A program made the translations under genes and the position numbers. A stretch of DNA of 64,000 bases from an uncultured Clostridia bacterium. GTDB taxonomy: Bacteria; Bacillota; Clostridia; Christensenellales; Borkfalkiaceae. The notes under the pieces were generated by a model that was not told the origin of the DNA, did no database searches, and saw only the letters and a list, made by a program, of their open reading frames with translations. Below, piece by piece: positions 1-64,000 of this stretch. Every line of letters starts with the position of its first letter. Position 1 is the first letter of the stretch. The stretch is from assembly GCA_944327465.1 (NCBI GenBank), contig CALVHH010000005.1, positions 40,418-104,417 of the forward strand, given 5' to 3'.

Positions 1-2
1 AT

Positions 3-2273
3 TACGGCGACATCGCCGACGTGCGGGGCGGCGATTATCCCGACGTCTATGACGACGCCGAACCTTACTACACCGATGACGACATGTCTTCCCCCGTGCA
101 CAGCGCGCCTGCGGAGGACGAGTCCTTCGAAGATTTTTCACGCTCGACTAGGCGCGACGGCTTTACCGTCGGGTTTTCCGACAATTCTGCAGACCGGCCC
201 GCGGACGACTTGTCCGATATTCCCGTTCTCCCGTCCCAATCCCGCGACAGGGGCGACATGGCTGTGCCCGAACGCAGGACGCCTTCGCAGCCGTCGGCAG
301 ATGGCGACGTGCAGGACGGCGGCAGGGCTGCGTTTGACGTGCTCAGGCAGGACGATGTTCTGCGTTCGCCCTCGCTCGACGATGACGTGCTGATGAGGGG
401 AACCGACCGCCGCGGCGCTTCCGAAGATGAGCCGAACGATATTTCGGGCGAGCTCAGCCGCGATGACGCTTCCGACCTGCCCGATATCGCCCGCAGCCGT
501 CAGACGGACGAAAGCTGCCGCAGCTCCGAGTTGCCCTCGCTCAGGGAGGAGATCGGGCGCGAAACGCTATTCGACGGCGATGACGACGATTACCTCACCG
601 ACGACATCCCCGACCTCGGCGACCGCAGTCTGCGCTCTGACGGCGCGTCCGGCGGAGCTTCAAGGCGCAACGATTTGCCCGAAGTGCCCGATATCAAGAA
701 CTCTGCGGCAGAGCGCCCCGCAAGGGCGCCCCGGAGCACCGTCGTGCACCCTGTACAGAGCGCCGAACCCGCTCCCGAAAAGCCCAAACACGTCTGGAAG
801 AAGTATGTGCGCCCCTCGCTCGACCTCCTTGCAGACTATCCCGAAAACAACAATGCAAATGTCGCCGAGATCGAGGAAAACAAGAAGCTCATAATCGAAA
901 CGCTCGATAACTTCCATATCGGCGCGCACATTTCCGACGTCATCGTCGGACCGGCGATCACGCGCTACGACGTCATCATTGAGGACAGAATAAATATCAA
1001 AAACGCCATGCGCTACCGCGAAGCGATAGCTATGGCGCTGATGAAGGAGAACGTCACCACATACCTTAACTACAAAAAAGGTGCTATATCGATAGAAGTT
1101 CCCAACGGCGACCGCGCCGTCGTCGGGCTCAAGAGTATTTTGAAGAGCAACGAGTTCATCAATTGCAAGCCCAATTCGCTCACGTTTGCGCTGGGTAAAA
1201 ATGTCGAAGGCAAGCCAAACTGCCCCGATATAACCAAGATGCCCCACCTGCTCGTGGCAGGTACTACCGGCTCCGGTAAGAGTATCTGTCTCAGCTCGCT
1301 CATAATAAGCCTGTTGTACAAGTATGGTCCCGACGAGCTGCGCTTTATACTCGTCGACCCCAAGCAGTCCGAGTTCATCTCCTACGAAAATCTGCCCCAT
1401 CTCATCGTCAACGAAATAATTTCCGATGTCGACAAGGCAATAAAGGCGCTCAACTGGGCAATAAAGGAGATGGAGCGCCGCTACACGTTGTTCAAGGAGA
1501 TGACGCAGTCGGGCACGCTCGTCAAGAATCTGAACGAGTACAACTCGCATCTGCCAGCCGACGAAGAGAAGCTGCCCAAGATAGTCATAATTTTGGATGA
1601 GTTCGGCGACCTCATGCTCCAGAATAAAAAGGACGTCGAAACGCGCATCATCAGGCTCGTGCAGAAGTCGCGTGCGGCAGGCATACACCTCATTCTCGCC
1701 ACACAGCGTCCCTCTGTCGACTGTATAACCGGTCTCATAAAATCCAACCTTCCCACGAGGATAGGTTTCAAAGTAAACTCATTCGACGATTCGCGCACGA
1801 TATTCGATACCGGCGGCGCCGAAAAATTGCTCGGCGCGGGCGATATGTATCTGCGCCTCGCCACCAATCCCGACCTCACGCGTATACAGGGCTGCTTTAT
1901 AGACTCGCCCGAAGTGCAGGCTGTCACCGACTTCGTCAAGAAGAATAACGAAAGCTACTTCGACCAGAGCGTCTCCGACTTTATAAATACCGTGGAAGAG
2001 CCCGAAGGCGGCGATACCGCCTCGGACGACGGCGAAGGCGACGTAAAGATAGACGACAAGTTTATCCAGGCGCTCAAATTCTGCGTCACCAGCAACCAGG
2101 CGTCGGTATCCATGCTGCAGAGGCGCTTCCCCATCGGCTACGTCAAGGCGTGCAAAATAATCGACTGGATGGAGAACATGAACTATATCACCCAGTCCGA
2201 AGGCTCAAAACCGAGAAAAGTGTTGCTCTCCATGGAGGAATTCACGCGCACTTACGGAGAAGTCGATGATTGA
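3..2273 (+). CDS. ftsK: FtsK/SpoIIIE-family DNA translocase, 5'-truncated by window edge
   Basis: This is a double-stranded DNA pump that clears chromosomes from the division septum. The frame is open to the left edge, so the N-terminal membrane helices lie outside the window; the GTG at 21 is not a credible start. The visible part has an Asp/Ser/Arg-rich, probably disordered linker of about 250 residues, then the motor domain with Walker A GTTGSGKS (near 1260-1290) and Walker B IVIILDEFGDLM (near 1582-1617). A C-terminal gamma-type winged helix (about 2050-2220, starting KFIQALKFC) would read orienting DNA motifs. The stop overlaps rimO by 8 nt. Family assignment is firm; whether it serves division or sporulation cannot be told. 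Confidence 0.95.
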   Translation, partial: YGDIADVRGGDYPDVYDDAEPYYTDDDMSSPVHSAPAEDESFEDFSRSTRRDGFTVGFSDNSADRPADDLSDIPVLPSQSRDRGDMAVPERRTPSQPSADGDVQDGGRAAFDVLRQDDVLRSPSLDDDVLMRGTDRRGASEDEPNDISGELSRDDASDLPDIARSRQTDESCRSSELPSLREEIGRETLFDGDDDDYLTDDIPDLGDRSLRSDGASGGASRRNDLPEVPDIKNSAAERPARAPRSTVVHPVQSAEPAPEKPKHVWKKYVRPSLDLLADYPENNNANVAEIEENKKLIIETLDNFHIGAHISDVIVGPAITRYDVIIEDRINIKNAMRYREAIAMALMKENVTTYLNYKKGAISIEVPNGDRAVVGLKSILKSNEFINCKPNSLTFALGKNVEGKPNCPDITKMPHLLVAGTTGSGKSICLSSLIISLLYKYGPDELRFILVDPKQSEFISYENLPHLIVNEIISDVDKAIKALNWAIKEMERRYTLFKEMTQSGTLVKNLNEYNSHLPADEEKLPKIVIILDEFGDLMLQNKKDVETRIIRLVQKSRAAGIHLILATQRPSVDCITGLIKSNLPTRIGFKVNSFDDSRTIFDTGGAEKLLGAGDMYLRLATNPDLTRIQGCFIDSPEVQAVTDFVKKNNESYFDQSVSDFINTVEEPEGGDTASDDGEGDVKIDDKFIQALKFCVTSNQASVSMLQRRFPIGYVKACKIIDWMENMNYITQSEGSKPRKVLLSMEEFTRTYGEVDD

Positions 2274-3618
2274 CCTTTCCTGCAAAAAGTACGGAGTGAT
2301 ATCTCTCGGCTGCGATAAAAACAGGGTCGACAGCGAAAAATTGCTCGCCGTCATACGCGCCGGCGGCGGCACCGTCTGCAACGACGTCTCCGAGGCGCAG
2401 GTGGTGATTGTCAATACATGTGCGTTTCTCAACTCCGCAAGGGAGGAGGCTATCGACACGGTTTTGGAGTGCGCCGAATACAAGCGCACGGGAAAGCTTG
2501 AAAAGCTTGTCGTAACGGGCTGCCTGCCCCAAAAATACATTGCCGAAGTTTTTCCACTGCTTACCGAAGCCGACGTCTTTCTCGGCATAAACGACTACGA
2601 TAAATTTTTTGAACAGCTTGCCGCCTCATACGAAAGCGGCAGGGTGAACGGCGTGGGGTGCGGCAATTGCTCCGCCGCCACGGAAAGGGTACTCACTACG
2701 CCCTGCCATTATGCGTATTTAAAAATTGCCGACGGCTGCAACAACTGCTGTACCTATTGCCTGATACCCAAAATACGCGGCAGATATACAAGTTATCCCA
2801 TGGAGCAGCTCGTAAGCGAAGCTTCATCGCTCGGCGATTTGTCGGAACTCATAATCGTAGCTCAGGATATAACGCGCTACGGCGAGGATATCTACGGCAG
2901 CCGCATGCTCGTCGAATTGCTTCGCAAGCTGACCGCGCTTGAAAATATAGGCTCCGTGCGCCTCTTGTATTGCTATCCCGACGTCATCGACGAAGCTCTC
3001 ATCTCGGAGATCCGCGACAACGACAAAATAGTAAAGTACATCGATATCCCTCTGCAGCACAGCGAGGACAGAATCTTGAAACTCATGAACCGCAAGGGCT
3101 CCGGGCAGAGCTATATCGATTTGATAGCCGAGCTCAAAAGGCAGATACCGGGCATAGCCATTCGATCCACCTTCATATGCGGCTTCCCATCCGAAACCGA
3201 GGAGGAGAGCGCTGCATTGGGCGATTTCATTCGTCGGGCGGAGCTGTTCAACTGCGGATTTTTCGCATACTCGCGAGAGCCCGATACGGGCGCGTTCAGG
3301 CTGAAGGGGCAGGTGCCCAAAGCCGTAAAAAACAGGCGTGTAAAGCAGATGTATGCCATACAGAGCAAAATATCTGAAAATCGCCTTCTCAGCTATGTCG
3401 GCGGCACTCTGCAGGTGTTGTGCGACGGCATAGATTATGAACGCGGCTGTTTTGTGGGCAGGGCGTACTTCCAGGCACCCGATATCGATGGGAAGGTGTA
3501 CTTTTTCAGCGCAGATGCCGTGCAGGGAGAGTACTATGCCGTGCATATAGATGGCAGCGACGAGTATGATTTGTTCGGTCATACTTTTGATTATACGGAG
3601 GAACCCGATGTCGGATAA
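2266..3618 (+). CDS. rimO: Ribosomal protein S12 methylthiotransferase RimO
   Basis: Radical-SAM enzyme that methylthiolates an aspartate of ribosomal protein S12. The 450-residue protein has the UPF0004 N-terminal domain starting with SLGCDKNRVDSE (RimO-type; the MiaB in this window has YGCQMN instead), the radical-SAM CxxxCxxC cluster motif in CNNCCTYCLIPKIRG, and a C-terminal TRAM-like domain. The ATG at 2266 overlaps the ftsK stop, and the 3' end overlaps pgsA by 11 nt, so the genes are probably translationally coupled. The ftsK-rimO-pgsA order is common in Clostridia. The main alternative, MiaB, is unlikely because a clear MiaB is encoded at 30154. Confidence 0.95.
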   Translation: MIDLSCKKYGVISLGCDKNRVDSEKLLAVIRAGGGTVCNDVSEAQVVIVNTCAFLNSAREEAIDTVLECAEYKRTGKLEKLVVTGCLPQKYIAEVFPLLTEADVFLGINDYDKFFEQLAASYESGRVNGVGCGNCSAATERVLTTPCHYAYLKIADGCNNCCTYCLIPKIRGRYTSYPMEQLVSEASSLGDLSELIIVAQDITRYGEDIYGSRMLVELLRKLTALENIGSVRLLYCYPDVIDEALISEIRDNDKIVKYIDIPLQHSEDRILKLMNRKGSGQSYIDLIAELKRQIPGIAIRSTFICGFPSETEEESAALGDFIRRAELFNCGFFAYSREPDTGAFRLKGQVPKAVKNRRVKQMYAIQSKISENRLLSYVGGTLQVLCDGIDYERGCFVGRAYFQAPDIDGKVYFFSADAVQGEYYAVHIDGSDEYDLFGHTFDYTEEPDVG

Positions 3619-4282
3619 CTATGACAGACATAATACGGTGGATAAAAACAGCCGTGCATATAAAATAGCTGCGGGCGGGGGAGTTATGAACCTTCCCAAC
3701 AAGCTGACTATTGCGCGGGTGGTCATGATCCCCGTGTTTATCTTGTTTTTCTACCTTGAATTTTCAGGGCACTATTTTGTGGCGCTTGCGGTGTTTGCCC
3801 TCGCTTCGTTTACGGACATGCTCGATGGCAAAATCGCCCGTAAATACGGGCTCGTCACAAATCTCGGCAAATTTCTGGACCCCATTGCCGATAAGGTGCT
3901 CGTCTCTTCGGCGCTCATCGTGCTTGTCACCGTGCCCGGTTTTTTCACCGCCTATCTGGGCGACTGGGCGATAATTGCGGGCGGCTGCTGTGTCGCGGTC
4001 ATCTTCGCCCGCGAACTCATCGTCAGCGGCTTCCGCATGGTTGCGGCAGATTCGGGCATTGTCATTGCCGCCGATAAGATAGGCAAGTTGAAGACGGTCA
4101 CGCAGGATATTTCCGTTGTGCTGCTGCTCGTGTTCGGCGGGCTGTACGAACTGATTGCCGAAAGCGTGGCGGCAGAAGTTGTCAACTACGTTGCCCTCGT
4201 CATGTTTGCCCTCTCGGCGCTCCTTACGGTGCTCTCCGGCGTCAACTATATAATAAAAAATGTACAAGTGCTTAAAGTGTAG
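3608..4282 (+). CDS. pgsA: CDP-diacylglycerol-glycerol-3-phosphate 3-phosphatidyltransferase
   Basis: Integral membrane enzyme that makes phosphatidylglycerol phosphate from CDP-diacylglycerol and glycerol-3-phosphate. The CDP-alcohol phosphotransferase signature DxxDGxxARx8GxxxDxxxD is complete (TDMLDGKIAR, then GKFLDPIADK), and several hydrophobic helices follow. The ATG at 3608 is chosen because GGAGG (3598-3602) lies six bases upstream. It gives a 26-residue hydrophilic extension before the usual family start MNLPNKLT; the internal ATG at 3686 has a G-rich stretch too close to be ideal. The frame also opens farther upstream, inside rimO, without ribosome-binding support. The cinA and recA genes follow, as in many Firmicutes. 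Confidence 0.94.
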   Translation: MSDNYDRHNTVDKNSRAYKIAAGGGVMNLPNKLTIARVVMIPVFILFFYLEFSGHYFVALAVFALASFTDMLDGKIARKYGLVTNLGKFLDPIADKVLVSSALIVLVTVPGFFTAYLGDWAIIAGGCCVAVIFARELIVSGFRMVAADSGIVIAADKIGKLKTVTQDISVVLLLVFGGLYELIAESVAAEVVNYVALVMFALSALLTVLSGVNYIIKNVQVLKV

Positions 4283-4288
4283 TGTGTC

Positions 4289-5359
4289 ATGAATAATTGT
4301 TTAGTATTGATCAGAAACAAAAAACTCAATGCCGACTATGTGCATTTCGGCGACTTCATGCGCGTCTTTTCGGAAGCTTGTTATTACTTCGATAAGACCG
4401 CAGTGGTAGGGTTCGACAGCTCAAAGGGCATCGCCGAACAGCTCAAGGAGTGCAAGACCTCCTTCGACAACGCCATTGTGCTCTGTTACGGCGAGCAGCG
4501 CGATATGATAGCCGATTTTCTCGCCAAGATATACGGTGAACAGTTCGAAGGCAACTTTCTTACGTGCGGCGAGCAGTCGGTCTGTCTCGGCGATTTCGAC
4601 GACGACATCAATTTTGCCGCGGAGTGCGTGCATTTTCTCGACGAAAAATACGGCATCCGCTATGATAAGTTCTATGTAAAGTGCGTGTCTGCGCCCTCTG
4701 AACTCATCTACGACAGTATAAGCAAGGCGCGCGAAGACGGCGGCGACACCACGTTTGCCGTTTACGACGACCACGGCGACCAGACTATAGAAATCTCTTA
4801 TTCCAGTAAGACGCCTAAAATGACTGCCGACAACATACAGCGCATCCTCGCCTCCGAGCTCAGCGAATACGTGTATACGCTCGACGACAGCTCGCTCGAA
4901 GAGTGTCTGTACGAGCTTTTAAGGCTGCGCCGCGTAAAACTTTCGGTTGCGGAATCGTTTACGGGGGGCGGTATCACTGCCCGCCTCGTCTCTGTGCCCG
5001 GCATGTCCGAAGTGCTGTACGAGGGCATATGCGCATATTCCAACGAGGCGAAGCGCATGCGCCTGAAAGTTTCCGAGCAGACGCTCAAACAGTTCGGCGC
5101 GGTATCCGAAAAGACGGCTTACGAGATGTGCGAAGGGCTGCTGAATACTTTCAACTGCGAAGTTGCCATCTCCACAACGGGCATCGCAGGTCCTGCGTCC
5201 GACGGCACGGATAAGCCCGTGGGATTGGCGTACATAGGCATAGGCACGCGTGGAACGGGCATAAAGGTATTCAAGTTCAATTATACCGGCGACAGGGAGA
5301 GCATAACAAAGACGGCGATAAACGACGCGCTCTTTCTTGCCTATCAGGCTGCAAAATAA
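4289..5359 (+). CDS. cinA: CinA-like protein: divergent N-terminal domain plus NMN amidase domain
   Basis: The C-terminal half is a clear CinA/PncC domain, which deamidates nicotinamide mononucleotide: LSVAESFTGGGITARLVSVPG opens it, with STTGIAGPASDGTDKPVGLAYIG later. The first ~190 residues occupy the place of the usual molybdopterin-binding-like (COG1058) domain, but I do not see that domain's typical GTELLLG-type start or its GG(I/L)GPT-type loop; it begins MNNCLVLIRNKKLNADYVHF. It may be a strongly diverged relic. The gene lies directly between pgsA and recA, the classic cinA location. No clear Shine-Dalgarno precedes the ATG, which follows the pgsA stop by 6 nt. Confidence 0.85.
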   Translation: MNNCLVLIRNKKLNADYVHFGDFMRVFSEACYYFDKTAVVGFDSSKGIAEQLKECKTSFDNAIVLCYGEQRDMIADFLAKIYGEQFEGNFLTCGEQSVCLGDFDDDINFAAECVHFLDEKYGIRYDKFYVKCVSAPSELIYDSISKAREDGGDTTFAVYDDHGDQTIEISYSSKTPKMTADNIQRILASELSEYVYTLDDSSLEECLYELLRLRRVKLSVAESFTGGGITARLVSVPGMSEVLYEGICAYSNEAKRMRLKVSEQTLKQFGAVSEKTAYEMCEGLLNTFNCEVAISTTGIAGPASDGTDKPVGLAYIGIGTRGTGIKVFKFNYTGDRESITKTAINDALFLAYQAAK

Positions 5360-5374
5360 CTTAGGAGTCAAACT

Positions 5375-6388
5375 ATGAACGAAGAAAAGCAAAAAGCTCT
5401 AAATTCTACCATTGCAATGATAGAAAAGCAGTTCGGCAAAGGCGCTATCATGAAGCTCGGCGACGTCAACGTCAACAGCGAAATAGACGTCATCCCCACC
5501 GGCTGTCTGTCATTGGACCTCGCCCTCGGCGTGGGCGGCGTGCCCCGCGGCAGGATAATGGAGATATACGGTCCCGAATCTTCGGGTAAAACTACCGTCG
5601 CTCTCCACATAATCGCCGAAGCGCAAAAGGCGGGTGGCGTGGCGGCATTCATCGATGCCGAGCATGCGCTCGATGCTGCTTACGCAAAGGCTCTCGGCGT
5701 CAACACAGATGAATTATACGTCTCGCAGCCGGATACGGGCGAGCAGGCTTTAGATATCTGCGAATCGCTCGTCCGTTCCAGCGCTGTCGACGTCATCATA
5801 ATCGACTCTGTCGCCGCGCTCACGCCTAAGGCGGAAATCGAAGGCGACATGGGCGATGCTCACGTCGGCGCACTGCCCAGACTCATGTCGCAGGCGCTCC
5901 GCAAGCTCACTGCAATAACCAACCGCTCCAAGACGTGCGTCATATTCATAAATCAGCTCAGGGAAAAAGTAGGCATAATGTTCGGCAATCCCGAAACTAC
6001 CCCCGGCGGCAAGGCGCTCAAATATTTTGCTACGATCAGGCTGGATATCCGCAAGGCTGATGCCTTAAAAAACGACGGCGAAATAATCGGCAACAGGGCA
6101 AAGTGCAAGGTGGTCAAAAACAAGGTCGCGCCTCCATTCAAAGTGGCGGAATTCGATATAATTTACGGCCACGGCATCTCGCAGGAGGGGTGTCTCATCG
6201 ATTTGGGACTTGAATACGGCTTTTTGACAAAGAGCGGCGCGTGGTTCAGCTACAACGACAACAAGGTCGCCAACGGCAGGGAGAAGATGAGGGATTATCT
6301 CAAAGAGCATCCCGAGGTCATGGCTGAACTCGATTCCCGCATAAGACAGGCTCATAAGGAAGCTGTTGCAAACAGAGCAAAGGATTGA
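5375..6388 (+). CDS. recA: Recombinase RecA
   Basis: ATP-dependent strand-exchange protein of homologous recombination and SOS signalling. The 337-residue length is typical. Visible are the N-terminal helix ([22 protein letters not shown]), Walker [10 protein letters not shown], Walker [11 protein letters not shown], the loop-L2 stretch [21 protein letters not shown], and the C-terminal domain. AGGAG lies seven bases before the ATG. There is no room for a private promoter after cinA and I see no LexA-type operator, so transcription probably comes through from upstream. The TGA stop overlaps the nadE start in a TGATG arrangement. Confidence 0.98.
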
Positions 6389-8289
6389 TGTACGGTTTTG
6401 TTAAGGTGTGCGCCGCCACTCCCGAAATACGCGTGGCGGACGTGCAGTTCAATAAAAATTCAATAATCGGGTGCATCGCCGCTTCGCGGGGCGCGCAGGT
6501 CATAGTCTTTCCCGAGCTGTCCCTCAGCGGCTATACCTGCGGCGACCTCTTCAATCAGTCGGCGCTCATCGAAAGCGTCGAAAGCGCGTTGGGCGACATC
6601 TGCCGCGCCACGGCTGGCAACCGTGCGCTCATATTCGTCGGCGCTCCCGTAAAGAATGGCGACAGGCTCTACAACTGCGCCGTTGCCGTCAGCGACGGAA
6701 AAATACTCGGCGTCGTGCCCAAGACCAATCTTCCCAATTACGGCGAATTTTACGAGCGCCGCCACTTCACTTCGGCTCCGTCCGTCAACGGCACGGTCAA
6801 GCTGTGCGGCGAGACGGTCGATTTCGGTACGGATATCATATTCCGCACCGCCGAAGACAGCCGCGTTTGTGTGGCGGCGGAAATTTGTGAAGACCTTTGG
6901 GTGCCCGATAGCCCGTCTGTCCGTCATGCAAAGGCGGGCGCGACGATAATAGTAAATCTTTCGTGCAGCGATGAAACTGCCGGCAAGGCTGAATACCGCC
7001 GCTCGCTTGTGCGCATGCAGTCGTCAAAGCTCGTATGCGCATATGTCTATGCCGACGCGGGAGAGGGTGAGAGCACTACCGACATGGCTTTCGCCGGGCA
7101 CGATATAATATGCGAATGCGGCAAACTCGTCGCAGAGAGCAATTTATTCGAAAATTGTACTATAGCTGCCGATATCGATATTGAAAAATTATCAAACGAG
7201 CGCACGCGCCTGGCAGGTACGTTTTTTGAACGTGCAAATGCCGCCGCATATAAATTTATAACTTTTTCTCTCGCCGAAGGCGGCGAAGTCACCCGCAAAT
7301 TTTCAAAAACGCCGTTCATTCCCGCCGACGACGGCAGGCTGCGCGAACGCACCGAGCTGATACTTTCCATACAGTCGGCAGGGCTGAAGAAGAGGTTGGA
7401 GCACACCAAGGCCCGAACTGCGGTTATAGGCGTTTCCGGCGGTCTCGATTCTGCGCTTGCGCTGCTCGTGACTGCCCGTGCTTTCAGACAGCTCAAAAGA
7501 CCTATGTCAGACATAATAGCCGTCACAATGCCCGGATTCGGCACTACGGGCAAAACTTTCGGCAACGCTTTAAAGCTGATAGATTGCATAGGCGCCACTT
7601 CAAAGACTGTGGATATAACCGAAAGCGTGCTCACTCACTTCAAGGACATAGGTCACGACAGCAACGTCACCGACGTCACGTATGAAAACGCCCAGGCGCG
7701 CATGCGCACGCTCATTTTGATGGATATCGCAAACGAAACGGGAGGGCTTGTGATCGGCACGGGCGATCTGAGCGAGCTCGCGCTCGGCTGGGCTACCTAT
7801 AACGGCGACCACATGTCCATGTACGGCGTCAACTGCTCCGTTCCGAAGACGCTTGTAAAGCACCTCGTGGCTTACGAAGCGAAGAGGGCGGGAGGAGATA
7901 TTTGCCGCGTGCTTGAAGATATCCTGAATACCGAAATCAGTCCCGAGCTTCTTCCGCCCGACAAGAGCGGCAACATTGCCCAAAAGACGGAAGACCTCGT
8001 CGGTCCGTACATTCTGCACGACTTCTTTTTGTATTATGTAGTGCGCTGCGGCTTTACACCCGACAAGGTGCGCTATCTTGCGTGCAGGGCGTTCGAAGAC
8101 CTGTTCGATGAAGACGTCATCGATAAATGGCTGAAAAATTTTTACCGCAGATTTTTCTCGCAGCAGTTCAAGCGCTCGTGCGTTCCCGACGGCGTAAAGG
8201 TGGGGTCGGTGTCGCTGTCGCCCCGCGGCGACTGGCGCATGCCTTCCGATGCATGCGCGTCGCTCTGGCTGGATATGCTCGATGATTAA
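6388..8289 (+). CDS. nadE: Glutamine-dependent NAD+ synthetase
   Basis: Converts nicotinic acid adenine dinucleotide to NAD+ using glutamine nitrogen. The N-terminal nitrilase-type glutaminase domain shows its Glu-Lys-Cys triad in FPELSLSGYTCGD, VPKTNLPNYGEFYE and AAEICEDLWVP. The C-terminal synthetase has the PP-loop GVSGGLDSALAL and the GTGDLSELALGW region. The 633-residue length fits the two-domain form. The ATG at 6388 sits in a TGATG overlap with recA; a TTG one codon earlier is possible but less likely. nadE between recA and rny is not the usual Bacillus arrangement, though it fits a housekeeping cluster. Confidence 0.96.
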   Translation: MYGFVKVCAATPEIRVADVQFNKNSIIGCIAASRGAQVIVFPELSLSGYTCGDLFNQSALIESVESALGDICRATAGNRALIFVGAPVKNGDRLYNCAVAVSDGKILGVVPKTNLPNYGEFYERRHFTSAPSVNGTVKLCGETVDFGTDIIFRTAEDSRVCVAAEICEDLWVPDSPSVRHAKAGATIIVNLSCSDETAGKAEYRRSLVRMQSSKLVCAYVYADAGEGESTTDMAFAGHDIICECGKLVAESNLFENCTIAADIDIEKLSNERTRLAGTFFERANAAAYKFITFSLAEGGEVTRKFSKTPFIPADDGRLRERTELILSIQSAGLKKRLEHTKARTAVIGVSGGLDSALALLVTARAFRQLKRPMSDIIAVTMPGFGTTGKTFGNALKLIDCIGATSKTVDITESVLTHFKDIGHDSNVTDVTYENAQARMRTLILMDIANETGGLVIGTGDLSELALGWATYNGDHMSMYGVNCSVPKTLVKHLVAYEAKRAGGDICRVLEDILNTEISPELLPPDKSGNIAQKTEDLVGPYILHDFFLYYVVRCGFTPDKVRYLACRAFEDLFDEDVIDKWLKNFYRRFFSQQFKRSCVPDGVKVGSVSLSPRGDWRMPSDACASLWLDMLDD

Positions 8290-8295
8290 AAATTT

Positions 8296-8335
8296 CGCAC
8301 GACATACGAAGATTTGCTTTTTCGTCTGCCGTGCG
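8296..8335 (+). terminator. Possible weak hairpin after nadE
   Basis: CGCACG (8296-8301) pairs with CGTGCG (8330-8335), and TACGAA can pair with TTCGT inside. Only a broken T-rich stretch follows, so terminator activity is uncertain. The rest of 8340-8480 is AT-rich with nothing else recognisable. Confidence 0.3.
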
Positions 8336-8483
8336 TCTTACTTTTGCCGTTTTGTATAATAATATGTCACGCATAGTATGCTCAAATGCCCTTGCTTCGG
8401 TATTGTGCGTTCTGTTTGTGATAGAATATGTTGTTATTTTTCAAAAAAATGGCGGCATATATCAAGGTATTTTCACAAATAAA

Positions 8484-8512
8484 TTGACTTTTATTGCTTA
8501 TTGGTATATAAT
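8484..8512 (+). promoter_or_regulatory. Sigma-A promoter for rny
   Basis: TTGACT (8484-8489), a 17-base spacer and a perfect TATAAT (8507-8512). Transcription would start near 8519, leaving a 5' leader of about 65 nt that contains AGGAGG before the rny ATG. Confidence 0.85.
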
Positions 8513-8584
8513 GGAGTATGGATATAGAAAGGTCTTTTTTTGAGATTTATTATATATTTAATTTCATTCAATCAGGAGGCTTAA

Positions 8585-10198
8585 ATGCTCAACAATCTCT
8601 TAAGCACCCTGTTTCTTGCTCCTATGGAGTCCGGGCTGGCTATCGGGCTTATATGTGCCGCGGCAGTCGTCTTTCTCGCAGTAGGAGGCTTATTAGGCTG
8701 GCTCATCTATAAAAAGGTGACCGATAAAAAATTGGGTACGGTGGAAGAACGCGCCAAAAAGATGGTCGATGACGCCGCCGTAGAGTGCAAAGCTTTAAAA
8801 AAGGAAGCTATACTTGAAGCAAAGGAACAGGAATTAAAATTACGCAACGAATTTGAAAGAGAATCCCGCGAAAAGAAGAACGAGCTCAACAAACTCGAAC
8901 AGCGCCTTCAGTCCAAGGAGGACAACCTCGACAAGCGCGAAGATTCCCTCTTGAAAAAGAACGACGAACTTGAAAAGCAGCGCAAGGACCTGCAGAATAA
9001 AGAGCAGGAAATCAAGCGCACGCAGGAAAAGGTCAGTCACCAGCACGATTTAATGGTGCAGGAGCTTGAAAAAGTTGCTCAGCTCACCAAGGACGAAGCC
9101 AAACAGCTCCTCACCCAGGAGATCCTTGATGAAACTCGCAGGGATGTTGCAATCCAGGTGCGCAACATCGAACAGCAGGCAAAGGACGAGGCCACTACCG
9201 AAGCCAAAAAGATAATTTCGCTCGCCATCCAGAGATGCGCAAGCGACCATGCGTCCGAAATAACCGTATCTGTCGTGCCTCTGCCCAGCGACGATATGAA
9301 GGCGCGAATAATAGGCAGAGAGGGCAGAAACATCCGCGCCATCGAAAATGCCACCGGCATAGAGCTCATAGTCGACGATACGCCAGAAGTTGTCATCGTC
9401 TCCGGGTTCGACCCCGTCAGAAGAGAGGTGGCAAGGCTCACTCTCGAAAGATTGATATCCGATGGCAGAATACATCCCGCAAGGATAGAAGAGACTGTAG
9501 AAAAGGTCAAAAAGGAACTCGACCAGGAAATAAAGGCGGCAGGCGAAAGCGCCATGTTCGAAGTGGGTATTTTCGGTCTGCACCCCGAGCTCATAAAGCT
9601 CATCGGCAGATTGAAGTACAGAACGAGCTATGGTCAGAACGTGTACAGACATTCCATTGAAGTTTCGCAGCTTGCAGGTTTAATGGCGTCCGAACTCGGG
9701 CTCGATGTCAACCTTGCAAAGCGTGCCGGTCTTTTGCACGATATAGGCAAGGCCGTTGACCACGAGCAGGAGGGCACGCACGTTCAGCTCGGCGCCGACC
9801 TCGCTAAAAAGTACAAGGAAAACGCCAACGTCGTCAATGCCATTGCCGCTCACCACGGCGACTGCGAACCCAAAACTGTTGAAGCCGTGCTCGTTGCCGC
9901 GGCGGACGCTATATCGGGCGCTCGCCCCGGTGCCAGAAGAGAGACGGGCACAAACTACGTCAAGCGTCTTGAAAAGCTTGAATCCATTGCTTCAAGCTTC
10001 AACGGCGTCGATAAGAGTTACGCCATTCAGGCTGGCAGAGAGGTGCGCGTCATAGTCAAACCCGAACAGATAGATGATGCCCAGGCAATGTTCCTTGCAA
10101 AGGATATTGCAAAGAAGATAGAAGCCGAGCTTGAATATCCCGGTCAGATAAAGGTGAACGTCATCCGCGAATCGCGTGCGGTAGAGTACGCAAAGTGA
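8585..10198 (+). CDS. rny: Ribonuclease Y
   Basis: Membrane-anchored endoribonuclease that starts mRNA turnover in Gram-positive bacteria. The 537 residues show an N-terminal transmembrane helix ([20 protein letters not shown]), a long charged coiled coil (about residues 40-195), a KH RNA-binding domain ([20 protein letters not shown]) and an HD domain with [22 protein letters not shown] and AAHHGD metal-ligand motifs. AGGAGG (8574-8579) lies at ideal spacing from the ATG. It has its own promoter upstream and a strong terminator downstream, so it is probably monocistronic. Confidence 0.98.
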
Positions 10199-10240
10199 TG
10201 CAAATCATAAAGCGCAAAATATTTATATACTGGCTTGAAT

Positions 10241-10279
10241 AAAAAATGTTGGAGTATAAAACATGCTCCAACATTTTTT
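10241..10279 (+). terminator. Intrinsic terminator of rny
   Basis: A perfect 14-bp stem (10241-10254 with 10266-10279) and an 11-base loop. The A-run and T-run form the outer part of the stem, so it could act in both directions, but it lies immediately downstream of rny. Confidence 0.85.
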
Positions 10280-10297
10280 GTTAAGCTAAAAGCAGCC

Positions 10298-10339
10298 AAA
10301 AAAATCGGCCACGAAAACGCAAAAGCGTTTTCGCGGCCG
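10298..10339 (-). terminator. Intrinsic terminator of the minus-strand PadR-like gene
   Basis: CGGCC-A-CGAAAACGC (10306-10320) pairs with GCGTTTTCG-C-GGCCG (10325-10339) around an AAAA loop, with one A/C mismatch. Read on the minus strand, the stem is followed by a run of seven or eight T (10298-10305). It starts 18 bases after the stop codon of the gene at 10357. Confidence 0.85.
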
Positions 10340-10356
10340 TAATGATAAATTTTATA

Positions 10357-12165
10357 TTATCTGCAGATGAAGTAGTAGCTTACCCCGAATATCGAAATAT
10401 TCAATGAAATTATTATGGGTATTATCAGCTTTGCCGCAACGTCGGCAGCAGAAGTAAAGTTGATATCCAAAAGGAAGCTTACAAGGCAGATGATGAGTAT
10501 CGCTATTACATTTAAAATAACGCACAGCGTTATATATTTATGTTTGGTTGGTCTCACTACCGACCTGCCGAAGCCTGCTGCAAATATACAGCCGAACACT
10601 GCAAGTTGTGTAACGGCTATTATCAATATCGTCATGGGGTACATTATATCCACGTTCATTACGCCCATCACCGATATGCATACAATAAATTCCAACAGCA
10701 TTATAAGTCCCACAACGATAGAGCTTGCAAACATTGTGCCGCCCTTGTTGTATGTCGTACCCTTGGCTCCTTTTACCCTCACGCTCGAACCCGACGACGT
10801 GTTTATCTTCAGGCCGTCTGCTTTGGCTTTTTCAAAGACGGGGTCGGCGGGGCGGGGGGAGGCTATGCTCTGCTTTCTCACTTCGGCAGCGGGCTGTGCT
10901 GCGGGCGCAGTTTCATAGCCTGCCTGTCTGTCGGGGTACCCATAATCCTTTTCGCCGTTTTTAAGCGTCTTGTTGTAGATGTTATCTACAAGTTTTTTGT
11001 AGTCGCGCTCGGTTTCAGGCTTGTTGGTGTATATCAGCTTTTCGGTATCTATGCTGTCAAAGTTGGGCACGGTGCCCTTTTCGGCTTCGTCGGTCTGATC
11101 CATGAGCCTTAAAAAGCTCTCGTGCATGCGGCGGCGCTCCTCTTCGGTGCGCTCATCCTCCATAGCCTGCTCGTATTCGCTCTGTTTTTCGTCAATTTGA
11201 CCTGCGTTTTCGGAATATCTCTCTTCAACGGGAGGGGCGTACTGCTCGGGCTCGGGCTGATGATACTCCTCAACGGGGGGAGCGTAGTGCTCGGGCTCGG
11301 GCTGATGATACTCCTCAACGGGAGGGGCGTAGTGCTCGGGTTCGGGCTGATGATACTCCTCAACGGGAGGGGCGTACTGCTCGGGCTCGGGCTGATGATA
11401 CTCCTCAACGGGAGGGGCGTACTGCTCGGGCTCGGGCTGAACTTGTTCGTGCGTCTCCTCGGCGGGCTGCGCTTCAACTGCGGCAGAGGGCTGCACGTCC
11501 TCGTCGTGTTCGCTCTTCTCTTCGGCAACTATCTTGTCGGGCACTTTTTCAACGTAGATATCGTGAACCGACTGACCCGAATATTCATCCCTGAGCGTCG
11601 CGTCATTCAGCGCGTCATAAGTCCGGCTGTCTGCGGCGGGCGACTCTTCATAGCTTTCGCTTTCGCTCTTGCCGTTGCCCGTATATACGCGGGTCACTGA
11701 CTTTTTGAGTATATTGAAGTCGACGGGGGTGGGGGCGGGCTGCGAAAAATCGAACGAGCGGTCAGATATCAGACTGTCTATTACCGTCCTTGAATATTCC
11801 CATTCTGACTGATTCTTTTCTGAAAATTCTCTGCCGAGTTCGGTAAGGGTAAAGTATTTTCTGCGACCGCCCGAAGAAACTTCGTCCGTTTTCCAGTAAG
11901 CCTTTATGTAGCCCTGCGTCTCAAGTCTCTTCAAGGCGCTGTAGAGCGTAGGCTGTTTTATTGTGTACTGCCCGTGCGATTTGGCTTCGATTTCGTTTAT
12001 TATCTCGTAGCCGTATTTATCGCGTTCGTCCAGCGTGCGCAGGATAATCGTGTTTATATGACCGCGGATAAGGTCAGCGCTTATCGTGCTTTTCGACTGT
12101 TCTTCGGCAGGTTCGCCGCCGGCGGCATAGGGCTGTTCGCCGCTATGTATTTTGTCGTCATCCAT
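10357..12165 (-). CDS. Membrane-tethered PadR-family regulator with tandem Pro/Glu repeats
   Basis: A 602-residue fusion. Residues ~28-125 form a PadR winged-helix domain (RGHINTIILRTL, YGYEIINEIE, QPTLYSALKRLETQGYIKAYW, GGRRKYFTLTELGREF). An acidic low-complexity region follows, with about five copies of the 15-residue unit YHQPEPE(Q/H)YAPPVEE at ~242-315. Four hydrophobic helices end the protein (~478-502, 507-532, 544-566, 578-600). The start is set by GGAGG eight bases before the ATG at 12165; a longer frame to 12219 overlaps the promoter. Known PadR proteins are soluble and usually 100-180 residues, so this looks like a membrane-attached one-component sensor (inference). Its ligand and targets are unknown; the divergent thioesterase operon is one candidate. 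Confidence 0.85.
   Translation of the reverse strand: MDDDKIHSGEQPYAAGGEPAEEQSKSTISADLIRGHINTIILRTLDERDKYGYEIINEIEAKSHGQYTIKQPTLYSALKRLETQGYIKAYWKTDEVSSGGRRKYFTLTELGREFSEKNQSEWEYSRTVIDSLISDRSFDFSQPAPTPVDFNILKKSVTRVYTGNGKSESESYEESPAADSRTYDALNDATLRDEYSGQSVHDIYVEKVPDKIVAEEKSEHDEDVQPSAAVEAQPAEETHEQVQPEPEQYAPPVEEYHQPEPEQYAPPVEEYHQPEPEHYAPPVEEYHQPEPEHYAPPVEEYHQPEPEQYAPPVEERYSENAGQIDEKQSEYEQAMEDERTEEERRRMHESFLRLMDQTDEAEKGTVPNFDSIDTEKLIYTNKPETERDYKKLVDNIYNKTLKNGEKDYGYPDRQAGYETAPAAQPAAEVRKQSIASPRPADPVFEKAKADGLKINTSSGSSVRVKGAKGTTYNKGGTMFASSIVVGLIMLLEFIVCISVMGVMNVDIMYPMTILIIAVTQLAVFGCIFAAGFGRSVVRPTKHKYITLCVILNVIAILIICLVSFLLDINFTSAADVAAKLIIPIIISLNISIFGVSYYFICR
11221..11440. repeat. 45-bp tandem repeat, about 4.9 copies, within the PadR fusion gene
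   Basis: Units begin at 11221, 11266, 11311, 11356 and 11401 (the last lacks its final 5 bases). They differ by only a few substitutions, for example GTACTG/GTAGTG and CTCGGG/TTCGGG. The 45-bp length keeps frame, so each unit adds 15 residues. Near-identity suggests recent expansion by slippage or unequal crossing-over. Confidence 0.95.
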
Positions 12166-12190
12166 GTCGTTTTCCTCCGTATTTTGTATT

Positions 12191-12219
12191 ATTATATCAC
12201 ATAATACACAATATGTCAA
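12191..12219 (-). promoter_or_regulatory. Consensus sigma-A promoter of the PadR-like gene
   Basis: On the minus strand: TTGACA (12219-12214), 17-base spacer, TATAAT (12196-12191), a full consensus match. ACAT and ATGT half-sites separated by ten bases fall in the -35/spacer region, a plausible autoregulatory operator; this is inference. Confidence 0.88.
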
Positions 12220-12280
12220 TGGTGTAGCGCTATAAAAAGTACTATGTCACACATATTAAATTATTTTTTGCTCAATTCAT

Positions 12281-12309
12281 TTTACATAATTTCATTAAAG
12301 TGGTATGAT
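12281..12309 (+). promoter_or_regulatory. Sigma-A-like promoter of the thioesterase operon
   Basis: TTTACA (12281-12286), 17-base spacer, TATGAT (12304-12309). Transcription would start near 12316, about 23 bases before the ATG at 12339. Confidence 0.7.
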
Positions 12310-12338
12310 AAAGTAAATAAGAAGCAAGGTTTTGTTCT

Positions 12339-13070
12339 ATGTATTGTCATTCGCATGATTATGCTTTCCGTTACTCCGATGCCGATTTCCGCGATATCGT
12401 TCGTCCCGCTTCCTTTCTTGCCGTAATGCAGGAATCCGCATGCCATTCCGCCGACGAACTCGGTTTCGGTTACAATGATTTGCAACCCAGAAACATCGGC
12501 TTTATACTTTCAAATTGGTACGTTGAATTTACCAGACCAATCATGTACAACGAAGTGCTCACCGTGCACACCTGGCCGGTCAAACCAAAGCATCTTATAG
12601 TAATGCGCGATTTCGAACTTTTTGTCGGCGATGAAAAGGTGGGGGTGGGCACGTCGCGCTGGTGCCTTGTCGACCTCGCGGCATTTACCATGCTGCCTTC
12701 AAGCGCGGTATTCGGCGATAAAGATATCGTGTACAACGAAAATCGCTCCACGCTGTTCAATAGTTGGAAAATTCCCCGCGCCGAGGGCGGCAGTTGCGCA
12801 TACCGCAAGATAGTTTCTTATTCCGATTGCGATCACTACAATCATGCCAACAACACCAAGTATGCCGACCTTCTCATGGACGCGTTCTCGCTTGACGAGC
12901 TCAGGGATAAATGGGTAAAAAGTTTCCGCATTTCGTATATCAGGCAGTGCAAGTGCGGTGAAAAACTTGAATTTTACAAACTTGCAACGGATGACGGCAG
13001 TTATGTAGTCGATTGCGTGTCTGGCGGCGAACTGAGGGCTCAGATGCATGTCGTGTTCGGCGGGCTTTGA
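12339..13070 (+). CDS. Acyl-ACP thioesterase
   Basis: Probably hydrolyses acyl-acyl-carrier-protein to release free fatty acids in the cytoplasm. The 243-residue protein matches the double-hotdog PF01643 family: first hotdog YSDADFRDIVRPASFLAVMQESACHSADELGFGY, with WYVEFTRPIMYNEVLTVHTWP; second hotdog SYSDCDHYNHANNTKYADLLMDAF, which holds the family's D..N.H.NN catalytic region. It is transcribed divergently from the membrane PadR gene and overlaps the next gene by 23 nt. A weak AAGG is the only ribosome-binding signal. Chain-length specificity cannot be read from the sequence. Confidence 0.88.
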   Translation: MYCHSHDYAFRYSDADFRDIVRPASFLAVMQESACHSADELGFGYNDLQPRNIGFILSNWYVEFTRPIMYNEVLTVHTWPVKPKHLIVMRDFELFVGDEKVGVGTSRWCLVDLAAFTMLPSSAVFGDKDIVYNENRSTLFNSWKIPRAEGGSCAYRKIVSYSDCDHYNHANNTKYADLLMDAFSLDELRDKWVKSFRISYIRQCKCGEKLEFYKLATDDGSYVVDCVSGGELRAQMHVVFGGL

Positions 13071-13716
13071 TTATACGGTAAAATATTCGCGACGGCGTTC
13101 GCTGTGCGTAGGTATTGCCGACGACAACAGTCTGGTCGTGCGCTGCCCCTACGGTACTCCGCGCAGTGAGATAGAGCGCTTTCTTGAAGCGAAGCGCGGC
13201 TGGATAGTTTCAAACATGTCCAAAAATGACGCCGTCATGGCGGAATTTTCTGAAATAGTCGCCTACAAAAAAGTGCTCGTCGGCGGCGAGGCATATGTGC
13301 TGACATTGGGCGGCGCCGATATGATAGCGGATGGCAGGGTGTGCGCAAAGTCGTTCGCCTCGTTAAAGCGGCTGATTGTCGGCAAATGCGGCGAAGCTTT
13401 CTTGTCCGATTTTTCGGTGCTTGCCGCCGAAAAGGGATTTCATTTCTCTTCGGTGGCTTTCAGGTCGTACAGCGGCAGATGGGGCTGCTGCGACGGGCGC
13501 GGCTGCATAACTTTCAACTATAAACTTTTAATGCTGCCGGAAAGGCTCAGGCGTCTTGTTATGCTGCACGAACTTTGTCACACCGTCGTGCACGACCACT
13601 CGCCCGCCTTTCGCGCGCTGCTTGCAAGCGTCTGTCCTCAGCGGCGCTCCCTTGAACGCGAGCTGAAAAAGTATGCCTTCGTCGCAAGACTCTATCGTAC
13701 GTCCAAAAATGCATAA
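13048..13716 (+). CDS. YgjP-like (DUF45) zinc metallopeptidase-type protein
   Basis: A 222-residue protein with the YgjP/WLM-type fold: an N-terminal strand-rich part (SLVVRCPYGTPRSEIERFLEAKRGWI), the RSYSGRWGCCDGRGCITFNYKLLMLPE block (the family's RWGSC-like segment, here GRWGCC), and the zinc-binding HELCH with a downstream HSPAF that supplies the third ligand. The family is predicted to be metal-dependent hydrolases; no substrate is established. GAGGG lies nine bases upstream of the ATG, which is inside the thioesterase gene, so the two are probably translated together. Confidence 0.85.
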   Translation: MSCSAGFDYTVKYSRRRSLCVGIADDNSLVVRCPYGTPRSEIERFLEAKRGWIVSNMSKNDAVMAEFSEIVAYKKVLVGGEAYVLTLGGADMIADGRVCAKSFASLKRLIVGKCGEAFLSDFSVLAAEKGFHFSSVAFRSYSGRWGCCDGRGCITFNYKLLMLPERLRRLVMLHELCHTVVHDHSPAFRALLASVCPQRRSLERELKKYAFVARLYRTSKNA

Positions 13717-13824
13717 TTATTCATTATAAATTGAATATTTAAATATTTATAAATATTACGGTTGTTTGCTGCAATTTTATTCATGATCGGCAGTAAAAAG
13801 TTTTATTTATGCTCGTTAATTCGC

Positions 13825-13854
13825 TTGACTAACTTCATTTATATATTGTATAAT
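13825..13854 (+). promoter_or_regulatory. Promoter of the arginine operon, with possible ArgR half-boxes upstream
   Basis: TTGACT (13825-13830), 18-base spacer, TATAAT (13849-13854). Transcription would start near 13861, 50 bases before argG. AT-rich ATTCA and TGAAT half-sites lie at 13720-13750, resembling ARG-box halves (consensus TGAAT...ATTCA) but not in a clean canonical arrangement. Repression by ArgR is expected for such operons, not proven here. Confidence 0.75.
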
Positions 13855-13910
13855 TGTTCAGGTTTGGGGTTTTTACGCCCGGACAATAAAAAATATACGG
13901 GAAAAACATT

Positions 13911-15131
13911 ATGGAAAACAAAATTAAAAAAGTTGTGCTTGCCTATTCGGGCGGTCTCGATACATCGATAATCATACCCTGGCTCAAAGAAAATTACGAC
14001 AATTGCGAGGTAATAGCTGTCTCCGGCGACGTCGGGCAGACAACCGAACTCGACGGGCTGGAAGAAAAGGCGCTCAAGACGGGCGCGTCCAAGCTCTATA
14101 TCGAAGACCTCAAAAAGGAATTTATCGAAGATTATATCTATCCCACAATGAAGGCGGGCGCCGTCTACGAGAATAAATACCTTCTCGGCACGTCCTTTGC
14201 CCGTCCCATCATAGCCAAGAGAATAGTGGAGATAGCCAAAAAGGAGGGTGCCGACGCAATCTGCCATGGCTGTACAGGCAAGGGCAACGACCAGGTGCGT
14301 TTCGAACTTGCCATCAAGGCTTTTGCTCCCGAAATGCCCATAATAGCTCCCTGGAGGATATGGGACCTTAAGAGCCGCGACGAGGAGATAGACTACGCCG
14401 AAGCTCACAACATCCCCCTGAAGATAAACAGGGAGACGAATTATTCCAAAGACAAGAACCTCTGGCATCTGTCTCACGAAGGTCTCGACCTCGAAGACCC
14501 CGCAAACGAACCCGACTACGACAAGATATGCGAACTTGGCGTGTCCCCCTGGAAGGCGCCCAATAAGCCTTCGTACGTCACGATACACTTTGAAAAGGGT
14601 ATTCCCACCGCTATAGACGGCAAAAAGATAAGCGCGGTAAAGCTCATAGAAAAGCTCAACAAGATAGGCGGTAAAAACGGCGTCGGGCTTGTGGATATGG
14701 TCGAAAACAGACTTGTCGGCATGAAGTCCCGCGGCGTATACGAAACGCCTGGCGGCACTATCCTCTATACCGCTCACGAGCTGCTCGAGTCCATCTGCCT
14801 CGATAAGCAGACCATGCATTTCAAACAGCATGTGGCTATAAAGTACGGCGAGCTCGTCTACGACGGTCTTTGGTTCACCCCCCTCAGGGAGGCGCTCGAC
14901 GCTTTCGTAAACAAGACTCAGGAGTGCGTCACCGGCGACGTCAGGCTCAAGATTTATAAGGGCAACGTCATGAACGCGGGTATCACCTCGCCCAATTCCC
15001 TCTACAGCGAAGATATTGCCACATTCGGCGAAGACCATTGCTACGACCAGAAGGATTCGCAGGGATTCATCAATCTCTTCGGTCTGCCCATAAAGGTCAA
15101 GGCGATGCTCGACGAAAAAAAGCTCAAGTGA
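13911..15131 (+). CDS. argG: Argininosuccinate synthase
   Basis: Joins citrulline and aspartate with ATP to argininosuccinate. The 406 residues carry the N-type ATP pyrophosphatase PP-loop [15 protein letters not shown], the GDVGQ segment, [16 protein letters not shown] and [14 protein letters not shown], all hallmark ArgG motifs. It is the first gene of an eight-gene arginine operon and has its own promoter. The argH lyase needed for the next step is not in this window. A GGGAAAAAC sequence before the ATG is only a weak ribosome-binding site. Confidence 0.98.
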
Positions 15132-15139
15132 TATTTTAA

Positions 15140-16072
15140 ATGTACAATATTTTTATCGACGGAAAGGAGGGCACAACCGGTCTGCAGATATACGACAGAC
15201 TGGCTGCCCGCAGCGATATAAATCTCATTACTCTGCCCGAAGAACTTCGCAAGGACAGGGATGCGAGGAGGGAGTGCCTCAATAGGGCCGACATAAGTTT
15301 TTTATGCCTTCCCGATGCGGCAGCCGTCGAGGCGGTGTCCCTCGTTGAAAACGAGCGTTCGCGCATGATCGACGCATCAACGGCGCACCGCACTTCGCCC
15401 GGCTGGGTATACGGCTTTGCCGAATTGTCCGCAAAAAAGCGCGCCGAAATCGCCGCTGCCGACCGCGTAGCCAACCCCGGATGTTATGCCACTGGATTTA
15501 TTTCGCTTGTGGCTCCGCTTGTGGCGGGCGGCATAGCTTCGCCGGAATATCCCTTTGTCTGCCACGCGCTGAGCGGCTATTCCGGTGCCGGTAAAAAGGG
15601 TATAGCGCAGTATCTCAGTCCCGAAAGGGACAGGGAACTCGATTCTCCCAGGCACTATGCGCTGGGGCAGCGGCACAAACACCTGCCCGAAATGGTCGCC
15701 GTGTGCGGTTTAAAGGCTGCGCCTATATTTTCGCCCGTGATCTGCGATTATTATGCCGGCATGTTTGTTGCGGTGCCTATCCACGCGTCTCTTTTATCAA
15801 AAAAGTACAATTTAAACGATTTGCATAAGTATTTTACACAGTACTATGCGGGACATACATTTATAAAAGTCGTCGAAGACGGCGCCGTTCCCGATTTTCT
15901 TGCCTCAAACAAGATAGTCGGCAGCAACAATTTGGAAATATACGTCACCGGCAACGACGAGCAAATGGTGCTTTTCAGCGTATTCGATAATCTCGGCAAG
16001 GGCGCCTCTGGCGCCGCCGTGCAGAATATGAACATCATGCTCGGGCTTCCCGAAGATGCCGGGCTGCGTTGA
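15140..16072 (+). CDS. argC: N-acetyl-gamma-glutamyl-phosphate reductase (short type)
   Basis: NADPH-dependent reductase of the third step of ornithine synthesis. At 310 residues it belongs to the shorter ArgC class, with start FIDGKEGTTGLQIYDRL, catalytic cysteine in VANPGCYATGF, ALSGYSGAGKKG and RHKHLPEM. It follows argG by 8 nt. The longer ArgC class (~345 residues, GATGYTG-type start) is excluded by length and N-terminal motif. Confidence 0.96.
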   Translation: MYNIFIDGKEGTTGLQIYDRLAARSDINLITLPEELRKDRDARRECLNRADISFLCLPDAAAVEAVSLVENERSRMIDASTAHRTSPGWVYGFAELSAKKRAEIAAADRVANPGCYATGFISLVAPLVAGGIASPEYPFVCHALSGYSGAGKKGIAQYLSPERDRELDSPRHYALGQRHKHLPEMVAVCGLKAAPIFSPVICDYYAGMFVAVPIHASLLSKKYNLNDLHKYFTQYYAGHTFIKVVEDGAVPDFLASNKIVGSNNLEIYVTGNDEQMVLFSVFDNLGKGASGAAVQNMNIMLGLPEDAGLR

Positions 16073-16092
16073 TTTTTATCGGATTTTAGCAT

Positions 16093-17310
16093 ATGCAAAT
16101 AAAAGAAATTTCCGGCGGCGTATGTGCTCCCGCAGGCTTCAGCGCCAACGGCGTGCACTGCGGCATACGCAAGAATAAAATTAAAAAGGATTTTGCGCTG
16201 ATAGTCAGTTCGGTCAGGGCTGCGGCGGCAGGAGTGTACACGTCCAATCTCGTCAAGGGAGCGCCCGTCGTCGTCACCAAGGCTCACCTCGCCGATGGTC
16301 ATGCCCGGGCGATAGTCGTCAACAGCGGCAACGCCAATACCTGCAATTCCGACGGCATCGAAGTAGCCGAGGCGATGTGTGCAATGGTCGAGCGGGTCAG
16401 CGGCATACCCTCAGCCGACGTTGCGGTCGCGTCTACGGGCGTCATAGGTCAGAAGCTCGATATCTCGCCCATGCTTGCCCACATCGATGAGCTGTATTCG
16501 GGGCTGGGCGACAACAGCTTAGCCGCCGCCGAAGCGATAATGACTACGGATACCGTCAGCAAGCAGGTTGCCGTTGAATTTGAGCTGGGCGGAAAGAAGT
16601 GCCGCATCGGCGGCATTGCAAAGGGAGTAGGCATGGTCTGTCCCAATATGGCGACCAACCTCATCTTTCTGACTTCCGATGTAGCCATCTCGCCGCAGAT
16701 GCTGCAAAAGTCGCTTTCCTCCGACGTAAAGAGCTCGTTCAACATGGTCTCGGTCGATGGCGACCAGTCTACAAACGATACCTGCTGTATCCTTGCAAAC
16801 GGGCTTGCCGGCAACGACGAAATAGTCGCCCCTTCCGCGGAGCTCAATAAATTCCGTAAGGCGCTCAATTACTGCACCGTAAAACTTTCAAAAATGCTTG
16901 CAAAGGACGGCGAGGGCGCCACAAAGCTCATCGAATGCCGCGTCGTCGGCGCAAAGAGCCTTGCCTCGGCAAGAACGGTGTGCAAAAGCATAATCAAATC
17001 TTCACTCGTCAAGGCGGCAATGTTCGGCGCCGATGCCAATTGGGGTAGAGTGCTGTGCGCCATAGGCTATTCGGGCGCGGCGGTAGACGTGCACAGGATA
17101 GACGTATCGTTCATATCGCACGGCGGCGAGGTGAAGGTGTGTCGGGACGGTTACGGGCTCGATTTTTCCGAAGAGCTCGCCAAAAAAGTGCTCTCGGAGG
17201 ACGAGGTCACCATATACGTCGATTTAAAGTCCGGCTCGCACAAGGCGGCGGCGTGGGGCTGCGATTTGACGTATGATTACGTTAAAATTAACGGGGACTA
17301 CAGAACTTAA
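16093..17310 (+). CDS. argJ: Glutamate N-acetyltransferase / N-acetylglutamate synthase
   Basis: Transfers acetyl from N-acetylornithine to glutamate, recycling the acetyl group, and may also use acetyl-CoA. The 405-residue precursor has the self-cleavage region KGVGMVCPNMATNLIF, where the Thr after Ala is the nucleophile and new N-terminus of the beta chain. FNMVSVDGDQSTNDT and GADANWGRVLCAIGYSG are further family motifs. Having ArgJ means the acetyl cycle can run without ArgE or ArgA in this locus. No clear ribosome-binding site precedes the ATG. Confidence 0.97.
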   Translation: MQIKEISGGVCAPAGFSANGVHCGIRKNKIKKDFALIVSSVRAAAAGVYTSNLVKGAPVVVTKAHLADGHARAIVVNSGNANTCNSDGIEVAEAMCAMVERVSGIPSADVAVASTGVIGQKLDISPMLAHIDELYSGLGDNSLAAAEAIMTTDTVSKQVAVEFELGGKKCRIGGIAKGVGMVCPNMATNLIFLTSDVAISPQMLQKSLSSDVKSSFNMVSVDGDQSTNDTCCILANGLAGNDEIVAPSAELNKFRKALNYCTVKLSKMLAKDGEGATKLIECRVVGAKSLASARTVCKSIIKSSLVKAAMFGADANWGRVLCAIGYSGAAVDVHRIDVSFISHGGEVKVCRDGYGLDFSEELAKKVLSEDEVTIYVDLKSGSHKAAAWGCDLTYDYVKINGDYRT

Positions 17311-17325
17311 TTGCAGGTTTTGTCA

Positions 17326-18171
17326 ATGAATAAACAGGAACAGGCAGCTTTTCTGATAGAGGCTATGCCCTATATCAAAAAGTACTTCAACAAAATACTT
17401 GTCGTAAAGTACGGCGGAAACGCGATGATAGATGACGAGCTCAAGTCGTCCGTCATGCGCGATCTCGTCGTTTTGAATGCTCTCGGCATAAAGGTCGTGC
17501 TTGTCCACGGCGGCGGGCCCGAAATTTCTGAGACAATAAAGCAGATGGGCAAGGAGAGCAGGTTCATAAACGGGCTGCGCTATACCGACGGCGAGACTGC
17601 CGAAGTGGTGCGCATGGTGCTTGCGGGAAAGACCAATAAAACTTTAACCGACCTCATCTGCCGCAACGGCGGAAAGGCCGTGGGCATCTGCGGTCAGGAC
17701 GGGCACTTGTTGAAGTGCTCCAAGCAGAATGAAGAGCTTGGGTTTGTCGGCAGGATAGAGCAGGTGAACACTCAGATAATAGTCGACCTTCTCGGGCTCG
17801 GCTATGTTCCCGTCGTTGCAACCGTAGGCTATGACGACGAGGGAAATATCTATAACATAAATGCAGATACTGCCGCCGCATCTATAGCCGGCGCGCTCAA
17901 TGCCGAAAGTCTCATTCTCATGACAGATATCAGGGGGCTCCTTGAAGACAAGGACGACCCCGACAGTCTTATTAAAAAAGTTTATGTATCCGATATCCCC
18001 GCTCTCGTAAAGCAGGGCATAATCTCCGGCGGCATGATACCCAAAATAGAGTGCTGCAAAGATGCCATCCGTCGCGGCGTTAAAAAAGCCGTTATTATAG
18101 ACGGAAGGGTCAGCCATTCCATTTTAATAGAATTATTGTCCGATGAAGGCAGCGGCACAATGTTCGTTTGA
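17326..18171 (+). CDS. argB: Acetylglutamate kinase
   Basis: Phosphorylates N-acetylglutamate, usually the arginine-feedback step. Motifs: VVKYGGNAMID, VLVHGGGPEISE, VGICGQDG, NINADTAAASIAGAL and ISGGMIPKIE. The start is placed at the ATG at 17326 (MNKQEQAAFLIEAMPYIKKYF), with CAGG eight bases upstream; a TTG directly after the argJ stop would add five residues. The N-terminal helix of arginine-sensitive enzymes appears present, which suggests feedback inhibition (inference). A hairpin with a T-run follows the stop. Confidence 0.97.
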   Translation: MNKQEQAAFLIEAMPYIKKYFNKILVVKYGGNAMIDDELKSSVMRDLVVLNALGIKVVLVHGGGPEISETIKQMGKESRFINGLRYTDGETAEVVRMVLAGKTNKTLTDLICRNGGKAVGICGQDGHLLKCSKQNEELGFVGRIEQVNTQIIVDLLGLGYVPVVATVGYDDEGNIYNINADTAAASIAGALNAESLILMTDIRGLLEDKDDPDSLIKKVYVSDIPALVKQGIISGGMIPKIECCKDAIRRGVKKAVIIDGRVSHSILIELLSDEGSGTMFV

Positions 18172-18174
18172 TGC

Positions 18175-18208
18175 GACTGATTTATATTTTTAAATCAGTC
18201 TTTCTTTT
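18175..18208 (+). terminator. Terminator-like hairpin inside the arginine operon (argB-argD)
   Basis: A perfect 10-bp stem GACTGATTTA (18175-18184) with TAAATCAGTC (18191-18200), a 6-base loop, then TTTCTTTT. It starts 4 bases after the argB stop. I find no good promoter between it and argD; only an 11-bp palindrome TGTTCTGAACA (18229-18239). It may reduce, not abolish, downstream expression. Confidence 0.65.
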
Positions 18209-18249
18209 AAATTGCAAGCTTATCAGGTTGTTCTGAACAGGTTTTATAT

Positions 18250-19410
18250 ATGGATAAACAGCAAATTTTTAACGATGACGGGGCGTATATCGCGCCCACA
18301 TACGCCCGTTTCAAAGTGGCTTTCGTCCGCGGCGAGGGCAGCAGGCTGTACGATACCGACGGCAAAGAGTATATAGACTGCGCCACGGGCATAGGTGTCA
18401 ACATTTTCGGCGTCTGCGACGAAGAGTGGAAACAGGCGGTCATCCGCCAGCTCGGCATGATACAGCATACTTCAAATCTGTACTATTCGCTCCCCCAGAC
18501 AGAGCTTGCCAGGCTGCTCTGCACAAAGACGGGCGCGGATAAGGTGTTTTTCTCCAACAGCGGGGCTGAAGCCAACGAGTGCGCAATAAAGGCGGCAAGA
18601 AAGTACGGCAATACAAAGTACGGCAGAAACGAGATAATAACATTAAAAAATTCATTTCACGGCAGAACCATGGCGACGCTCACCGCCACCGGGCAGGATG
18701 AGTTCCATAAATATTTCTATCCGTTTTTGGAAGGCTTCAGGTATGCCGAGCCGGACATGAACGGCGTCCTTAGTTGCTATACCGATAAGACTTGTGCGGT
18801 CATGATAGAGTGCATACAGGGCGAAAGCGGCGTGCACGTTCTTGACGCGGAGTTTTTGAAGGAGCTTGAAAAATTCTGCAAGGAGCGCGATATACTGCTC
18901 ATCTGCGACGAGGTGCAGTGCGGCAACGGCAGAACGGGCAGGATGTACGCGTACGAGCATGCCGGCATCCGACCCGATATAGTTACTACGGCAAAGGGTC
19001 TTGGCGGCGGACTGCCGATAGGCGCCTGTCTGCTGTTCGGTAAGTGCGCCGGTATATTCGGCAGCGGCGACCACGGCTCTACGTTCGGCGGCAACCCCGT
19101 CGCCTGTGCGGGCGCGGTCAGCATAGTCGAACGTCTCACCAACGAACTGTTTTTGGAGGTGCAGGGCAAGGGGGCATACCTCAAAACTCATCTGTCACGT
19201 ATAAAAAACGTCGAGGAGGTTACGGGTCTCGGGCTGATGATAGGTTTAAAAACTTCCGCTCCCGCGCGCGATGTGGCAAGCGCCTGCCTTGAAAAGGGGC
19301 TTATAGTTCTCACCGCGCATGACAGGGTGCGGCTGCTGCCTCCGCTTAATATAACCAAAGCCGAAATGGAGCAGGCAATAAAAATATTGAAAGAGGTATT
19401 AGAAAAATGA
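18250..19410 (+). CDS. argD: Acetylornithine aminotransferase
   Basis: PLP-dependent class III aminotransferase that converts N-acetylglutamate semialdehyde to N-acetylornithine. Its 386 residues show FSNSGAEANECAIKAARKYG, the HGRTMATLTATGQ segment, LLICDEVQCGNGRTGRMYAYE and the PLP lysine in TTAKGLGGGLPIGA. The stop overlaps the argF start by 4 nt (ATGA). It is separated from argB by a 78-base gap that holds a terminator-like hairpin. Confidence 0.96.
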   Translation: MDKQQIFNDDGAYIAPTYARFKVAFVRGEGSRLYDTDGKEYIDCATGIGVNIFGVCDEEWKQAVIRQLGMIQHTSNLYYSLPQTELARLLCTKTGADKVFFSNSGAEANECAIKAARKYGNTKYGRNEIITLKNSFHGRTMATLTATGQDEFHKYFYPFLEGFRYAEPDMNGVLSCYTDKTCAVMIECIQGESGVHVLDAEFLKELEKFCKERDILLICDEVQCGNGRTGRMYAYEHAGIRPDIVTTAKGLGGGLPIGACLLFGKCAGIFGSGDHGSTFGGNPVACAGAVSIVERLTNELFLEVQGKGAYLKTHLSRIKNVEEVTGLGLMIGLKTSAPARDVASACLEKGLIVLTAHDRVRLLPPLNITKAEMEQAIKILKEVLEK

Positions 19411-20309
19411 AACATCTATTAAAATTGCAGGATCTTACCCGCGAGGACATATTATCCATACTCAATCTCGCCGATCAACTCAAATTTGAAAGGATAAACG
19501 GCGTTCAGAAGGACTATTTAAAGGGCAAAAAACTTGGTCTCATATTTCAGAAGGCTTCCACCCGTACGAGGGTTTCGTTCGAAGTGGGCATCTATGAGCT
19601 GGGCGGCTACGGACTCTTCCTTTCAAGCAACGATTTGCAGATAGGCCGCGGCGAGCCCGTGCAGGACACCGCAAGGGTGCTTTCGCGCTACCTCGACGGC
19701 ATAATGATAAGGACGTTTGAGCAAAAAGAGGTGGAAGACCTTGCAAAATACGGCTCCATCCCCGTCATCAACGGACTTACCGACTATGCTCACCCCTGCC
19801 AGGTGCTTGCCGATTTGATGACTATACGCGAATACAAGGGGTCGTTCAAGGGTTTGAAGATGGCTTTCGTCGGCGACGGAAACAATATGGCAAACAGCCT
19901 CACCGTAGGTGCCGTCAAGACGGGCATGTCATTTGCCATAGCCTGTCCCAAGGGCTATGAGCCCGATGCCGAAATAATGAAGTGGGCAAAGGCAAACGGG
20001 CAGTTCACTGTCACCGAAAGCGTTGAAGAGGCGGTAAAGGATGCCGACGTCGTCTACACCGACGTTTGGGCGTCCATGGGTCAGGAGAGCGAAAGGCAGA
20101 AGAGGGCTCAGGCGTTTTCGGGTTACCAGGTCAACGCCGAATGTATGAAGTTTGCCAAGCCCGACGCTATGGTCATGCACTGCCTGCCTGCGCATCGCGG
20201 CGAGGAGATAACCGAAGAAGTATTCGAAGCGCACGCAAAGGAAATCTTCGACGAGGCAGAAAACAGGCTGCACGCACAAAAAGCGGTCATGGTCAAACTT
20301 TTAAAGTGA
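19407..20309 (+). CDS. argF: Ornithine carbamoyltransferase
   Basis: Makes citrulline from ornithine and carbamoyl phosphate. The 300 residues contain the carbamoyl-phosphate loop STRTRVSFEVG, the DYAHPCQVLADL motif and the ornithine-binding HCLPAHRGEE. The biosynthetic role follows from its place between argD and carAB, which supply both substrates. The start overlaps argD. Confidence 0.97.
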   Translation: MKHLLKLQDLTREDILSILNLADQLKFERINGVQKDYLKGKKLGLIFQKASTRTRVSFEVGIYELGGYGLFLSSNDLQIGRGEPVQDTARVLSRYLDGIMIRTFEQKEVEDLAKYGSIPVINGLTDYAHPCQVLADLMTIREYKGSFKGLKMAFVGDGNNMANSLTVGAVKTGMSFAIACPKGYEPDAEIMKWAKANGQFTVTESVEEAVKDADVVYTDVWASMGQESERQKRAQAFSGYQVNAECMKFAKPDAMVMHCLPAHRGEEITEEVFEAHAKEIFDEAENRLHAQKAVMVKLLK

Positions 20310-20357
20310 GCCGCAGCAAAACAGTAGTAAATAATATACGATACAAGGAATTTATAA

Positions 20358-21431
20358 ATGGAAAACGGCAAAGTTTATTTAACGCTGCAAAACGGTAAAC
20401 AATTTGTCGGTACGCGTTTCGGCGCATCCGGCGACGTCATCGGCGAGCTTGTCTTTACCACGGGTATGACTGGTTACGTAGAAACGCTGACCGACCCCAG
20501 CTATTACGGGCAGATAGTCACCCAAACCTTCCCGCTCATAGGCAACTACGGCATAACTCCCGATTTCGAGAGTAAAAAGCCGTGGGTGTCGGCGTATATC
20601 GTCAGGGAAAAGTGCGACGAGCCCTCTAATTTCAGGTGCGAGGAAAAGCTCGATAAATATTTAAAGGACAACGGAATCGTCGGTGTATACGGCGTAGACA
20701 CTCGCGAACTGACAAAGATAGTCAGGGAATCGGGCGTCATGAATGCGGCTATAACTTCCCGCCCCGTCACCGATTTTTCTGCAATCAAGTCTTATGTGAT
20801 AAGCGACGCCGTTATGAGCGTAACTTGCAAAGAAGTCGAATATTACGGCGACCCCTCCGGTCTGAAAGTAGTAGTTTGGGATTTCGGCGCCAAGGATAAC
20901 ATCGTGCGCGAACTCGTCAAGCGCGGCTGCTACTGCATAAAAGTGCCCGCAGGCTACACAGCCGAAGAAATTCTTGCGCTGCAGCCCCGCGGGCTCATGT
21001 TGTGCAACGGTCCCGGCGACCCCGCCGAAAATGTCGGGATAATAGAAAATCTTAAAAAACTTGCCGGCAAGCTGCCCATCTTCGGCATATGCCTCGGGCA
21101 CCAGCTGTTTGCGCTCGCCATGGGCGGCAAGACCAAAAAGATGAAGTACGGTCACCGCGGAGCCAATCAGCCCGTCAAGTGCCTTGCCACTGGCAGGGTG
21201 TATATCTCCAGCCAGAACCATGGCTACGAGGTAATATCCTCCGGGCTCGAAGGCGTGGGTCAGCTCAGCTACATCAACGCCAACGACAACACCTGCGAAG
21301 GCTTCGATTATCCCCAGCTCAACGCCTATACCGTTCAGTTCCATCCCGAAGCATGCGGCGGACCGCAGGATGCTTCGTTCCTCTTCGACAAATTCATAAA
21401 AAATATGACGGAGGGAAAGTATAATGCCTAA
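20358..21431 (+). CDS. carA: Carbamoyl-phosphate synthase small subunit (glutaminase)
   Basis: Class I glutamine amidotransferase that feeds ammonia to CarB. The 357 residues have the N-terminal CarA domain (FTTGMTGYVETLTDPSYYGQ) and the C-terminal glutaminase with nucleophile in FGICLGHQLFALA and the His-Glu pair in QFHPEACGGP. AAGGAA precedes the ATG. It overlaps carB by 8 nt. The location in an arginine operon suggests the product mainly feeds ArgF; no separate pyrimidine-type copy is seen here. Confidence 0.97.
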   Translation: MENGKVYLTLQNGKQFVGTRFGASGDVIGELVFTTGMTGYVETLTDPSYYGQIVTQTFPLIGNYGITPDFESKKPWVSAYIVREKCDEPSNFRCEEKLDKYLKDNGIVGVYGVDTRELTKIVRESGVMNAAITSRPVTDFSAIKSYVISDAVMSVTCKEVEYYGDPSGLKVVVWDFGAKDNIVRELVKRGCYCIKVPAGYTAEEILALQPRGLMLCNGPGDPAENVGIIENLKKLAGKLPIFGICLGHQLFALAMGGKTKKMKYGHRGANQPVKCLATGRVYISSQNHGYEVISSGLEGVGQLSYINANDNTCEGFDYPQLNAYTVQFHPEACGGPQDASFLFDKFIKNMTEGKYNA

Positions 21432-24400
21432 GAGAGAAGATATTAAAAAGGTACTTGTTATAGGTTCGGGTCCCATAGTCATAGGGCAGGCAGCCGAATT
21501 CGACTATGCGGGAGCGCAGGCATGCCGCGTCATGAAGGATGCGGGGCTCAACGTAGTGCTCTGTAACTCCAACCCCGCCACGATAATGACGGACAGCGCG
21601 CTCGCCGATGAGATATATCTCGAGCCGCTCACCGTTGAAACGCTCAAAAGAATAATCATAAAGGAGCGCCCGGACAGTCTGCTTGCCTCACTCGGCGGAC
21701 AGACGGGTCTCACCCTTGGCTGCAAACTTGCCAAGGAGGGCTTTTTGGATGAGTACGGCGTCAAGCTCATAGGCGTAAACGTCGATTCGATAGACAGGGC
21801 AGAGGACAGGGAACTGTTCAAAGAGACTATGAACAAGATAGGTCAGCCCGTCGTTCCTTCGGACATCGCGTACACCGTCGAAGAGTGCGTGGAGGTGGCA
21901 AACAGAATAGGCGGCTATCCCGTCATCGTCCGTCCCGCGTACACGCTGGGCGGTGCCGGCGGCGGCGTCGCCCACGACGAAGAGGAGCTCAGGCTCATTG
22001 CTCACAACGGTCTGATGCTCTCGCCCATTACCCAGGTACTCATCGAAAGATATATCGGCGGCTGGAAGGAGATAGAGTTCGAGGTGCTGCGCGACGGCGC
22101 AGGCAATGTGCTCACCGTCTGCTCTATGGAAAACTTTGACCCCGTAGGTATACACACAGGCGACTCAATCGTCATCGCGCCCGCGGTAACGCTCTCCGAT
22201 AAAGAGTATCAGATGCTGCGCACGGCGTCTCTCGACATAATAACCGAACTCGGCATCGAAGGCGGCTGCAACTGTCAGTTTGCACTCAATCCCGACTCGT
22301 TCGAATACTCCGTAATAGAAGTAAACCCCAGGGTGTCGCGCTCGTCGGCGCTCGCTTCAAAGGCTACGGGCTACCCCATAGCCAAGGTGGCGGCAAAGAT
22401 AGCTTTGGGCTACACCCTCGATGAAATAAAGAACGACGTCACGGGCAAAACTTATGCCTGCTTCGAACCCACTCTGGACTACGTAGTAGTCAAGCTTCCC
22501 AAGTGGCCGTTCGATAAATTTCTGTATGCAAAGCGCACTTTGGGCACGCGCATGAAGGCTACCGGCGAAGTCATGGCGATAGGCACAAGCTTTGAAATGG
22601 CTATAATGAAGGCTGTGCGCGGCGCCGAAATTTCCTTGAACACCCTCAATATGCCCAAAATGGAGGAACTGTCCGACGGCGAGATACGCGAAAAGCTGCA
22701 CGAGCTCACCGATGAAAGATTGTTTGTCGTCTATCAGGCAATAAAGCGCGGATTCGACATAAACGAGATTTATTCGATAACGAAGATAGACGAGTGGTTC
22801 CTCAATAAGCTCAAAAATCTCTCCGACTATGAGGCGGCAATTTCCGGCAGAAAACTGAGCAAAGCCGACTATTTGAAGGGAAAAAAGTTGGGATACCCCG
22901 ATAAGGCGCTTGCCGAAATTTCGGGCAATCCCCTGCCCGGGCATGTCGATGCCGCGTTCAAAATGGTCGATACCTGCGGCGCGGAATTTGCGGCGCAGAC
23001 GCCCTATTTCTACTCCACTTATGACGAAAAGGAGCACGATGAAGCTCTGCCCTACGTCACGGCGAGCCGCAAGAACAAAAGGAAGAGAATAATCGTAATA
23101 GGCTCTGGTCCCATAAGGATAGGTCAGGGCATAGAGTTCGACTATTCTTCCGTACACTGCGTATGGGCGCTCAAGCGGCTCGGTTACGAAGTTATCATAA
23201 TCAACAACAATCCCGAAACGGTATCTACCGACTTTGATACCGCCGACAGACTGTATTTTGAAAGTCTCACTCCCGAAGACGTTCAAAACGTCATCGATGT
23301 CGAAAAGCCCTACGGCGTAGTTGTAACGTTCGGCGGTCAGACGGCTATAAAGCTGTGCGGATATCTCGATAAAAAGGGAGTGCGCATACTCGGTACGCCC
23401 GCTTCGTCCATCGACCTCGCCGAGGACAGGGAGAAGTTTGACGAGCTTTTGGAACAGTTCCATATTGCCCGTCCCAAGGGTCTTACGGTAATGACCAAGG
23501 AAGAGGCGGTTCACGCTGCCGAAACATTGGGTTATCCCGTATTGCTCCGTCCATCGTACGTCATCGGCGGTCAGAATATGACCATCGCCTTCACTCAGAA
23601 CGATATCGAAAGGTACATGGACGTCATTCTTGCGCAGAACATCGAAAATCCCGTACTCTGCGACAAGTACCTCATGGGTACAGAGCTTGAAGTCGATGCC
23701 ATATCCGACGGCGTGGACGTGCTCATTCCCGGCATAATGCAGCATATCGAGAGGGCGGGCGTGCACAGCGGCGACTCCATAGCCGTATATCCCCCGTACA
23801 GCCTCAGCGATGCCATGCTTAAAAAGGTGGTGGAGATATCTACAAACCTTGCGCTGTCGCTCAAGACCAAGGGACTGATAAATATACAGTACCTCATCTA
23901 TCATAACGAGCTGTACGTAATAGAGGTAAACCCCAGGGCGTCGCGCACCATTCCCTATATTTCAAAGGTCACGGGAGTGCCCATGGTCGACCTCGCCACG
24001 CGCATAATGGTCGGCGCAAAGCTCAAGCGGCTCGGTTACGGTACGGGGCTCTATAAAAATTCGCCCTATGTTGCCGTCAAGGTGCCTGTGTTCTCGTTTG
24101 AAAAACTCAACGACGTCAACTCTCAGCTCGGTCCCGAAATGAAGTCTACCGGCGAAGTTTTGGGCATAGGCAAGACTATTGAAGAGGCGCTCTTCAAGGG
24201 GCTCGTCTCTGCGGGCTTCAACATGAAGCACCCCACCAAGCGCAATCCTTCGGGCATTTATTTCACGATAAACGACCAGGATAAGTTTGAAATAGTCAAT
24301 ATAGTCAAAAAATTTGCCGACTTGGGTCTGACGTTCTATGCCACTAAGGGTACTGCGAACGTCATAAGAAGTCTGGGCATCGACTGTACCGAGGTGGCAC

Positions 24401-25476
24401 GCCTTTCGTCCAACGATGAAATATTCAAGCTGATGGACGAGGGCAAGATAGACTATATCGTATATACCGGCAAGACTGATATCGAGTCGATAACCAACTA
24501 CATTTCGCTTCATCACCATGCCATACTTCTCGGCATAACCGTGCTCACTTCGCTCGATACGGCTAATGCGCTTGCCGACGTTATCGCGGGCAGGTACAAT
24601 CAGTTCAACACCGAGCTCGTCGATATAAATCACCTCAGGAAGGAAAAGCTCAAGCTCGAGTTCAACAAAATGCACTCCTGCGGCAACGACTATATCTTCT
24701 TCAACAATATGGACAACAGGATCACCTGTCCCGAATCGCTTGCGATAAACTTTGCCGACAGGCACTATGCCATAGGCGGCGACGGTATAATCCTGCTTGA
24801 AAAGTCCGAAGTTGCGGATGCCGCCGTCAGGGTGTTCAACAGCGACGGCTCCGATGCCGGCTTTGCGGCAAATGCAATGAGGATTGCCGCAAAATATCTC
24901 TACGACAGCGGTATGTGCGGCGGCAACGTGATAACGCTTGAAAGCGGCGGCGAAGTTGCCAAACTCACGGTGTCGTGTTTCAATAACGAGGCGAGCTCCG
25001 TCTGCATAAATATCGGTCGTTCGCAGATGACCGATGTCCCCATGCCCGCGCTTGAAACGTACAAAAAGTACGGCGGCAGCGATGCCGTGGCGCATAAAGT
25101 GCTCATCGGCAAGCAGCATCTCGTTATCTTCTTAGATAAGATTGACGACGTCGATTTTGAAGACCTCATCCAGGAACTTTCGCAGGAGAACGGCGAACTC
25201 TATGGTGAAGTCGACTTTGTCGAATGCGTCAGGGTCGTCAACAGCGTTACGGTGCGCATGCGCGTCTACGGCAAGGTAAACGGCGAAACCTGGTCGTGTG
25301 GCACGGCGGCTGCTTCGGCGGCGATAGCCGCCATTGAGCGCGGCGATTGTTCGCGCGGCGAGCTCATAACCGTAAAGGTAAAGGGCGGCGATCTGTTTGT
25401 CAAGATAGATGAAAGCGGTTCTGTCGAAGTCGACGGTCCCGTCAAAAAGGCATTCAAAGGCATAATAGAAATATAA
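21424..25476 (+). CDS. carB: Carbamoyl-phosphate synthase large subunit fused to a DapF-like domain
   Basis: Residues 1 to ~1075 are a complete CarB: two ATP-grasp halves (GSGPIVIGQAAEFDYAG and GSGPIRIGQGIEFDYSS openings) and the C-terminal MGS-like regulatory domain. It continues in frame into ~274 residues homologous to diaminopimelate epimerase: FNKMHSCGNDY (1080 on), FADRHYAIGGDGIILLE and RVFNSDGSDAG at 1136-1146. The usual first catalytic Cys in the CGNG motif is Ala1148 (AANA); the second is kept (Cys1292, SCGTAAAS). Two-base epimerisation should therefore be impaired (inference). The junction LKLEFNKMH looks like a native dapF start with Met replaced by Leu. The stop overlaps the next start by one base. 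Confidence 0.93.
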   Translation: MPKREDIKKVLVIGSGPIVIGQAAEFDYAGAQACRVMKDAGLNVVLCNSNPATIMTDSALADEIYLEPLTVETLKRIIIKERPDSLLASLGGQTGLTLGCKLAKEGFLDEYGVKLIGVNVDSIDRAEDRELFKETMNKIGQPVVPSDIAYTVEECVEVANRIGGYPVIVRPAYTLGGAGGGVAHDEEELRLIAHNGLMLSPITQVLIERYIGGWKEIEFEVLRDGAGNVLTVCSMENFDPVGIHTGDSIVIAPAVTLSDKEYQMLRTASLDIITELGIEGGCNCQFALNPDSFEYSVIEVNPRVSRSSALASKATGYPIAKVAAKIALGYTLDEIKNDVTGKTYACFEPTLDYVVVKLPKWPFDKFLYAKRTLGTRMKATGEVMAIGTSFEMAIMKAVRGAEISLNTLNMPKMEELSDGEIREKLHELTDERLFVVYQAIKRGFDINEIYSITKIDEWFLNKLKNLSDYEAAISGRKLSKADYLKGKKLGYPDKALAEISGNPLPGHVDAAFKMVDTCGAEFAAQTPYFYSTYDEKEHDEALPYVTASRKNKRKRIIVIGSGPIRIGQGIEFDYSSVHCVWALKRLGYEVIIINNNPETVSTDFDTADRLYFESLTPEDVQNVIDVEKPYGVVVTFGGQTAIKLCGYLDKKGVRILGTPASSIDLAEDREKFDELLEQFHIARPKGLTVMTKEEAVHAAETLGYPVLLRPSYVIGGQNMTIAFTQNDIERYMDVILAQNIENPVLCDKYLMGTELEVDAISDGVDVLIPGIMQHIERAGVHSGDSIAVYPPYSLSDAMLKKVVEISTNLALSLKTKGLINIQYLIYHNELYVIEVNPRASRTIPYISKVTGVPMVDLATRIMVGAKLKRLGYGTGLYKNSPYVAVKVPVFSFEKLNDVNSQLGPEMKSTGEVLGIGKTIEEALFKGLVSAGFNMKHPTKRNPSGIYFTINDQDKFEIVNIVKKFADLGLTFYATKGTANVIRSLGIDCTEVARLSSNDEIFKLMDEGKIDYIVYTGKTDIESITNYISLHHHAILLGITVLTSLDTANALADVIAGRYNQFNTELVDINHLRKEKLKLEFNKMHSCGNDYIFFNNMDNRITCPESLAINFADRHYAIGGDGIILLEKSEVADAAVRVFNSDGSDAGFAANAMRIAAKYLYDSGMCGGNVITLESGGEVAKLTVSCFNNEASSVCINIGRSQMTDVPMPALETYKKYGGSDAVAHKVLIGKQHLVIFLDKIDDVDFEDLIQELSQENGELYGEVDFVECVRVVNSVTVRMRVYGKVNGETWSCGTAAASAAIAAIERGDCSRGELITVKVKGGDLFVKIDESGSVEVDGPVKKAFKGIIEI

Positions 25477-26600
25477 TGATATATCTCGATAACGCCGCTA
25501 CCACACGCCCGGACAGGGGGTGTCTTGAAGAGGCTCAACAATTTATATATCAGAACTATTATAATCCTTCCGCGCTCTACGCGGAAGGTTATAATTTGCA
25601 TATCATGCTCAAGCAGGCGCGTGCAAACATATTGTCTCTCATAGCCGACGATAATTACGAAGTTATTTTTACTTCATGCGGCACCGAGGCGGATAACCAT
25701 GCTCTGTTTTGCGGCGGAAGAAGGGGCAACGTAGTCACCACTATGGGCGAGCACGCCGCCGTATTCTCTGCCGCAGCCGAACTCAAACAGCTCGGCATCG
25801 AAGTCAGGTTAGCGCCCCTTCGCAGCGACGGAGGGGTGGATGAAGATGAACTTATCCGCCTCGTCGACGACAAGACCTCGCTCGTATCCGTTATTCACGT
25901 AAATAACGAAACGGGAGCAGTCAACGACGTGAACGCGATTGCAAAAAGGGTAAAGGCTAAAAATCCTCGCACGCTCTTTCATTCGGACGGCGTGCAGGCT
26001 TTTGGCAAAATACCGTTTAAATTGAGCGAAAATATCGATTTGTATAGTACTTCGTCACACAAAATAGGCGGAATGAAGGGCACGGGCGCACTCTTTAAGC
26101 GCAAAAAGCTCGTCTTAAAGCCGTTTATTTTTGGCGGAGGTCAGGAAAACGGCATGCGCAGCGGCACTGAAAACGTCTTCGGGATAAAGATGTTTGAACT
26201 CGCCGCGCTCAAGCATTACGGCAAGCTCAGGGAAAATTTCTGCAATGCAAAGGAATTGTCCTATAAGCTTTGGTCGCTTTTGGATAAGCAGCTGTTCGTT
26301 CGCATTTCTCCCGAAAACGGCTCGCCTTATATACTCACGGTGGGCGCAAAGGGAGTGCGCGGCGAAACTATTCTGCATGAAGCGGATGATCGCGGGCTCA
26401 TTATTGGCACGGGTTCGGCGTGCTCTTCCAACAATAAAAAGCGCTATTCCCGCGTCATATTGGCGTGCGGCGTCGGCGAAGAAGTTGCCGACGGCATACT
26501 TCGTCTGTCGCTCGGCAGCGAAACTTGCGAAAGCGATGTCGTGCAGGCTGCCGCCATATTGAATTCGGTAGTTAAAAACAGAAGGGAGATGATGTCCTGA
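25476..26600 (+). CDS. Cysteine desulfurase paired with ThiI
   Basis: PLP enzyme of the NifS/IscS class that moves sulfur from cysteine to a protein persulfide. Features: YLDNAATTRPD start, HVNNETGAVND, the PLP lysine in TSSHKIGGMKGTG, RSGTENV, and the persulfide cysteine in GTGSACSSNN. The 374-residue length and its position 2 bases before thiI match the desulfurase-thiI pairs of Firmicutes that lack IscS-ThiI rhodanese relay. It probably serves tRNA 4-thiouridine formation; a wider role in Fe-S assembly is possible. Confidence 0.93.
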   Translation: MIYLDNAATTRPDRGCLEEAQQFIYQNYYNPSALYAEGYNLHIMLKQARANILSLIADDNYEVIFTSCGTEADNHALFCGGRRGNVVTTMGEHAAVFSAAAELKQLGIEVRLAPLRSDGGVDEDELIRLVDDKTSLVSVIHVNNETGAVNDVNAIAKRVKAKNPRTLFHSDGVQAFGKIPFKLSENIDLYSTSSHKIGGMKGTGALFKRKKLVLKPFIFGGGQENGMRSGTENVFGIKMFELAALKHYGKLRENFCNAKELSYKLWSLLDKQLFVRISPENGSPYILTVGAKGVRGETILHEADDRGLIIGTGSACSSNNKKRYSRVILACGVGEEVADGILRLSLGSETCESDVVQAAAILNSVVKNRREMMS

Positions 26601-26602
26601 TT

Positions 26603-27757
26603 ATGGAAAAGGTTATCATTATAAGATATTGCGAACTCTATCTTAAGGGAAAGAACCGCGGCTATTTTGAAAGGCTGTTTGCCGTAAATATCGAAAGGTC
26701 GCTTAAAGGTATCAGGCATGAACTGCGGCGAAAGAGCGGGCGGTATCTCATTGAGGGATTTGAAGAAGACGACGTCGACAGAATACTTTCAAAACTCTGC
26801 AAAGTGTTCGGCATCCATACGCTGTCGGTAGCATATAAAGTGTCGAGCGATTTCGATAACATCTATGCCGCCGCAAGGCTGGTGGCGCCCCTTTGCGGAA
26901 CTTTTAAAGTTGAAACTCATCGCGCAGACAAGAGCTTTCCCATGAATTCCATGCAGTTGAGCGCCGCTATAGGCGGCAGATTGCTCGACGACGTAAAATC
27001 GCTTTCTGTCGACGTGCATTCCCCCGAACATGTCGTCAATATAGACGTGCGCGAGGACGGAACTTCGCTGGTGTTCGGCAGCTTTATAAAGGGTGCGGGC
27101 GGCATGCCCGTCGGCAGTGCGGGCAAGGGATTGTTGCTCATTTCCGGCGGCATCGACAGCCCCGTCGCGGGGCATATGATAGCCAAACGCGGCATGAGTC
27201 TGGACTGCGTGCATTTCCACAGCTATCCGTATACGAATATGCAGGCTAAGGAAAAGGTGATTGACCTTGCCAAAATACTTTCGGAATATGCCTGCGGAAT
27301 GAATTTACATGTCATCAAAGTCACGCATATCCAGGAGGAGATACACAAAAAATGCAACGGCGAGTACATGGTCACGCTCTTGCGTCGGTTCATGATGCGC
27401 ATAGCCGAAAAAATCGCCGAAAGCTGCGGCGCTCAGTGCATAATTACCGGCGAAAGTCTGGGGCAGGTCGCCAGCCAGACGATCGAGGGCATGACTTCGT
27501 CCAACGCCGTCATCGAACGGCTGCCTGTACTGCGTCCCTTGTGCGGTTTCGATAAAAACGAGATAATCGAAAGGAGCAAGGATATAGGCACATACGATAT
27601 TTCCATACTTCCCTACGAGGACTGCTGTACGGTGTTTTTGCCCAAGCATCCCGTTACGCGTCCCAAGATGGAGGACGTGCTTTCGGAAGAGGCGAAACTC
27701 GATGTCCAAGCGCTCGTAGCCGAGGCGCTGTCTACGCTTGAGATCATAAAATTTTAA
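26603..27757 (+). CDS. thiI: tRNA 4-thiouridine synthase ThiI
   Basis: Adenylates U8 of tRNA and accepts sulfur from the adjacent desulfurase. The 384 residues comprise an N-terminal ferredoxin-like and THUMP region (to ~165), then a PP-loop ATPase (LLLISGGIDSPVAGHMIAKRG). The C-terminal half has ITGESLGQVASQT and DCCTVFLPKHP. There is no rhodanese domain, as in the Bacillus form, so sulfur delivery differs from E. coli. It is the last gene of the rightward run that starts at argG. Confidence 0.96.
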   Translation: MEKVIIIRYCELYLKGKNRGYFERLFAVNIERSLKGIRHELRRKSGRYLIEGFEEDDVDRILSKLCKVFGIHTLSVAYKVSSDFDNIYAAARLVAPLCGTFKVETHRADKSFPMNSMQLSAAIGGRLLDDVKSLSVDVHSPEHVVNIDVREDGTSLVFGSFIKGAGGMPVGSAGKGLLLISGGIDSPVAGHMIAKRGMSLDCVHFHSYPYTNMQAKEKVIDLAKILSEYACGMNLHVIKVTHIQEEIHKKCNGEYMVTLLRRFMMRIAEKIAESCGAQCIITGESLGQVASQTIEGMTSSNAVIERLPVLRPLCGFDKNEIIERSKDIGTYDISILPYEDCCTVFLPKHPVTRPKMEDVLSEEAKLDVQALVAEALSTLEIIKF

Positions 27758-27774
27758 TACGCTTTAAAAACCTC

Positions 27775-27810
27775 ATGGCGGGCGGCGCAACAAGTTGCGC
27801 CGCCCGCCAT
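27775..27810. terminator. Long GC-rich hairpin between thiI and the PBP gene
   Basis: A perfect 17-bp stem (27775-27791 with 27794-27810) around AA. On the minus strand a T-run (27765-27769) follows after four bases, so it best serves the PBP gene, but its position between convergent genes suggests bidirectional use. Confidence 0.75.
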
Positions 27811-27815
27811 AAAAA

Positions 27816-30014
27816 TTATCTGTTGTACCAATCGGGGTGGGCAATGGGCGGCAAAAGTTCCTTTGTCCGGGTGGAAAGATTTATCTGACCGAGAGTCAGA
27901 CATCTGCCCGAATATTTTTTATCGCCGTGTGTGTAGTAGGGGGTCACGCTGTACAAATGGCTGCCGCTGCCGGGTGTATGCGTTATTTTTTGCCTGTAAG
28001 GTCCGTCGTAGACGATATCATTGTCGCACTTTATCAGATATGAGTAGTACTTTGTCTTACATAATTCTATGCAGACGCTGTCAGCATCGGTCGAAAGCTT
28101 TGGTTGCCGTATGACCGGTGATGAAAATTTGCTGCTCTTTTCGGCAGGCTCTCTGCCTTTAAGGCAGCTTACGCGCAGCTTGCACAACTTCGGCGCGATT
28201 TCGTCGGCAAGGATAATTTTTCCGCTCTCTTCGTAGTCCTGCCTGTCTATATATATCTCGCTCGTCCCCTGCCCGGTCTGCAGTTTATCGGGCTTTTTGT
28301 CGCGGTAAAGCATGTCGGCAATGTCTTTAAGTGCGCCGCAGCAAGTTCCGCCGCCCGTAATGTCTGTTCTTTTATTGTTTGCGTCGCCCTGCCATACGCA
28401 CACCGTATGCGTCGATGTGTACGCTATTGCGTAGGCGTCGGTATTTCCGCTCTCGTCTCCGCACGTGCCTGTCTTTGCCGCAATGTCGTATGCGCAATGC
28501 CTTAGCTTTTTTGCCGTGCCCGTCTCTGCGGCAGCTGTCAGCATTTCGTTCATCAGTGAGCACGTTCCGGGGTCGAATACTCTTTTTTTGTCGTGGGGCG
28601 AGCGGTAGATGATTTTTCCGTTTCTGTCCGTTATATATTTTATAAAGGTCGAAGGAGTGTATGCCCCTTGCTGTCTGAATACGGTGTATGCGTCGCACAG
28701 TACTTTAATGTTGCAGCCGTATTTCATCCCTCCAAGCGCCAGCGACAGGTTTTTGTCGCCGTCCTCCAGGTCGATATTCAGCTTTTCGGCATATTCCGCC
28801 GCCCGCTCGGCGGTCAGCATGTTCAACACTTTTACGGCGGGTATGTTGTAGCTTTTTGCCAGACTTTCGGCAACGGTGACTGCTCCATGAAATTTCTTGT
28901 CGTGATTTTCGGGAGCGTATCCTCCGTAGTTTATCGGGCAGTCGTCTATCTTTGTGAATGTGTGCACAAGCCCTTCTTCGATGGCGGGGGCGTATACCAA
29001 CAGCGGCTTTATTGCGGAGCCCGGTTGCCGTGCCGCTCCGTCTATTGTAGTCATGTAGGCTGATACGCCGTTTTCTGCGTTGGTTATCATTATGGCGCAG
29101 TCGTGTTCGTATGCCGTCGAGTCGACCTGCCTTTGCGCCGCGGCGTCCATATAGGTGTGTACGCTGCAGCCCGACAGGTCTCTGTAACTGTCCAGCCCGA
29201 GTGCGTCAAGTTCGTTGCAGGCGGCCTTTATATAGCTTCCGGAACGTGTCGTTCCGTCCGCCGCCGTCTCTATGCGCTCCGCGCATGTCTCATTGTATTG
29301 CTCGACTGTAATGAATGAGCAATCGAGCATGCGTCTGAGCACCATATCGCGGCGCTTTTTACATTTTTCGGTGTCTTTGAAGGGCGAGTAGTTGTTTGGC
29401 GAAGATAAGAGCCCTGCAAGCGTTGCGCTCTCGTTCAGGTCAAGGTCTTCGGCATTCTTGCCGAAGTAGAAGTGCGCCGCGCTCTGCAGTCCGTAGCAGC
29501 TGTGCCCGAAATATATCGTGTTCAGGTACATTTCAAGTATCTCGTCTTTGGTGTATGCCCTTTCAAGCTGTTTAGTCAGGCGTATTTCCTTGAGTTTTCT
29601 CTTCACCGTCTTGTCGTTTGAAAGATGGGTGTTCTTTATAAGCTGCTGGCTTATGGTCGACGCGCCCTCTTTGAACGAAAAACTTGCAATATTTTTGATC
29701 AGCGCCTTCGCCATGCGCCCGTAGTTCAGCCCGTGATGGCTGTAAAATGTCTTGTCTTCCGACGCAATGAAGGCGTTTTTTGTGTGCGCCGCCAGCTCGT
29801 CGGCGCTTACTGATACGCGGCTGTTTTCAACTGCCGCGCTCTCTATCTTGTTGCCTGCGTCGTCAAAAAAATTTATGCTCTGACCGTAGTTTACAAGCTT
29901 TGCCCTGTCAAGCTTTGCATCGGCTGTGACGGCAAAATATGCCGCAATGGCGGCAAGCGCTGCCGCCATTATGCAGAGCAGTACGGCAAGTGTTATTTTC
30001 AAGCTCTTTTTCAT
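27816..30014 (-). CDS. Class A penicillin-binding protein (transglycosylase/transpeptidase)
   Basis: Bifunctional peptidoglycan synthase. A short cytoplasmic start and one N-terminal transmembrane helix (ITLAVLLCIMAAALAAIAAY) anchor it. The GT51 domain has the catalytic IASEDKTFYSHHGLN and GASTISQQLIKN motifs. The transpeptidase domain has PGSAIKP (SxxK serine), AKSYNIP (SxN) and AAKTGT (KTG). The C-terminal ~140 residues, rich in Cys and Lys, are not assigned. The ATG at 30014 (MKKSLKITL) is preferred; an ATG at 30038 would add eight residues, and neither has a good ribosome-binding site. It is flanked by genes on the other strand. Confidence 0.94.
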   Translation of the reverse strand: MKKSLKITLAVLLCIMAAALAAIAAYFAVTADAKLDRAKLVNYGQSINFFDDAGNKIESAAVENSRVSVSADELAAHTKNAFIASEDKTFYSHHGLNYGRMAKALIKNIASFSFKEGASTISQQLIKNTHLSNDKTVKRKLKEIRLTKQLERAYTKDEILEMYLNTIYFGHSCYGLQSAAHFYFGKNAEDLDLNESATLAGLLSSPNNYSPFKDTEKCKKRRDMVLRRMLDCSFITVEQYNETCAERIETAADGTTRSGSYIKAACNELDALGLDSYRDLSGCSVHTYMDAAAQRQVDSTAYEHDCAIMITNAENGVSAYMTTIDGAARQPGSAIKPLLVYAPAIEEGLVHTFTKIDDCPINYGGYAPENHDKKFHGAVTVAESLAKSYNIPAVKVLNMLTAERAAEYAEKLNIDLEDGDKNLSLALGGMKYGCNIKVLCDAYTVFRQQGAYTPSTFIKYITDRNGKIIYRSPHDKKRVFDPGTCSLMNEMLTAAAETGTAKKLRHCAYDIAAKTGTCGDESGNTDAYAIAYTSTHTVCVWQGDANNKRTDITGGGTCCGALKDIADMLYRDKKPDKLQTGQGTSEIYIDRQDYEESGKIILADEIAPKLCKLRVSCLKGREPAEKSSKFSSPVIRQPKLSTDADSVCIELCKTKYYSYLIKCDNDIVYDGPYRQKITHTPGSGSHLYSVTPYYTHGDKKYSGRCLTLGQINLSTRTKELLPPIAHPDWYNR

Positions 30015-30056
30015 CAAATTTAGTATGTATAAAAACATAAAATAGTTGCAATTTAA

Positions 30057-30085
30057 TTGAAAAAAAACGCAAAAACTTGTATAAT
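30057..30085 (+). promoter_or_regulatory. Sigma-A promoter of the miaB-mutSL-miaA operon
   Basis: TTGAAA (30057-30062), 17-base spacer, TATAAT (30080-30085). Transcription would begin near 30092, about 60 bases before miaB. Confidence 0.8.
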
Positions 30086-30153
30086 TGTCTTGTCGTCTAT
30101 GGTCGAACGCGCCGTTTTTGCATGCGCTTCGCCGCTAAGGAATATTGCTGCTT

Positions 30154-31461
30154 ATGAAAAAGTTTTATCATATAATCACATACGGATGCCAGATGAACGT
30201 GCACGAATCGGAAAAGATAGCGGGCATACTCTCTGAAATGGGGTATGAAAGCTGTTCGTCGCCGGAAGAAGCCGATATCGTGGTGTTCAATACCTGTTGC
30301 ATAAGGGAAAATGCCGAAAATCACGCTTTCGGCAATATCGGCATGCTCAAAAAGTTGAAACAGCGCCGCAGGGACATGATAGTAGCCGTGGGCGGCTGTC
30401 TGCCACAGCAGATGAACAAGGCGGAAAACATTCACGAAAAATTTCCCTACGTCGATATAATCTTCGGCACACACAACCTTCACGATTTGAAGTCGCTCAT
30501 TTTAAAAAAACTTGCAAGCAAGGAGCCCGTTATCTCTATTCCCGAAGATGACGGCTCGATATGCGAAGAGGATGTGCCGCTCAGGACAAGTTATCCCAAT
30601 GCCTGGGTCAATATCACCTACGGCTGCAATAATTTCTGCTCATACTGCATTGTGCCGTACGTCCGCGGCAGAGAGCGCAGCAGAAGTTCCGAAAGGATAA
30701 TAGCCGAGGTGCGCTCGCTCGTTGCCGAAGGATACAAAGAGATAACTCTCCTCGGTCAGAACGTCAATTCCTATCGCGGTGAGCTGACTTTCCCGCAGCT
30801 TTTGGAGACGATAGCAAATATAGAAGGCAAGTTCCGCATACGTTTCATGACTTCGCATCCCAAGGATTTTTCCGATGAACTCATCGAAGTCATGGCTAAG
30901 TATCCCAAAATCTGCCACTGCCTGCACCTTCCCGTGCAGAGCGGTTCCGACAGCATACTCGCCGCAATGAACAGGCGGTATACATCGGGGCAATATCTTG
31001 AAAAAGTTGTAAAGTTAAAGGCGCGCATACCCGATTGCGCCATAACTACCGACCTCATCGTCGGCTTTCCGGGCGAAACGGACGAAGATTTCGAAGCTAC
31101 TCTCGACCTCGTCAAAAAAGTAAATTTTGCTTCGGCGTTTACGTTTGTATATTCAAAGCGGCAGGGGACCAAGGCGGCGGAAATGCCCGATCAGGTGCCC
31201 GAAGAGGTCTCAAAGGCGCGCATTATGCGGCTTGTGGAGCTGGTCAACAGTCAAACGCGTTCGCTCTCCGAAACCTATCTCGGCAAGACGATTGAAATAC
31301 TCTGCGAAGATTACGACGATAAGCGCGGCATGTACATGGGCAGGGATGAGTACGGCAGAATGGGCTACTTCATAAGCTCTCAAAACATGATAGGAAAGTT
31401 TGTAAAAATACAAATCAAGCAGGTAAACGGCATTTCGCTTACAGGCAGTGCGGTGGTATAA
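30154..31461 (+). CDS. miaB: tRNA-i6A37 methylthiotransferase MiaB
   Basis: Radical-SAM enzyme that adds methylthio to i6A37 in tRNAs, using the product of MiaA encoded downstream. Motifs: YGCQMNVHESE, NTCCIRENAE and the SAM cluster CNNFCSYCIVPYVRGRERSR, plus a C-terminal TRAM domain. The ATG at 30154 is preferred, with AAGGAA ten bases upstream; a TTG three codons earlier is possible. It starts an operon with mutS, mutL and miaA. Confidence 0.97.
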   Translation: MKKFYHIITYGCQMNVHESEKIAGILSEMGYESCSSPEEADIVVFNTCCIRENAENHAFGNIGMLKKLKQRRRDMIVAVGGCLPQQMNKAENIHEKFPYVDIIFGTHNLHDLKSLILKKLASKEPVISIPEDDGSICEEDVPLRTSYPNAWVNITYGCNNFCSYCIVPYVRGRERSRSSERIIAEVRSLVAEGYKEITLLGQNVNSYRGELTFPQLLETIANIEGKFRIRFMTSHPKDFSDELIEVMAKYPKICHCLHLPVQSGSDSILAAMNRRYTSGQYLEKVVKLKARIPDCAITTDLIVGFPGETDEDFEATLDLVKKVNFASAFTFVYSKRQGTKAAEMPDQVPEEVSKARIMRLVELVNSQTRSLSETYLGKTIEILCEDYDDKRGMYMGRDEYGRMGYFISSQNMIGKFVKIQIKQVNGISLTGSAVV

Positions 31462-31462
31462 A

Positions 31463-34036
31463 ATGGCTCTTTCACCTATGATGCAGCACTATCTCTCCAT
31501 AAAGGAGAGGTACAAGGATTGTATAATTTTTTATCGTCTCGGTGATTTTTACGAGATGTTCTTCGATGACGCCAAAACGGCTTCACGCGTTCTCGACCTC
31601 ACTTTGACGGGGCGCGACTGCGGGCTCGAAGAGCGAGCGCCAATGTGCGGCGTGCCCTATCATGCCGCGGACGCCTACATAGCAAAGCTGGTGTCTGCGG
31701 GGTACAAAGTGGCGATATGCGAACAGCTTGAAGATCCCGCGTCGGCCAAGGGCATGGTGGCGCGCGACGTCATAAAGGTGGTCACCGCCGGCACCATGAC
31801 CGACGAGAACTATCTCGACGCAAAGACCAACAACTATATCTGCTGTGCTTGTCTGGAGGATGCGGGCTGTGCCGTCGCCTGGGCGGACATAACCACGGGC
31901 GAGCTCAGCTGCACCCAGTACGAAGGCGAGGACGGTGCCGGAAAAGCGGTGTCGCTCATGCTCAGGCTGGCGGTCAGCGAAGTCATATGCAACGACGCCA
32001 TGCTTTTTGCAAGCAAGCAGCTGCCCGAAGTGTCTCGCGGGCTGCTGCCGCCTTTTTCAAGTTATCTGTCCTGGACGTTCGGATATGCCGCGGCAGAAAA
32101 AAATCTGCTCTCGCAGCTGGGCGCACGCAGCCTTTCGGCGTTCGAAGTCTCAAATCATTCCGTTGCGGTGTGTGCGTGCGGTGCGCTGTTGGAATATCTC
32201 AAGGAGACCCAAAAGCACGCGCTTGCCAATATAGATGACGTAAAGTATATCTCCGACGGCCAAGGCATGCAGCTCGATAACGCCGCCGTAAGAAATCTTG
32301 AAATTGTAAAAAATATGTCCGAGGGCAAAAAGTATGGCTCTCTTTTGTGGTTGCTCGACAAGACAAAGACAGCCATGGGCGCCAGACTTTTGCAAAACAT
32401 TCTGCTATCTCCCCTCGGCAGCGCCCAAGCTATAAATTATAGGCTTGACGGGGTGGAGGAACTGTTCGAATCGACGGTCGTCAGGGTGGGCATCGGCGAA
32501 ACTTTAAGCGAGGTCAGGGACATTGAGCGCATAACGGGCAAAATAGCCTGCGGCAGCGTCATGCCTGCAGACTGCCTCACGCTCGCCTGCTCGCTGCTCG
32601 CCATTCCCAATCTCCGCTTTCAGCTTTCGGGTTTTTCATCCGCGGCGCTCAACGATATCTCGCGAGAACTTGTCGACGAAACGCAGCTCGCTCAGCACAT
32701 TCTGAACGTGATAAGCGAAAAGCCGCCCGCTACTTTAAAGGACGGCGGGTACATAAAGGAAGGTTTCGATAAGCAGCTTGACGAGCTGCGTTCGGTCAAG
32801 AAGAACAGTAAGGACATCCTATCCGCAATGGAGATGCGCGAGCGCGACAGAACGGGCATCCGCACTCTGAAAATAGGTTTCAACCGCGTATTCGGCTATT
32901 ATATCGAAGTCAGCAAATCGTTCAAGGACAAGGTCCCGCCAGAGTATCAGCGCAGACAGACTCTTGCCAATGCCGAAAGGTATATCACCGAAGAGCTAAA
33001 AGTCCTTGAAGACAAGGTGCTGAACAGCGAGGATATGTGCCTTAAGCTCGAAGCCGCCATCTATGAACAGCTCGTTGGCAGGCTCTCCGAAAACATATCC
33101 GTTTTCAAGCAGATAGCCCGTGCCGTTGCAAAGCTCGACGTGCTCGCCTCCTTTGCCGAAGTGGCAAAATCGGGTAAATATTGCCGTCCCGAAATAGTGC
33201 CTGCCGAAGGCAGTCTCATAATTAAGGAGGGCAGGCATCCCGTTGTCGAAAAGATATCCAAGGAAAAATTTATTTCCAACGATACGCTTTTGGATGAGGG
33301 CGACAGCCGCACCATGATAATAACCGGACCGAACATGGCGGGCAAGAGCACGTATATGCGGCAGACGGCTATAATAGCTCTCATGGCGCATATCGGCAGT
33401 TTTGTGCCGGCAAAGAGCGCTGAAATTCCCATCATCGACCGCATATTTACAAGAGTCGGCGCAAGCGACAATCTTATATCCGACCAGAGTACTTTCATGG
33501 TAGAGATGATAGAAGTCGCGTCCATACTGCGCAATGCAACAAAGAACAGCCTTATAATTCTTGACGAAGTGGGAAGGGGTACTTCCACGTACGACGGGCT
33601 GTCCATAGCGTGGGCGGTCGTCGAAGAGATAACCTGCAATATCGGCGCAAAGACGCTTTTTGCCACTCATTATCATGAGCTTACCGAACTCGAAAACAAG
33701 CTTCAGGGAGTAAAGAATTACAAGATAGCCGTAAAAGAAGTGGGCGGCGGCATAGTCTTTCTGCGCAAAATAATGCGCGGCGGCGCAAACCGCTCCTTTG
33801 GCATCGAGGTAGCTGCACTTGCCGGCGTGCCTGCCCGCGTCACCGACAGGGCAAAGGCGATATTAAAGAGTGTGGAGAGCGGCGATATAGCGCTGCGCGC
33901 TCCGCAGGATGAAGTTCTCCCCGCCGCCGTAGAGGAAAGCGAAGTCGAGAGAATATTAAAAGATATAGATATGAATAACATGTCGCCGATGCAGGCGTTT
34001 ATGGTGCTCGGCGATTTGGTGGAAAAGGTGAAATAA
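31463..34036 (+). CDS. mutS: DNA mismatch repair protein MutS
   Basis: Recognises mismatches and signals to MutL. The 857 residues contain the mismatch-reading FYEMF motif (in RLGDFYEMFFDDA), connector and lever domains, and the ABC-type ATPase: GPNMAGKSTYMRQ (Walker A), ILDEVGRGTSTYDG (signature/Walker B) and FATHYHEL. The ATG lies one base after the miaB stop; an in-frame GTG five codons upstream lies inside miaB. mutL begins directly at the next base after the stop. Confidence 0.98.
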   Translation: MALSPMMQHYLSIKERYKDCIIFYRLGDFYEMFFDDAKTASRVLDLTLTGRDCGLEERAPMCGVPYHAADAYIAKLVSAGYKVAICEQLEDPASAKGMVARDVIKVVTAGTMTDENYLDAKTNNYICCACLEDAGCAVAWADITTGELSCTQYEGEDGAGKAVSLMLRLAVSEVICNDAMLFASKQLPEVSRGLLPPFSSYLSWTFGYAAAEKNLLSQLGARSLSAFEVSNHSVAVCACGALLEYLKETQKHALANIDDVKYISDGQGMQLDNAAVRNLEIVKNMSEGKKYGSLLWLLDKTKTAMGARLLQNILLSPLGSAQAINYRLDGVEELFESTVVRVGIGETLSEVRDIERITGKIACGSVMPADCLTLACSLLAIPNLRFQLSGFSSAALNDISRELVDETQLAQHILNVISEKPPATLKDGGYIKEGFDKQLDELRSVKKNSKDILSAMEMRERDRTGIRTLKIGFNRVFGYYIEVSKSFKDKVPPEYQRRQTLANAERYITEELKVLEDKVLNSEDMCLKLEAAIYEQLVGRLSENISVFKQIARAVAKLDVLASFAEVAKSGKYCRPEIVPAEGSLIIKEGRHPVVEKISKEKFISNDTLLDEGDSRTMIITGPNMAGKSTYMRQTAIIALMAHIGSFVPAKSAEIPIIDRIFTRVGASDNLISDQSTFMVEMIEVASILRNATKNSLIILDEVGRGTSTYDGLSIAWAVVEEITCNIGAKTLFATHYHELTELENKLQGVKNYKIAVKEVGGGIVFLRKIMRGGANRSFGIEVAALAGVPARVTDRAKAILKSVESGDIALRAPQDEVLPAAVEESEVERILKDIDMNNMSPMQAFMVLGDLVEKVK

Positions 34037-36001
34037 ATGGCTAAGATAAATATATTGTCCGAAGTCATATGCAATCGCATAGCCGCAGGCGAGGTCATCG
34101 ACAGACCGTATTCTGCCGTCAAAGAGATGATAGAAAACAGTCTCGACGCGGGCGCAACAGAAATAGAAGTGCACATCCGCCGCGGCGGCAAGGATATGAT
34201 AAAGATAGTCGATAACGGCTGCGGGATTGAAAAGGACGACATGCGTGCGGCGTTCTTTTCGCATGCGACCAGCAAGATATCCACGCTCGAAGATATCGAA
34301 AATATCCATACCCTCGGTTTTCGCGGCGAAGCGCTCGCAACTATCGCAGTCATAGCCAAGGTCGAGCTCATAAGTGTGGTTGAAGGCTGCGATGCGTGGA
34401 AAGTGGAGTGCGACGGCGACTATATAGGCAAAGTCATGCCCGCCACTTTAGATAAGGGTACGCAGATAACGGTGAGCGATATCTTTTTCAATACGCCCGT
34501 AAGGCGCAAATTTTTAAAGACTGATAAAAAGGAGGAGGCGGACATCACCTCCTTCGTCACCCGCTATATCCTCGGCAATCCCCGCGTCGCGTTCAAATAT
34601 TTTGTCGATGATAAGCTTGTCCAGCAGTCTTACGGAGGCGGGCTCGAAGAGGCCATAGCCCAGGTGTACGGCGCAAATTATCTGCCCCAGTCGTTTAAAA
34701 TAAGCGCCGACAGAAACGATATAAAAATTTATGGCTTTATCGGCAATCAGAATTTTTTCAAGCCTAATAAGTCATATCAGAATGTATATCTCAACGGCAG
34801 ATGCATATCGAACAATGTCATTTCAACAGCCATAGCGCAGGCATATGCGCCCTATGCAATGAAGCGCAGCTATCCCGTATACACGCTCTTTATAGACGTT
34901 CCTTCGGAGATGGTCGATGTCAATGTGCATCCAAACAAGTCGGATGTGCGTTTTGTGGATAATCAGCTCATCTTCGGCACGGTCTATAAAGTCATCTCGT
35001 CCGTGCTGGATGGTTCTGCAAAGGCTGCTGATTTTGTCGTGGACAGCAAAGTGGTTCCCGAGATAGCTTCTACATTTGCCGAAAAGAAATCTAAAAATGC
35101 CGTATATGCCGGCGATTATACCCAGCCCGGCAAGGTATACGATAAGAATTTTGAGGGCATAGATATCCCCAAATTTACCCCGGAAGGCAAGATATGCAAG
35201 ACGGAGCCCCGCCCCGCGCCTGCCGAGCCAAAAAAGGATTATTCGGTATTCGAGCGCATGGAAAGGGAGCCCGTCGAGCCAAAGTCGATAGAATCGCTTC
35301 CCCTCTACAAGTTGTACCCGCCTATCGAAGAGAATAAGATGATTGCCTGCGGCGGTATGAAGCCGCTCGCCATAAGGGTGAGGGAAAAAGAGCGCGAAAA
35401 AGCCGAACAGCAGCGCATTATTTATGAAAGCTGGAAATATAAGGGCGAGCTCTTCAATACCTATCTAATATATGAAACCTGCGACGATGTTTATCTCATC
35501 GACCAGCACGCGGCGCATGAAAGGCTGCTGTTCGACGGCTTGATGGATAAGTTGAAGAACCGCAAATCCATTCCCCGACAGGGCATGCTCGTGCCGTATA
35601 TACTCGATATCAATGCCGAAGAGAGTTGCTTTATCTCCGATAATCTCATGCTCATACGCTCTATGGGCTTTGATATCGAACCGTTCGGCGTAAAAGCTTT
35701 CCGCGTCAACGAAGTGCCCGCCGACCTCAAGGATATCGATCTCAAAACATTTTTCGATGAGCTCGTCGCCGATATCGGAAGTTTGAAGAAGATAGCGATA
35801 GAAGATATTCTGCGCGACAAGATAGCCATGACTGCATGCAAGCATGCCGTCAAGGGCGGCATGCAGCTGACCGAAGCCGAAAGGCAGACCCTGATAGAGC
35901 TGATAAAGGCTGACGTCGGGCTCAAGTGTCCTCACGGCAGACCGGTCTGCGTGAAGCTCACAAAAAAACAGATAGAAAAGATGTTCAAAAGGATAGTCTG
36001 A
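34037..36001 (+). CDS. mutL: DNA mismatch repair protein MutL with endonuclease motif
   Basis: GHKL ATPase that couples mismatch recognition to strand incision. N-terminal motifs: CNRIAAGEVIDRP, ENSLDAGATEIEV, DNGCGI and GFRGEALATI. After a variable linker, the C-terminal domain has the nuclease motif DQHAAHERLLFD and the zinc-site pieces ACKHAVKGG and CPHGRP. It is therefore a nicking MutL, as expected in bacteria without MutH. The TGA overlaps the miaA ATG (TGATG). Confidence 0.97.
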   Translation: MAKINILSEVICNRIAAGEVIDRPYSAVKEMIENSLDAGATEIEVHIRRGGKDMIKIVDNGCGIEKDDMRAAFFSHATSKISTLEDIENIHTLGFRGEALATIAVIAKVELISVVEGCDAWKVECDGDYIGKVMPATLDKGTQITVSDIFFNTPVRRKFLKTDKKEEADITSFVTRYILGNPRVAFKYFVDDKLVQQSYGGGLEEAIAQVYGANYLPQSFKISADRNDIKIYGFIGNQNFFKPNKSYQNVYLNGRCISNNVISTAIAQAYAPYAMKRSYPVYTLFIDVPSEMVDVNVHPNKSDVRFVDNQLIFGTVYKVISSVLDGSAKAADFVVDSKVVPEIASTFAEKKSKNAVYAGDYTQPGKVYDKNFEGIDIPKFTPEGKICKTEPRPAPAEPKKDYSVFERMEREPVEPKSIESLPLYKLYPPIEENKMIACGGMKPLAIRVREKEREKAEQQRIIYESWKYKGELFNTYLIYETCDDVYLIDQHAAHERLLFDGLMDKLKNRKSIPRQGMLVPYILDINAEESCFISDNLMLIRSMGFDIEPFGVKAFRVNEVPADLKDIDLKTFFDELVADIGSLKKIAIEDILRDKIAMTACKHAVKGGMQLTEAERQTLIELIKADVGLKCPHGRPVCVKLTKKQIEKMFKRIV

Positions 36002-36903
36002 TGAAAAACTTGCTCGTCATATGCGGTGCTACGGCAACGGGCAAGACGGCGCTTGCGGTTGCATGCGCAAAAGCGCTGTCAAGTCAGGTCATATCCGCCG
36101 ATTCTCAGCTCATCTACCGCGGACTCGATATAGGAACGGCAAAGCCGACCGAATCGGAGAGGGGCGGCGTCGTCCACCATATGATAGATATCGTTCCGCC
36201 CGATTCGTCATTTTCGGTGTCCGACTATCGCGCCGCGGCTCTGCCCATGCTCAGGAGCATTGCAGACGGGGGAAAGATACCCGTGGTCTGCGGCGGCACA
36301 GGCTTTTACATCAACTCTCTGCTCTTCGATTATTCCTATGCAGGCGCCGCCGGCAACGAAGAGGTGCGCAATAAGTACCGCGCCATTCTCGAGGAAAAGG
36401 GATGTGACTATCTGTACGGCTTGCTGCAGCAGGTAGACGGACGCTCTGCGCAAACAATACACAAAAACGATACCAAGCGCGTGATACGCGCACTTGAAAT
36501 ATTTGAAGTGAGCGGAAGGCGCAAATCCGAACTTTCTGACGGCAAAAAGAGCATGTTCAATTACCTTGCCGTCGCAGTGGATTATCCCAGAGATGTTCTG
36601 TATTCCAGAATAGGTGCCAGGGTGGAGGAGATGTTCGGACGCGGATTGGTCAATGAGGTCCGCTCGCTTTTATCTGTCGGGATAGACGAAAAATGCCAAA
36701 GTATGCAGGCGATCGGCTATAAAGAGATACTTGAAGGCATCAGATGCGGCTATTCGCAGAGTACTATGTGTGATAAAATCAAGCAAAATACCCGCCATTA
36801 CGCCAAACGGCAGTTGACTTTTTTTAAAAAATTGCCGGGCATAGTCTGGCTGGATTATCGCGAGGCGTCGCCCGAAAAAATTTTGGAGCTTTTGAATGAC
36901 TGA
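36001..36903 (+). CDS. miaA: tRNA dimethylallyltransferase MiaA
   Basis: Adds dimethylallyl to A37 of tRNAs that read U-starting codons; MiaB then modifies the product. The 300 residues have the P-loop CGATATGKTALA, SADSQLIYRGLDIGTAKP, HHMIDIVPP and the C-terminal QNTRHYAKRQLTFFKK motif. The start is the ATG at 36001 overlapping the mutL stop; a longer frame from 35926 lies inside mutL. It overlaps the next gene by 8 nt, so the hfq gene often found here in other Firmicutes is absent. Confidence 0.97.
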   Translation: MKNLLVICGATATGKTALAVACAKALSSQVISADSQLIYRGLDIGTAKPTESERGGVVHHMIDIVPPDSSFSVSDYRAAALPMLRSIADGGKIPVVCGGTGFYINSLLFDYSYAGAAGNEEVRNKYRAILEEKGCDYLYGLLQQVDGRSAQTIHKNDTKRVIRALEIFEVSGRRKSELSDGKKSMFNYLAVAVDYPRDVLYSRIGARVEEMFGRGLVNEVRSLLSVGIDEKCQSMQAIGYKEILEGIRCGYSQSTMCDKIKQNTRHYAKRQLTFFKKLPGIVWLDYREASPEKILELLND

Positions 36904-38122
36904 TTATTTACAATATATAAATGAGTGTGAGGAGCGCCTCAAGGACAAATTTGCGCTCATTGACGGCATTGCCTTTAAAAATCAATGTAAGGTGATTGAA
37001 GCTTTCAGAAATAACAGGATAGCCGTAAGGCATTTTACAGGCACCACGGGTTACGGTTACGGCGACGAAGGCAGGGATTGCCTCGGCAAGATATATGCCG
37101 ATTCGTTCGGTGCCGAAGCAGGCATTGTCTCGCCCCATCTGCTTTCGGGCACACATACTCTCAGCGTGGCTCTATTCGGGCTGCTCATGCCGGGCGATGA
37201 GCTGCTCTGTATAAGCGGCATGCCCTACGATACCATCCGCCCCGTCATTTCGGGCGATGGCATAGGTTCGCTCAAGGACTACGGCATAAAATTTTCATGC
37301 GTCTCCCTGACGGCGGACGGCGGGTTTGATGTGGACGCCGTAAAATCTGCCCTCAAAAACGGCAATGTCAAAGTCGTCTATATACAGCGTTCGCGCGGCT
37401 ATGAGCTCAGGGACGCGCTGTCCTGCGGGCAGATAGGCGCAGTTTGCGACGTTTTGCGCGGCTGCGGTTTCGGCGGCTGCATCTTTGTGGATAATTGCTA
37501 CGGTGAATTTGTTGAGGAGTGCGAACCTACAGATGTAGGAGCGGATATAATTGCAGGGTCGCTCATAAAAAACCCCGGCGGCGGCATAGCTCCCACGGGC
37601 GGTTATATCTGCGGCAAGCAAAAATATATCGATATTATAGGGCGCAGGCTGACTGCGCCCTCAATAGGGCTTGAAGTCGGTTCGTTCGAGCAGGGCTATC
37701 GGTATTTTTATCAGGGACTCTTCATGGCGCCGCATACGGTTGCCCAGGCGCTGAAGTGCTCGCTTCTTATAGGCATTGGCATGACCGATCTTGGCTATAT
37801 CAATTATCCCTCAATAGATAAAATCCCGCATGATATAACGCGGTGCATAGAGTTCGGCAATGCCGAAGACATGATAAATTTTATCCGCGAAGTTCAGTAT
37901 GCCTCGCCCGTTGACAGCTATGTCACTTGCGAGCCCTGGGACATGCCCGGGTACGATGACGACATAATCATGGCTGCAGGCACTTTTGTTTCGGGCGCGT
38001 CTATAGAACTGTCTGCCGACGGGCCCGTAAAATCTCCGTACATCGCCTATTTTCAGGGCGGTCTGACGTATGAGCACGGCAAGTACGCTCTTATGAGGAT
38101 ACTTTCAAAATTAAAGAAATAG
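36896..38122 (+). CDS. YnbB-type PLP-dependent lyase (methionine gamma-lyase family)
   Basis: A 408-residue fold-type I PLP enzyme of PF06838, called methionine gamma-lyase or aluminium-resistance protein by homology. The PLP-lysine region reads ADIIAGSLIKNPGGGIAPTGGY, and HLLSGTHTLSVALFG and YIQRSRGY are other conserved segments. Orthologs lie next to miaA in many Firmicutes, which supports orthology but not a function. No reaction is firmly established for this subgroup. It overlaps miaA, so it probably shares the mRNA. Confidence 0.9.
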   Translation: MTDYLQYINECEERLKDKFALIDGIAFKNQCKVIEAFRNNRIAVRHFTGTTGYGYGDEGRDCLGKIYADSFGAEAGIVSPHLLSGTHTLSVALFGLLMPGDELLCISGMPYDTIRPVISGDGIGSLKDYGIKFSCVSLTADGGFDVDAVKSALKNGNVKVVYIQRSRGYELRDALSCGQIGAVCDVLRGCGFGGCIFVDNCYGEFVEECEPTDVGADIIAGSLIKNPGGGIAPTGGYICGKQKYIDIIGRRLTAPSIGLEVGSFEQGYRYFYQGLFMAPHTVAQALKCSLLIGIGMTDLGYINYPSIDKIPHDITRCIEFGNAEDMINFIREVQYASPVDSYVTCEPWDMPGYDDDIIMAAGTFVSGASIELSADGPVKSPYIAYFQGGLTYEHGKYALMRILSKLKK

Positions 38123-38212
38123 CTTTTGAAAAATCATAGTTTTGCGGCTGTTTTTTGGTCAGGTTTCATTCTGCCGCATTGTTGTTATTTTGTACAGGGG
38201 AGGAAGGGTGCA

Positions 38213-38707
38213 TTGGATGACGAAAGAATCCCTGCCGGCGTACAGTTTGAAAAAATAATAGCCCGTCACGCCGATACGGTGTTCAGGGTCGCATATCAAT
38301 ATCTGCGCAACCGTCAGGATGCCGAAGATGTCGTGCAGGAGGTATTTTTGTCGCTCGTGCAGAGGTTTCGGCAGCTTTCCTTCAATGATGACGAGCACTT
38401 AAAGGCGTGGATAATAAGGGTGACTATAAATAAGAGCATAAACGCCGCAAAGTATAATGCGCGCCGACGTACTGAGAGCATGGAGACGTCTGTGTTAAAA
38501 AGTTATGATAAGTCTTCATGGGAAATCGACGACGTTCTCTCAAAACTATCTGCCGATGACAGGCAGATAATTTATCTGCACTACTATGAAGGGTATCAGG
38601 CAAAGGATATAGCTTCATTTCTGAACATAGCCGAAAATGCCGTACATAAGCGCCTTTCCCGTGCCCGCGCGCGGCTGAAAAAATATCTTGACGAGGGGGA
38701 TGACTGA
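38213..38707 (+). CDS. ECF-type RNA polymerase sigma factor
   Basis: A 164-residue sigma-70 family protein with region 2 (RNRQDAEDVVQEVFLSLVQRF) and region 4 (LSADDRQIIYLHYYEGYQAKDIASFLNIAENAVHKRLSRARARLKKYL). No region 1 or 3 is present, which makes it ECF-type. The TTG at 38213 is chosen because GGGGAGG lies nine bases upstream; earlier in-frame starts give an N-terminus unlike the family. The next gene follows after one base and encodes a likely membrane anti-sigma. I could not identify a promoter between ynbB and this gene. Confidence 0.88.
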   Translation: MDDERIPAGVQFEKIIARHADTVFRVAYQYLRNRQDAEDVVQEVFLSLVQRFRQLSFNDDEHLKAWIIRVTINKSINAAKYNARRRTESMETSVLKSYDKSSWEIDDVLSKLSADDRQIIYLHYYEGYQAKDIASFLNIAENAVHKRLSRARARLKKYLDEGDD

Positions 38708-38708
38708 T

Positions 38709-39530
38709 ATGAGCGAATATAAGCGTTATATCGATGAATTAAAGCTCGACGAACAGTTCAAAGACGACCTCCTTAAAAAGATGTGTGAAAAACAGTCTGT
38801 CTTGCAAAACGAGGTGGAACCTAGCGCGTGTCCCGCGCCCGTGCGCCGTTCAAGGCGTAAGTTTTTAGGCGTGCTCTCGGCGGCGGCATGTGCAGTGCTC
38901 GCCTGTCTCGTCATTGTGCCCGTCGTCGTTCTGACCGGTCCTGCTGCTTCCCGTATGGACGGGGCAAATAGCGACTTTTTGGCTCCGCCGCAGAGTGGAG
39001 ACGGCAGCCCGTCGGATGACGCTCAGGAGGCAGTCATGTTTGCTCTCGGGCAGCGGGCTTCGGATATCTACGGCAACTATTTTGAATTTTCTTCCGTCGG
39101 CTGCACTTCGGCGGTGACCTTTGGCGATTATCATTATGTTCCGTCTGAAGGCAACGTCTTTGTCACACTCGATGTCGCGCTCGACATCACGCATGCGCAG
39201 TCCGATGATAAGTTTATCCGATTATCTTGCGGAACCGTGAGCGCAAGTTACGACATTGACGTCGGCGACGGAAATTATTCTGGTGATCTCGTCTTCCGCG
39301 AAGATATCTTTAAGGAGCATTTTCCCGCCGATGAATACGGCAGGGCAGCCGGTGCGGGGACGCTCGTCTTTGAAACGGGAGAGAGCTTTTTGCGGCTTTT
39401 CGATATGTATCCGGTAAAAGAAGGCGAGATATTTTTTGAATGTTCCGATTTTCGTTCGCGCGGCAATGTGCACAGCCAGGTGCTGACGGGTTTCGAACTT
39501 TCGCTCGCCGAACTCATTGCAAACAACTGA
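38709..39530 (+). CDS. Membrane protein, probable anti-sigma partner
   Basis: A 273-residue protein not recognised by a specific motif. Residues 1-50 are charged and cytoplasmic (MSEYKRYIDELKLDEQFKDD), followed by a basic segment, one transmembrane helix at ~52-76, and a ~195-residue exterior domain rich in aromatic and acidic residues, recalling DUF4179-type proteins. The one-base gap after an ECF sigma gene and this topology are the basis for the anti-sigma call; they are inference. AGGGGG lies nine bases before the ATG. An upstream in-frame ATG at 38688 lies within the sigma gene. Confidence 0.65.
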   Translation: MSEYKRYIDELKLDEQFKDDLLKKMCEKQSVLQNEVEPSACPAPVRRSRRKFLGVLSAAACAVLACLVIVPVVVLTGPAASRMDGANSDFLAPPQSGDGSPSDDAQEAVMFALGQRASDIYGNYFEFSSVGCTSAVTFGDYHYVPSEGNVFVTLDVALDITHAQSDDKFIRLSCGTVSASYDIDVGDGNYSGDLVFREDIFKEHFPADEYGRAAGAGTLVFETGESFLRLFDMYPVKEGEIFFECSDFRSRGNVHSQVLTGFELSLAELIANN

Positions 39531-39542
39531 ACTATAAAATTT

Positions 39543-39573
39543 AAGAGCGGTCTGCGTTTTGCAGACCGCTCTT
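39543..39573. terminator. Hairpin between the anti-sigma-like gene and groEL
   Basis: A perfect 13-bp stem (39543-39555 with 39561-39573) and a 5-base loop between convergent genes. Flanking T-runs are short on both strands, so efficiency is uncertain. Confidence 0.65.
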
Positions 39574-39593
39574 TGTGTATAACTTTTAATTTA

Positions 39594-41521
<1,928 letters not shown>

Positions 41522-41565
41522 CAGCTTGTTTCCTCCGAAAATAATTATATTATTTTTCACGATTA

Positions 41566-41592
41566 TTTATAAACGCCGATAAAACAGGTCAA
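41566..41592 (-). promoter_or_regulatory. Possible groESL promoter with a CtsR-like half-site
   Basis: On the minus strand TTGACC (41592-41587) and TATAAA (41571-41566) are separated by only 15 bases, so this is tentative. GGTCAAA on the plus strand (41587-41593) equals one CtsR heptad, but the second heptad is poor. No CIRCE palindrome (TTAGCACTC with GAGTGCTAA) is visible in 41522-41708. Confidence 0.35.
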
Positions 41593-41645
41593 ACACACAA
41601 AAATAAAAAATATTACATTTATGCCCTCAAAGATTTAATTTAAAA

Positions 41646-41674
41646 TTGCATTTTGTCGCAGGATATGCTATCAT
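41646..41674 (+). promoter_or_regulatory. Extended -10 promoter of the dCMP deaminase operon
   Basis: TTGCAT (41646-41651), 17-base spacer, TATCAT (41669-41674), preceded by TG one base upstream (extended -10). Transcription would start near 41681. Confidence 0.7.
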
Positions 41675-41708
41675 TTAATTGTAATAACGCGCAAACGGGG
41701 GCAGTTCA

Positions 41709-42164
41709 ATGGATAAATGGGATAAACGCTTTATGGAAATGGCAGAACTTATAGGTTCGTGGTCGAGCTGTTACAAGCAAAACCGCCATGTCGGCGCCAT
41801 AATCGTAAAAAACAAGCGCGTCATAGCCACCGGCTATAACGGCGCCCCGCAGGGCATACGCAGCTGCGTAGATAAGGGCGAGTGTCTCAGGCAGAAGCTG
41901 AATATCGCCAGCGGCACGATGCAGGAGATCTGCTATGCCGTCCATGCCGAACAGAATGCCATAATCCAGGCGGCAAGAGTGGGGTGCAGCGTGGAGGGCT
42001 GCACGCTCTACTGTACGCATCAGCCCTGTGTCATATGCGCCAAGATAATAATAAATTCGGGTATTTCCCGCGTTGTCTACAAGGACGGTTATCCCGACGA
42101 TTTTTCCATGCAACTGTTCAGGGAGGCAAATGTTCTCGTTGAAAAATTCGATACGCTGAAATAA
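41709..42164 (+). CDS. dCMP deaminase family protein (ComEB-like)
   Basis: A 151-residue zinc-dependent deoxycytidylate deaminase that would make dUMP for thymidylate synthesis. The zinc and catalytic motifs are HAEQNAI and CTHQPCVICAKIII. The N-terminal VGAIIVKNKRVIATGYNGAPQG is typical of dCMP deaminases and the competence-locus ComEB. GGGGGC lies upstream of the ATG. A cyclophilin gene and purB follow on the same strand at short spacing. Confidence 0.94.
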   Translation: MDKWDKRFMEMAELIGSWSSCYKQNRHVGAIIVKNKRVIATGYNGAPQGIRSCVDKGECLRQKLNIASGTMQEICYAVHAEQNAIIQAARVGCSVEGCTLYCTHQPCVICAKIIINSGISRVVYKDGYPDDFSMQLFREANVLVEKFDTLK

Positions 42165-42185
42165 CCGACAGGAGGGCAAAAAATA

Positions 42186-42707
42186 ATGACCAATCCCAAT
42201 GTTACCATAACCATGGAGGACGGCGGCGATATAGTTGTGGAATTATATCCCGATAAAGCTCCTAACACCGTGAATAACTTTTTGTCGCTCGCGTCGTCCG
42301 GCTTTTACGACGGGCTGACCTTTCACCGCATAATAAACGGCTTCATGATCCAGGGCGGCGATCCCGTCGGCAACGGCACGGGCGGTCCCGGGTATACGAT
42401 AAAGGGTGAATTTTCGCTCAACGGCTGCAAGAGCAACGATATCAAGCATGCCCGCGGCGTCATTTCAATGGCTCGAGCCATGTCGCCGAACAGCGCCGGG
42501 TCGCAGTTCTTTATAATGCACGCCAACGCTTCCTATCTCGACGGTCAGTATGCTGCGTTCGGCAGGGTCATTGCCGGCATGGACGTCGTGGACAGAATAG
42601 CTTCCGTTGCCACGGATTTCAACGACAGACCTAAAAAGCCTCAGGTAATAAAGTGCATGAAGGTCGAAACCTTCGGCGTTGATTATCCCCTGCCTGTAAA
42701 ATTCTGA
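42186..42707 (+). CDS. Cyclophilin-type peptidyl-prolyl cis-trans isomerase
   Basis: A 173-residue cyclophilin: IVVELYPDKAPNTVNNFLSL, the catalytic FHRIINGFMIQGGDP and the SAGSQFFIMHANASYLDGQYAAFGRV block. It has no signal peptide, so it acts in the cytoplasm on proline isomerisation. GGAGGGC provides the ribosome-binding site. It sits 21 bases after the dCMP deaminase gene. Confidence 0.96.
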   Translation: MTNPNVTITMEDGGDIVVELYPDKAPNTVNNFLSLASSGFYDGLTFHRIINGFMIQGGDPVGNGTGGPGYTIKGEFSLNGCKSNDIKHARGVISMARAMSPNSAGSQFFIMHANASYLDGQYAAFGRVIAGMDVVDRIASVATDFNDRPKKPQVIKCMKVETFGVDYPLPVKF

Positions 42708-42730
42708 GATAATAATTTTTGGAGTGACCA

Positions 42731-44167
42731 ATGACAGATAATTCGGTTTATGTAAATCCCCTGATAACAAGGTACGCAAGCAAGCAGATGGCTGAAAACT
42801 TTTCCGATGACAAGCGCTTTAAGCTTTGGAGAAAGCTCTGGATAGCCCTTGCCGAGTCGGAAATGGAGCTCGGGCTCAATATTACGCCCGGGCAGATAGC
42901 CGAAATGAAGAAGTATGCCGACGATATAAATTACGAAGTCGCCGAAAAATTCGAGCGCGAAGTGCGCCACGACGTAATGGCGCACGTAAAGGCGTTCGGC
43001 GAGCAGGCTAAGTCTGCCATGCCCATAATCCATCTCGGCGCCACGAGCTGCTTTGTCGACTGCAATTCCGAGCTGATGATCCTGCGCGACGCCATAAAGA
43101 TAATAAAGGTAAAGATTGTAAACGTCATGGATAAGCTCAGGCGCTTTGCGCTCAAATATAAGGACATGCCTACGCTCGGCTTTACCCACCTTCAGCCAGC
43201 TCAGCTTACTACCGTAGGCAAGCGCGCCACGCTGTGGCTGCAGGATTTGATGATGGATTACGATAATCTCGTTCATCTCGAAGAATGCTTCAAACTGCGC
43301 GGCGTAAAGGGTACTACCGGCACGCAGGCAAGCTTTATGGAGCTGTTCAACGGCGACGGCGATAAGGTCAGGGAGCTCGAGCGCCGCGTGGTAAAAAAGA
43401 TGGGCTGCGACAGGGTATACGGCGTAACAGGGCAGACATATCCCAGAAAATTCGATTACAACGTGCTTTGCGTGCTCTCGCAGATTGCCCAGAGCGCCTA
43501 TAAATTTTCAAACGACATAAGGATACTTCAGAATATGAAGGAGATAGAGGAGCCGTTTGAAAAATCCCAGATAGGTTCTTCGGCAATGGCATACAAGCGC
43601 AATCCCATGCGCAGCGAAAGGATGGGCTCGCTCGCCCGCTTTGTCGTTTCGCTTCCAATGAATTCCGCCATAACCGCCTCGACTCAGTGGTTCGAGCGCA
43701 CGCTGGACGATTCCGCAAACAGGCGCATAGTCAACGCTCAGGCGTTCCTCGCGCTCGACGGCATACTCAATATCTATCTCAACGTCAGCGAAAACCTCGT
43801 CGTTTACGACAAGGTCATTGCCAAGCATATCGCCGCAGAACTGCCATTCATGGCAACCGAAAATATCATGATGGAGTGCGTTAAGGCGGGAGGCAATCGC
43901 CAGGAGCTTCACGAAAGGATACGCGTGCTCTCAATGGAGGCGGGCAGGAACGTAAAGGAGAGGGGGTTAGATAATAACCTTATAGACCTCATAAAGCAGG
44001 ACGACATGTTTGCCGCCGTGCGCGACAGCCTGGAAGACATCCTCGACGCAAAAAAATTCATAGGTCGCGCTCCCGCTCAGGTAGAGGAGTTTATTTCAAA
44101 CGAGATAGACCCCATTCTTGCTTCAAACGCTCAAAGCCTCGGGTTAAAGGGCGAAGTCAGGGTGTGA
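42731..44167 (+). CDS. purB: Adenylosuccinate lyase
   Basis: Cleaves adenylosuccinate and SAICAR in purine synthesis, releasing fumarate. The 478-residue protein has the family signature GSSAMAYKRNPMRSER, HLGATSCFVDCNSELM and TTGTQASFMELFNGD. The length and the 'AMAYKRNPM' form match the longer PurB branch. GGAGTG precedes the ATG. The stop overlaps the Nudix gene start. Confidence 0.96.
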   Translation: MTDNSVYVNPLITRYASKQMAENFSDDKRFKLWRKLWIALAESEMELGLNITPGQIAEMKKYADDINYEVAEKFEREVRHDVMAHVKAFGEQAKSAMPIIHLGATSCFVDCNSELMILRDAIKIIKVKIVNVMDKLRRFALKYKDMPTLGFTHLQPAQLTTVGKRATLWLQDLMMDYDNLVHLEECFKLRGVKGTTGTQASFMELFNGDGDKVRELERRVVKKMGCDRVYGVTGQTYPRKFDYNVLCVLSQIAQSAYKFSNDIRILQNMKEIEEPFEKSQIGSSAMAYKRNPMRSERMGSLARFVVSLPMNSAITASTQWFERTLDDSANRRIVNAQAFLALDGILNIYLNVSENLVVYDKVIAKHIAAELPFMATENIMMECVKAGGNRQELHERIRVLSMEAGRNVKERGLDNNLIDLIKQDDMFAAVRDSLEDILDAKKFIGRAPAQVEEFISNEIDPILASNAQSLGLKGEVRV

Positions 44168-44613
44168 TGTCGCGCTTTAAGGTTCCCGTGGCTGTCGTCG
44201 TCATGATAACGCGCACGTGCGGCGGCAAGCGGCAGCTGTTGCTGCAGCGCAGATCCAATACGGGCTTTGGCGACGGAAAGTGGGACTTTGCCTGCTCGGG
44301 TCATGTGGAAGAGGGCGAGCGCCTTCGCGAGACTTGCGTTCGCGAGTGTCGGGAGGAGCTTGGCATATCTTCAAAACCCGACGACTTTACTTTTTTTACA
44401 CTCATATACAAGCGTGACCCCGGCGCCACCTACGTCAATGCATATTTCTGCCTGACAGTGTATTCGGGTACGCCATCCGTATGCGAAGAGTCCAAGTGCT
44501 CTGCGCTCGGCTGGTTCGATGAGTCTGCTCTGCCGCATGACCTCTTGGATGACAGAAGGTTGGCGCTCGATTGTTTTTTAAAAAATGAATATTTTGCGGA
44601 GTATTTTGTCTGA
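44167..44613 (+). CDS. Nudix hydrolase
   Basis: A 148-residue pyrophosphatase with a complete Nudix box Gx5Ex7REUxEExGU: GHVEEGERLRETCV followed by RECREELGI. The substrate cannot be predicted, though QLLLQRRS and GKWDFACSGH recall 8-oxo-dGTP or isopentenyl-type Nudix proteins. The ATG overlaps the purB stop; a GTG one codon earlier is an alternative. Confidence 0.9.
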   Translation: MSRFKVPVAVVVMITRTCGGKRQLLLQRRSNTGFGDGKWDFACSGHVEEGERLRETCVRECREELGISSKPDDFTFFTLIYKRDPGATYVNAYFCLTVYSGTPSVCEESKCSALGWFDESALPHDLLDDRRLALDCFLKNEYFAEYFV

Positions 44614-44622
44614 CATAATATT

Positions 44623-45150
44623 ATGAATTATCGCTTTATCGCCGTCGGCGAGCTCACGCCCGAACTCTTTTCGGGCTTTATCCGCAGGCAGGTCGTCGAT
44701 AAATGCGTGCGTCGCGAGCAAGGCAAGTGGGTCATCAAAAGTCATCCGTTCGTCGACGACTGGACGGAGAACGACTATACCGTACTCATCGCAAAGTTAA
44801 AACGTATTGTGTGCGGCGGCGGATTTGTTTTAGCCGCATTTGACGGGGATGTGTTGAAGGCGTTTTCGGCAGTTGACGGCAATTTGTTCGGCAGGGACAA
44901 TATGTACGCCGACCTCGCCGAATTTTATGTGTCGGAAGACTTCAGAAGACAGGGCGTCGGTTCGCGGCTGTTTGCCCTGACCGCAGATGCCGCCCGCAGT
45001 TTCGGCGCAAAAAAGCTGTACATCTCTGCGCACTCCGCCGTTGAAACGCAGGCATTTTATAAAAGCATGGGCTGTGTTTTGACTGAGCAATGCGATGAAG
45101 CTCACGTTTTGAACGAACCTTGCGACGTCCAGCTTGAATATGTGCTCTGA
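44623..45150 (+). CDS. GNAT-family N-acetyltransferase
   Basis: A 175-residue acetyl-CoA-dependent transferase. The motif-A segment EFYVSEDFRRQGVGSRLFAL carries the (R/Q)xxGx(G/A) loop, and LYISAHSAVETQAFYKSMGC is the motif-B region. Substrate unknown. It is the last gene of the rightward cluster and follows the Nudix gene by 9 bases with no clear ribosome-binding site. Confidence 0.88.
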   Translation: MNYRFIAVGELTPELFSGFIRRQVVDKCVRREQGKWVIKSHPFVDDWTENDYTVLIAKLKRIVCGGGFVLAAFDGDVLKAFSAVDGNLFGRDNMYADLAEFYVSEDFRRQGVGSRLFALTADAARSFGAKKLYISAHSAVETQAFYKSMGCVLTEQCDEAHVLNEPCDVQLEYVL

Positions 45151-45191
45151 TGTTTTATTGTTCTTTAATAAAAGTAAAATAACTTATATGT

Positions 45192-45229
45192 ATGAGAGGG
45201 CGCACACCTGCAGGTGTGCGCCCTCTCAT
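45192..45229. terminator. 38-bp perfect palindrome between GNAT gene and leuS
   Basis: 45192-45210 is the exact reverse complement of 45211-45229. As RNA it forms a stem of about 17 bp with a TGCA loop. It separates convergent genes but has no T-run on either side. Confidence 0.7.
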
Positions 45230-45235
45230 GCGTCA

Positions 45236-47644
45236 TCAAACTATTATATTTATCAGTCGTTTTGGAACGAATATGAATTTCTTTATGTTTTTCCCTTCAA
45301 GCAGAGGGGAAATTTCAGGCAGTTCGGTCACCTTTTTGCGCGCTTCTTCGGCTGCGCAGTCCGAAGGCAGCATCACCTTTGCTTTGATCTTGCTGTTTAC
45401 CTGCACGGCGTATTCGAACATATCCTCGCCGCACTTGCTCTCATCAAATTCAGGCCACTTTTCGTAAGCCATTGTGCCGCTGTGTCCCAAAACTTCATTC
45501 CATATCTCCTCGGTGAGGAAGGGAATGACGGGATTTAAAAGTTTGCACAGCCCTTCGGCATACTCGCGGGGGAAGGAATTGTTTTCGCCTATTTCTTTGT
45601 ATACGGCATTGACGAATATCATCATCTGCGAGATGGCGGTATTCACTTTGAGCGACATATAATCCTCGCTCACTTTTTTGACCGTCTGGTTATATATTTT
45701 TTCAAGCGCGGGGTTGGGCTTGTCGGCTATCGAGTTGCTCTCGAAATAAAGCCTGTGAATGCGGTCGATAAACTTTTTAACGCCCTCTATGTTTGCAGTA
45801 TTCCACGGCTTTGTGTCTGCAACGGGTCCCATGAACATTTCGTACATTCTCAAAACGTCTGCGCCGTAATCGCGCACCACGTCGTTGGGGTTTATTACGT
45901 TGCCCTTGCTTTTGGACATTTTTTCGCCGTCTTCGCCCAATATCATGCCCTGGTGGAAGAGCTTTTTGAACGGTTCTTTGCAGGGGACGTAGCCCTTGTC
46001 GAATAAAAAGTTGTTCCAGAAGCGCGAATACAGCAAGTGTCCCACCAGATGTTCCTTGCCTCCGCAGTAGAAGTCCACGGGCATCCAGTGCTTTAAAAGT
46101 TCGTAGTCGGCAAAAGTTTTGTCGTTGTGGGGGTCGCAGTAGCGGAGGAAGTACCAGCTCGACCCGGCAGAGCCGGGCATGGTGGTGGTCTCGCGCCTGC
46201 CCTTTTTGCCTTTATAGGTCACATTGACCCAATCTTTTGCATTGTCAAGGGGGGCGTTGCCGCCGTGCGCCTTGTAATCATCCATTTCCGGCAGTACCAG
46301 CGGCAGCTCATCGTCGTCCAGGAAGACTATTTCCCCGTCCTCAAGGTGAACTACGGGCAGCGGTTCGCCCCAATATCTCTGGCGGGCAAATATCCATTCG
46401 CGCAGCTTGTATGTCACGGCTTTTTTGCCGCAGCCGTGCTCTTCCAGCCAAGCAACCATCTTATCTATGGCGTCCTGCTTGTTCAGTCCGTTCAAAAAGC
46501 CCGAGTTTATGTGTGTACCGTCGCCCGTCCAGGCTTCCTTTGAAATATCCCCGCCTTCGAGTACCTGAATTATGGGCAGTTCAAATTTCTTTGCAAACTC
46601 GTAGTCGCGTGTGTCGTGTGCGGGAACCGCCATTATTGCGCCCGTACCGTAGGATGTTAATACATAGTCCGAAATCCATACGGGCAACCTGTTTCCGTTT
46701 ACGGGATTTATGGCGTAGGCGCCTGTAAACGCGCCCGTCTTGTCCTTGTTCAACTCGGTGCGTTCAAGGTCCGATTTGCTCGCGCACGCCTTTTTGTATG
46801 CTTCAATCTGCTCCCTTCTGTCGGGAGTGGTTATTTTATCCACAAGTTTGTGCTCGGGCGCAAGTACGCAGTAGGTGGCGCCGAACAGCGTATCGCAGCG
46901 CGTGGTGAATACGGTGAACTGTTCGTCGCTGCCTTCGATCTTAAATATTACATTGGCGCCCACGGACTTTCCTATCCAGTTGCGCTGTGCCACCTTTGAA
47001 GATTCTGGCCAGTCCAGCTCGTCCAGACCTTCCAGCAGCCTCTCGGCGTATTTGTTAATGTCTATGACCCACTGCTTCATGTTTTTGCGCACGACGGGGA
47101 AGCCGCCGCGTTCGCTCTTGCCGTCAACTATCTCGTCGTTGGCGAGCACGGTGCCGAGTTCTTCGCACCAGTTGACGGGCGTGTCGACGTATCTTGCCAG
47201 CCCTGCCTCGGCAAGCTGTTTGAATATCCACTGCGTCCATCTGTAATACGAAGGGTCGCACGTCGATATGGTCTGCGTCCAGTCGTATGAGAGCCCGAGC
47301 ATCTTGAGTTGGGAAGTGAAAGTTGCAATGTTTTGCTGCGTAAATCCGCCGGGATGGTGCCCGGTGTTTATTGCGTACTGTTCGGCAGGCAGTCCGAAGC
47401 TGTCAAAACCTATCGGATGCAGCACGTTGTAGCCCTGCATGCGCTTCATGCGGGCTATTATATCGGTTGCGGTATAGCCTTCGGGGTGTCCCACGTGCAG
47501 ACCCGCGCCCGAAGGGTAGGGGAACATATCCAAAATATAATATTTGGGCTTTGAAAAATCGTGAAGATTTGTGTGGAAAGTGCCGTTGCTTTCCCAATAT
47601 TCTGCCCATTTCTTTTCTACCTTGCCAAAATCAGTGTATGCCAT
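45236..47644 (-). CDS. leuS: Leucyl-tRNA synthetase
   Basis: Class I synthetase of 802 residues. The HIGH-type motif is [18 protein letters not shown], the KMSKS loop is EKMSKSKGN, and a CP1 editing domain lies between them (starting about [22 protein letters not shown] and [10 protein letters not shown] are editing motifs). A C-terminal anticodon-binding and short C-terminal domain follow. AAGGAA precedes the ATG. Unlike thrS, no T-box is seen in its short upstream region. Confidence 0.98.
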
Positions 47645-47676
47645 AAAAGTTGCGTTCCTTATAAATATTCCATATC

Positions 47677-47706
47677 ATTATACATTATCTGTGCCGCCGT
47701 TGGCAA
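47677..47706 (-). promoter_or_regulatory. Sigma-A promoter of leuS
   Basis: On the minus strand TTGCCA (47706-47701), 18-base spacer, TATAAT (47682-47677). The leader is only about 25-30 bases, too short for a T-box. Confidence 0.75.
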
Positions 47707-47736
47707 ATATTTTTAAAGGCAATGCCCGTTAAATAA

Positions 47737-47765
47737 TTGACAAAATGCTTTAAAGGTAATAATAT
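47737..47765 (+). promoter_or_regulatory. Promoter of the thrS T-box transcript
   Basis: TTGACA (47737-47742), 17-base spacer, TAATAT (47760-47765). Transcription would begin near 47772. Confidence 0.65.
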
Positions 47766-47769
47766 ATCT

Positions 47770-47997
47770 GTGTACAGTAAAAGTGTTGAGGGACAAGTAC
47801 CCGCCACGGCGTATTTCAGAGAGCGCAGCCCTTTGGCTGTAAGGTGCGCATATGTTGGGGCAGAGGGGAAACCACCCTTTTATCTATTGTGCAACAATTC
47901 AAAAGAGCGGTCTTTACGACAATTAAGGTGGAACCGCGCAAACACGATTTTGCGTCCTTAAACTGATAGCTTTATTAGTTTAAGGGCTTTTTTTTAT
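47770..47997 (+). ncRNA. T-box riboswitch, threonine-specific, upstream of thrS
   Basis: Senses uncharged tRNA-Thr and controls termination before thrS. Stem I carries the AGGGACAAGTA bulge region and the conserved AGAGAGC (47818-47824). The specifier loop reads GAA-ACC-A with ACC (Thr codon) at 47871-47873. The T-box proper AAGGTGGAACCGCG is at 47925-47938. The terminator stem CCTTAAACT (47956-47964) with AGTTTAAGG (47977-47985) is followed by a T-run (47988-47995). Stem-I boundaries are approximate. Confidence 0.95.
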
Positions 47998-48016
47998 TCT
48001 TATGGGAGATACAGAA

Positions 48017-49924
48017 ATGAAAGTAATTTTGAAAAACGGCGACGAACTCGTCGTAAACGAAGGCGCCACCTGCGCCATGGCTGCCGCCGCAATTTCCGAA
48101 GGTCTTGCCCGCAATGCCGTTGCGGCAAAGGTAAACGGCGTGCTCGTCGATTTATCGCACGCGCTCGGCGAGGGCGACAAACTCGAAATCGTCACGCTCA
48201 AAGATAAGGAGGGGCTGGAAGTCTATCGCCATACCTGCGCACACGTGCTTGCCCAGGCAGTCAAGACCATATTCCCCACCTGTAAGCTCGCCATAGGTCC
48301 CGTCATTGAAAACGGCTTCTACTACGACTTCGATTTCAATACGCCCATAACCCAGGACGACTTCGCCAAGATAGAAGCCGAAATGGCAAAGATAATCAAG
48401 GCGAATTCACCCATAACGCGCTTTGAACTTCCCCGCGAAGAGGCCATAAAACTCATGTCCGAATACAGCGAGAAGTACAAGGTCGAGCTCATTGAAGACC
48501 TGCCCGAAGACAGCGTCATTTCCTTCTATAAGCAGGGTTCGTTCACAGACCTCTGCCGCGGTCCCCATCTGCCTTCGACGGGCAAGATCAAGGCGTTCAA
48601 GCTCGTGTCTATCGCCGGTGCTTACTGGCGCGGAAACGAAAAGAACAAGATGCTCACCCGTATCTACGGCGTTGCGTTTGCCAAAAAGGACGAGATGCAG
48701 GCATACTTCGAAATGCTTGAAGAAGCCAAAAAGCGCGACCACATAAAGCTCGGCAAGGAGCTCAAGTTGTTCGCTCTTATGAACGAGGGCAAGGGCTTCC
48801 CGTTCTTCCTTCCAAACGGCATGGTGCTCAAAAATATTCTTGTCGACTACTGGCGCGAATTGCACCGCAAGGAAGGGTATGTCGAAATTCAAACGCCCAT
48901 CATTCTCACCCGTACCCTCTGGGAAAATTCCGGGCACTGGGAACACTATAAAGACAACATGTATACCACAAAGATAGACGGCGAAGACTGCGCGGTAAAG
49001 CCGATGAACTGTCCCGGCGGAATGCTGGTATACAAGCTCTGGCTGCACAGCTATAAGGATCTTCCCATAAGAATGGGCGAAATGGGTCTCGTTCACCGCC
49101 ATGAAAAGAGCGGTCAGCTCCACGGTCTCTTCCGCGTGCGCTGCTTCACCCAGGACGATGCCCACATCTTTATGCTCCCCGAACAGATAACCGACGAAAT
49201 AAAGGGAGTAGTGCGTCTCACCAATAAGATATACAAACAGTTCGGGTTCAAGTATAAAGTAGAGCTATCCACTCGCCCCGAGGACAGCATGGGTACCGAA
49301 GAGGAGTGGAATATGGCTACCGATGCGCTCAGAAAGGCTCTTGACGAGCTCGGACTCGAATATGAGATAAACGAAGGCGACGGCGCTTTCTATGGTCCCA
49401 AGATAGATTTCCATCTCCAGGACAGCATAGGCAGAACGTGGCAGTGCGGCACTATTCAGCTCGATTTCCAGATGCCTCAGCGATTTGAGCTTGAATACAC
49501 CGGCGAAGACGGCGCCAAGCATCGTCCCATAATGATTCACCGCGCCATTTTCGGCTCGATAGAGAGGTTCATAGGCATACTTATCGAACATTACGCGGGC
49601 AAGTTCCCCGTATGGCTCGCGCCCGTCCAGGTCAAGGTGCTGTCGATAACCGACAGAACGAAAGATTACGCCGAAAGCGTGTGCGCCATGCTCAAGGAGC
49701 GCGGGGTGCGCGCAGAGCTCGATACCCGCAACGAAAAGATAGGCTACAAGATACGCGAAGCAAAGCTTGAAAAAGTGCCCTATGTCATCGTCGTCGGCGA
49801 TAAAGAGGCGGAAGAAGGTACCGTAAACGTCAACAAGCGCGGCGTCGAAGAAAAGCTCATACTTTCAAAGGAGGCGTTTGCCGACCTCGTCGTCAAAGAA
49901 GATGCTGAAAAAATTGTTTTCTGA
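48017..49924 (+). CDS. thrS: Threonyl-tRNA synthetase
   Basis: Class II synthetase of 635 residues: TGS domain (residues 1-60), editing domain with HTCAHVLAQAVK (HxxxH zinc/editing site) and the catalytic core (MNCPGGMLVYK, MGLVHRHEKSGQLHGLFRVR, QDDAHIF, GTIQLDFQMPQRF), ending in an anticodon-binding domain. The ATG at 48017 is chosen because GGGAGA lies seven bases upstream; an ATG at 48002 overlaps that site. Expression is under the T-box just upstream. Confidence 0.98.
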   Translation: MKVILKNGDELVVNEGATCAMAAAAISEGLARNAVAAKVNGVLVDLSHALGEGDKLEIVTLKDKEGLEVYRHTCAHVLAQAVKTIFPTCKLAIGPVIENGFYYDFDFNTPITQDDFAKIEAEMAKIIKANSPITRFELPREEAIKLMSEYSEKYKVELIEDLPEDSVISFYKQGSFTDLCRGPHLPSTGKIKAFKLVSIAGAYWRGNEKNKMLTRIYGVAFAKKDEMQAYFEMLEEAKKRDHIKLGKELKLFALMNEGKGFPFFLPNGMVLKNILVDYWRELHRKEGYVEIQTPIILTRTLWENSGHWEHYKDNMYTTKIDGEDCAVKPMNCPGGMLVYKLWLHSYKDLPIRMGEMGLVHRHEKSGQLHGLFRVRCFTQDDAHIFMLPEQITDEIKGVVRLTNKIYKQFGFKYKVELSTRPEDSMGTEEEWNMATDALRKALDELGLEYEINEGDGAFYGPKIDFHLQDSIGRTWQCGTIQLDFQMPQRFELEYTGEDGAKHRPIMIHRAIFGSIERFIGILIEHYAGKFPVWLAPVQVKVLSITDRTKDYAESVCAMLKERGVRAELDTRNEKIGYKIREAKLEKVPYVIVVGDKEAEEGTVNVNKRGVEEKLILSKEAFADLVVKEDAEKIVF

Positions 49925-49935
49925 GCGAAAATAAG

Positions 49936-49964
49936 TTGACAAACAACTCAAATAGCTGTATTAT
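49936..49964 (+). promoter_or_regulatory. Sigma-A promoter of the infC-rpmI-rplT operon
   Basis: TTGACA (49936-49941), 17-base spacer, TATTAT (49959-49964). Transcription would start near 49971. Confidence 0.8.
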
Positions 49965-49970
49965 ATACGG

Positions 49971-50096
49971 GTAAGCAAAGGTCATTCCCTTTCGCCGTAC
50001 CCGTAGGCGTAACGGCAAATATATTCGCAACTGCCTTTAAGGCGGAATTTGGGAATTTATTCGGGATAGGCTGCAGCTTATCCCGATTATTTTTTT
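49971..50096 (+). ncRNA. infC-rpmI-rplT leader with attenuator (L20-leader-like)
   Basis: A ~126-nt structured leader ends in an intrinsic terminator: CGGGATAGGC (50062-50071) pairs with GCTTATCCCG (50076-50085), followed by a T-rich tract to 50096, only six bases before infC. In Bacillus, ribosomal protein L20 binds such a leader and promotes termination. The location and terminator support the same role; I did not verify the L20-binding fold. Confidence 0.75.
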
Positions 50097-50102
50097 GCCG
50101 AT

Positions 50103-50630
50103 ATGAGGAATATGGAAAGAAAAGATTTTTATCAGGTCAATCAGATGATAAGGGACAGGGAGGTCAGGCTCATAGACGCCCAGGGCAACATGGTGGGCGT
50201 AATGCCTGCAGTTCAGGCTCTCAGGCTTGCGGAAGAAGCCGACCTCGACCTTGTCAAGATATCTCCCAACGCCGTGCCGCCCGTGTGCAAGATAATGGAC
50301 TACTCCAAGTTCAAGTACGAGCAGGCAAAAAAGGACAAGGAAAACCGCAGAAATCAGACGATAGTCGAACTCAAGGAGATTCGTCTTTCCATGACGATAG
50401 ACGTCGGCGATATCGCGGTAAAAACAAAGCAGTGCCTGAAGTTTTTGGAGCAGGGCAACAAAGTAAAGGTATCCATCCGCATGAAGGGTCGCGAAAATGC
50501 GCGCTCCTATCAGGGCGTAAAAGTAATGGAAGATTTCTTTGCCGGTTTGAACGGCAAGGCAGTGCAGGACAAAAAGCCCACGGCTGAAGGCAGGTTCATA
50601 ACAATGATGCTTTCGCCGGCAAAAAATTAA
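50103..50630 (+). CDS. infC: Translation initiation factor IF-3
   Basis: Binds the 30S subunit and checks start-codon choice. The 175 residues show the N-domain (QVNQMIRDREVRLIDAQGNMVGVMP, DLVKISPNAVPPVCKIMDYSKFKYE) and C-domain (EIRLSMTIDVGDIAVKTKQCLKFLEQGNKVKVSIRMKGRE). The ATG at 50103 lacks a Shine-Dalgarno; the ATG at 50112 has GAGG too close. The true start could be either, or a rare codon as in other infC genes. Confidence 0.96.
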   Translation: MRNMERKDFYQVNQMIRDREVRLIDAQGNMVGVMPAVQALRLAEEADLDLVKISPNAVPPVCKIMDYSKFKYEQAKKDKENRRNQTIVELKEIRLSMTIDVGDIAVKTKQCLKFLEQGNKVKVSIRMKGRENARSYQGVKVMEDFFAGLNGKAVQDKKPTAEGRFITMMLSPAKN

Positions 50631-50689
50631 GTTTATAAGCGGTTTTATCGCTCATTTCAATTTTGTAAAATTTTCAGGAGGATAAATAT

Positions 50690-50890
50690 ATGCCCAAGCA
50701 GAAGTCGCACAGCGGTTCCAAAAAGCGTTTCTGGCTCACTTCGACCGGTAAGGTCAAGAGACCCCATGGCGGCAAGAACCATAAAGCGGAAACAAAGAAC
50801 AGAAAGAGAAAGAGAAATTTGCGTCAGAACACTCTCGTTTCTACTACGCAGGAATCTACCGTCAAGAGTATGATTCCCTACAAGGCATAA
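50690..50890 (+). CDS. rpmI: 50S ribosomal protein L35
   Basis: A 66-residue basic ribosomal protein: MPKQKSHSGSKKRFWLTSTG then KVKRPHGGKNHKAETKN. It has a strong AGGAGG site. It lies between infC and rplT, the universal order of this operon. Confidence 0.97.
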   Translation: MPKQKSHSGSKKRFWLTSTGKVKRPHGGKNHKAETKNRKRKRNLRQNTLVSTTQESTVKSMIPYKA

Positions 50891-50905
50891 AGGAGGATAA
50901 AGACA

Positions 50906-51256
50906 ATGCGTATCAAAAGGTCTGTAAACGCGCTTAAAAAGCGCAGAAAGATAATGCGCCTTGCAAAAGGCTATTTCGGCAACAAATCCAAGTCCTACAG
51001 GATTGCAAGAGAAGCCGTAATGAAGTCCTTGAACTATGCTTACATCGGCAGAAAGCTCAGGAAGCGCGACATGCGTTCTCTCTGGATAGCTCGTATCAAC
51101 GCCGCTGCAAGAATAAACGGACTTTCCTATTCCAAGTTTATGCACGGGCTCAAGGCAGCCGGCATCAACCTCAACCGCAAGGTTCTGGCAGATATCGCCG
51201 TCAACGACGCCGCTGCATTCGCCGCACTTGCCGAAAAGGCAAAGGCAGCAGTTTAA
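50906..51256 (+). CDS. rplT: 50S ribosomal protein L20
   Basis: A 116-residue large-subunit assembly protein: [87 protein letters not shown]. In Firmicutes L20 represses its own operon through the leader found at 49971. AGGAGG precedes the ATG. Confidence 0.98.
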
Positions 51257-51267
51257 TTGTCTTTAAC

Positions 51268-51299
51268 GGGTAGTTGGCATTTTTTGGCAGCTACCCTTT
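51268..51299 (+). terminator. Weak terminator-like hairpin after rplT
   Basis: GGGTAGTTG (51268-51276) pairs with CAGCTACCC (51288-51296), including one G-T pair, with a T-rich loop and only TTT after it. Read-through into the methyltransferase gene seems likely. Confidence 0.45.
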
Positions 51300-51321
51300 A
51301 ACCTTTAACTTTAAATCGTAT

Positions 51322-52059
51322 ATGATAATAACGTCGCGCTCCAATCCGCTCGTAAAAAAGATAGCCTCTCTTGCCGATAAAAAGTTCAGGCAGCAGTACG
51401 GCGAATATCTCGTCGAAGGCATAAAGCCTGTGCGCGAGTGCATTGCTTCGGGCGGAAAAATAGCAGAAATCGTCTGCACTCCGCGGCTTGAAGAAGAGTT
51501 CAAGGGCGCGGTTGTCGTTGAGGAGAGCGTATTTAAGAGCATTTCTGCCGAAAAAACGCCCCAGGGCGTAATCGCTTTGGTAAAACTGCCTGAAAACGCG
51601 GCAGTGCCTCCAAGGGGTGCATGTCTGCTTTTAGACAGGCTGCAGGACCCAGGCAACGTCGGCACGATAATCCGCACAGCGAATGCCGCCGGCTACGAGG
51701 ATATTTACCTTGTCGACTGTGCCGATGCTTATTCGCCAAAGGCGGTCCGCGCAAGCATGAGCGGTATATTTTTTATAAATGCCATGCGCTGCACTCTCGG
51801 CGAGGCGCTTGCTGCTCTCGACGGCATACCGCTCATCACTGCCGATATGTCGGGCGAAAACGTGTTTGCGTTCGCCCCGCCCGAAAAGTTTTGCCTCTGT
51901 ATCGGCAACGAAGGCGGCGGCATAAGTCCGGAGCTGTTCAAAAGAAGTTCATATACGGTCAGCATACCCATGCGCGACAGCTGCGAAAGTTTGAATGCAG
52001 CAGTTTCGGCGGCAATAGCCATGTACGCGCTGAAAAATAATGTAAAAGAGGTTCAATAA
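51322..52059 (+). CDS. TrmH-family (SPOUT) rRNA/tRNA 2'-O-methyltransferase
   Basis: A 245-residue SpoU-type enzyme. An N-terminal substrate-binding domain (TSRSNPLVKKIASLADKKFR, EYLVEGIKPVRE) precedes the knotted SAM domain with motif 1 DRLQDPGNVGTIIRTANAAG, motif 2 CIGNEGGGIS and motif 3 IPMRDSCESLNAAVSAAI. The ATG at 51322 is chosen because the family begins MIITSRSNP; the frame stays open upstream to 51274, inside the hairpin after rplT. Such genes often follow rplT in Firmicutes. The target nucleotide is unknown. Confidence 0.9.
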   Translation: MIITSRSNPLVKKIASLADKKFRQQYGEYLVEGIKPVRECIASGGKIAEIVCTPRLEEEFKGAVVVEESVFKSISAEKTPQGVIALVKLPENAAVPPRGACLLLDRLQDPGNVGTIIRTANAAGYEDIYLVDCADAYSPKAVRASMSGIFFINAMRCTLGEALAALDGIPLITADMSGENVFAFAPPEKFCLCIGNEGGGISPELFKRSSYTVSIPMRDSCESLNAAVSAAIAMYALKNNVKEVQ

Positions 52060-52799
52060 TGTCAGGTCATTCCAAATGGCATAATATAGCCGCTAAAAAG
52101 AGCAAGACCGACGCCGCCCGCGGCGCTGTGTTCACAAAGATAGGAAGGGAGCTTGCAGTTGCTGCAAAGGGCAACCCCAATCCCGAGACAAACTCTAAAC
52201 TTGCCGACGTAATAGCCAAAGCTAAGGCGGCAAATATGCCCAACGACAATATAAAGCGCTCCATTGCCCGCGCCGCAGGCGAACTTTCGGGCAAGGACTA
52301 CAAGGAGCTCACCTATGAAGGTTACGGCGTTGCAGGTTCTGCGGTCATAATAAAGACACTCACAGACAACGTAAACCGTACCTCCGGCGATATTTCGTCC
52401 ACCATGTCAAAGTGCGGCGGGCAGATGGGTAAGCCCGGCTGCGTGAGCTATCAGTTTGACAATAAGGGTGTGATAGTCATAGAAAAGACTGTCTCGCTCG
52501 ATGAAGATACTATGATGGAATACTGCCTGGAAGCCGAAGCCGAGGATTTCTCCTCCGAAGAGGATGTGTACGAAGTTTACACCACCCCCGAAGCTTTCTC
52601 TTCCGTGCGCAAGTACTTTGAAGATAAGGGCGTCACCTTCCTTGAAGCCGAAGTCAAAATGGTGCCCCAAAACACTATTACTCTCCCCGAAGACAAGGTG
52701 GCTACCTTCGTCAAGATGATAGATAAGCTTGAAGAGCTTGACGACGTTCAGAACGTCTATCATAACGTAGACCTCCCCGAAGAGGACGAGGAAGAGTAA
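52059..52799 (+). CDS. YebC/PmpR-family protein (TACO1-like)
   Basis: A 246-residue protein with the typical start MSGHSKWHNIAAKKSKTDAA, AKAANMPNDNIKRSI, and GPGG-like middle replaced here by YEGYGVAGSAVIIKTLTDN. The family was called a transcription regulator; some members are now linked to translation elongation at proline stretches. GAGG precedes the ATG, which overlaps the previous stop by one base. A strong terminator follows. Confidence 0.95.
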   Translation: MSGHSKWHNIAAKKSKTDAARGAVFTKIGRELAVAAKGNPNPETNSKLADVIAKAKAANMPNDNIKRSIARAAGELSGKDYKELTYEGYGVAGSAVIIKTLTDNVNRTSGDISSTMSKCGGQMGKPGCVSYQFDNKGVIVIEKTVSLDEDTMMEYCLEAEAEDFSSEEDVYEVYTTPEAFSSVRKYFEDKGVTFLEAEVKMVPQNTITLPEDKVATFVKMIDKLEELDDVQNVYHNVDLPEEDEEE

Positions 52800-52840
52800 A
52801 TATTCAAATCGTTTTAAATCTTACCCGCTTGCTTCATAAA

Positions 52841-52884
52841 ACTGACCGCGGCGCCGCTTATGTGGCGTCGCGGTTAGTTTTTTT
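52841..52884 (+). terminator. Strong intrinsic terminator after yebC
   Basis: A 15-bp stem with two G-T pairs (52841-52855 with 52864-52878), an 8-base loop and a T7 tract. It closes the transcription unit running from infC. Confidence 0.9.
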
Positions 52885-52958
52885 ATCGGACATAATATGC
52901 CGCGGCGTGAGGGATGTTAAGCAGAGTAATAATTTTTAAAAAATTTTCTCTTCGGCTA

Positions 52959-52987
52959 TTGACATGTGATTAACTGTATGTTATATT
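52959..52987 (+). promoter_or_regulatory. Promoter of the second PadR operon
   Basis: TTGACA (52959-52964), 17-base spacer, TATATT (52982-52987). ACAT and ATGT words flank the spacer, as in the promoter of the membrane PadR at 12191, hinting at PadR operators. Confidence 0.75.
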
Positions 52988-53042
52988 ATATATGAAGTTA
53001 AACTAAATAAAGTTATTCTAAATATTCAGGAGGTGATGAGAT

Positions 53043-53384
53043 GTGAAGTCAAGCGAGTTTATAAAGGGTTATACCGAAATGATAGTCTGTGCCCTGCTGG
53101 CGGGAGGAGATGACTATATATATAGTCTTGTAAAAAGAATAACCGAAAGCGGCGGCGGTGAAATTCAGATAACAAACCCTTCGCTGTTGATGATTATGAA
53201 GAAGATGCTTGCCGAAGGGAAGATAGTGAGCTATTCGGCAGTCGGTAAAAACGGCGCCGATCGCAGGTATTATTCGCTCACGGACTACGGCAGGGAGTTC
53301 TATCTTGAAAACGTGCAGAGCTACTTGCAGTCTTTGAATACTTTAAAGAATCTGATAGGAGGAGGTGAAGAACATGCGCGATAA
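53043..53384 (+). CDS. PadR-family transcriptional regulator
   Basis: A 113-residue winged-helix protein: KGYTEMIVCALLAGGDDYIYSLVKRI, NPSLLMIMKKMLAEGKIVSY, ADRRYYSLTDYGREFY. It starts with GTG preceded by AGGAGGTGAT, a near-complete anti-Shine-Dalgarno match, so translation should be strong. The membrane-protein gene begins inside its 3' end. PadR plus small membrane protein pairs are common in Firmicutes and often sense envelope or drug stress (family knowledge). The target is probably its own promoter (inference). Confidence 0.92.
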   Translation: MKSSEFIKGYTEMIVCALLAGGDDYIYSLVKRITESGGGEIQITNPSLLMIMKKMLAEGKIVSYSAVGKNGADRRYYSLTDYGREFYLENVQSYLQSLNTLKNLIGGGEEHAR

Positions 53385-54039
53385 AATTGAAAAATATATA
53401 AGCGACACCATGAAGAGCTACGGCGTCAGCGGTTCTGCCATAAAAAATGAGCTTGCAAATGCCTGCTGCGACGAATACAATATGCAGGTAGAAAAGGGCG
53501 TCGCCCCCTACGAAGCTTACGAAGCTGCCGTTGCCAACGTGGAAGAAATTGTAAAGGGCATGGTCAAGCCGGGTAACAGGTATGCCTTTTCGTTCGGAAT
53601 GGGCGTACTTGCACTTGTCATTTCTGTCGGAGAAATGCTGGCATCGCTGCTTGCAAGGAATATTTATTTCTACGAAGCCGAAATGCTCGTCGTCTGTGCG
53701 GGGTGGATAGTAATCGCCGTGCTTTATGCGGTTGTATGCCGAAAGAGCTTAAGGTGGTACAACTTCGTCGTTCTCGGGGTATTGCTCGCTTCATGGCTTG
53801 CTTCGCTGTTTATAATATTTCCGCTCTTTTTCTTCAACGGTCCTCCCGGCTGTTCGCAGCATTTCGAGTTCATATTTCCCTGCGTGTTCGAGCGGCGCTG
53901 GCGCCGCGATTGGTTCAGCCCGGGGCATTACGAAACGGACTATTGGTTCTACGCCAATTTCATTATTGCCTTGGCAACATTTGCGGCTGTGCTTGTGCTG
54001 TATGTACACGAACGCGCAAAAATAAAGCTGCGCGGCTGA
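53374..54039 (+). CDS. Four-helix membrane protein paired with PadR
   Basis: A 221-residue protein. Residues 1-70 form a helical domain (DKIEKYISDTMKSYGVSGSAIKNELANACCDEYNMQVEKG...AVANVEEIV) resembling HAAS/DUF1700 domains that go with PadR regulators. Four hydrophobic helices follow, at roughly residues 75-95, 101-120, 128-153 and 190-210. The loop between the last two is rich in aromatic residues and Arg. GGAGG lies seven bases before the ATG. Function unknown; it could sequester or be controlled by the PadR protein. Confidence 0.8.
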   Translation: MRDKIEKYISDTMKSYGVSGSAIKNELANACCDEYNMQVEKGVAPYEAYEAAVANVEEIVKGMVKPGNRYAFSFGMGVLALVISVGEMLASLLARNIYFYEAEMLVVCAGWIVIAVLYAVVCRKSLRWYNFVVLGVLLASWLASLFIIFPLFFFNGPPGCSQHFEFIFPCVFERRWRRDWFSPGHYETDYWFYANFIIALATFAAVLVLYVHERAKIKLRG

Positions 54040-54071
54040 ATGGCTTTAAATTGATAACTTAAACGTGTAGC

Positions 54072-54096
54072 AGCCACGGTCGGTATGACCGTGGCT
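54072..54096. terminator. Bidirectional hairpin between membrane gene and ychF
   Basis: AGCCACGGTC (54072-54081) pairs with GACCGTGGCT (54087-54096) around a 5-base loop. No long T-run is present on either side. Confidence 0.6.
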
Positions 54097-54113
54097 CCAT
54101 GGCTTTATTGTTA

Positions 54114-55214
54114 TCAAACATTGAAGCGGAAGAGTATGACGTCGCCGTCTTTTACAACATAATCCTTGCCTTCCGAACGGACTTTGCCCTTTTCGCGTGC
54201 GCCTACAAGACCGCCGCATTCTAAAAGAGTCTGCCAATCGACAACTTCTGCGCGTATGAATCCCCGCTCAAAGTCGCTGTGAATGGCGCCCGCCGCCTGC
54301 GGAGCCTTTGTGCCCGCCTTTATTGTCCACGCTCTCGTCTCCTTTTCGCCCGCCGTCAGGAAAGATATGAGGCCCAAAAGGTGATAGCTCTTTCTTATCA
54401 GCGCGTTCAGACCGCTCTCCTTTAATCCGAGCTCTTCCAAAAACATTGAGCTCTCTTCGGGAGGCATTTGAGCGAGTTCTTCTTCGGTCTTTGCGCAGAT
54501 GACCAGCACTTCGCTGTGTTCCCTTTCGGCGAGCTCTTTTACCTTGAGCACGAGCGGTATTTCGTCGTCGCGCTTGCCCATGTCGAATTCCGAAATATTT
54601 GCCGCGTATATGACGGGTTTTGCCGTCAGTAAGAACAGGTTGTCCAAAAATGGCTTTTCGGCTTCGGAACATTCAAAAAGTCTTGCGGGTTTTTCGGTGG
54701 CAAGGAACTTTTCCAGCCGTTCGAGCATGGCAAATTCTGTTGCCGCCTCCTTGTTCGAGCCGCCTCGCGCACTGTTGCGTATTCTGTCCCGGCGCTTGTT
54801 TACTGCCTCGATGTCTGCGAGGATAAGTTCAAGCGTTATTGTGTTTATGTCGTCTATGGGGTCTATCCTGTTGCTTACGTGCGTTATATTTGAATTTTCA
54901 AAGCAGCGCACCACATGCACTATCGCATCACATTCGCGTATGTGCGACAGAAATTTGTTGCCGAGCCCTTCGCCGTGCGAAGCGCCCTTTACAAGTCCTG
55001 CTATGTCAACAAATTCCACAATGGCGGGAGTTATTTTTTTACTGTCGTAAAGGGCGGCAAGCTTATCCAGCCTTTCATCGGGAACTGCCACAACGCCTAC
55101 GTTTGGCTCTATCGTGCAGAAGGGGTAGTTTGCCGCTTCGGCGCCGGCATGGGTTATGGCATTGAAAAGAGTCGATTTGCCTACGTTGGGCAGACCAACG
55201 ACGCCTAATTTCAT
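54114..55214 (-). CDS. ychF: YchF/Obg-like ATPase
   Basis: A 366-residue P-loop ATPase of the OBG class that binds ATP and ribosomes. Motifs: GVVGLPNVGKSTLFNAIT (G1), FVDIAGLVKGASHGEGLGNKFL (G3), and the altered G4 site of YchF, with an A-domain coiled coil, then a C-terminal TGS domain (GTKAPQAAGAIHSDFERGFIRAEV). The protein responds to oxidative stress in other bacteria. Own promoter, divergent from argS. Confidence 0.97.
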   Translation of the reverse strand: MKLGVVGLPNVGKSTLFNAITHAGAEAANYPFCTIEPNVGVVAVPDERLDKLAALYDSKKITPAIVEFVDIAGLVKGASHGEGLGNKFLSHIRECDAIVHVVRCFENSNITHVSNRIDPIDDINTITLELILADIEAVNKRRDRIRNSARGGSNKEAATEFAMLERLEKFLATEKPARLFECSEAEKPFLDNLFLLTAKPVIYAANISEFDMGKRDDEIPLVLKVKELAEREHSEVLVICAKTEEELAQMPPEESSMFLEELGLKESGLNALIRKSYHLLGLISFLTAGEKETRAWTIKAGTKAPQAAGAIHSDFERGFIRAEVVDWQTLLECGGLVGAREKGKVRSEGKDYVVKDGDVILFRFNV

Positions 55215-55257
55215 AATGTGTTCTCCAAACTTCCTTTAAAATATTTATGTCTATACA

Positions 55258-55286
55258 ATTATATTACAAAAATTTTGTTTTAGCAA
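55258..55286 (-). promoter_or_regulatory. Sigma-A promoter of ychF
   Basis: On the minus strand TTGCTA (55286-55281), 17-base spacer, TATAAT (55263-55258). It lies back to back with the argS promoter, the two -35 boxes only 8 bases apart. Confidence 0.82.
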
Positions 55287-55294
55287 TCTTTAAT

Positions 55295-55323
55295 TTGCCA
55301 TTATAATTAAATTATGCTAAAAT
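55295..55323 (+). promoter_or_regulatory. Extended -10 promoter of argS
   Basis: TTGCCA (55295-55300), 17-base spacer, TAAAAT (55318-55323), with TG one base upstream (TGCTAAAAT). Confidence 0.75.
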
Positions 55324-55351
55324 GCTGATATAAAAAATACAGGTGTTCAAA

Positions 55352-57034
55352 ATGGATTATAAAAAGTATATTGCCGATAAAATCAATGTTGCGGGCGTCG
55401 GGAGCGACGAGATAGCTTCGTCGATAACGCTGCCGCCCAATTCACAGATGGGCGATTATGCGCTGCCCTGCTTCAAGTTCGCAAAGGTGCTGCGCAAGAG
55501 CCCCGTTGCTATAGCCGAAGCGCTGGCTGCAGATATCATTCCCGACGATGTAATCAGCGAAGTGGCAGCCGTTAACGGCTATGTCAATTTTCGTATAAAC
55601 AAGGACGGGCTTTCCCGCGAAGTTATTCAAAAAATTTTCGAAGAATGGCAGAATTACGGCGGGTCGTCCGTCGGTGCGGGCAAGACTGTCTGCATCGACT
55701 ATTCTTCTGTAAATATTGCCAAGCCATTTCACATCGGGCATCTTTCCACTACCGTTATAGGCAGCTCGCTGTACAAAATTTTCAAATTTCTCGGCTACAA
55801 TGCGGTGGGTATAAATCATCTCGGCGACTACGGAACGCAGTTCGGCAAACTGATAAGCGCTTATAAGCACTGGGGCAACAGGGATGAAGTCCAAAACGGA
55901 GGCATCCACGCAATTAACGACCTCTACGTTCGCTTCAACAACGAGGCGGACGAACAAATGGAAAGGGAGGCGAGGGAGTACTTCAGGCTCATAGAGAGCG
56001 GCGACAGAGAGGCAAACGAACTGTTTGAGTGGTTCAAATCGCTGACTTTGGAGTACGTGAAAAAGATTTATGAACGCTTGAACGTACACTTCGACAGCTA
56101 TGCAGGCGAGCGTTTTTATACCGATAAAATGGCTCCCGTTATAGAGGAGTTAAAACAAAAGGGGTTGTTGAAGGAGAGCAACGGCGCACAGATTGTCGAC
56201 CTTGAACCTTACGGCATGCCGCCCTGCCTTATACTCCGCTCCGACGGCGCTTCGTTGTATGCCACGCGGGATATCGCCGCCGCCATTTATCGCAAAAAAA
56301 CTTATGATTTTTATAAATGCCTCTATGTTGTGGCGTACCAGCAAAATCTCCATTTCAGGCAGTTTTTCAAGGTGCTTGAATTGATGGGCAAGGAATGGGC
56401 AAAAGACCTCGTCCACGTCGCCTACGGCATGGTCTCGCTTGAAGACGGCGCTATGTCCACGCGCAAGGGAAAGGTCGTTTGGCTTGAGGACGTAATAGCA
56501 AAATGCGTGGAGAAGGCATACGCCGTCATAAACGAAAAGAATCCCGCCCTTGAAAATAAGGACGAGATAGCCGAAAAGGTCGGCATAGGCGCGGTTATTT
56601 TCGGTGCGCTCTATAACAATAAAATCAAGGACATAACCTTCTCTTATGACAAAGTGCTCTCGTTCGAAGGGGAGACGAGCGTCTATGTTCAGTATACCTG
56701 CGCAAGAGCTATGTCTGTCATAGAAAAGTCTGCCGGCTATGAAGCCTGCCTGCCGGACAGCATTGAACCCGTTGAAGAGGAGTTCGAAGTGGTAAAAGCT
56801 TTGGCTGCATTCCCCGACGTCGTGCTCGATGCGGCTGAAAAGTACGAGCCCAGCTATGTTGCGCGCTACGCTGTCGACCTCGCACAGAAATTCAATAAGT
56901 TCTACTTTGATTGTAAGATACTGACGGCACAGTCGGGCGTAAAGAATTTCAGGATATTGCTTACTAAGTGCGTTCTCCGCACGCTCGAAAATGCACTGGG
57001 ACTGCTGGGTATAGGTGTGCCCGATAAGATGTAA
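55352..57034 (+). CDS. argS: Arginyl-tRNA synthetase
   Basis: Class I synthetase of 560 residues. An N-terminal Add-1 domain (ITLPPNSQMGDYALPCFKFAK) precedes the HIGH motif in NIAKPFHIGHLSTTVIG; the KMSKS-like loop reads MSTRKGKVVWLED, as usual in ArgS. The all-helical anticodon domain ends the protein. The ATG at 55352 has AGGTG seven bases upstream; a GTG three codons earlier overlaps it. No T-box is seen in its ~20-base leader. The HAD gene follows after 3 bases. Confidence 0.97.
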   Translation: MDYKKYIADKINVAGVGSDEIASSITLPPNSQMGDYALPCFKFAKVLRKSPVAIAEALAADIIPDDVISEVAAVNGYVNFRINKDGLSREVIQKIFEEWQNYGGSSVGAGKTVCIDYSSVNIAKPFHIGHLSTTVIGSSLYKIFKFLGYNAVGINHLGDYGTQFGKLISAYKHWGNRDEVQNGGIHAINDLYVRFNNEADEQMEREAREYFRLIESGDREANELFEWFKSLTLEYVKKIYERLNVHFDSYAGERFYTDKMAPVIEELKQKGLLKESNGAQIVDLEPYGMPPCLILRSDGASLYATRDIAAAIYRKKTYDFYKCLYVVAYQQNLHFRQFFKVLELMGKEWAKDLVHVAYGMVSLEDGAMSTRKGKVVWLEDVIAKCVEKAYAVINEKNPALENKDEIAEKVGIGAVIFGALYNNKIKDITFSYDKVLSFEGETSVYVQYTCARAMSVIEKSAGYEACLPDSIEPVEEEFEVVKALAAFPDVVLDAAEKYEPSYVARYAVDLAQKFNKFYFDCKILTAQSGVKNFRILLTKCVLRTLENALGLLGIGVPDKM

Positions 57035-57037
57035 ATT

Positions 57038-57685
57038 ATGTATAGAGCAGTAATTTTTGACCTCGACGGCACATTGCTTGATACTTCACGCGACATTTGC
57101 ATAGTACTTAACGACGCACTATCTGCGTTCGGCTGTCCTGCAATATCGCTTCAAAAGACTATAGAATATGTGGGCAACGGTGCAAGAAAACTCGTTGAAC
57201 GGGCTGTTCCCGGCGGGTTTGAACGGACCGAGGAATTGTATAATTATTATAAGGTCAAGTTTGCCGCATGTGATAACAAGCACACGCGGTTGTATGACGG
57301 CGAGGTCGAATTTTTAAAAGCCATAAAGGCGAACGGGGTCAAAACGGCAATTCTTACGAACAAGCCCGACGATGCTGCCCAAAATGTCTGCGCACAGCTG
57401 CTGTCGCCGTTTTCCTTTGATTTTATAATGGGTCAGACGGGCAGATTTGCCCTTAAACCCGACCCTGGTGCAGTACAATATCTGATAGAGCAGATGGGCG
57501 TTGGCGCGGAGCAGTGTCTGTTTGTCGGGGACGGTGAAACCGATGTCGTCACAGCGGCAAATGCGGGTATTGATTGCGCTAGCGTTTTGTGGGGCTTCCG
57601 TACCCAGGCTCAGCTCGCCGCCGCGGGAGCAAAAATGTTTGTGTCTACATATGCGCAGCTTTTAAGTTTGGTGTGCGGACAATGA
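57038..57685 (+). CDS. HAD-superfamily phosphatase (phosphoglycolate-phosphatase-like)
   Basis: A 215-residue haloacid-dehalogenase hydrolase with motif [12 protein letters not shown], a helical cap, motif [12 protein letters not shown], motif III lysine KPDPGAVQ and motif [18 protein letters not shown]. The motif-IV Gly-Asp-Gly-Glu-Thr-Asp form is seen in the Gph/PpaX group. The true substrate is unknown. It is cotranscribed with argS. Confidence 0.9.
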
Positions 57686-57728
57686 AAATATTTTTTCGTC
57701 GATTTCACAAAAAGTTGCCTTCATACTA

Positions 57729-57757
57729 TTGATATTTAATCTTAAATATGATATAAT
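57729..57757 (+). promoter_or_regulatory. Extended -10 promoter of the rubrerythrin gene
   Basis: TTGATA (57729-57734), 17-base spacer, TATAAT (57752-57757), with TG one base upstream (TGATATAAT). No PerR box is obvious. Confidence 0.85.
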
Positions 57758-57791
57758 GTATTCACAATTAAAATTAAAGGAGTGCTTTATT

Positions 57792-58319
57792 ATGAAAAGA
57801 TGTACCGTATGCGGTGAAATTGTTGCCGATGATGTAGAAGTTTGCCCCGTTTGCAAGGCGAAAACTTTTGTCCCCGTTGAGGAGAAGACCAAGTATGCCT
57901 GCGAACATGTAGTGGGTGACGGTGTGTGCGACGACAAAGAGATAATGGACGGGCTGCACGCTCACTTCACCGGTGAATGCACCGAAGTCGGAATGTACCT
58001 TGCAATGTCCAGAGTGGCAGAAAGGGAGGGCTATCCCGAAGTTGCCGAAGCTTTCAAGCGCTATGCTTACGAGGAAGCCGAGCACGCAGCTAAGTTTGCA
58101 GAACTTCTCGGCGAAGTTGTTACGCCTTCTACTAAAAAGAATCTTGAAATGCGTGCCGCTGCCGAAGCAGGCGCATGCGAAGGCAAGCTTGCCATCGCCA
58201 AGAGGGCTAAGCAGCTCAATCTCGATGCCGTTCATGATACCGTTCACGAGATGGCAAAGGATGAAGCCCGTCACGGTGCAGGTTTTGCAGGTCTTTTAAA
58301 GAGATATTTTGGCGAATAA
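57792..58319 (+). CDS. Reverse rubrerythrin
   Basis: Oxygen/peroxide-detoxifying diiron protein of anaerobes. The 175 residues have a short N-terminal rubredoxin-like site (Cys4, Cys7, Cys18, Cys21: CTVC and CPVC) and a ferritin-like four-helix domain with [30 protein letters not shown] and [10 protein letters not shown] supplying Glu and His iron ligands. Having the rubredoxin part first defines 'reverse' rubrerythrins. AAAGGAG lies nine bases before the ATG; an upstream in-frame ATG at 57729 would lie in the promoter and is rejected. Confidence 0.94.
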
Positions 58320-58334
58320 TCTAACGAGATAAGA

Positions 58335-58366
58335 CAAAGAGGACAGGCAACAGCCTGTCCTCTTTG
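58335..58366 (+). terminator. Hairpin after the rubrerythrin gene
   Basis: A perfect 14-bp stem (58335-58348 with 58353-58366) with AACA loop, 16 bases after the stop. No T-run follows outside the stem. Confidence 0.65.
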
Positions 58367-58396
58367 CTGTAAAAATTTAATTTATCGCACAAAAAA

Positions 58397-58426
58397 TTGT
58401 CATCGCTCGGTGCGCATGCATATAAT
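58397..58426 (+). promoter_or_regulatory. Promoter of the cysteine-rich protein gene
   Basis: TTGTCA (58397-58402), 18-base spacer, TATAAT (58421-58426). Transcription would start near 58433. Confidence 0.75.
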
Positions 58427-58488
58427 GTATCATAGGTTCAGGGGGTAAACTTTGAGCCGGAATACATTTACCAAGGAAGAATTTCCAT

Positions 58489-58761
58489 ATGTGTAATTGC
58501 TGTAACTGTGGCTGTTGCTCAGGCAACTGCCGTCGCGGGAATGCAGGCAGTGGCTGTTCATTCTGCGGCATTTTGAATATACTTTCTGCAAACAACTCTG
58601 TCGGCTGCAGATGTCATTACGCTGCCGGTCCTTGCTCGGCGCACTGTCTTCAGTGCGGCGATATGTACTATATGCGTCAGTACGGTCTGTCCGATATGCA
58701 ATCCTGCCAAAGCTCGGGTTGCGTTTGGTGTGTGGTCGATAACAAAAGTTGTTACTGCTGA
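58489..58761 (+). CDS. Small cysteine-rich protein, unknown function
   Basis: A 90-residue protein with 19 cysteines (21%), beginning MCNCCNCGCCSGNC and ending KSCYC. The cysteines fall in CxC, CC and CxxC patterns, also with CGILN and CLQCGDMYYM. It has its own promoter, AAGGAA ten bases before the ATG, and a hairpin after the stop, all supporting a real gene. There is no signal peptide or membrane helix. I do not recognise a family. Metal binding or a disulfide-rich structural (for example coat-like) role are both possible. Confidence 0.75.
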   Translation: MCNCCNCGCCSGNCRRGNAGSGCSFCGILNILSANNSVGCRCHYAAGPCSAHCLQCGDMYYMRQYGLSDMQSCQSSGCVWCVVDNKSCYC

Positions 58762-58782
58762 TGCAGGCTGACCGCCGTAAAA

Positions 58783-58811
58783 GCGGGGCGCGGCTGAATG
58801 CCGCGCCCCGC
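58783..58811. terminator. GC-rich hairpin after the cysteine-rich gene
   Basis: GCGGGGCGCGGC (58783-58794) pairs with GCCGCGCCCCGC (58800-58811), 5-base loop. No T-run follows, so it may instead protect the 3' end or only partly terminate. Confidence 0.6.
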
Positions 58812-58851
58812 GTATGCGTATATAGCGATAAGTGTTGTCAAAACTAATAGT

Positions 58852-59625
58852 ATGAAGAAATTGATAGCGCTTTACAGGCACTTTTCAGATAAAAGGTATT
58901 CTACTATCGCGGGGACGCTTGTATATTTTTTGCTGATGAGTATTGCGCCCACGCTTTTATGGATGGCGCTTATCGTTGGCAGAATAGATATAGGCAACTT
59001 TGTATCGGGAACCATGTTTGACGCAATAGAGCCGTTCATCAGCTATCTCAATAAGGCGGCGCAGGAGGCAGCTTCGGGCGCCGGCATTGTATTGCTGGTC
59101 ACTTCGCTCTATTCATCTGCAAATTTTTTCTATCATCTCAGACGGAGCGGGGAGATTATTTATGATTGCGAAAGAAAAAGAGGGGGATTCAGGCTGCGCG
59201 TGGCATCGGTCGCGTCTGTGCTGATAACTATAATTATCGTCGCCGTCGGCGTCGCATTTTTGATTGTCGGAAGGAATTTTATACATTCGGTATTGCCGGA
59301 CAGGGCGGCGGAATGCATCAGACTTATCGTGACCGTCTGTATAGCTCTTTTTGCTGCGCTGATGCTCAATCTTTTCGCTTGTCCCGTAAAGACGGATTTA
59401 TGCGGCGTGCTGAGCGGTAGCTTGCTCACAGTGCTTTTGTGGCTGGTGTTTGCTTCGGGGTTCACGCTATATACAAAATATGCCGACCCTTCAAAACTTT
59501 ACGGCGCCGCCGCGGCGATAATAGTTTTTTTGCTGTGGTGTTACCTTATGATAAACAGCCTTGTCGTGGGAATGATATACAATTCTCTGTTTATAGTTAA
59601 AAGAAGGGTATCTCCTTTGTATTAA
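58852..59625 (+). CDS. YihY/BrkB-family inner-membrane protein
   Basis: A 257-residue polytopic protein with about six hydrophobic helices (TLVYFLLMSIAPTLLWMALIVG; GIVLLVTSLYSSANFFYHL; ASVLITIIIVAVGVAFLIVG; and three more). YSSANFFYHLRRSGEIIYDC and LYGAAAAIIVFLLWCYLMIN match conserved YihY segments. Function is unclear; it is not a proven RNase, despite an old name for the family. The ATG at 58852 begins MKKLIALYRHF; the frame is open to 58798 inside the GC-rich hairpin. No good ribosome-binding site or promoter is visible. Confidence 0.85.
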   Translation: MKKLIALYRHFSDKRYSTIAGTLVYFLLMSIAPTLLWMALIVGRIDIGNFVSGTMFDAIEPFISYLNKAAQEAASGAGIVLLVTSLYSSANFFYHLRRSGEIIYDCERKRGGFRLRVASVASVLITIIIVAVGVAFLIVGRNFIHSVLPDRAAECIRLIVTVCIALFAALMLNLFACPVKTDLCGVLSGSLLTVLLWLVFASGFTLYTKYADPSKLYGAAAAIIVFLLWCYLMINSLVVGMIYNSLFIVKRRVSPLY

Positions 59626-59658
59626 AAGGGTACGGCGCACTTGTTGCACCGTACCCTT
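59626..59658. terminator. Hairpin between YihY-family gene and first DegV gene
   Basis: AAGGGTACGG (59626-59635) pairs with CCGTACCCTT (59649-59658), directly after the stop. TGGGTATTTT follows on the plus strand. Serves convergent genes. Confidence 0.65.
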
Positions 59659-59674
59659 GGGTATTTTAAAATTG

Positions 59675-60550
59675 TTAATATTTTATAACACACGCGGCGG
59701 CGAGCGCGCCCGGACCGATGTGGACGGCAACGCTCAGTGAAAGAGGGTCGACGAATGTAAATTCCACGTCGGGGAAAGCCGCAATGATTTCGTCTTTAAA
59801 CGAAAGAGCTTCCTCGAGGCACTGAGTGTGTGCAATGCAAACGGTCATTTTTCCCGCTTGCCGCTCGTCTTTGAAGCGTGTTTCAAGGTCGTTTTTGATA
59901 GCCGAAATTATGGTTGCCCTGGCATCGCTCATCTTGCGCACCTGTGCATATTTGTCCAGTCTTTCGCCTTGAATCTGTAAAACGGGCTTAATTTTCAAAA
60001 GCGTGCCTATAGCCGCGGCGGCAGGGGTCAGCCTTCCGCCCTTTTTTAAGTATTTTAAGGTATTTACAGCTATATAGATGGAGGAAGTGTGCGCCGTCTC
60101 GGTCAGCAGGTCGTAAATTTGCTTTGCGTTCTTGCCGTCCTTTATCATGTTCAGGGCATCCACAACCGCCTGTTTCTGCGTGATGGACACTCTGTGGTTG
60201 TCGAGGGCATAGACCTTTCCTATAAATTCCTGCTCGGTCTCCGCCATGTGCTTTATTACGAGCGCGGTTTCGGATAATCCGCTCGAAAGCGGCATATATA
60301 GTATCTGGTCATATTCCTTTAAAATGCGCCGCCACCTTTCGGCAACATCGTAGGGGTTGGGCTGGGAAGTGGATACCTTTACGCTGTCCGATTTAAGATA
60401 TTCGTAAAATTTGTCCTGGGTCAGTCCCTCTTCTTGAAAATATTGTTCGCCATCGATGAGAATGGGGGTGGGCTGTATCTCTATCCCGAGGGCGTCGGCT
60501 TCATCGACCGTATAACCGCAGTTGCTGTCTGTAACTATTTTTATTTTCAT
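59675..60550 (-). CDS. DegV/FakB-like fatty-acid-binding protein (copy 1)
   Basis: A 291-residue DegV-family protein that binds a fatty acid and, in FakAB systems, presents it to a kinase. KIVTDSNCGYT start, VSTSQPNP (lipid-head-group Thr/Ser), SSGLSETALV, LDNHRVSITQKQAV, LKKGGRLTP and VHIGPGALA are family landmarks. AGGAG lies six bases before the ATG at 60550; a longer frame to 60616 overlaps the promoter. No FakA kinase gene is in the window. Copy 2 lies directly upstream on the same strand. Confidence 0.92.
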   Translation of the reverse strand: MKIKIVTDSNCGYTVDEADALGIEIQPTPILIDGEQYFQEEGLTQDKFYEYLKSDSVKVSTSQPNPYDVAERWRRILKEYDQILYMPLSSGLSETALVIKHMAETEQEFIGKVYALDNHRVSITQKQAVVDALNMIKDGKNAKQIYDLLTETAHTSSIYIAVNTLKYLKKGGRLTPAAAAIGTLLKIKPVLQIQGERLDKYAQVRKMSDARATIISAIKNDLETRFKDERQAGKMTVCIAHTQCLEEALSFKDEIIAAFPDVEFTFVDPLSLSVAVHIGPGALAAACVIKY

Positions 60551-60593
60551 ATGTTCTCCTGTCGCGGGCACGATGGTGCCATATCGCATATTT

Positions 60594-60623
60594 ATTATAC
60601 AACACGGCATCGACAAATGTCAA
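60594..60623 (-). promoter_or_regulatory. Sigma-A promoter of DegV copy 1
   Basis: On the minus strand TTGACA (60623-60618), 18-base spacer, TATAAT (60599-60594). The -35 box lies just after the stop of copy 2, so each paralog has its own promoter. Confidence 0.85.
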
Positions 60624-60638
60624 TAGCAGGATAAGCTT

Positions 60639-61505
60639 TCAGTATTTGACCGTTGCGCCTATTGCAAGTGCTCCGGGACCGATATGGCAGGAAACGCTTA
60701 ACGAAAGCGGGTCGATATATGTGAATTCCACGTCGGGGAAAGCTGCCTTTATTTCGTCGCAGAAAATTTTTGCCTCCTCGTCGTTTTGGGTATGTGCTAT
60801 GGCAAGCGTCATCTTCCCGGCATTGCGAAGCTCTTTGAAACGCGTATCCATGTCGTGTTTAACGGCATTTATCATGGTCGTTTTTGCGTCTGCAAGTTTT
60901 CTTACTTTTGCATATTGGTCAAGCTTTTCACCCTGTATCTGTAAAACGGGCTTTATCTTCAAAAGCGTGCCTATCGCCGCCACGGCGGGGGTCAGTCTTC
61001 CGCCCTTTTTAAGATATTTAAGCGTGTCTACCATTATATAGATGCTCGACTGCATCTTCGTTTCGGTAAGCCAATCGCGTATCTCTTCGGCGGTTTTACC
61101 GTCTTTGAGCATGTTGAGCGCGTCGTCTACGCTCTGGCGCATTGTTATTGATATTCTTTGATTATCTATTACGTATACCTTGCCCGCATATTCGCTTTCG
61201 GCGAGGTGTGAAAGCGTGCGGCACGTCTCCGAAAGTCCCGACGACATGGGGATGTGGATAATTTTATCGTAGTCCTTTAAAAGTTTGTTCCAAAGTTCGC
61301 CCACGTCAAACGCGCTCGGCTGAGATGTGGATACCTGTGCGTCGGATTTCAATTTGTCATAAAATTGATTCTGGCTGAGTGAAATATCTTCAAAAAATTG
61401 CTCGCCGTCAATAAGAACGGGCATTGGAACAACGTAAATACCCAACTCTTTTGCAAGAGATTGCGTGATTCCGCTGTTGCTGTCTGTCACGATGGCAGTT
61501 TTCAT
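60639..61505 (-). CDS. DegV/FakB-like fatty-acid-binding protein (copy 2)
   Basis: A 288-residue paralog of the neighbouring DegV protein, very similar along its whole length (shared LKYLKKGGRLTPA, AAIGTLLKIKPVLQIQGE, AAFPDVEFT, DPLSLSV). The likely ligand-site residues VSTSQPSAFD, SSGLSETC and CHIGPGALA are kept. AGAGG lies five bases before the ATG. Tandem duplication with separate promoters suggests different ligand ranges or timing (inference). No FakA kinase is visible nearby. Confidence 0.93.
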   Translation of the reverse strand: MKTAIVTDSNSGITQSLAKELGIYVVPMPVLIDGEQFFEDISLSQNQFYDKLKSDAQVSTSQPSAFDVGELWNKLLKDYDKIIHIPMSSGLSETCRTLSHLAESEYAGKVYVIDNQRISITMRQSVDDALNMLKDGKTAEEIRDWLTETKMQSSIYIMVDTLKYLKKGGRLTPAVAAIGTLLKIKPVLQIQGEKLDQYAKVRKLADAKTTMINAVKHDMDTRFKELRNAGKMTLAIAHTQNDEEAKIFCDEIKAAFPDVEFTYIDPLSLSVSCHIGPGALAIGATVKY

Positions 61506-61534
61506 GATAACCTCTTAAAATTTGAATACTTTAG

Positions 61535-61563
61535 AGTATAGACGATAATTGTTGATTAGTCAA
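61535..61563 (-). promoter_or_regulatory. Promoter of DegV copy 2 with a -35 dyad
   Basis: On the minus strand TTGACT (61563-61558), 17-base spacer, TATACT (61540-61535). A perfect inverted repeat TTGTTGA-TTAG-TCAACAA (61549-61566) covers the -35 box and could be a repressor site. Confidence 0.75.
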
Positions 61564-61587
61564 CAAAAATGCGGTATGTTGAGCAAA

Positions 61588-61959
61588 TTAAAGTTCTGCT
61601 ATGACCTCGATTTCTACAAGGCAACCCTTCGGTATGTCCTTTACTGCAACGCAGCTTCTGGCGGGGGAAGAGGTGAAATAATCCTTATACACGTCGTTGA
61701 AATCAGTGAAATCGGCGATATCGGCAAGGAAGCACGTCGTTTTAACTACTTTGTCGATCGAAGTGCCTGCCGCCTCGAGCAGACCTTTGATATTTTCGCA
61801 TACCTGCCTGGTCTGACCCGTTATATCTCTTTCGGCTATTGCTCCTGTCTTTGGGTCGGCGGGTATCTGTCCTGAAGTAAATACAAAATTTCCGCAAATT
61901 TTTGCCTGTGAGTAGGGGCCTATTGCCGCAGGCGCCCTGTCGGTTGAAACGGTGCGCAT
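61588..61959 (-). CDS. ridA: RidA-family enamine/imine deaminase
   Basis: A 123-residue YjgF/RidA protein: APAAIGPYSQAKICGNFVFTSGQIP, TRQVCENIKGLLEAAG, and the catalytic arginine in SPARSCVAVKDIPKG. It hydrolyses reactive 2-aminoacrylate or 2-iminobutyrate made by PLP enzymes such as IlvA, whose gene lies 15 bases upstream on the same strand. AGAGG precedes the ATG. The pairing with ilvA supports the function directly. Confidence 0.94.
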   Translation of the reverse strand: MRTVSTDRAPAAIGPYSQAKICGNFVFTSGQIPADPKTGAIAERDITGQTRQVCENIKGLLEAAGTSIDKVVKTTCFLADIADFTDFNDVYKDYFTSSPARSCVAVKDIPKGCLVEIEVIAEL

Positions 61960-61974
61960 AAATTTTTACCTCTT

Positions 61975-63177
61975 TTAAAGTACTTTGAATCCGCTTTCGG
62001 CGAGTTTTTGTTTTATCTCTTTTATATGATCTGCGTTGCGCGTCTCTATCTGCAGTTTAAGATAGCAGCCTGTTATTGCAGAGCCCTCGTTTGTTCTTTC
62101 GTGCAGTACGCCGGTGACGTTGCCGCCGCACTTTGCTATGATGGTGGACACTGCAACAAGCTGACCGGGTTTATCGGCGAGCTCAAGTGTAAGCGAGCAC
62201 TGGCGACCGCCCATCAGCAGGCCGCGGTTGATTACGCGTGAAAGAATTGTCACGTCGATATTGCCGCCGGATATCAGGCAACAGACTTTTTTGCCCTTTA
62301 TATCGGGTATTTTGTCAAACATGATTGCGGCAAGCCCTACAGCGCCCGCCCCCTCGGCTATCATCTTCTGTTTTTCGATAAGCGCGAGTATTGCGGCGGA
62401 TATCTGGTCGTCGCTGACTGAAACTATTCCGTCGAGATATTTAGCGCAGAGCTTGAATGTGAGAGGACCGGGTTCTTTAACAGCGATGCCGTCGGCTATT
62501 GTGGCTATCGAAGGCAGACACTCGATTTTATTGTGCTCCAAAGATTTCAGCATGGAGGGTGCGCCGTCGGACTGCACTCCGTATATCTTTACTCTCGGGT
62601 TGAGCGATTTAACTGCAAAAGCCACGCCTGCAGCCAGTCCGCCGCCGCCGACGGGCATTATTATGGCGTCGACGTCCTTCAGTTGATCTATAATTTCAAG
62701 ACCTATCGTGCCCTGTCCCGCAATGACGTCTTCGTCGTCAAATGGATGAATGAAGGTGTAGCCCTTTTCCACTTTGAGTCGTTCGGCACGCTTGTGCGCA
62801 TCGTCATATACGCCGGGCACGAGCACTATTTCCGCTCCGTAGCTCTTTGTCGCCTCAACTTTTGAAATGGGCGCGCCGTCGGGCATGCAGATTATAGATT
62901 TGATGCCGAATTTTTTAGAAGCGAGGGCAACTCCCTGCGCATGATTGCCTGCCGAGCATGCAATAACCCCGCGAGACTTGTCCTGCTCGTTGAGCTGCGA
63001 AATTTTATAATACGCGCCGCGCACCTTGAACGAGCCCGTCACTTGCAAATTTTCAGTCTTCAAATATACTTCGCAGCCGCTTTCCTGCGAGAAGACGGGG
63101 GAGTATATCATGTCTGTTTGTCTTATTGCATCATGCAGAACATAGCGTGCATGATAAATTTTATCCAATGTCAACAT
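61975..63177 (-). CDS. ilvA: Threonine ammonia-lyase with C-terminal ACT domain
   Basis: PLP enzyme that converts threonine to 2-oxobutyrate, for isoleucine synthesis or energy metabolism. The 400 residues have the PLP lysine in VTGSFKVRGAYYKIS, SAGNHAQGVALASKKFG, the glycine loop PVGGGGLAAG and a ~75-residue ACT-like domain (LTLELADKPGQLVAVSTIIA). One ACT domain and the start MLTLDKIYHAR match the shorter TdcB/IlvA class. The ATG at 63177 is chosen with GAAGG about eight bases upstream; a longer frame to 63276 crosses the promoter. Confidence 0.94.
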   Translation of the reverse strand: MLTLDKIYHARYVLHDAIRQTDMIYSPVFSQESGCEVYLKTENLQVTGSFKVRGAYYKISQLNEQDKSRGVIACSAGNHAQGVALASKKFGIKSIICMPDGAPISKVEATKSYGAEIVLVPGVYDDAHKRAERLKVEKGYTFIHPFDDEDVIAGQGTIGLEIIDQLKDVDAIIMPVGGGGLAAGVAFAVKSLNPRVKIYGVQSDGAPSMLKSLEHNKIECLPSIATIADGIAVKEPGPLTFKLCAKYLDGIVSVSDDQISAAILALIEKQKMIAEGAGAVGLAAIMFDKIPDIKGKKVCCLISGGNIDVTILSRVINRGLLMGGRQCSLTLELADKPGQLVAVSTIIAKCGGNVTGVLHERTNEGSAITGCYLKLQIETRNADHIKEIKQKLAESGFKVL

Positions 63178-63211
63178 AATTTTACCTTCAAAATTTATAA
63201 ATATACAAAAT

Positions 63212-63240
63212 ATTATACATTTAAATGTACCGTCTGTCAA
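63212..63240 (-). promoter_or_regulatory. Consensus promoter of ilvA-ridA
   Basis: On the minus strand TTGACA (63240-63235), 17-base spacer, TATAAT (63217-63212), a perfect match. No T-box or attenuator fits in the ~30-base leader. Confidence 0.88.
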
Positions 63241-63417
63241 ACGTAAAGTGCTTAATTTGTATACGGCAAGGTGCATTGCGCCGATATTTAATGCGGCATA
63301 TCGTAAATTACTCTTTTATGACGTACTGTGTCAGACATAATGGTATTTTCTTAGCGTCGAGGAAGTAGTATAGACGTCTTGCGGCAAATAATAATCAATT
63401 TTATGTATCAAAATTGC

Positions 63418-63445
63418 TTGCAATTATCTGAATTTCTGATATAAT
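63418..63445 (+). promoter_or_regulatory. Extended -10 promoter of tRNA-Thr
   Basis: TTGCAA (63418-63423), 16-base spacer, TATAAT (63440-63445), with TG one base upstream. Transcription would start near 63452. Between 63241 and 63417 I see no gene or clear element. Confidence 0.75.
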
Positions 63446-63473
63446 AATAAATGCTTTTGCAATTTAAATCAAT

Positions 63474-63549
63474 GCTACTGTGGCTCAGCAGGTAGAGCAG
63501 CTGATTCGTAATCAGCAGGTCACCAGTTCGAATCTGGTCAGTAGCTCCA
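63474..63549 (+). tRNA. tRNA-Thr, anticodon CGU
   Basis: Full cloverleaf: acceptor GCTACTG (63474-63480) with CAGTAGC (63539-63545), D arm GCTC/GAGC, anticodon arm GCTGA/TCAGC with loop TTCGTAA (anticodon CGT, reads ACG), five-base variable loop, T arm ACCAG/CTGGT with TTCGAAT, discriminator T and genomically encoded CCA (63547-63549). The 3' 33 bases are repeated at 63674. Confidence 0.97.
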
Positions 63550-63589
63550 AAACGCCGTGACGGGACTTGTGCCCGTCACGGCGTTTTGG
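63547..63589 (+). terminator. 18-bp hairpin that includes the tRNA CCA end
   Basis: 63547-63564 is the exact reverse complement of 63572-63589, 7-base loop. The stem starts at the tRNA's CCA, and a GTTTTGG in the distal arm replaces a free T-run. It could terminate the tRNA or block 3' processing until trimmed. Confidence 0.65.
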
Positions 63590-63639
63590 TAATATGGTGA
63601 GATAAGAACAGCCCTTGCAGTTGATTAATACACCGGGGT

Positions 63640-63666
63640 CCCCGAAAAATCGCAGATTTTTTGGGG
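63640..63666 (+). other. Hairpin and overlapping GGGGTCCCC palindrome between repeat copies
   Basis: CCCCGAAAAATC (63640-63651) pairs with GATTTTTTGGGG (63655-63666) with one G-T pair. An 11-bp palindrome CGGGGTCCCCG (63634-63644) overlaps it, so alternative structures are possible. It lies in the 124 bases separating the duplicated tRNA ends. Confidence 0.6.
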
Positions 63667-63673
63667 TGGCAAT

Positions 63674-63706
63674 AGGTCACCAGTTCGAATCTGGTCAGTA
63701 GCTCCA
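63674..63706 (+). repeat. Exact 33-nt duplicate of the tRNA-Thr 3' end (att-like)
   Basis: Identical to 63517-63549 (variable loop, T arm, acceptor 3' strand and CCA), 157 bases apart. No 5' half of a tRNA precedes it, so it is not a second tRNA. Duplicated tRNA 3' ends are the classic footprint of integrase-mediated insertion; here the interval is far too small for an element, so a remnant or tandem duplication are the options. Confidence 0.85.
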
Positions 63707-63734
63707 TGATTGCAGACGAAAAGGCTGCAAGACA

Positions 63735-63773
63735 AAAAAACCATGAAAAACAGTACGTTTTTCATGGTTTTTT
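63735..63773 (+). terminator. Strong terminator after the duplicated tRNA end
   Basis: A perfect 17-bp stem (63735-63751 with 63757-63773), 5-base loop, A-run before and T6 at the end. It may be the original tRNA terminator, displaced downstream by the inserted segment. Confidence 0.85.
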
Positions 63774-63905
63774 GCTATTTATGCGGCAAAAACGAGTATT
63801 TATGAAAAGTGAAGTAAAGATAATATTTTAGGGCTGCTTTTTCGTTAATTTTCAGGAAAACAGGATTTGAACTATCGACATCTGTGCGACAATTTGGATA
63901 TATAG

Positions 63906-64000
63906 CGGAAAACGACTAATGTAGAGACACTGGTACTGCTTTCCAAAAAAAAGCCTGACAGTCATATCGTAGTTGATGTCGAGTTTGGCGAGGGAGAAGG
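63906..64000 (+). pseudogene. Possible fragment of a coding sequence, running off the window
   Basis: After an in-frame stop (63903-63905) the frame is open to the end and reads NVETLVLLSKKKPDSHI then VVDVEFGEGEG. The VETxxLLS word resembles the C-terminal part of 23S rRNA uracil-C5 methyltransferases (RlmD-type), from memory only. There is no start codon in this stretch, so it looks like a truncated 5' end, possibly at a recombination junction. The sequence from 63774 to 63905 shows no gene. The call is tentative. Confidence 0.3.

Follow-up and report, generated by a model that had tools for sequence, protein, structure and literature searches.

A carbamoyl-phosphate synthase large subunit continuing into a diaminopimelate epimerase-like domain without the first catalytic cysteine, in a gut bacterium of the Clostridia

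The window, i.e., the whole stretch of 64,000 nucleotides analyzed here, comes from the genome of a gut bacterium of the class Clostridia. It contains an arginine biosynthesis operon in which argG, argC, argJ, an amino-acid kinase gene, argD, argF, and carA precede, on the same strand, a fusion of carB, encoding the large subunit of carbamoyl-phosphate synthase (CPSase), with a sequence similar to dapF, the diaminopimelate (DAP) epimerase gene. The genes upstream of the fusion are:

13911..15131, + strand: argG
15140..16072, + strand: argC
16093..17310, + strand: argJ
17311..18171, + strand: amino-acid kinase family protein (Pfam PF00696) in the argB position
18250..19410, + strand: argD, acetylornithine transaminase
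19407..20309, + strand: argF, ornithine carbamoyltransferase
20358..21431, + strand: carA (410.7 bits to TIGR01368), with an 8-base overlap with the carB start

The kinase had no NCBIfam match at 1e-80, and the name argB is inferred from its position. Downstream of the fusion there are a nifS-like gene and thiI. The fusion gene itself consists of the following parts:

21424..25476, + strand: carB::dapF fusion gene, 1350 aa, ATG start, no internal stop
21424..24636, + strand: CarB part, residues 1-1071, with two ATP-grasp halves, the oligomerisation domain, and the MGS allosteric domain
24289-24546, + strand: Pfam MGS match, residues 956-1041, within the CarB part
24619..24672, + strand: junction VDIN...KM, 18 residues, of the same length in 75 of 75 aligned fusions
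24658..25467, + strand: DapF-like domain (TIGR00652 match at residues 1079-1348), predicted to adopt the DapF fold
24865..24867, + strand: Ala1148, replacing the first catalytic cysteine (C73 in H. influenzae, C83 in C. glutamicum)
25297..25299, + strand: Cys1292, the second catalytic cysteine, retained

The initial annotation of this DNA described a complete CarB running in frame into a DapF-like domain; NCBIfam, Pfam, and the 1350-aa reading frame agree on this, the DapF-fold domain being a whole one. Residues 2-1052 give a full-length match to CarB TIGR01369 (1398 bits, cut-off 1027) and residues 1079-1348 match DapF TIGR00652 (151.6 bits, cut-off 114.65) in NCBIfam; Pfam is concordant. The solved structures nearest to the C-terminal tail are DapFs. 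Given 75 aligned fusions, AlphaFold2 modeled residues 930-1350 with a mean pLDDT of 89.8 and a pTM of 0.72, and the top Foldseek match of this model is the B. anthracis DapF 2otn (E 2.6e-29, TM 0.82 on target).

The CGN motif of DapF reads AAN in the window (domain positions 77-79), both when aligned on solved DapFs and when 165 DapF domains are aligned with one another. These alignments bear out Ala1148 and Cys1292 as the positions of the first and second catalytic cysteines, leaving the domain without the cysteine pair of a DapF; a misaligned domain masking a cysteine was considered and ruled out, as the motif is unambiguous and neither of the two alignments puts a cysteine at the first catalytic position. 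Further changes, absent from the initial annotation, are G74->A, N157->K, N190->F, E208->G, and R209->K (H. influenzae numbering), so that the DAP recognition residues N157, N190, E208, and R209 are replaced by K, F, G, and K, while N11, N64, N75, C217, G218, and T219 are retained. The activity of C. glutamicum DapF was nearly abolished when one of its two catalytic cysteines, or N15, N74, N85, N159, N194, E212, R213, or T223, was replaced by alanine (PMC5296763, accessible part). As C83A among these mutants matches the change in the window, the fused domain would, as initially expected, be unable to racemise.

In the window's genome (assembly 92% complete), the fusion is the sole CarB match over the cut-off, and a PyrB match over the cut-off is also present; therefore, arginine and pyrimidine synthesis appear to depend on the same CPSase there. 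A second, intact dapF with both cysteines is present elsewhere in the genome (G000:C2:63853-64689, 273.7 bits to TIGR00652), followed by pyrG and then dapL.

An assembly artefact or a missing stop is ruled out by the open fused frames found in many independent genomes, including the single-contig G069. CarB matches over the cut-off were found in 30 of the 37 genomes of the window's genus that were searched, and all 30 are fused, 29 of them with an open frame of 1342-1385 aa and the remaining one, in G020, running off its contig within the DapF part; the fusion proposed initially is thus a real one, and CarB proteins of over 1300 residues are present in relatives. Across the order, a DapF-profile match inside an open frame of at least 550 aa was obtained for a minimum of 112 among 396 genomes, the CarB part being verified just in the loci fetched, with 17 family codes among the matches listed. 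A class-wide sample of 143 genomes yielded 24 further fusions (G450 truncated by a contig end), DapF being sought in 28 genomes picked because their CarB frame was long or closely related, and a phylum-wide sample of 144 genomes, with DapF sought in eight picked likewise, yielded five additional fusions outside the class; more are possible in both samples. The long CarB of G058 (L080, 1272 aa) had no DapF match and was dropped as a fusion. Named neighbors are 'Candidatus Coproplasma' and other Clostridia MAGs. Beyond what was initially described, the CarB::DapF fusion is old and widespread in Clostridia, and often both of its cysteines are intact and it is the sole DapF found.

A tree built by a quick method from the C-terminal halves of 147 CarB rows requires three changes of the fused label. 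The fused rows form one group with L252/L230 and L259 (SH-aLRT 100), within which 117 fused rows and the sole two unfused rows inside the fused group, L255 and L187, make up a 119-row group (SH-aLRT 85). The DapF tree needs four changes of the fused label, of which supported branches force one only. In the sister CarB lineage L252 (genome G532) the gene order is carA-carB-dapF-pyrG-dapL, carB and dapF being distinct genes with a 4-base overlap. This arrangement is likely the state before fusion, fission being the alternative, and it makes plausible the earlier suggestion that the junction is a former dapF start. Separate, adjacent carB and dapF, which could have spoken against the fusion, do exist in relatives, namely in G532 and, as additional copies, in G204 and G329, and none of them is the window's own gene. 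The intermixing of family codes in the CarB tree makes transfer from one lineage to another likely. For the first cysteine, the CarB tree requires a minimum of 10 changes and the DapF tree 9; for the second, the minimum on the CarB tree is 6.

The state of the catalytic pair was compared with other routes to meso-DAP. Among 80 fused genomes, out of 90 selected (G153, G271, G312, G338, G352, G376, G390, G392, G413, and G418 being left out), the fusion is intact and the only DapF in 30, intact and accompanied by a separate DapF in 3, broken and the only DapF in 6, and broken with a separate DapF in 41, where "only" means absence from an assembly, most genomes being incomplete. A larger table of 102 genomes combines 76 of these 80 (without the genus members G061, G194, G206, and G291, which are not in the tree) with 26 of the 29 class and phylum fusions (without G450, whose domain is partial, G550, and G670, which is not a tree row) and contains 38 intact fusions without and 9 with a separate DapF, as well as 11 broken ones without and 44 with it. 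DAP dehydrogenase (Ddh), sought in 68 genomes, was found in 7 of the 11 broken-only genomes (G302, G363, G118, G238, G478, G531, and G538) and in 14 of the 38 intact genomes without a separate DapF. An alternative route, either a separate DapF or Ddh, is therefore found in 51 of 55 genomes with broken fusions, including the window's, versus 23 of 47 with intact ones (Fisher p 1e-6, the genomes not being independent). When phylogeny is taken into account, the association of catalytic state with alternative route is not significant, with five supported independent pairs and a median sign-test p of 0.5.

For 24 of the 47 intact genomes the searches gave neither a further DapF nor Ddh, most genomes being incomplete assemblies, and hence the intact fusion is probably the DAP epimerase of its genome where no other route is found. 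A strict rule, by which the first cysteine is lost if and only if a separate dapF is present, is ruled out by the 11 broken fusions without and the nine intact ones with such a gene; these nine, together with the 14 intact fusions accompanied by Ddh, indicate that redundancy alone does not remove the cysteine. Neither a separate DapF nor Ddh was found for the broken fusions of G230, G394, G524, and G554; the assemblies of G524 and G554 are 65% complete, and the fusion of G394 is still located by pyrG. Both states occur in the genus g69, where G116 and G355 have intact fusions and no separate DapF or Ddh; G204 and G329 have Ser at the first position, Ddh, and a separate dapF situated after a second, unfused carB and before dapL; and G363 has Ser and Ddh, with no separate DapF found. 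The first cysteine is retained in 48 of the 49 distinct stand-alone DapFs fetched, the exception, L243, being maybe no true stand-alone gene. In the fusions that lost it, the position is occupied by Ala, Ser, or Gly depending on lineage, and some lineages have lost both cysteines.

Gene context was tabulated for 73 fused loci of at least 5.5 kb outside the genus, with neighbors identified by NCBIfam for examples and extended by phmmer; some loci end near the gene, so that "neither" below includes missing data. The intact loci (36) lie by pyrG or dapL in 25 cases, by arginine genes in none, and by neither in 11, whereas 21 broken loci lie by arginine genes, one (L170) by pyrG, and 15 by neither. 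The arginine-operon setting named in the initial annotation holds for the window and not for the intact fusions, which adjoin pyrG/dapL and never arginine genes in the loci examined. With the intact fusions of related lineages the window's fusion shares the domain order and the 18-residue junction; it differs from them in having one cysteine only and in being located in an arginine operon instead of by pyrG/dapL. The context changed just twice on the tree, so its association amounts to little more than two events, and the association of cysteine state, route, and context as a whole rests mostly on few events.

The residues of the cleft bear on what a domain without the first cysteine could do. 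The residues that hold the distal carboxylate in Anabaena DapF are Asn66, Asn164, Asn197, and Arg216 (PMC12039745, accessible part). The 57 domains lacking the first cysteine outside the genus (in these residue counts, "genus" is defined by AA or SV as domain residues 77-78 instead of by taxonomy) keep the distal contacts N64 (57), N157 (57), N190 (56), E208 (57), and R209 (56) and the proximal ones N11 (48), N75 (52), T219 (53), and C217 (49); G74 and G218 are present in all 57 and C73, by definition of the group, in 0, and other once-conserved columns have drifted. The 55 distinct genus domains keep N11 (55), N75 (54), C217 (54), G218 (55), and N64 (within 54-55), while N190 is kept in 1, being mostly Phe/Tyr, R209 in 5, being mostly Lys, N157 in 39, and E208 in 30. 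Judging by these replacements, the distal-carboxylate clamp is rebuilt in the window's genus, and DAP is therefore disfavored there as a ligand. The conserved contacts may reflect folding or domain closure rather than binding.

One explanation is that the domain is a structural module only, which would dimerise or stabilise CarB or dock a partner and sense no small molecule. There is a precedent in E. coli DapF, which activates RppH by protein contact and continues to bind and stimulate it after replacement of both cysteines (PMC4227774, accessible part); the constant junction length and the drift of N157 and E208 in the genus (39 and 30 of 55) are also compatible with such a role. However, a pure scaffold would not need the distal cleft contacts, which are kept in 56-57 of 57 domains outside the genus, and 54-55 of the 55 genus domains retain N11, N64, N75, C217, and G218. 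We therefore regard a purely structural role as unlikely.

Some relatives in the proline racemase superfamily catalyze another reaction with one cysteine left. The remaining cysteine of the fused domain might do likewise, since Cys217 is kept in 54 of 55 genus and 49 of 57 other domains, and trans-3-hydroxy-L-proline dehydratase, which has the same fold, is found at rank 34 among the Foldseek structure matches. A changed chemistry is nevertheless very improbable, as Ala, Ser, or Gly at the first position, depending on lineage, provide no common new catalytic residue, both cysteines are missing in some lineages, and C83A nearly abolishes the activity of C. glutamicum DapF (PMC5296763).

The fused domain is under purifying selection. 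Its dN/dS is 0.03-0.11 in four of five distinct pairs and 0.34 in the fifth, most diverged one, with 0.006-0.016 and 0.064 for CarB in the same pairs (all without length difference and with dS <0.9; three of the five share one member), and the DapF domain evolves several-fold faster than CarB. Such faster evolution, the missing cysteines, and the existence of CarBs without the domain inside the fused group (L255 and L187) could be expected of a passenger, decaying since a separate dapF or Ddh took over. Yet no stops occur inside the fused matches listed for the genus, four of the five pairs have dN/dS no higher than 0.11, the distal DAP contacts persist in 56-57 of 57 domains, and the junction length is invariant, so a passenger is quite unlikely. 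The kept contacts, purifying selection, and fixed junction make the amino-acid sensor suggested in the initial annotation a reasonable candidate role, with the reservation that DAP, one of the ligands named there, is disfavored in the window's genus.

In E. coli CarB, Thr1042 belongs to the ornithine site and Lys993 to UMP binding (PMC6245113, accessible part). When the fusions are aligned with E. coli CarB, Thr is found at the former position in all 52 intact fusions and in 63 of the 65 others, including the window's; Lys is found at the latter in 52 of 52 intact and 20 of 65 others, the window having Arg (the 65 non-intact rows include L251, of unknown state, and L175, where the second cysteine only is lost). 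Cys-less lineages outside the large arginine-operon clade mostly retain Lys993; this rules out a loss of the UMP site accompanying every cysteine loss and makes the Lys993 change a feature of that clade.

The explanation that we prefer, at a probability of about 0.5, is that an old carB-dapF fusion acts as a two-in-one enzyme in some lineages and as a ligand-binding pseudo-epimerase coupled to the MGS domain in others. Neighboring carB and dapF genes of a nucleotide/DAP gene cluster would have been joined by the old fusion. In the pyrG/dapL-linked lineages, both cysteines were kept and the protein would be a CPSase large subunit and a DAP epimerase in one. In other lineages, including the window's genus, a separate dapF or Ddh is usual and carA-carB::dapF is often found in an arginine operon; with the first cysteine gone, the domain would have been retained without its activity, as mutants of other DapFs suggest. 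DapF lobes close on the substrate (PMC5296763), and E. coli CPSase is regulated at its MGS domain (PMC6245113). The two-lobed cleft could close on an amino-acid ligand without turnover, and its state could be passed to the adjoining MGS allosteric domain of CarB; binding without turnover would be the simplest use of a domain fixed to MGS by a constant junction. DAP could still be the ligand in Cys-less lineages other than the genus, given that their distal contacts persist. For the window's genus, the change of N190 to Phe or Tyr and of R209 mostly to Lys would point to a ligand with one alpha-amino-acid head, ornithine, arginine, and lysine being guesses. More tentatively, the epimerase could have become an allosteric amino-acid sensor several times by the same cysteine loss, the DAP site being silenced and the genus then retuned to a basic amino acid, so that the single CPSase for arginine and pyrimidines would read the amino-acid supply; we consider this sequence of events possible rather than probable.

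No description of a CarB::DapF fusion was found in the literature searched, which covered few subscription journals and preprints, and the accessible part of a gut-genome reconstruction (PMC9026213) does not mention it. CarB and DapF are each known; what appears to be new is their joining in one protein, with one of the two enzymes seemingly out of service in some lineages. It links in one polypeptide the pathways of pyrimidine nucleotides and meso-DAP, which meet in peptidoglycan precursors. The fusions provide a graded natural series, from a presumably active epimerase through a putative binding-only domain to a remodeled cleft, on which the conversion of an enzyme into a regulatory domain can be tested directly. 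For genome annotation it matters that in 24 of 102 genomes the only recognized route to meso-DAP found is the end of CarB, while a DapF match in the same architecture elsewhere is probably inactive.

Among known systems, E. coli CarB (TIGR01369) resembles the window's protein in the complete CarB, the adjoining carA, and the Thr1042 equivalent; the window differs in the DapF domain added C-terminally after MGS and in Arg at Lys993. Characterized DapFs (TIGR00652; 2otn, 5m47, and 9mro) share with the window's domain the fold, the length, and N11, N64, N75, C217, G218, and T219, whereas in the window the first cysteine, N157, N190, E208, and R209 are changed and the domain is fused to CarB. The E. 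coli DapF-RppH complex (6d13; PMC4227774) would be similar, as we propose, in that a DapF fold influences another enzyme without catalysis. There, an active DapF operates in trans, while here a presumably inactive one is part of the same polypeptide. Human CPS1 has no DapF domain, and its effector site lies in an MGS-type domain. This CPSase is switched on by N-acetylglutamate at its C-terminal part (5dot and 5dou; PMC4655335, accessible part), and the likeness proposed here would consist in an amino-acid-type effector acting at the C-terminal part of a CPSase.

Two genes adjoin the fused carB::dapF gene in the window:

25476-27757, a nifS-like cysteine desulfurase gene and thiI, immediately 3' of the fused gene.

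Comparison of loci showed the same pair 3' of the fused gene at all listed loci of the window's genus (39/39), and likewise at three loci from the same family (L127, L132, and L138). A fused CarB is otherwise the state of the genus, in contrast to four of its members (G009, G017, G018, and G035), in which the genome search yielded a best CarB match no better than 6.5e-12; two of the four, G017 and G018, still contain a PyrB match over the cut-off.

Further observations concern the catalytic cysteines and the fusion itself. First, the fusion L175, with the motifs CGNG and ASGS, has kept the first cysteine and lost the second, being the sole such fusion found; its genome (G238) encodes DAP dehydrogenase. 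Second, the genome G450 contains a 332-aa open frame resembling DapF, L243, from which both cysteines have been lost and which may be a stand-alone gene or a fragment of a fusion. Third, two CarBs within or adjoining the fused clade, L255 (G655) and L259 (G479), terminate at the junction motif; DapF was sought in both genomes and found in neither, and DAP dehydrogenase is present in both. Finally, G204 and G329 possess a fused copy with Ser at the first cysteine alongside a second cluster, carA-carB-dapF-dapL, with unfused carB (L190 and L191, respectively).

The gene order purF-carA-carB::dapF-pyrG was found at L165, L150, L254, and other loci, many of these clusters also containing dapL and some being preceded by a glnA-like gene. 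As purine, pyrimidine, and DAP genes are thus grouped together, this organization suggests that the precursors of nucleotides and of the cell wall are regulated in common.
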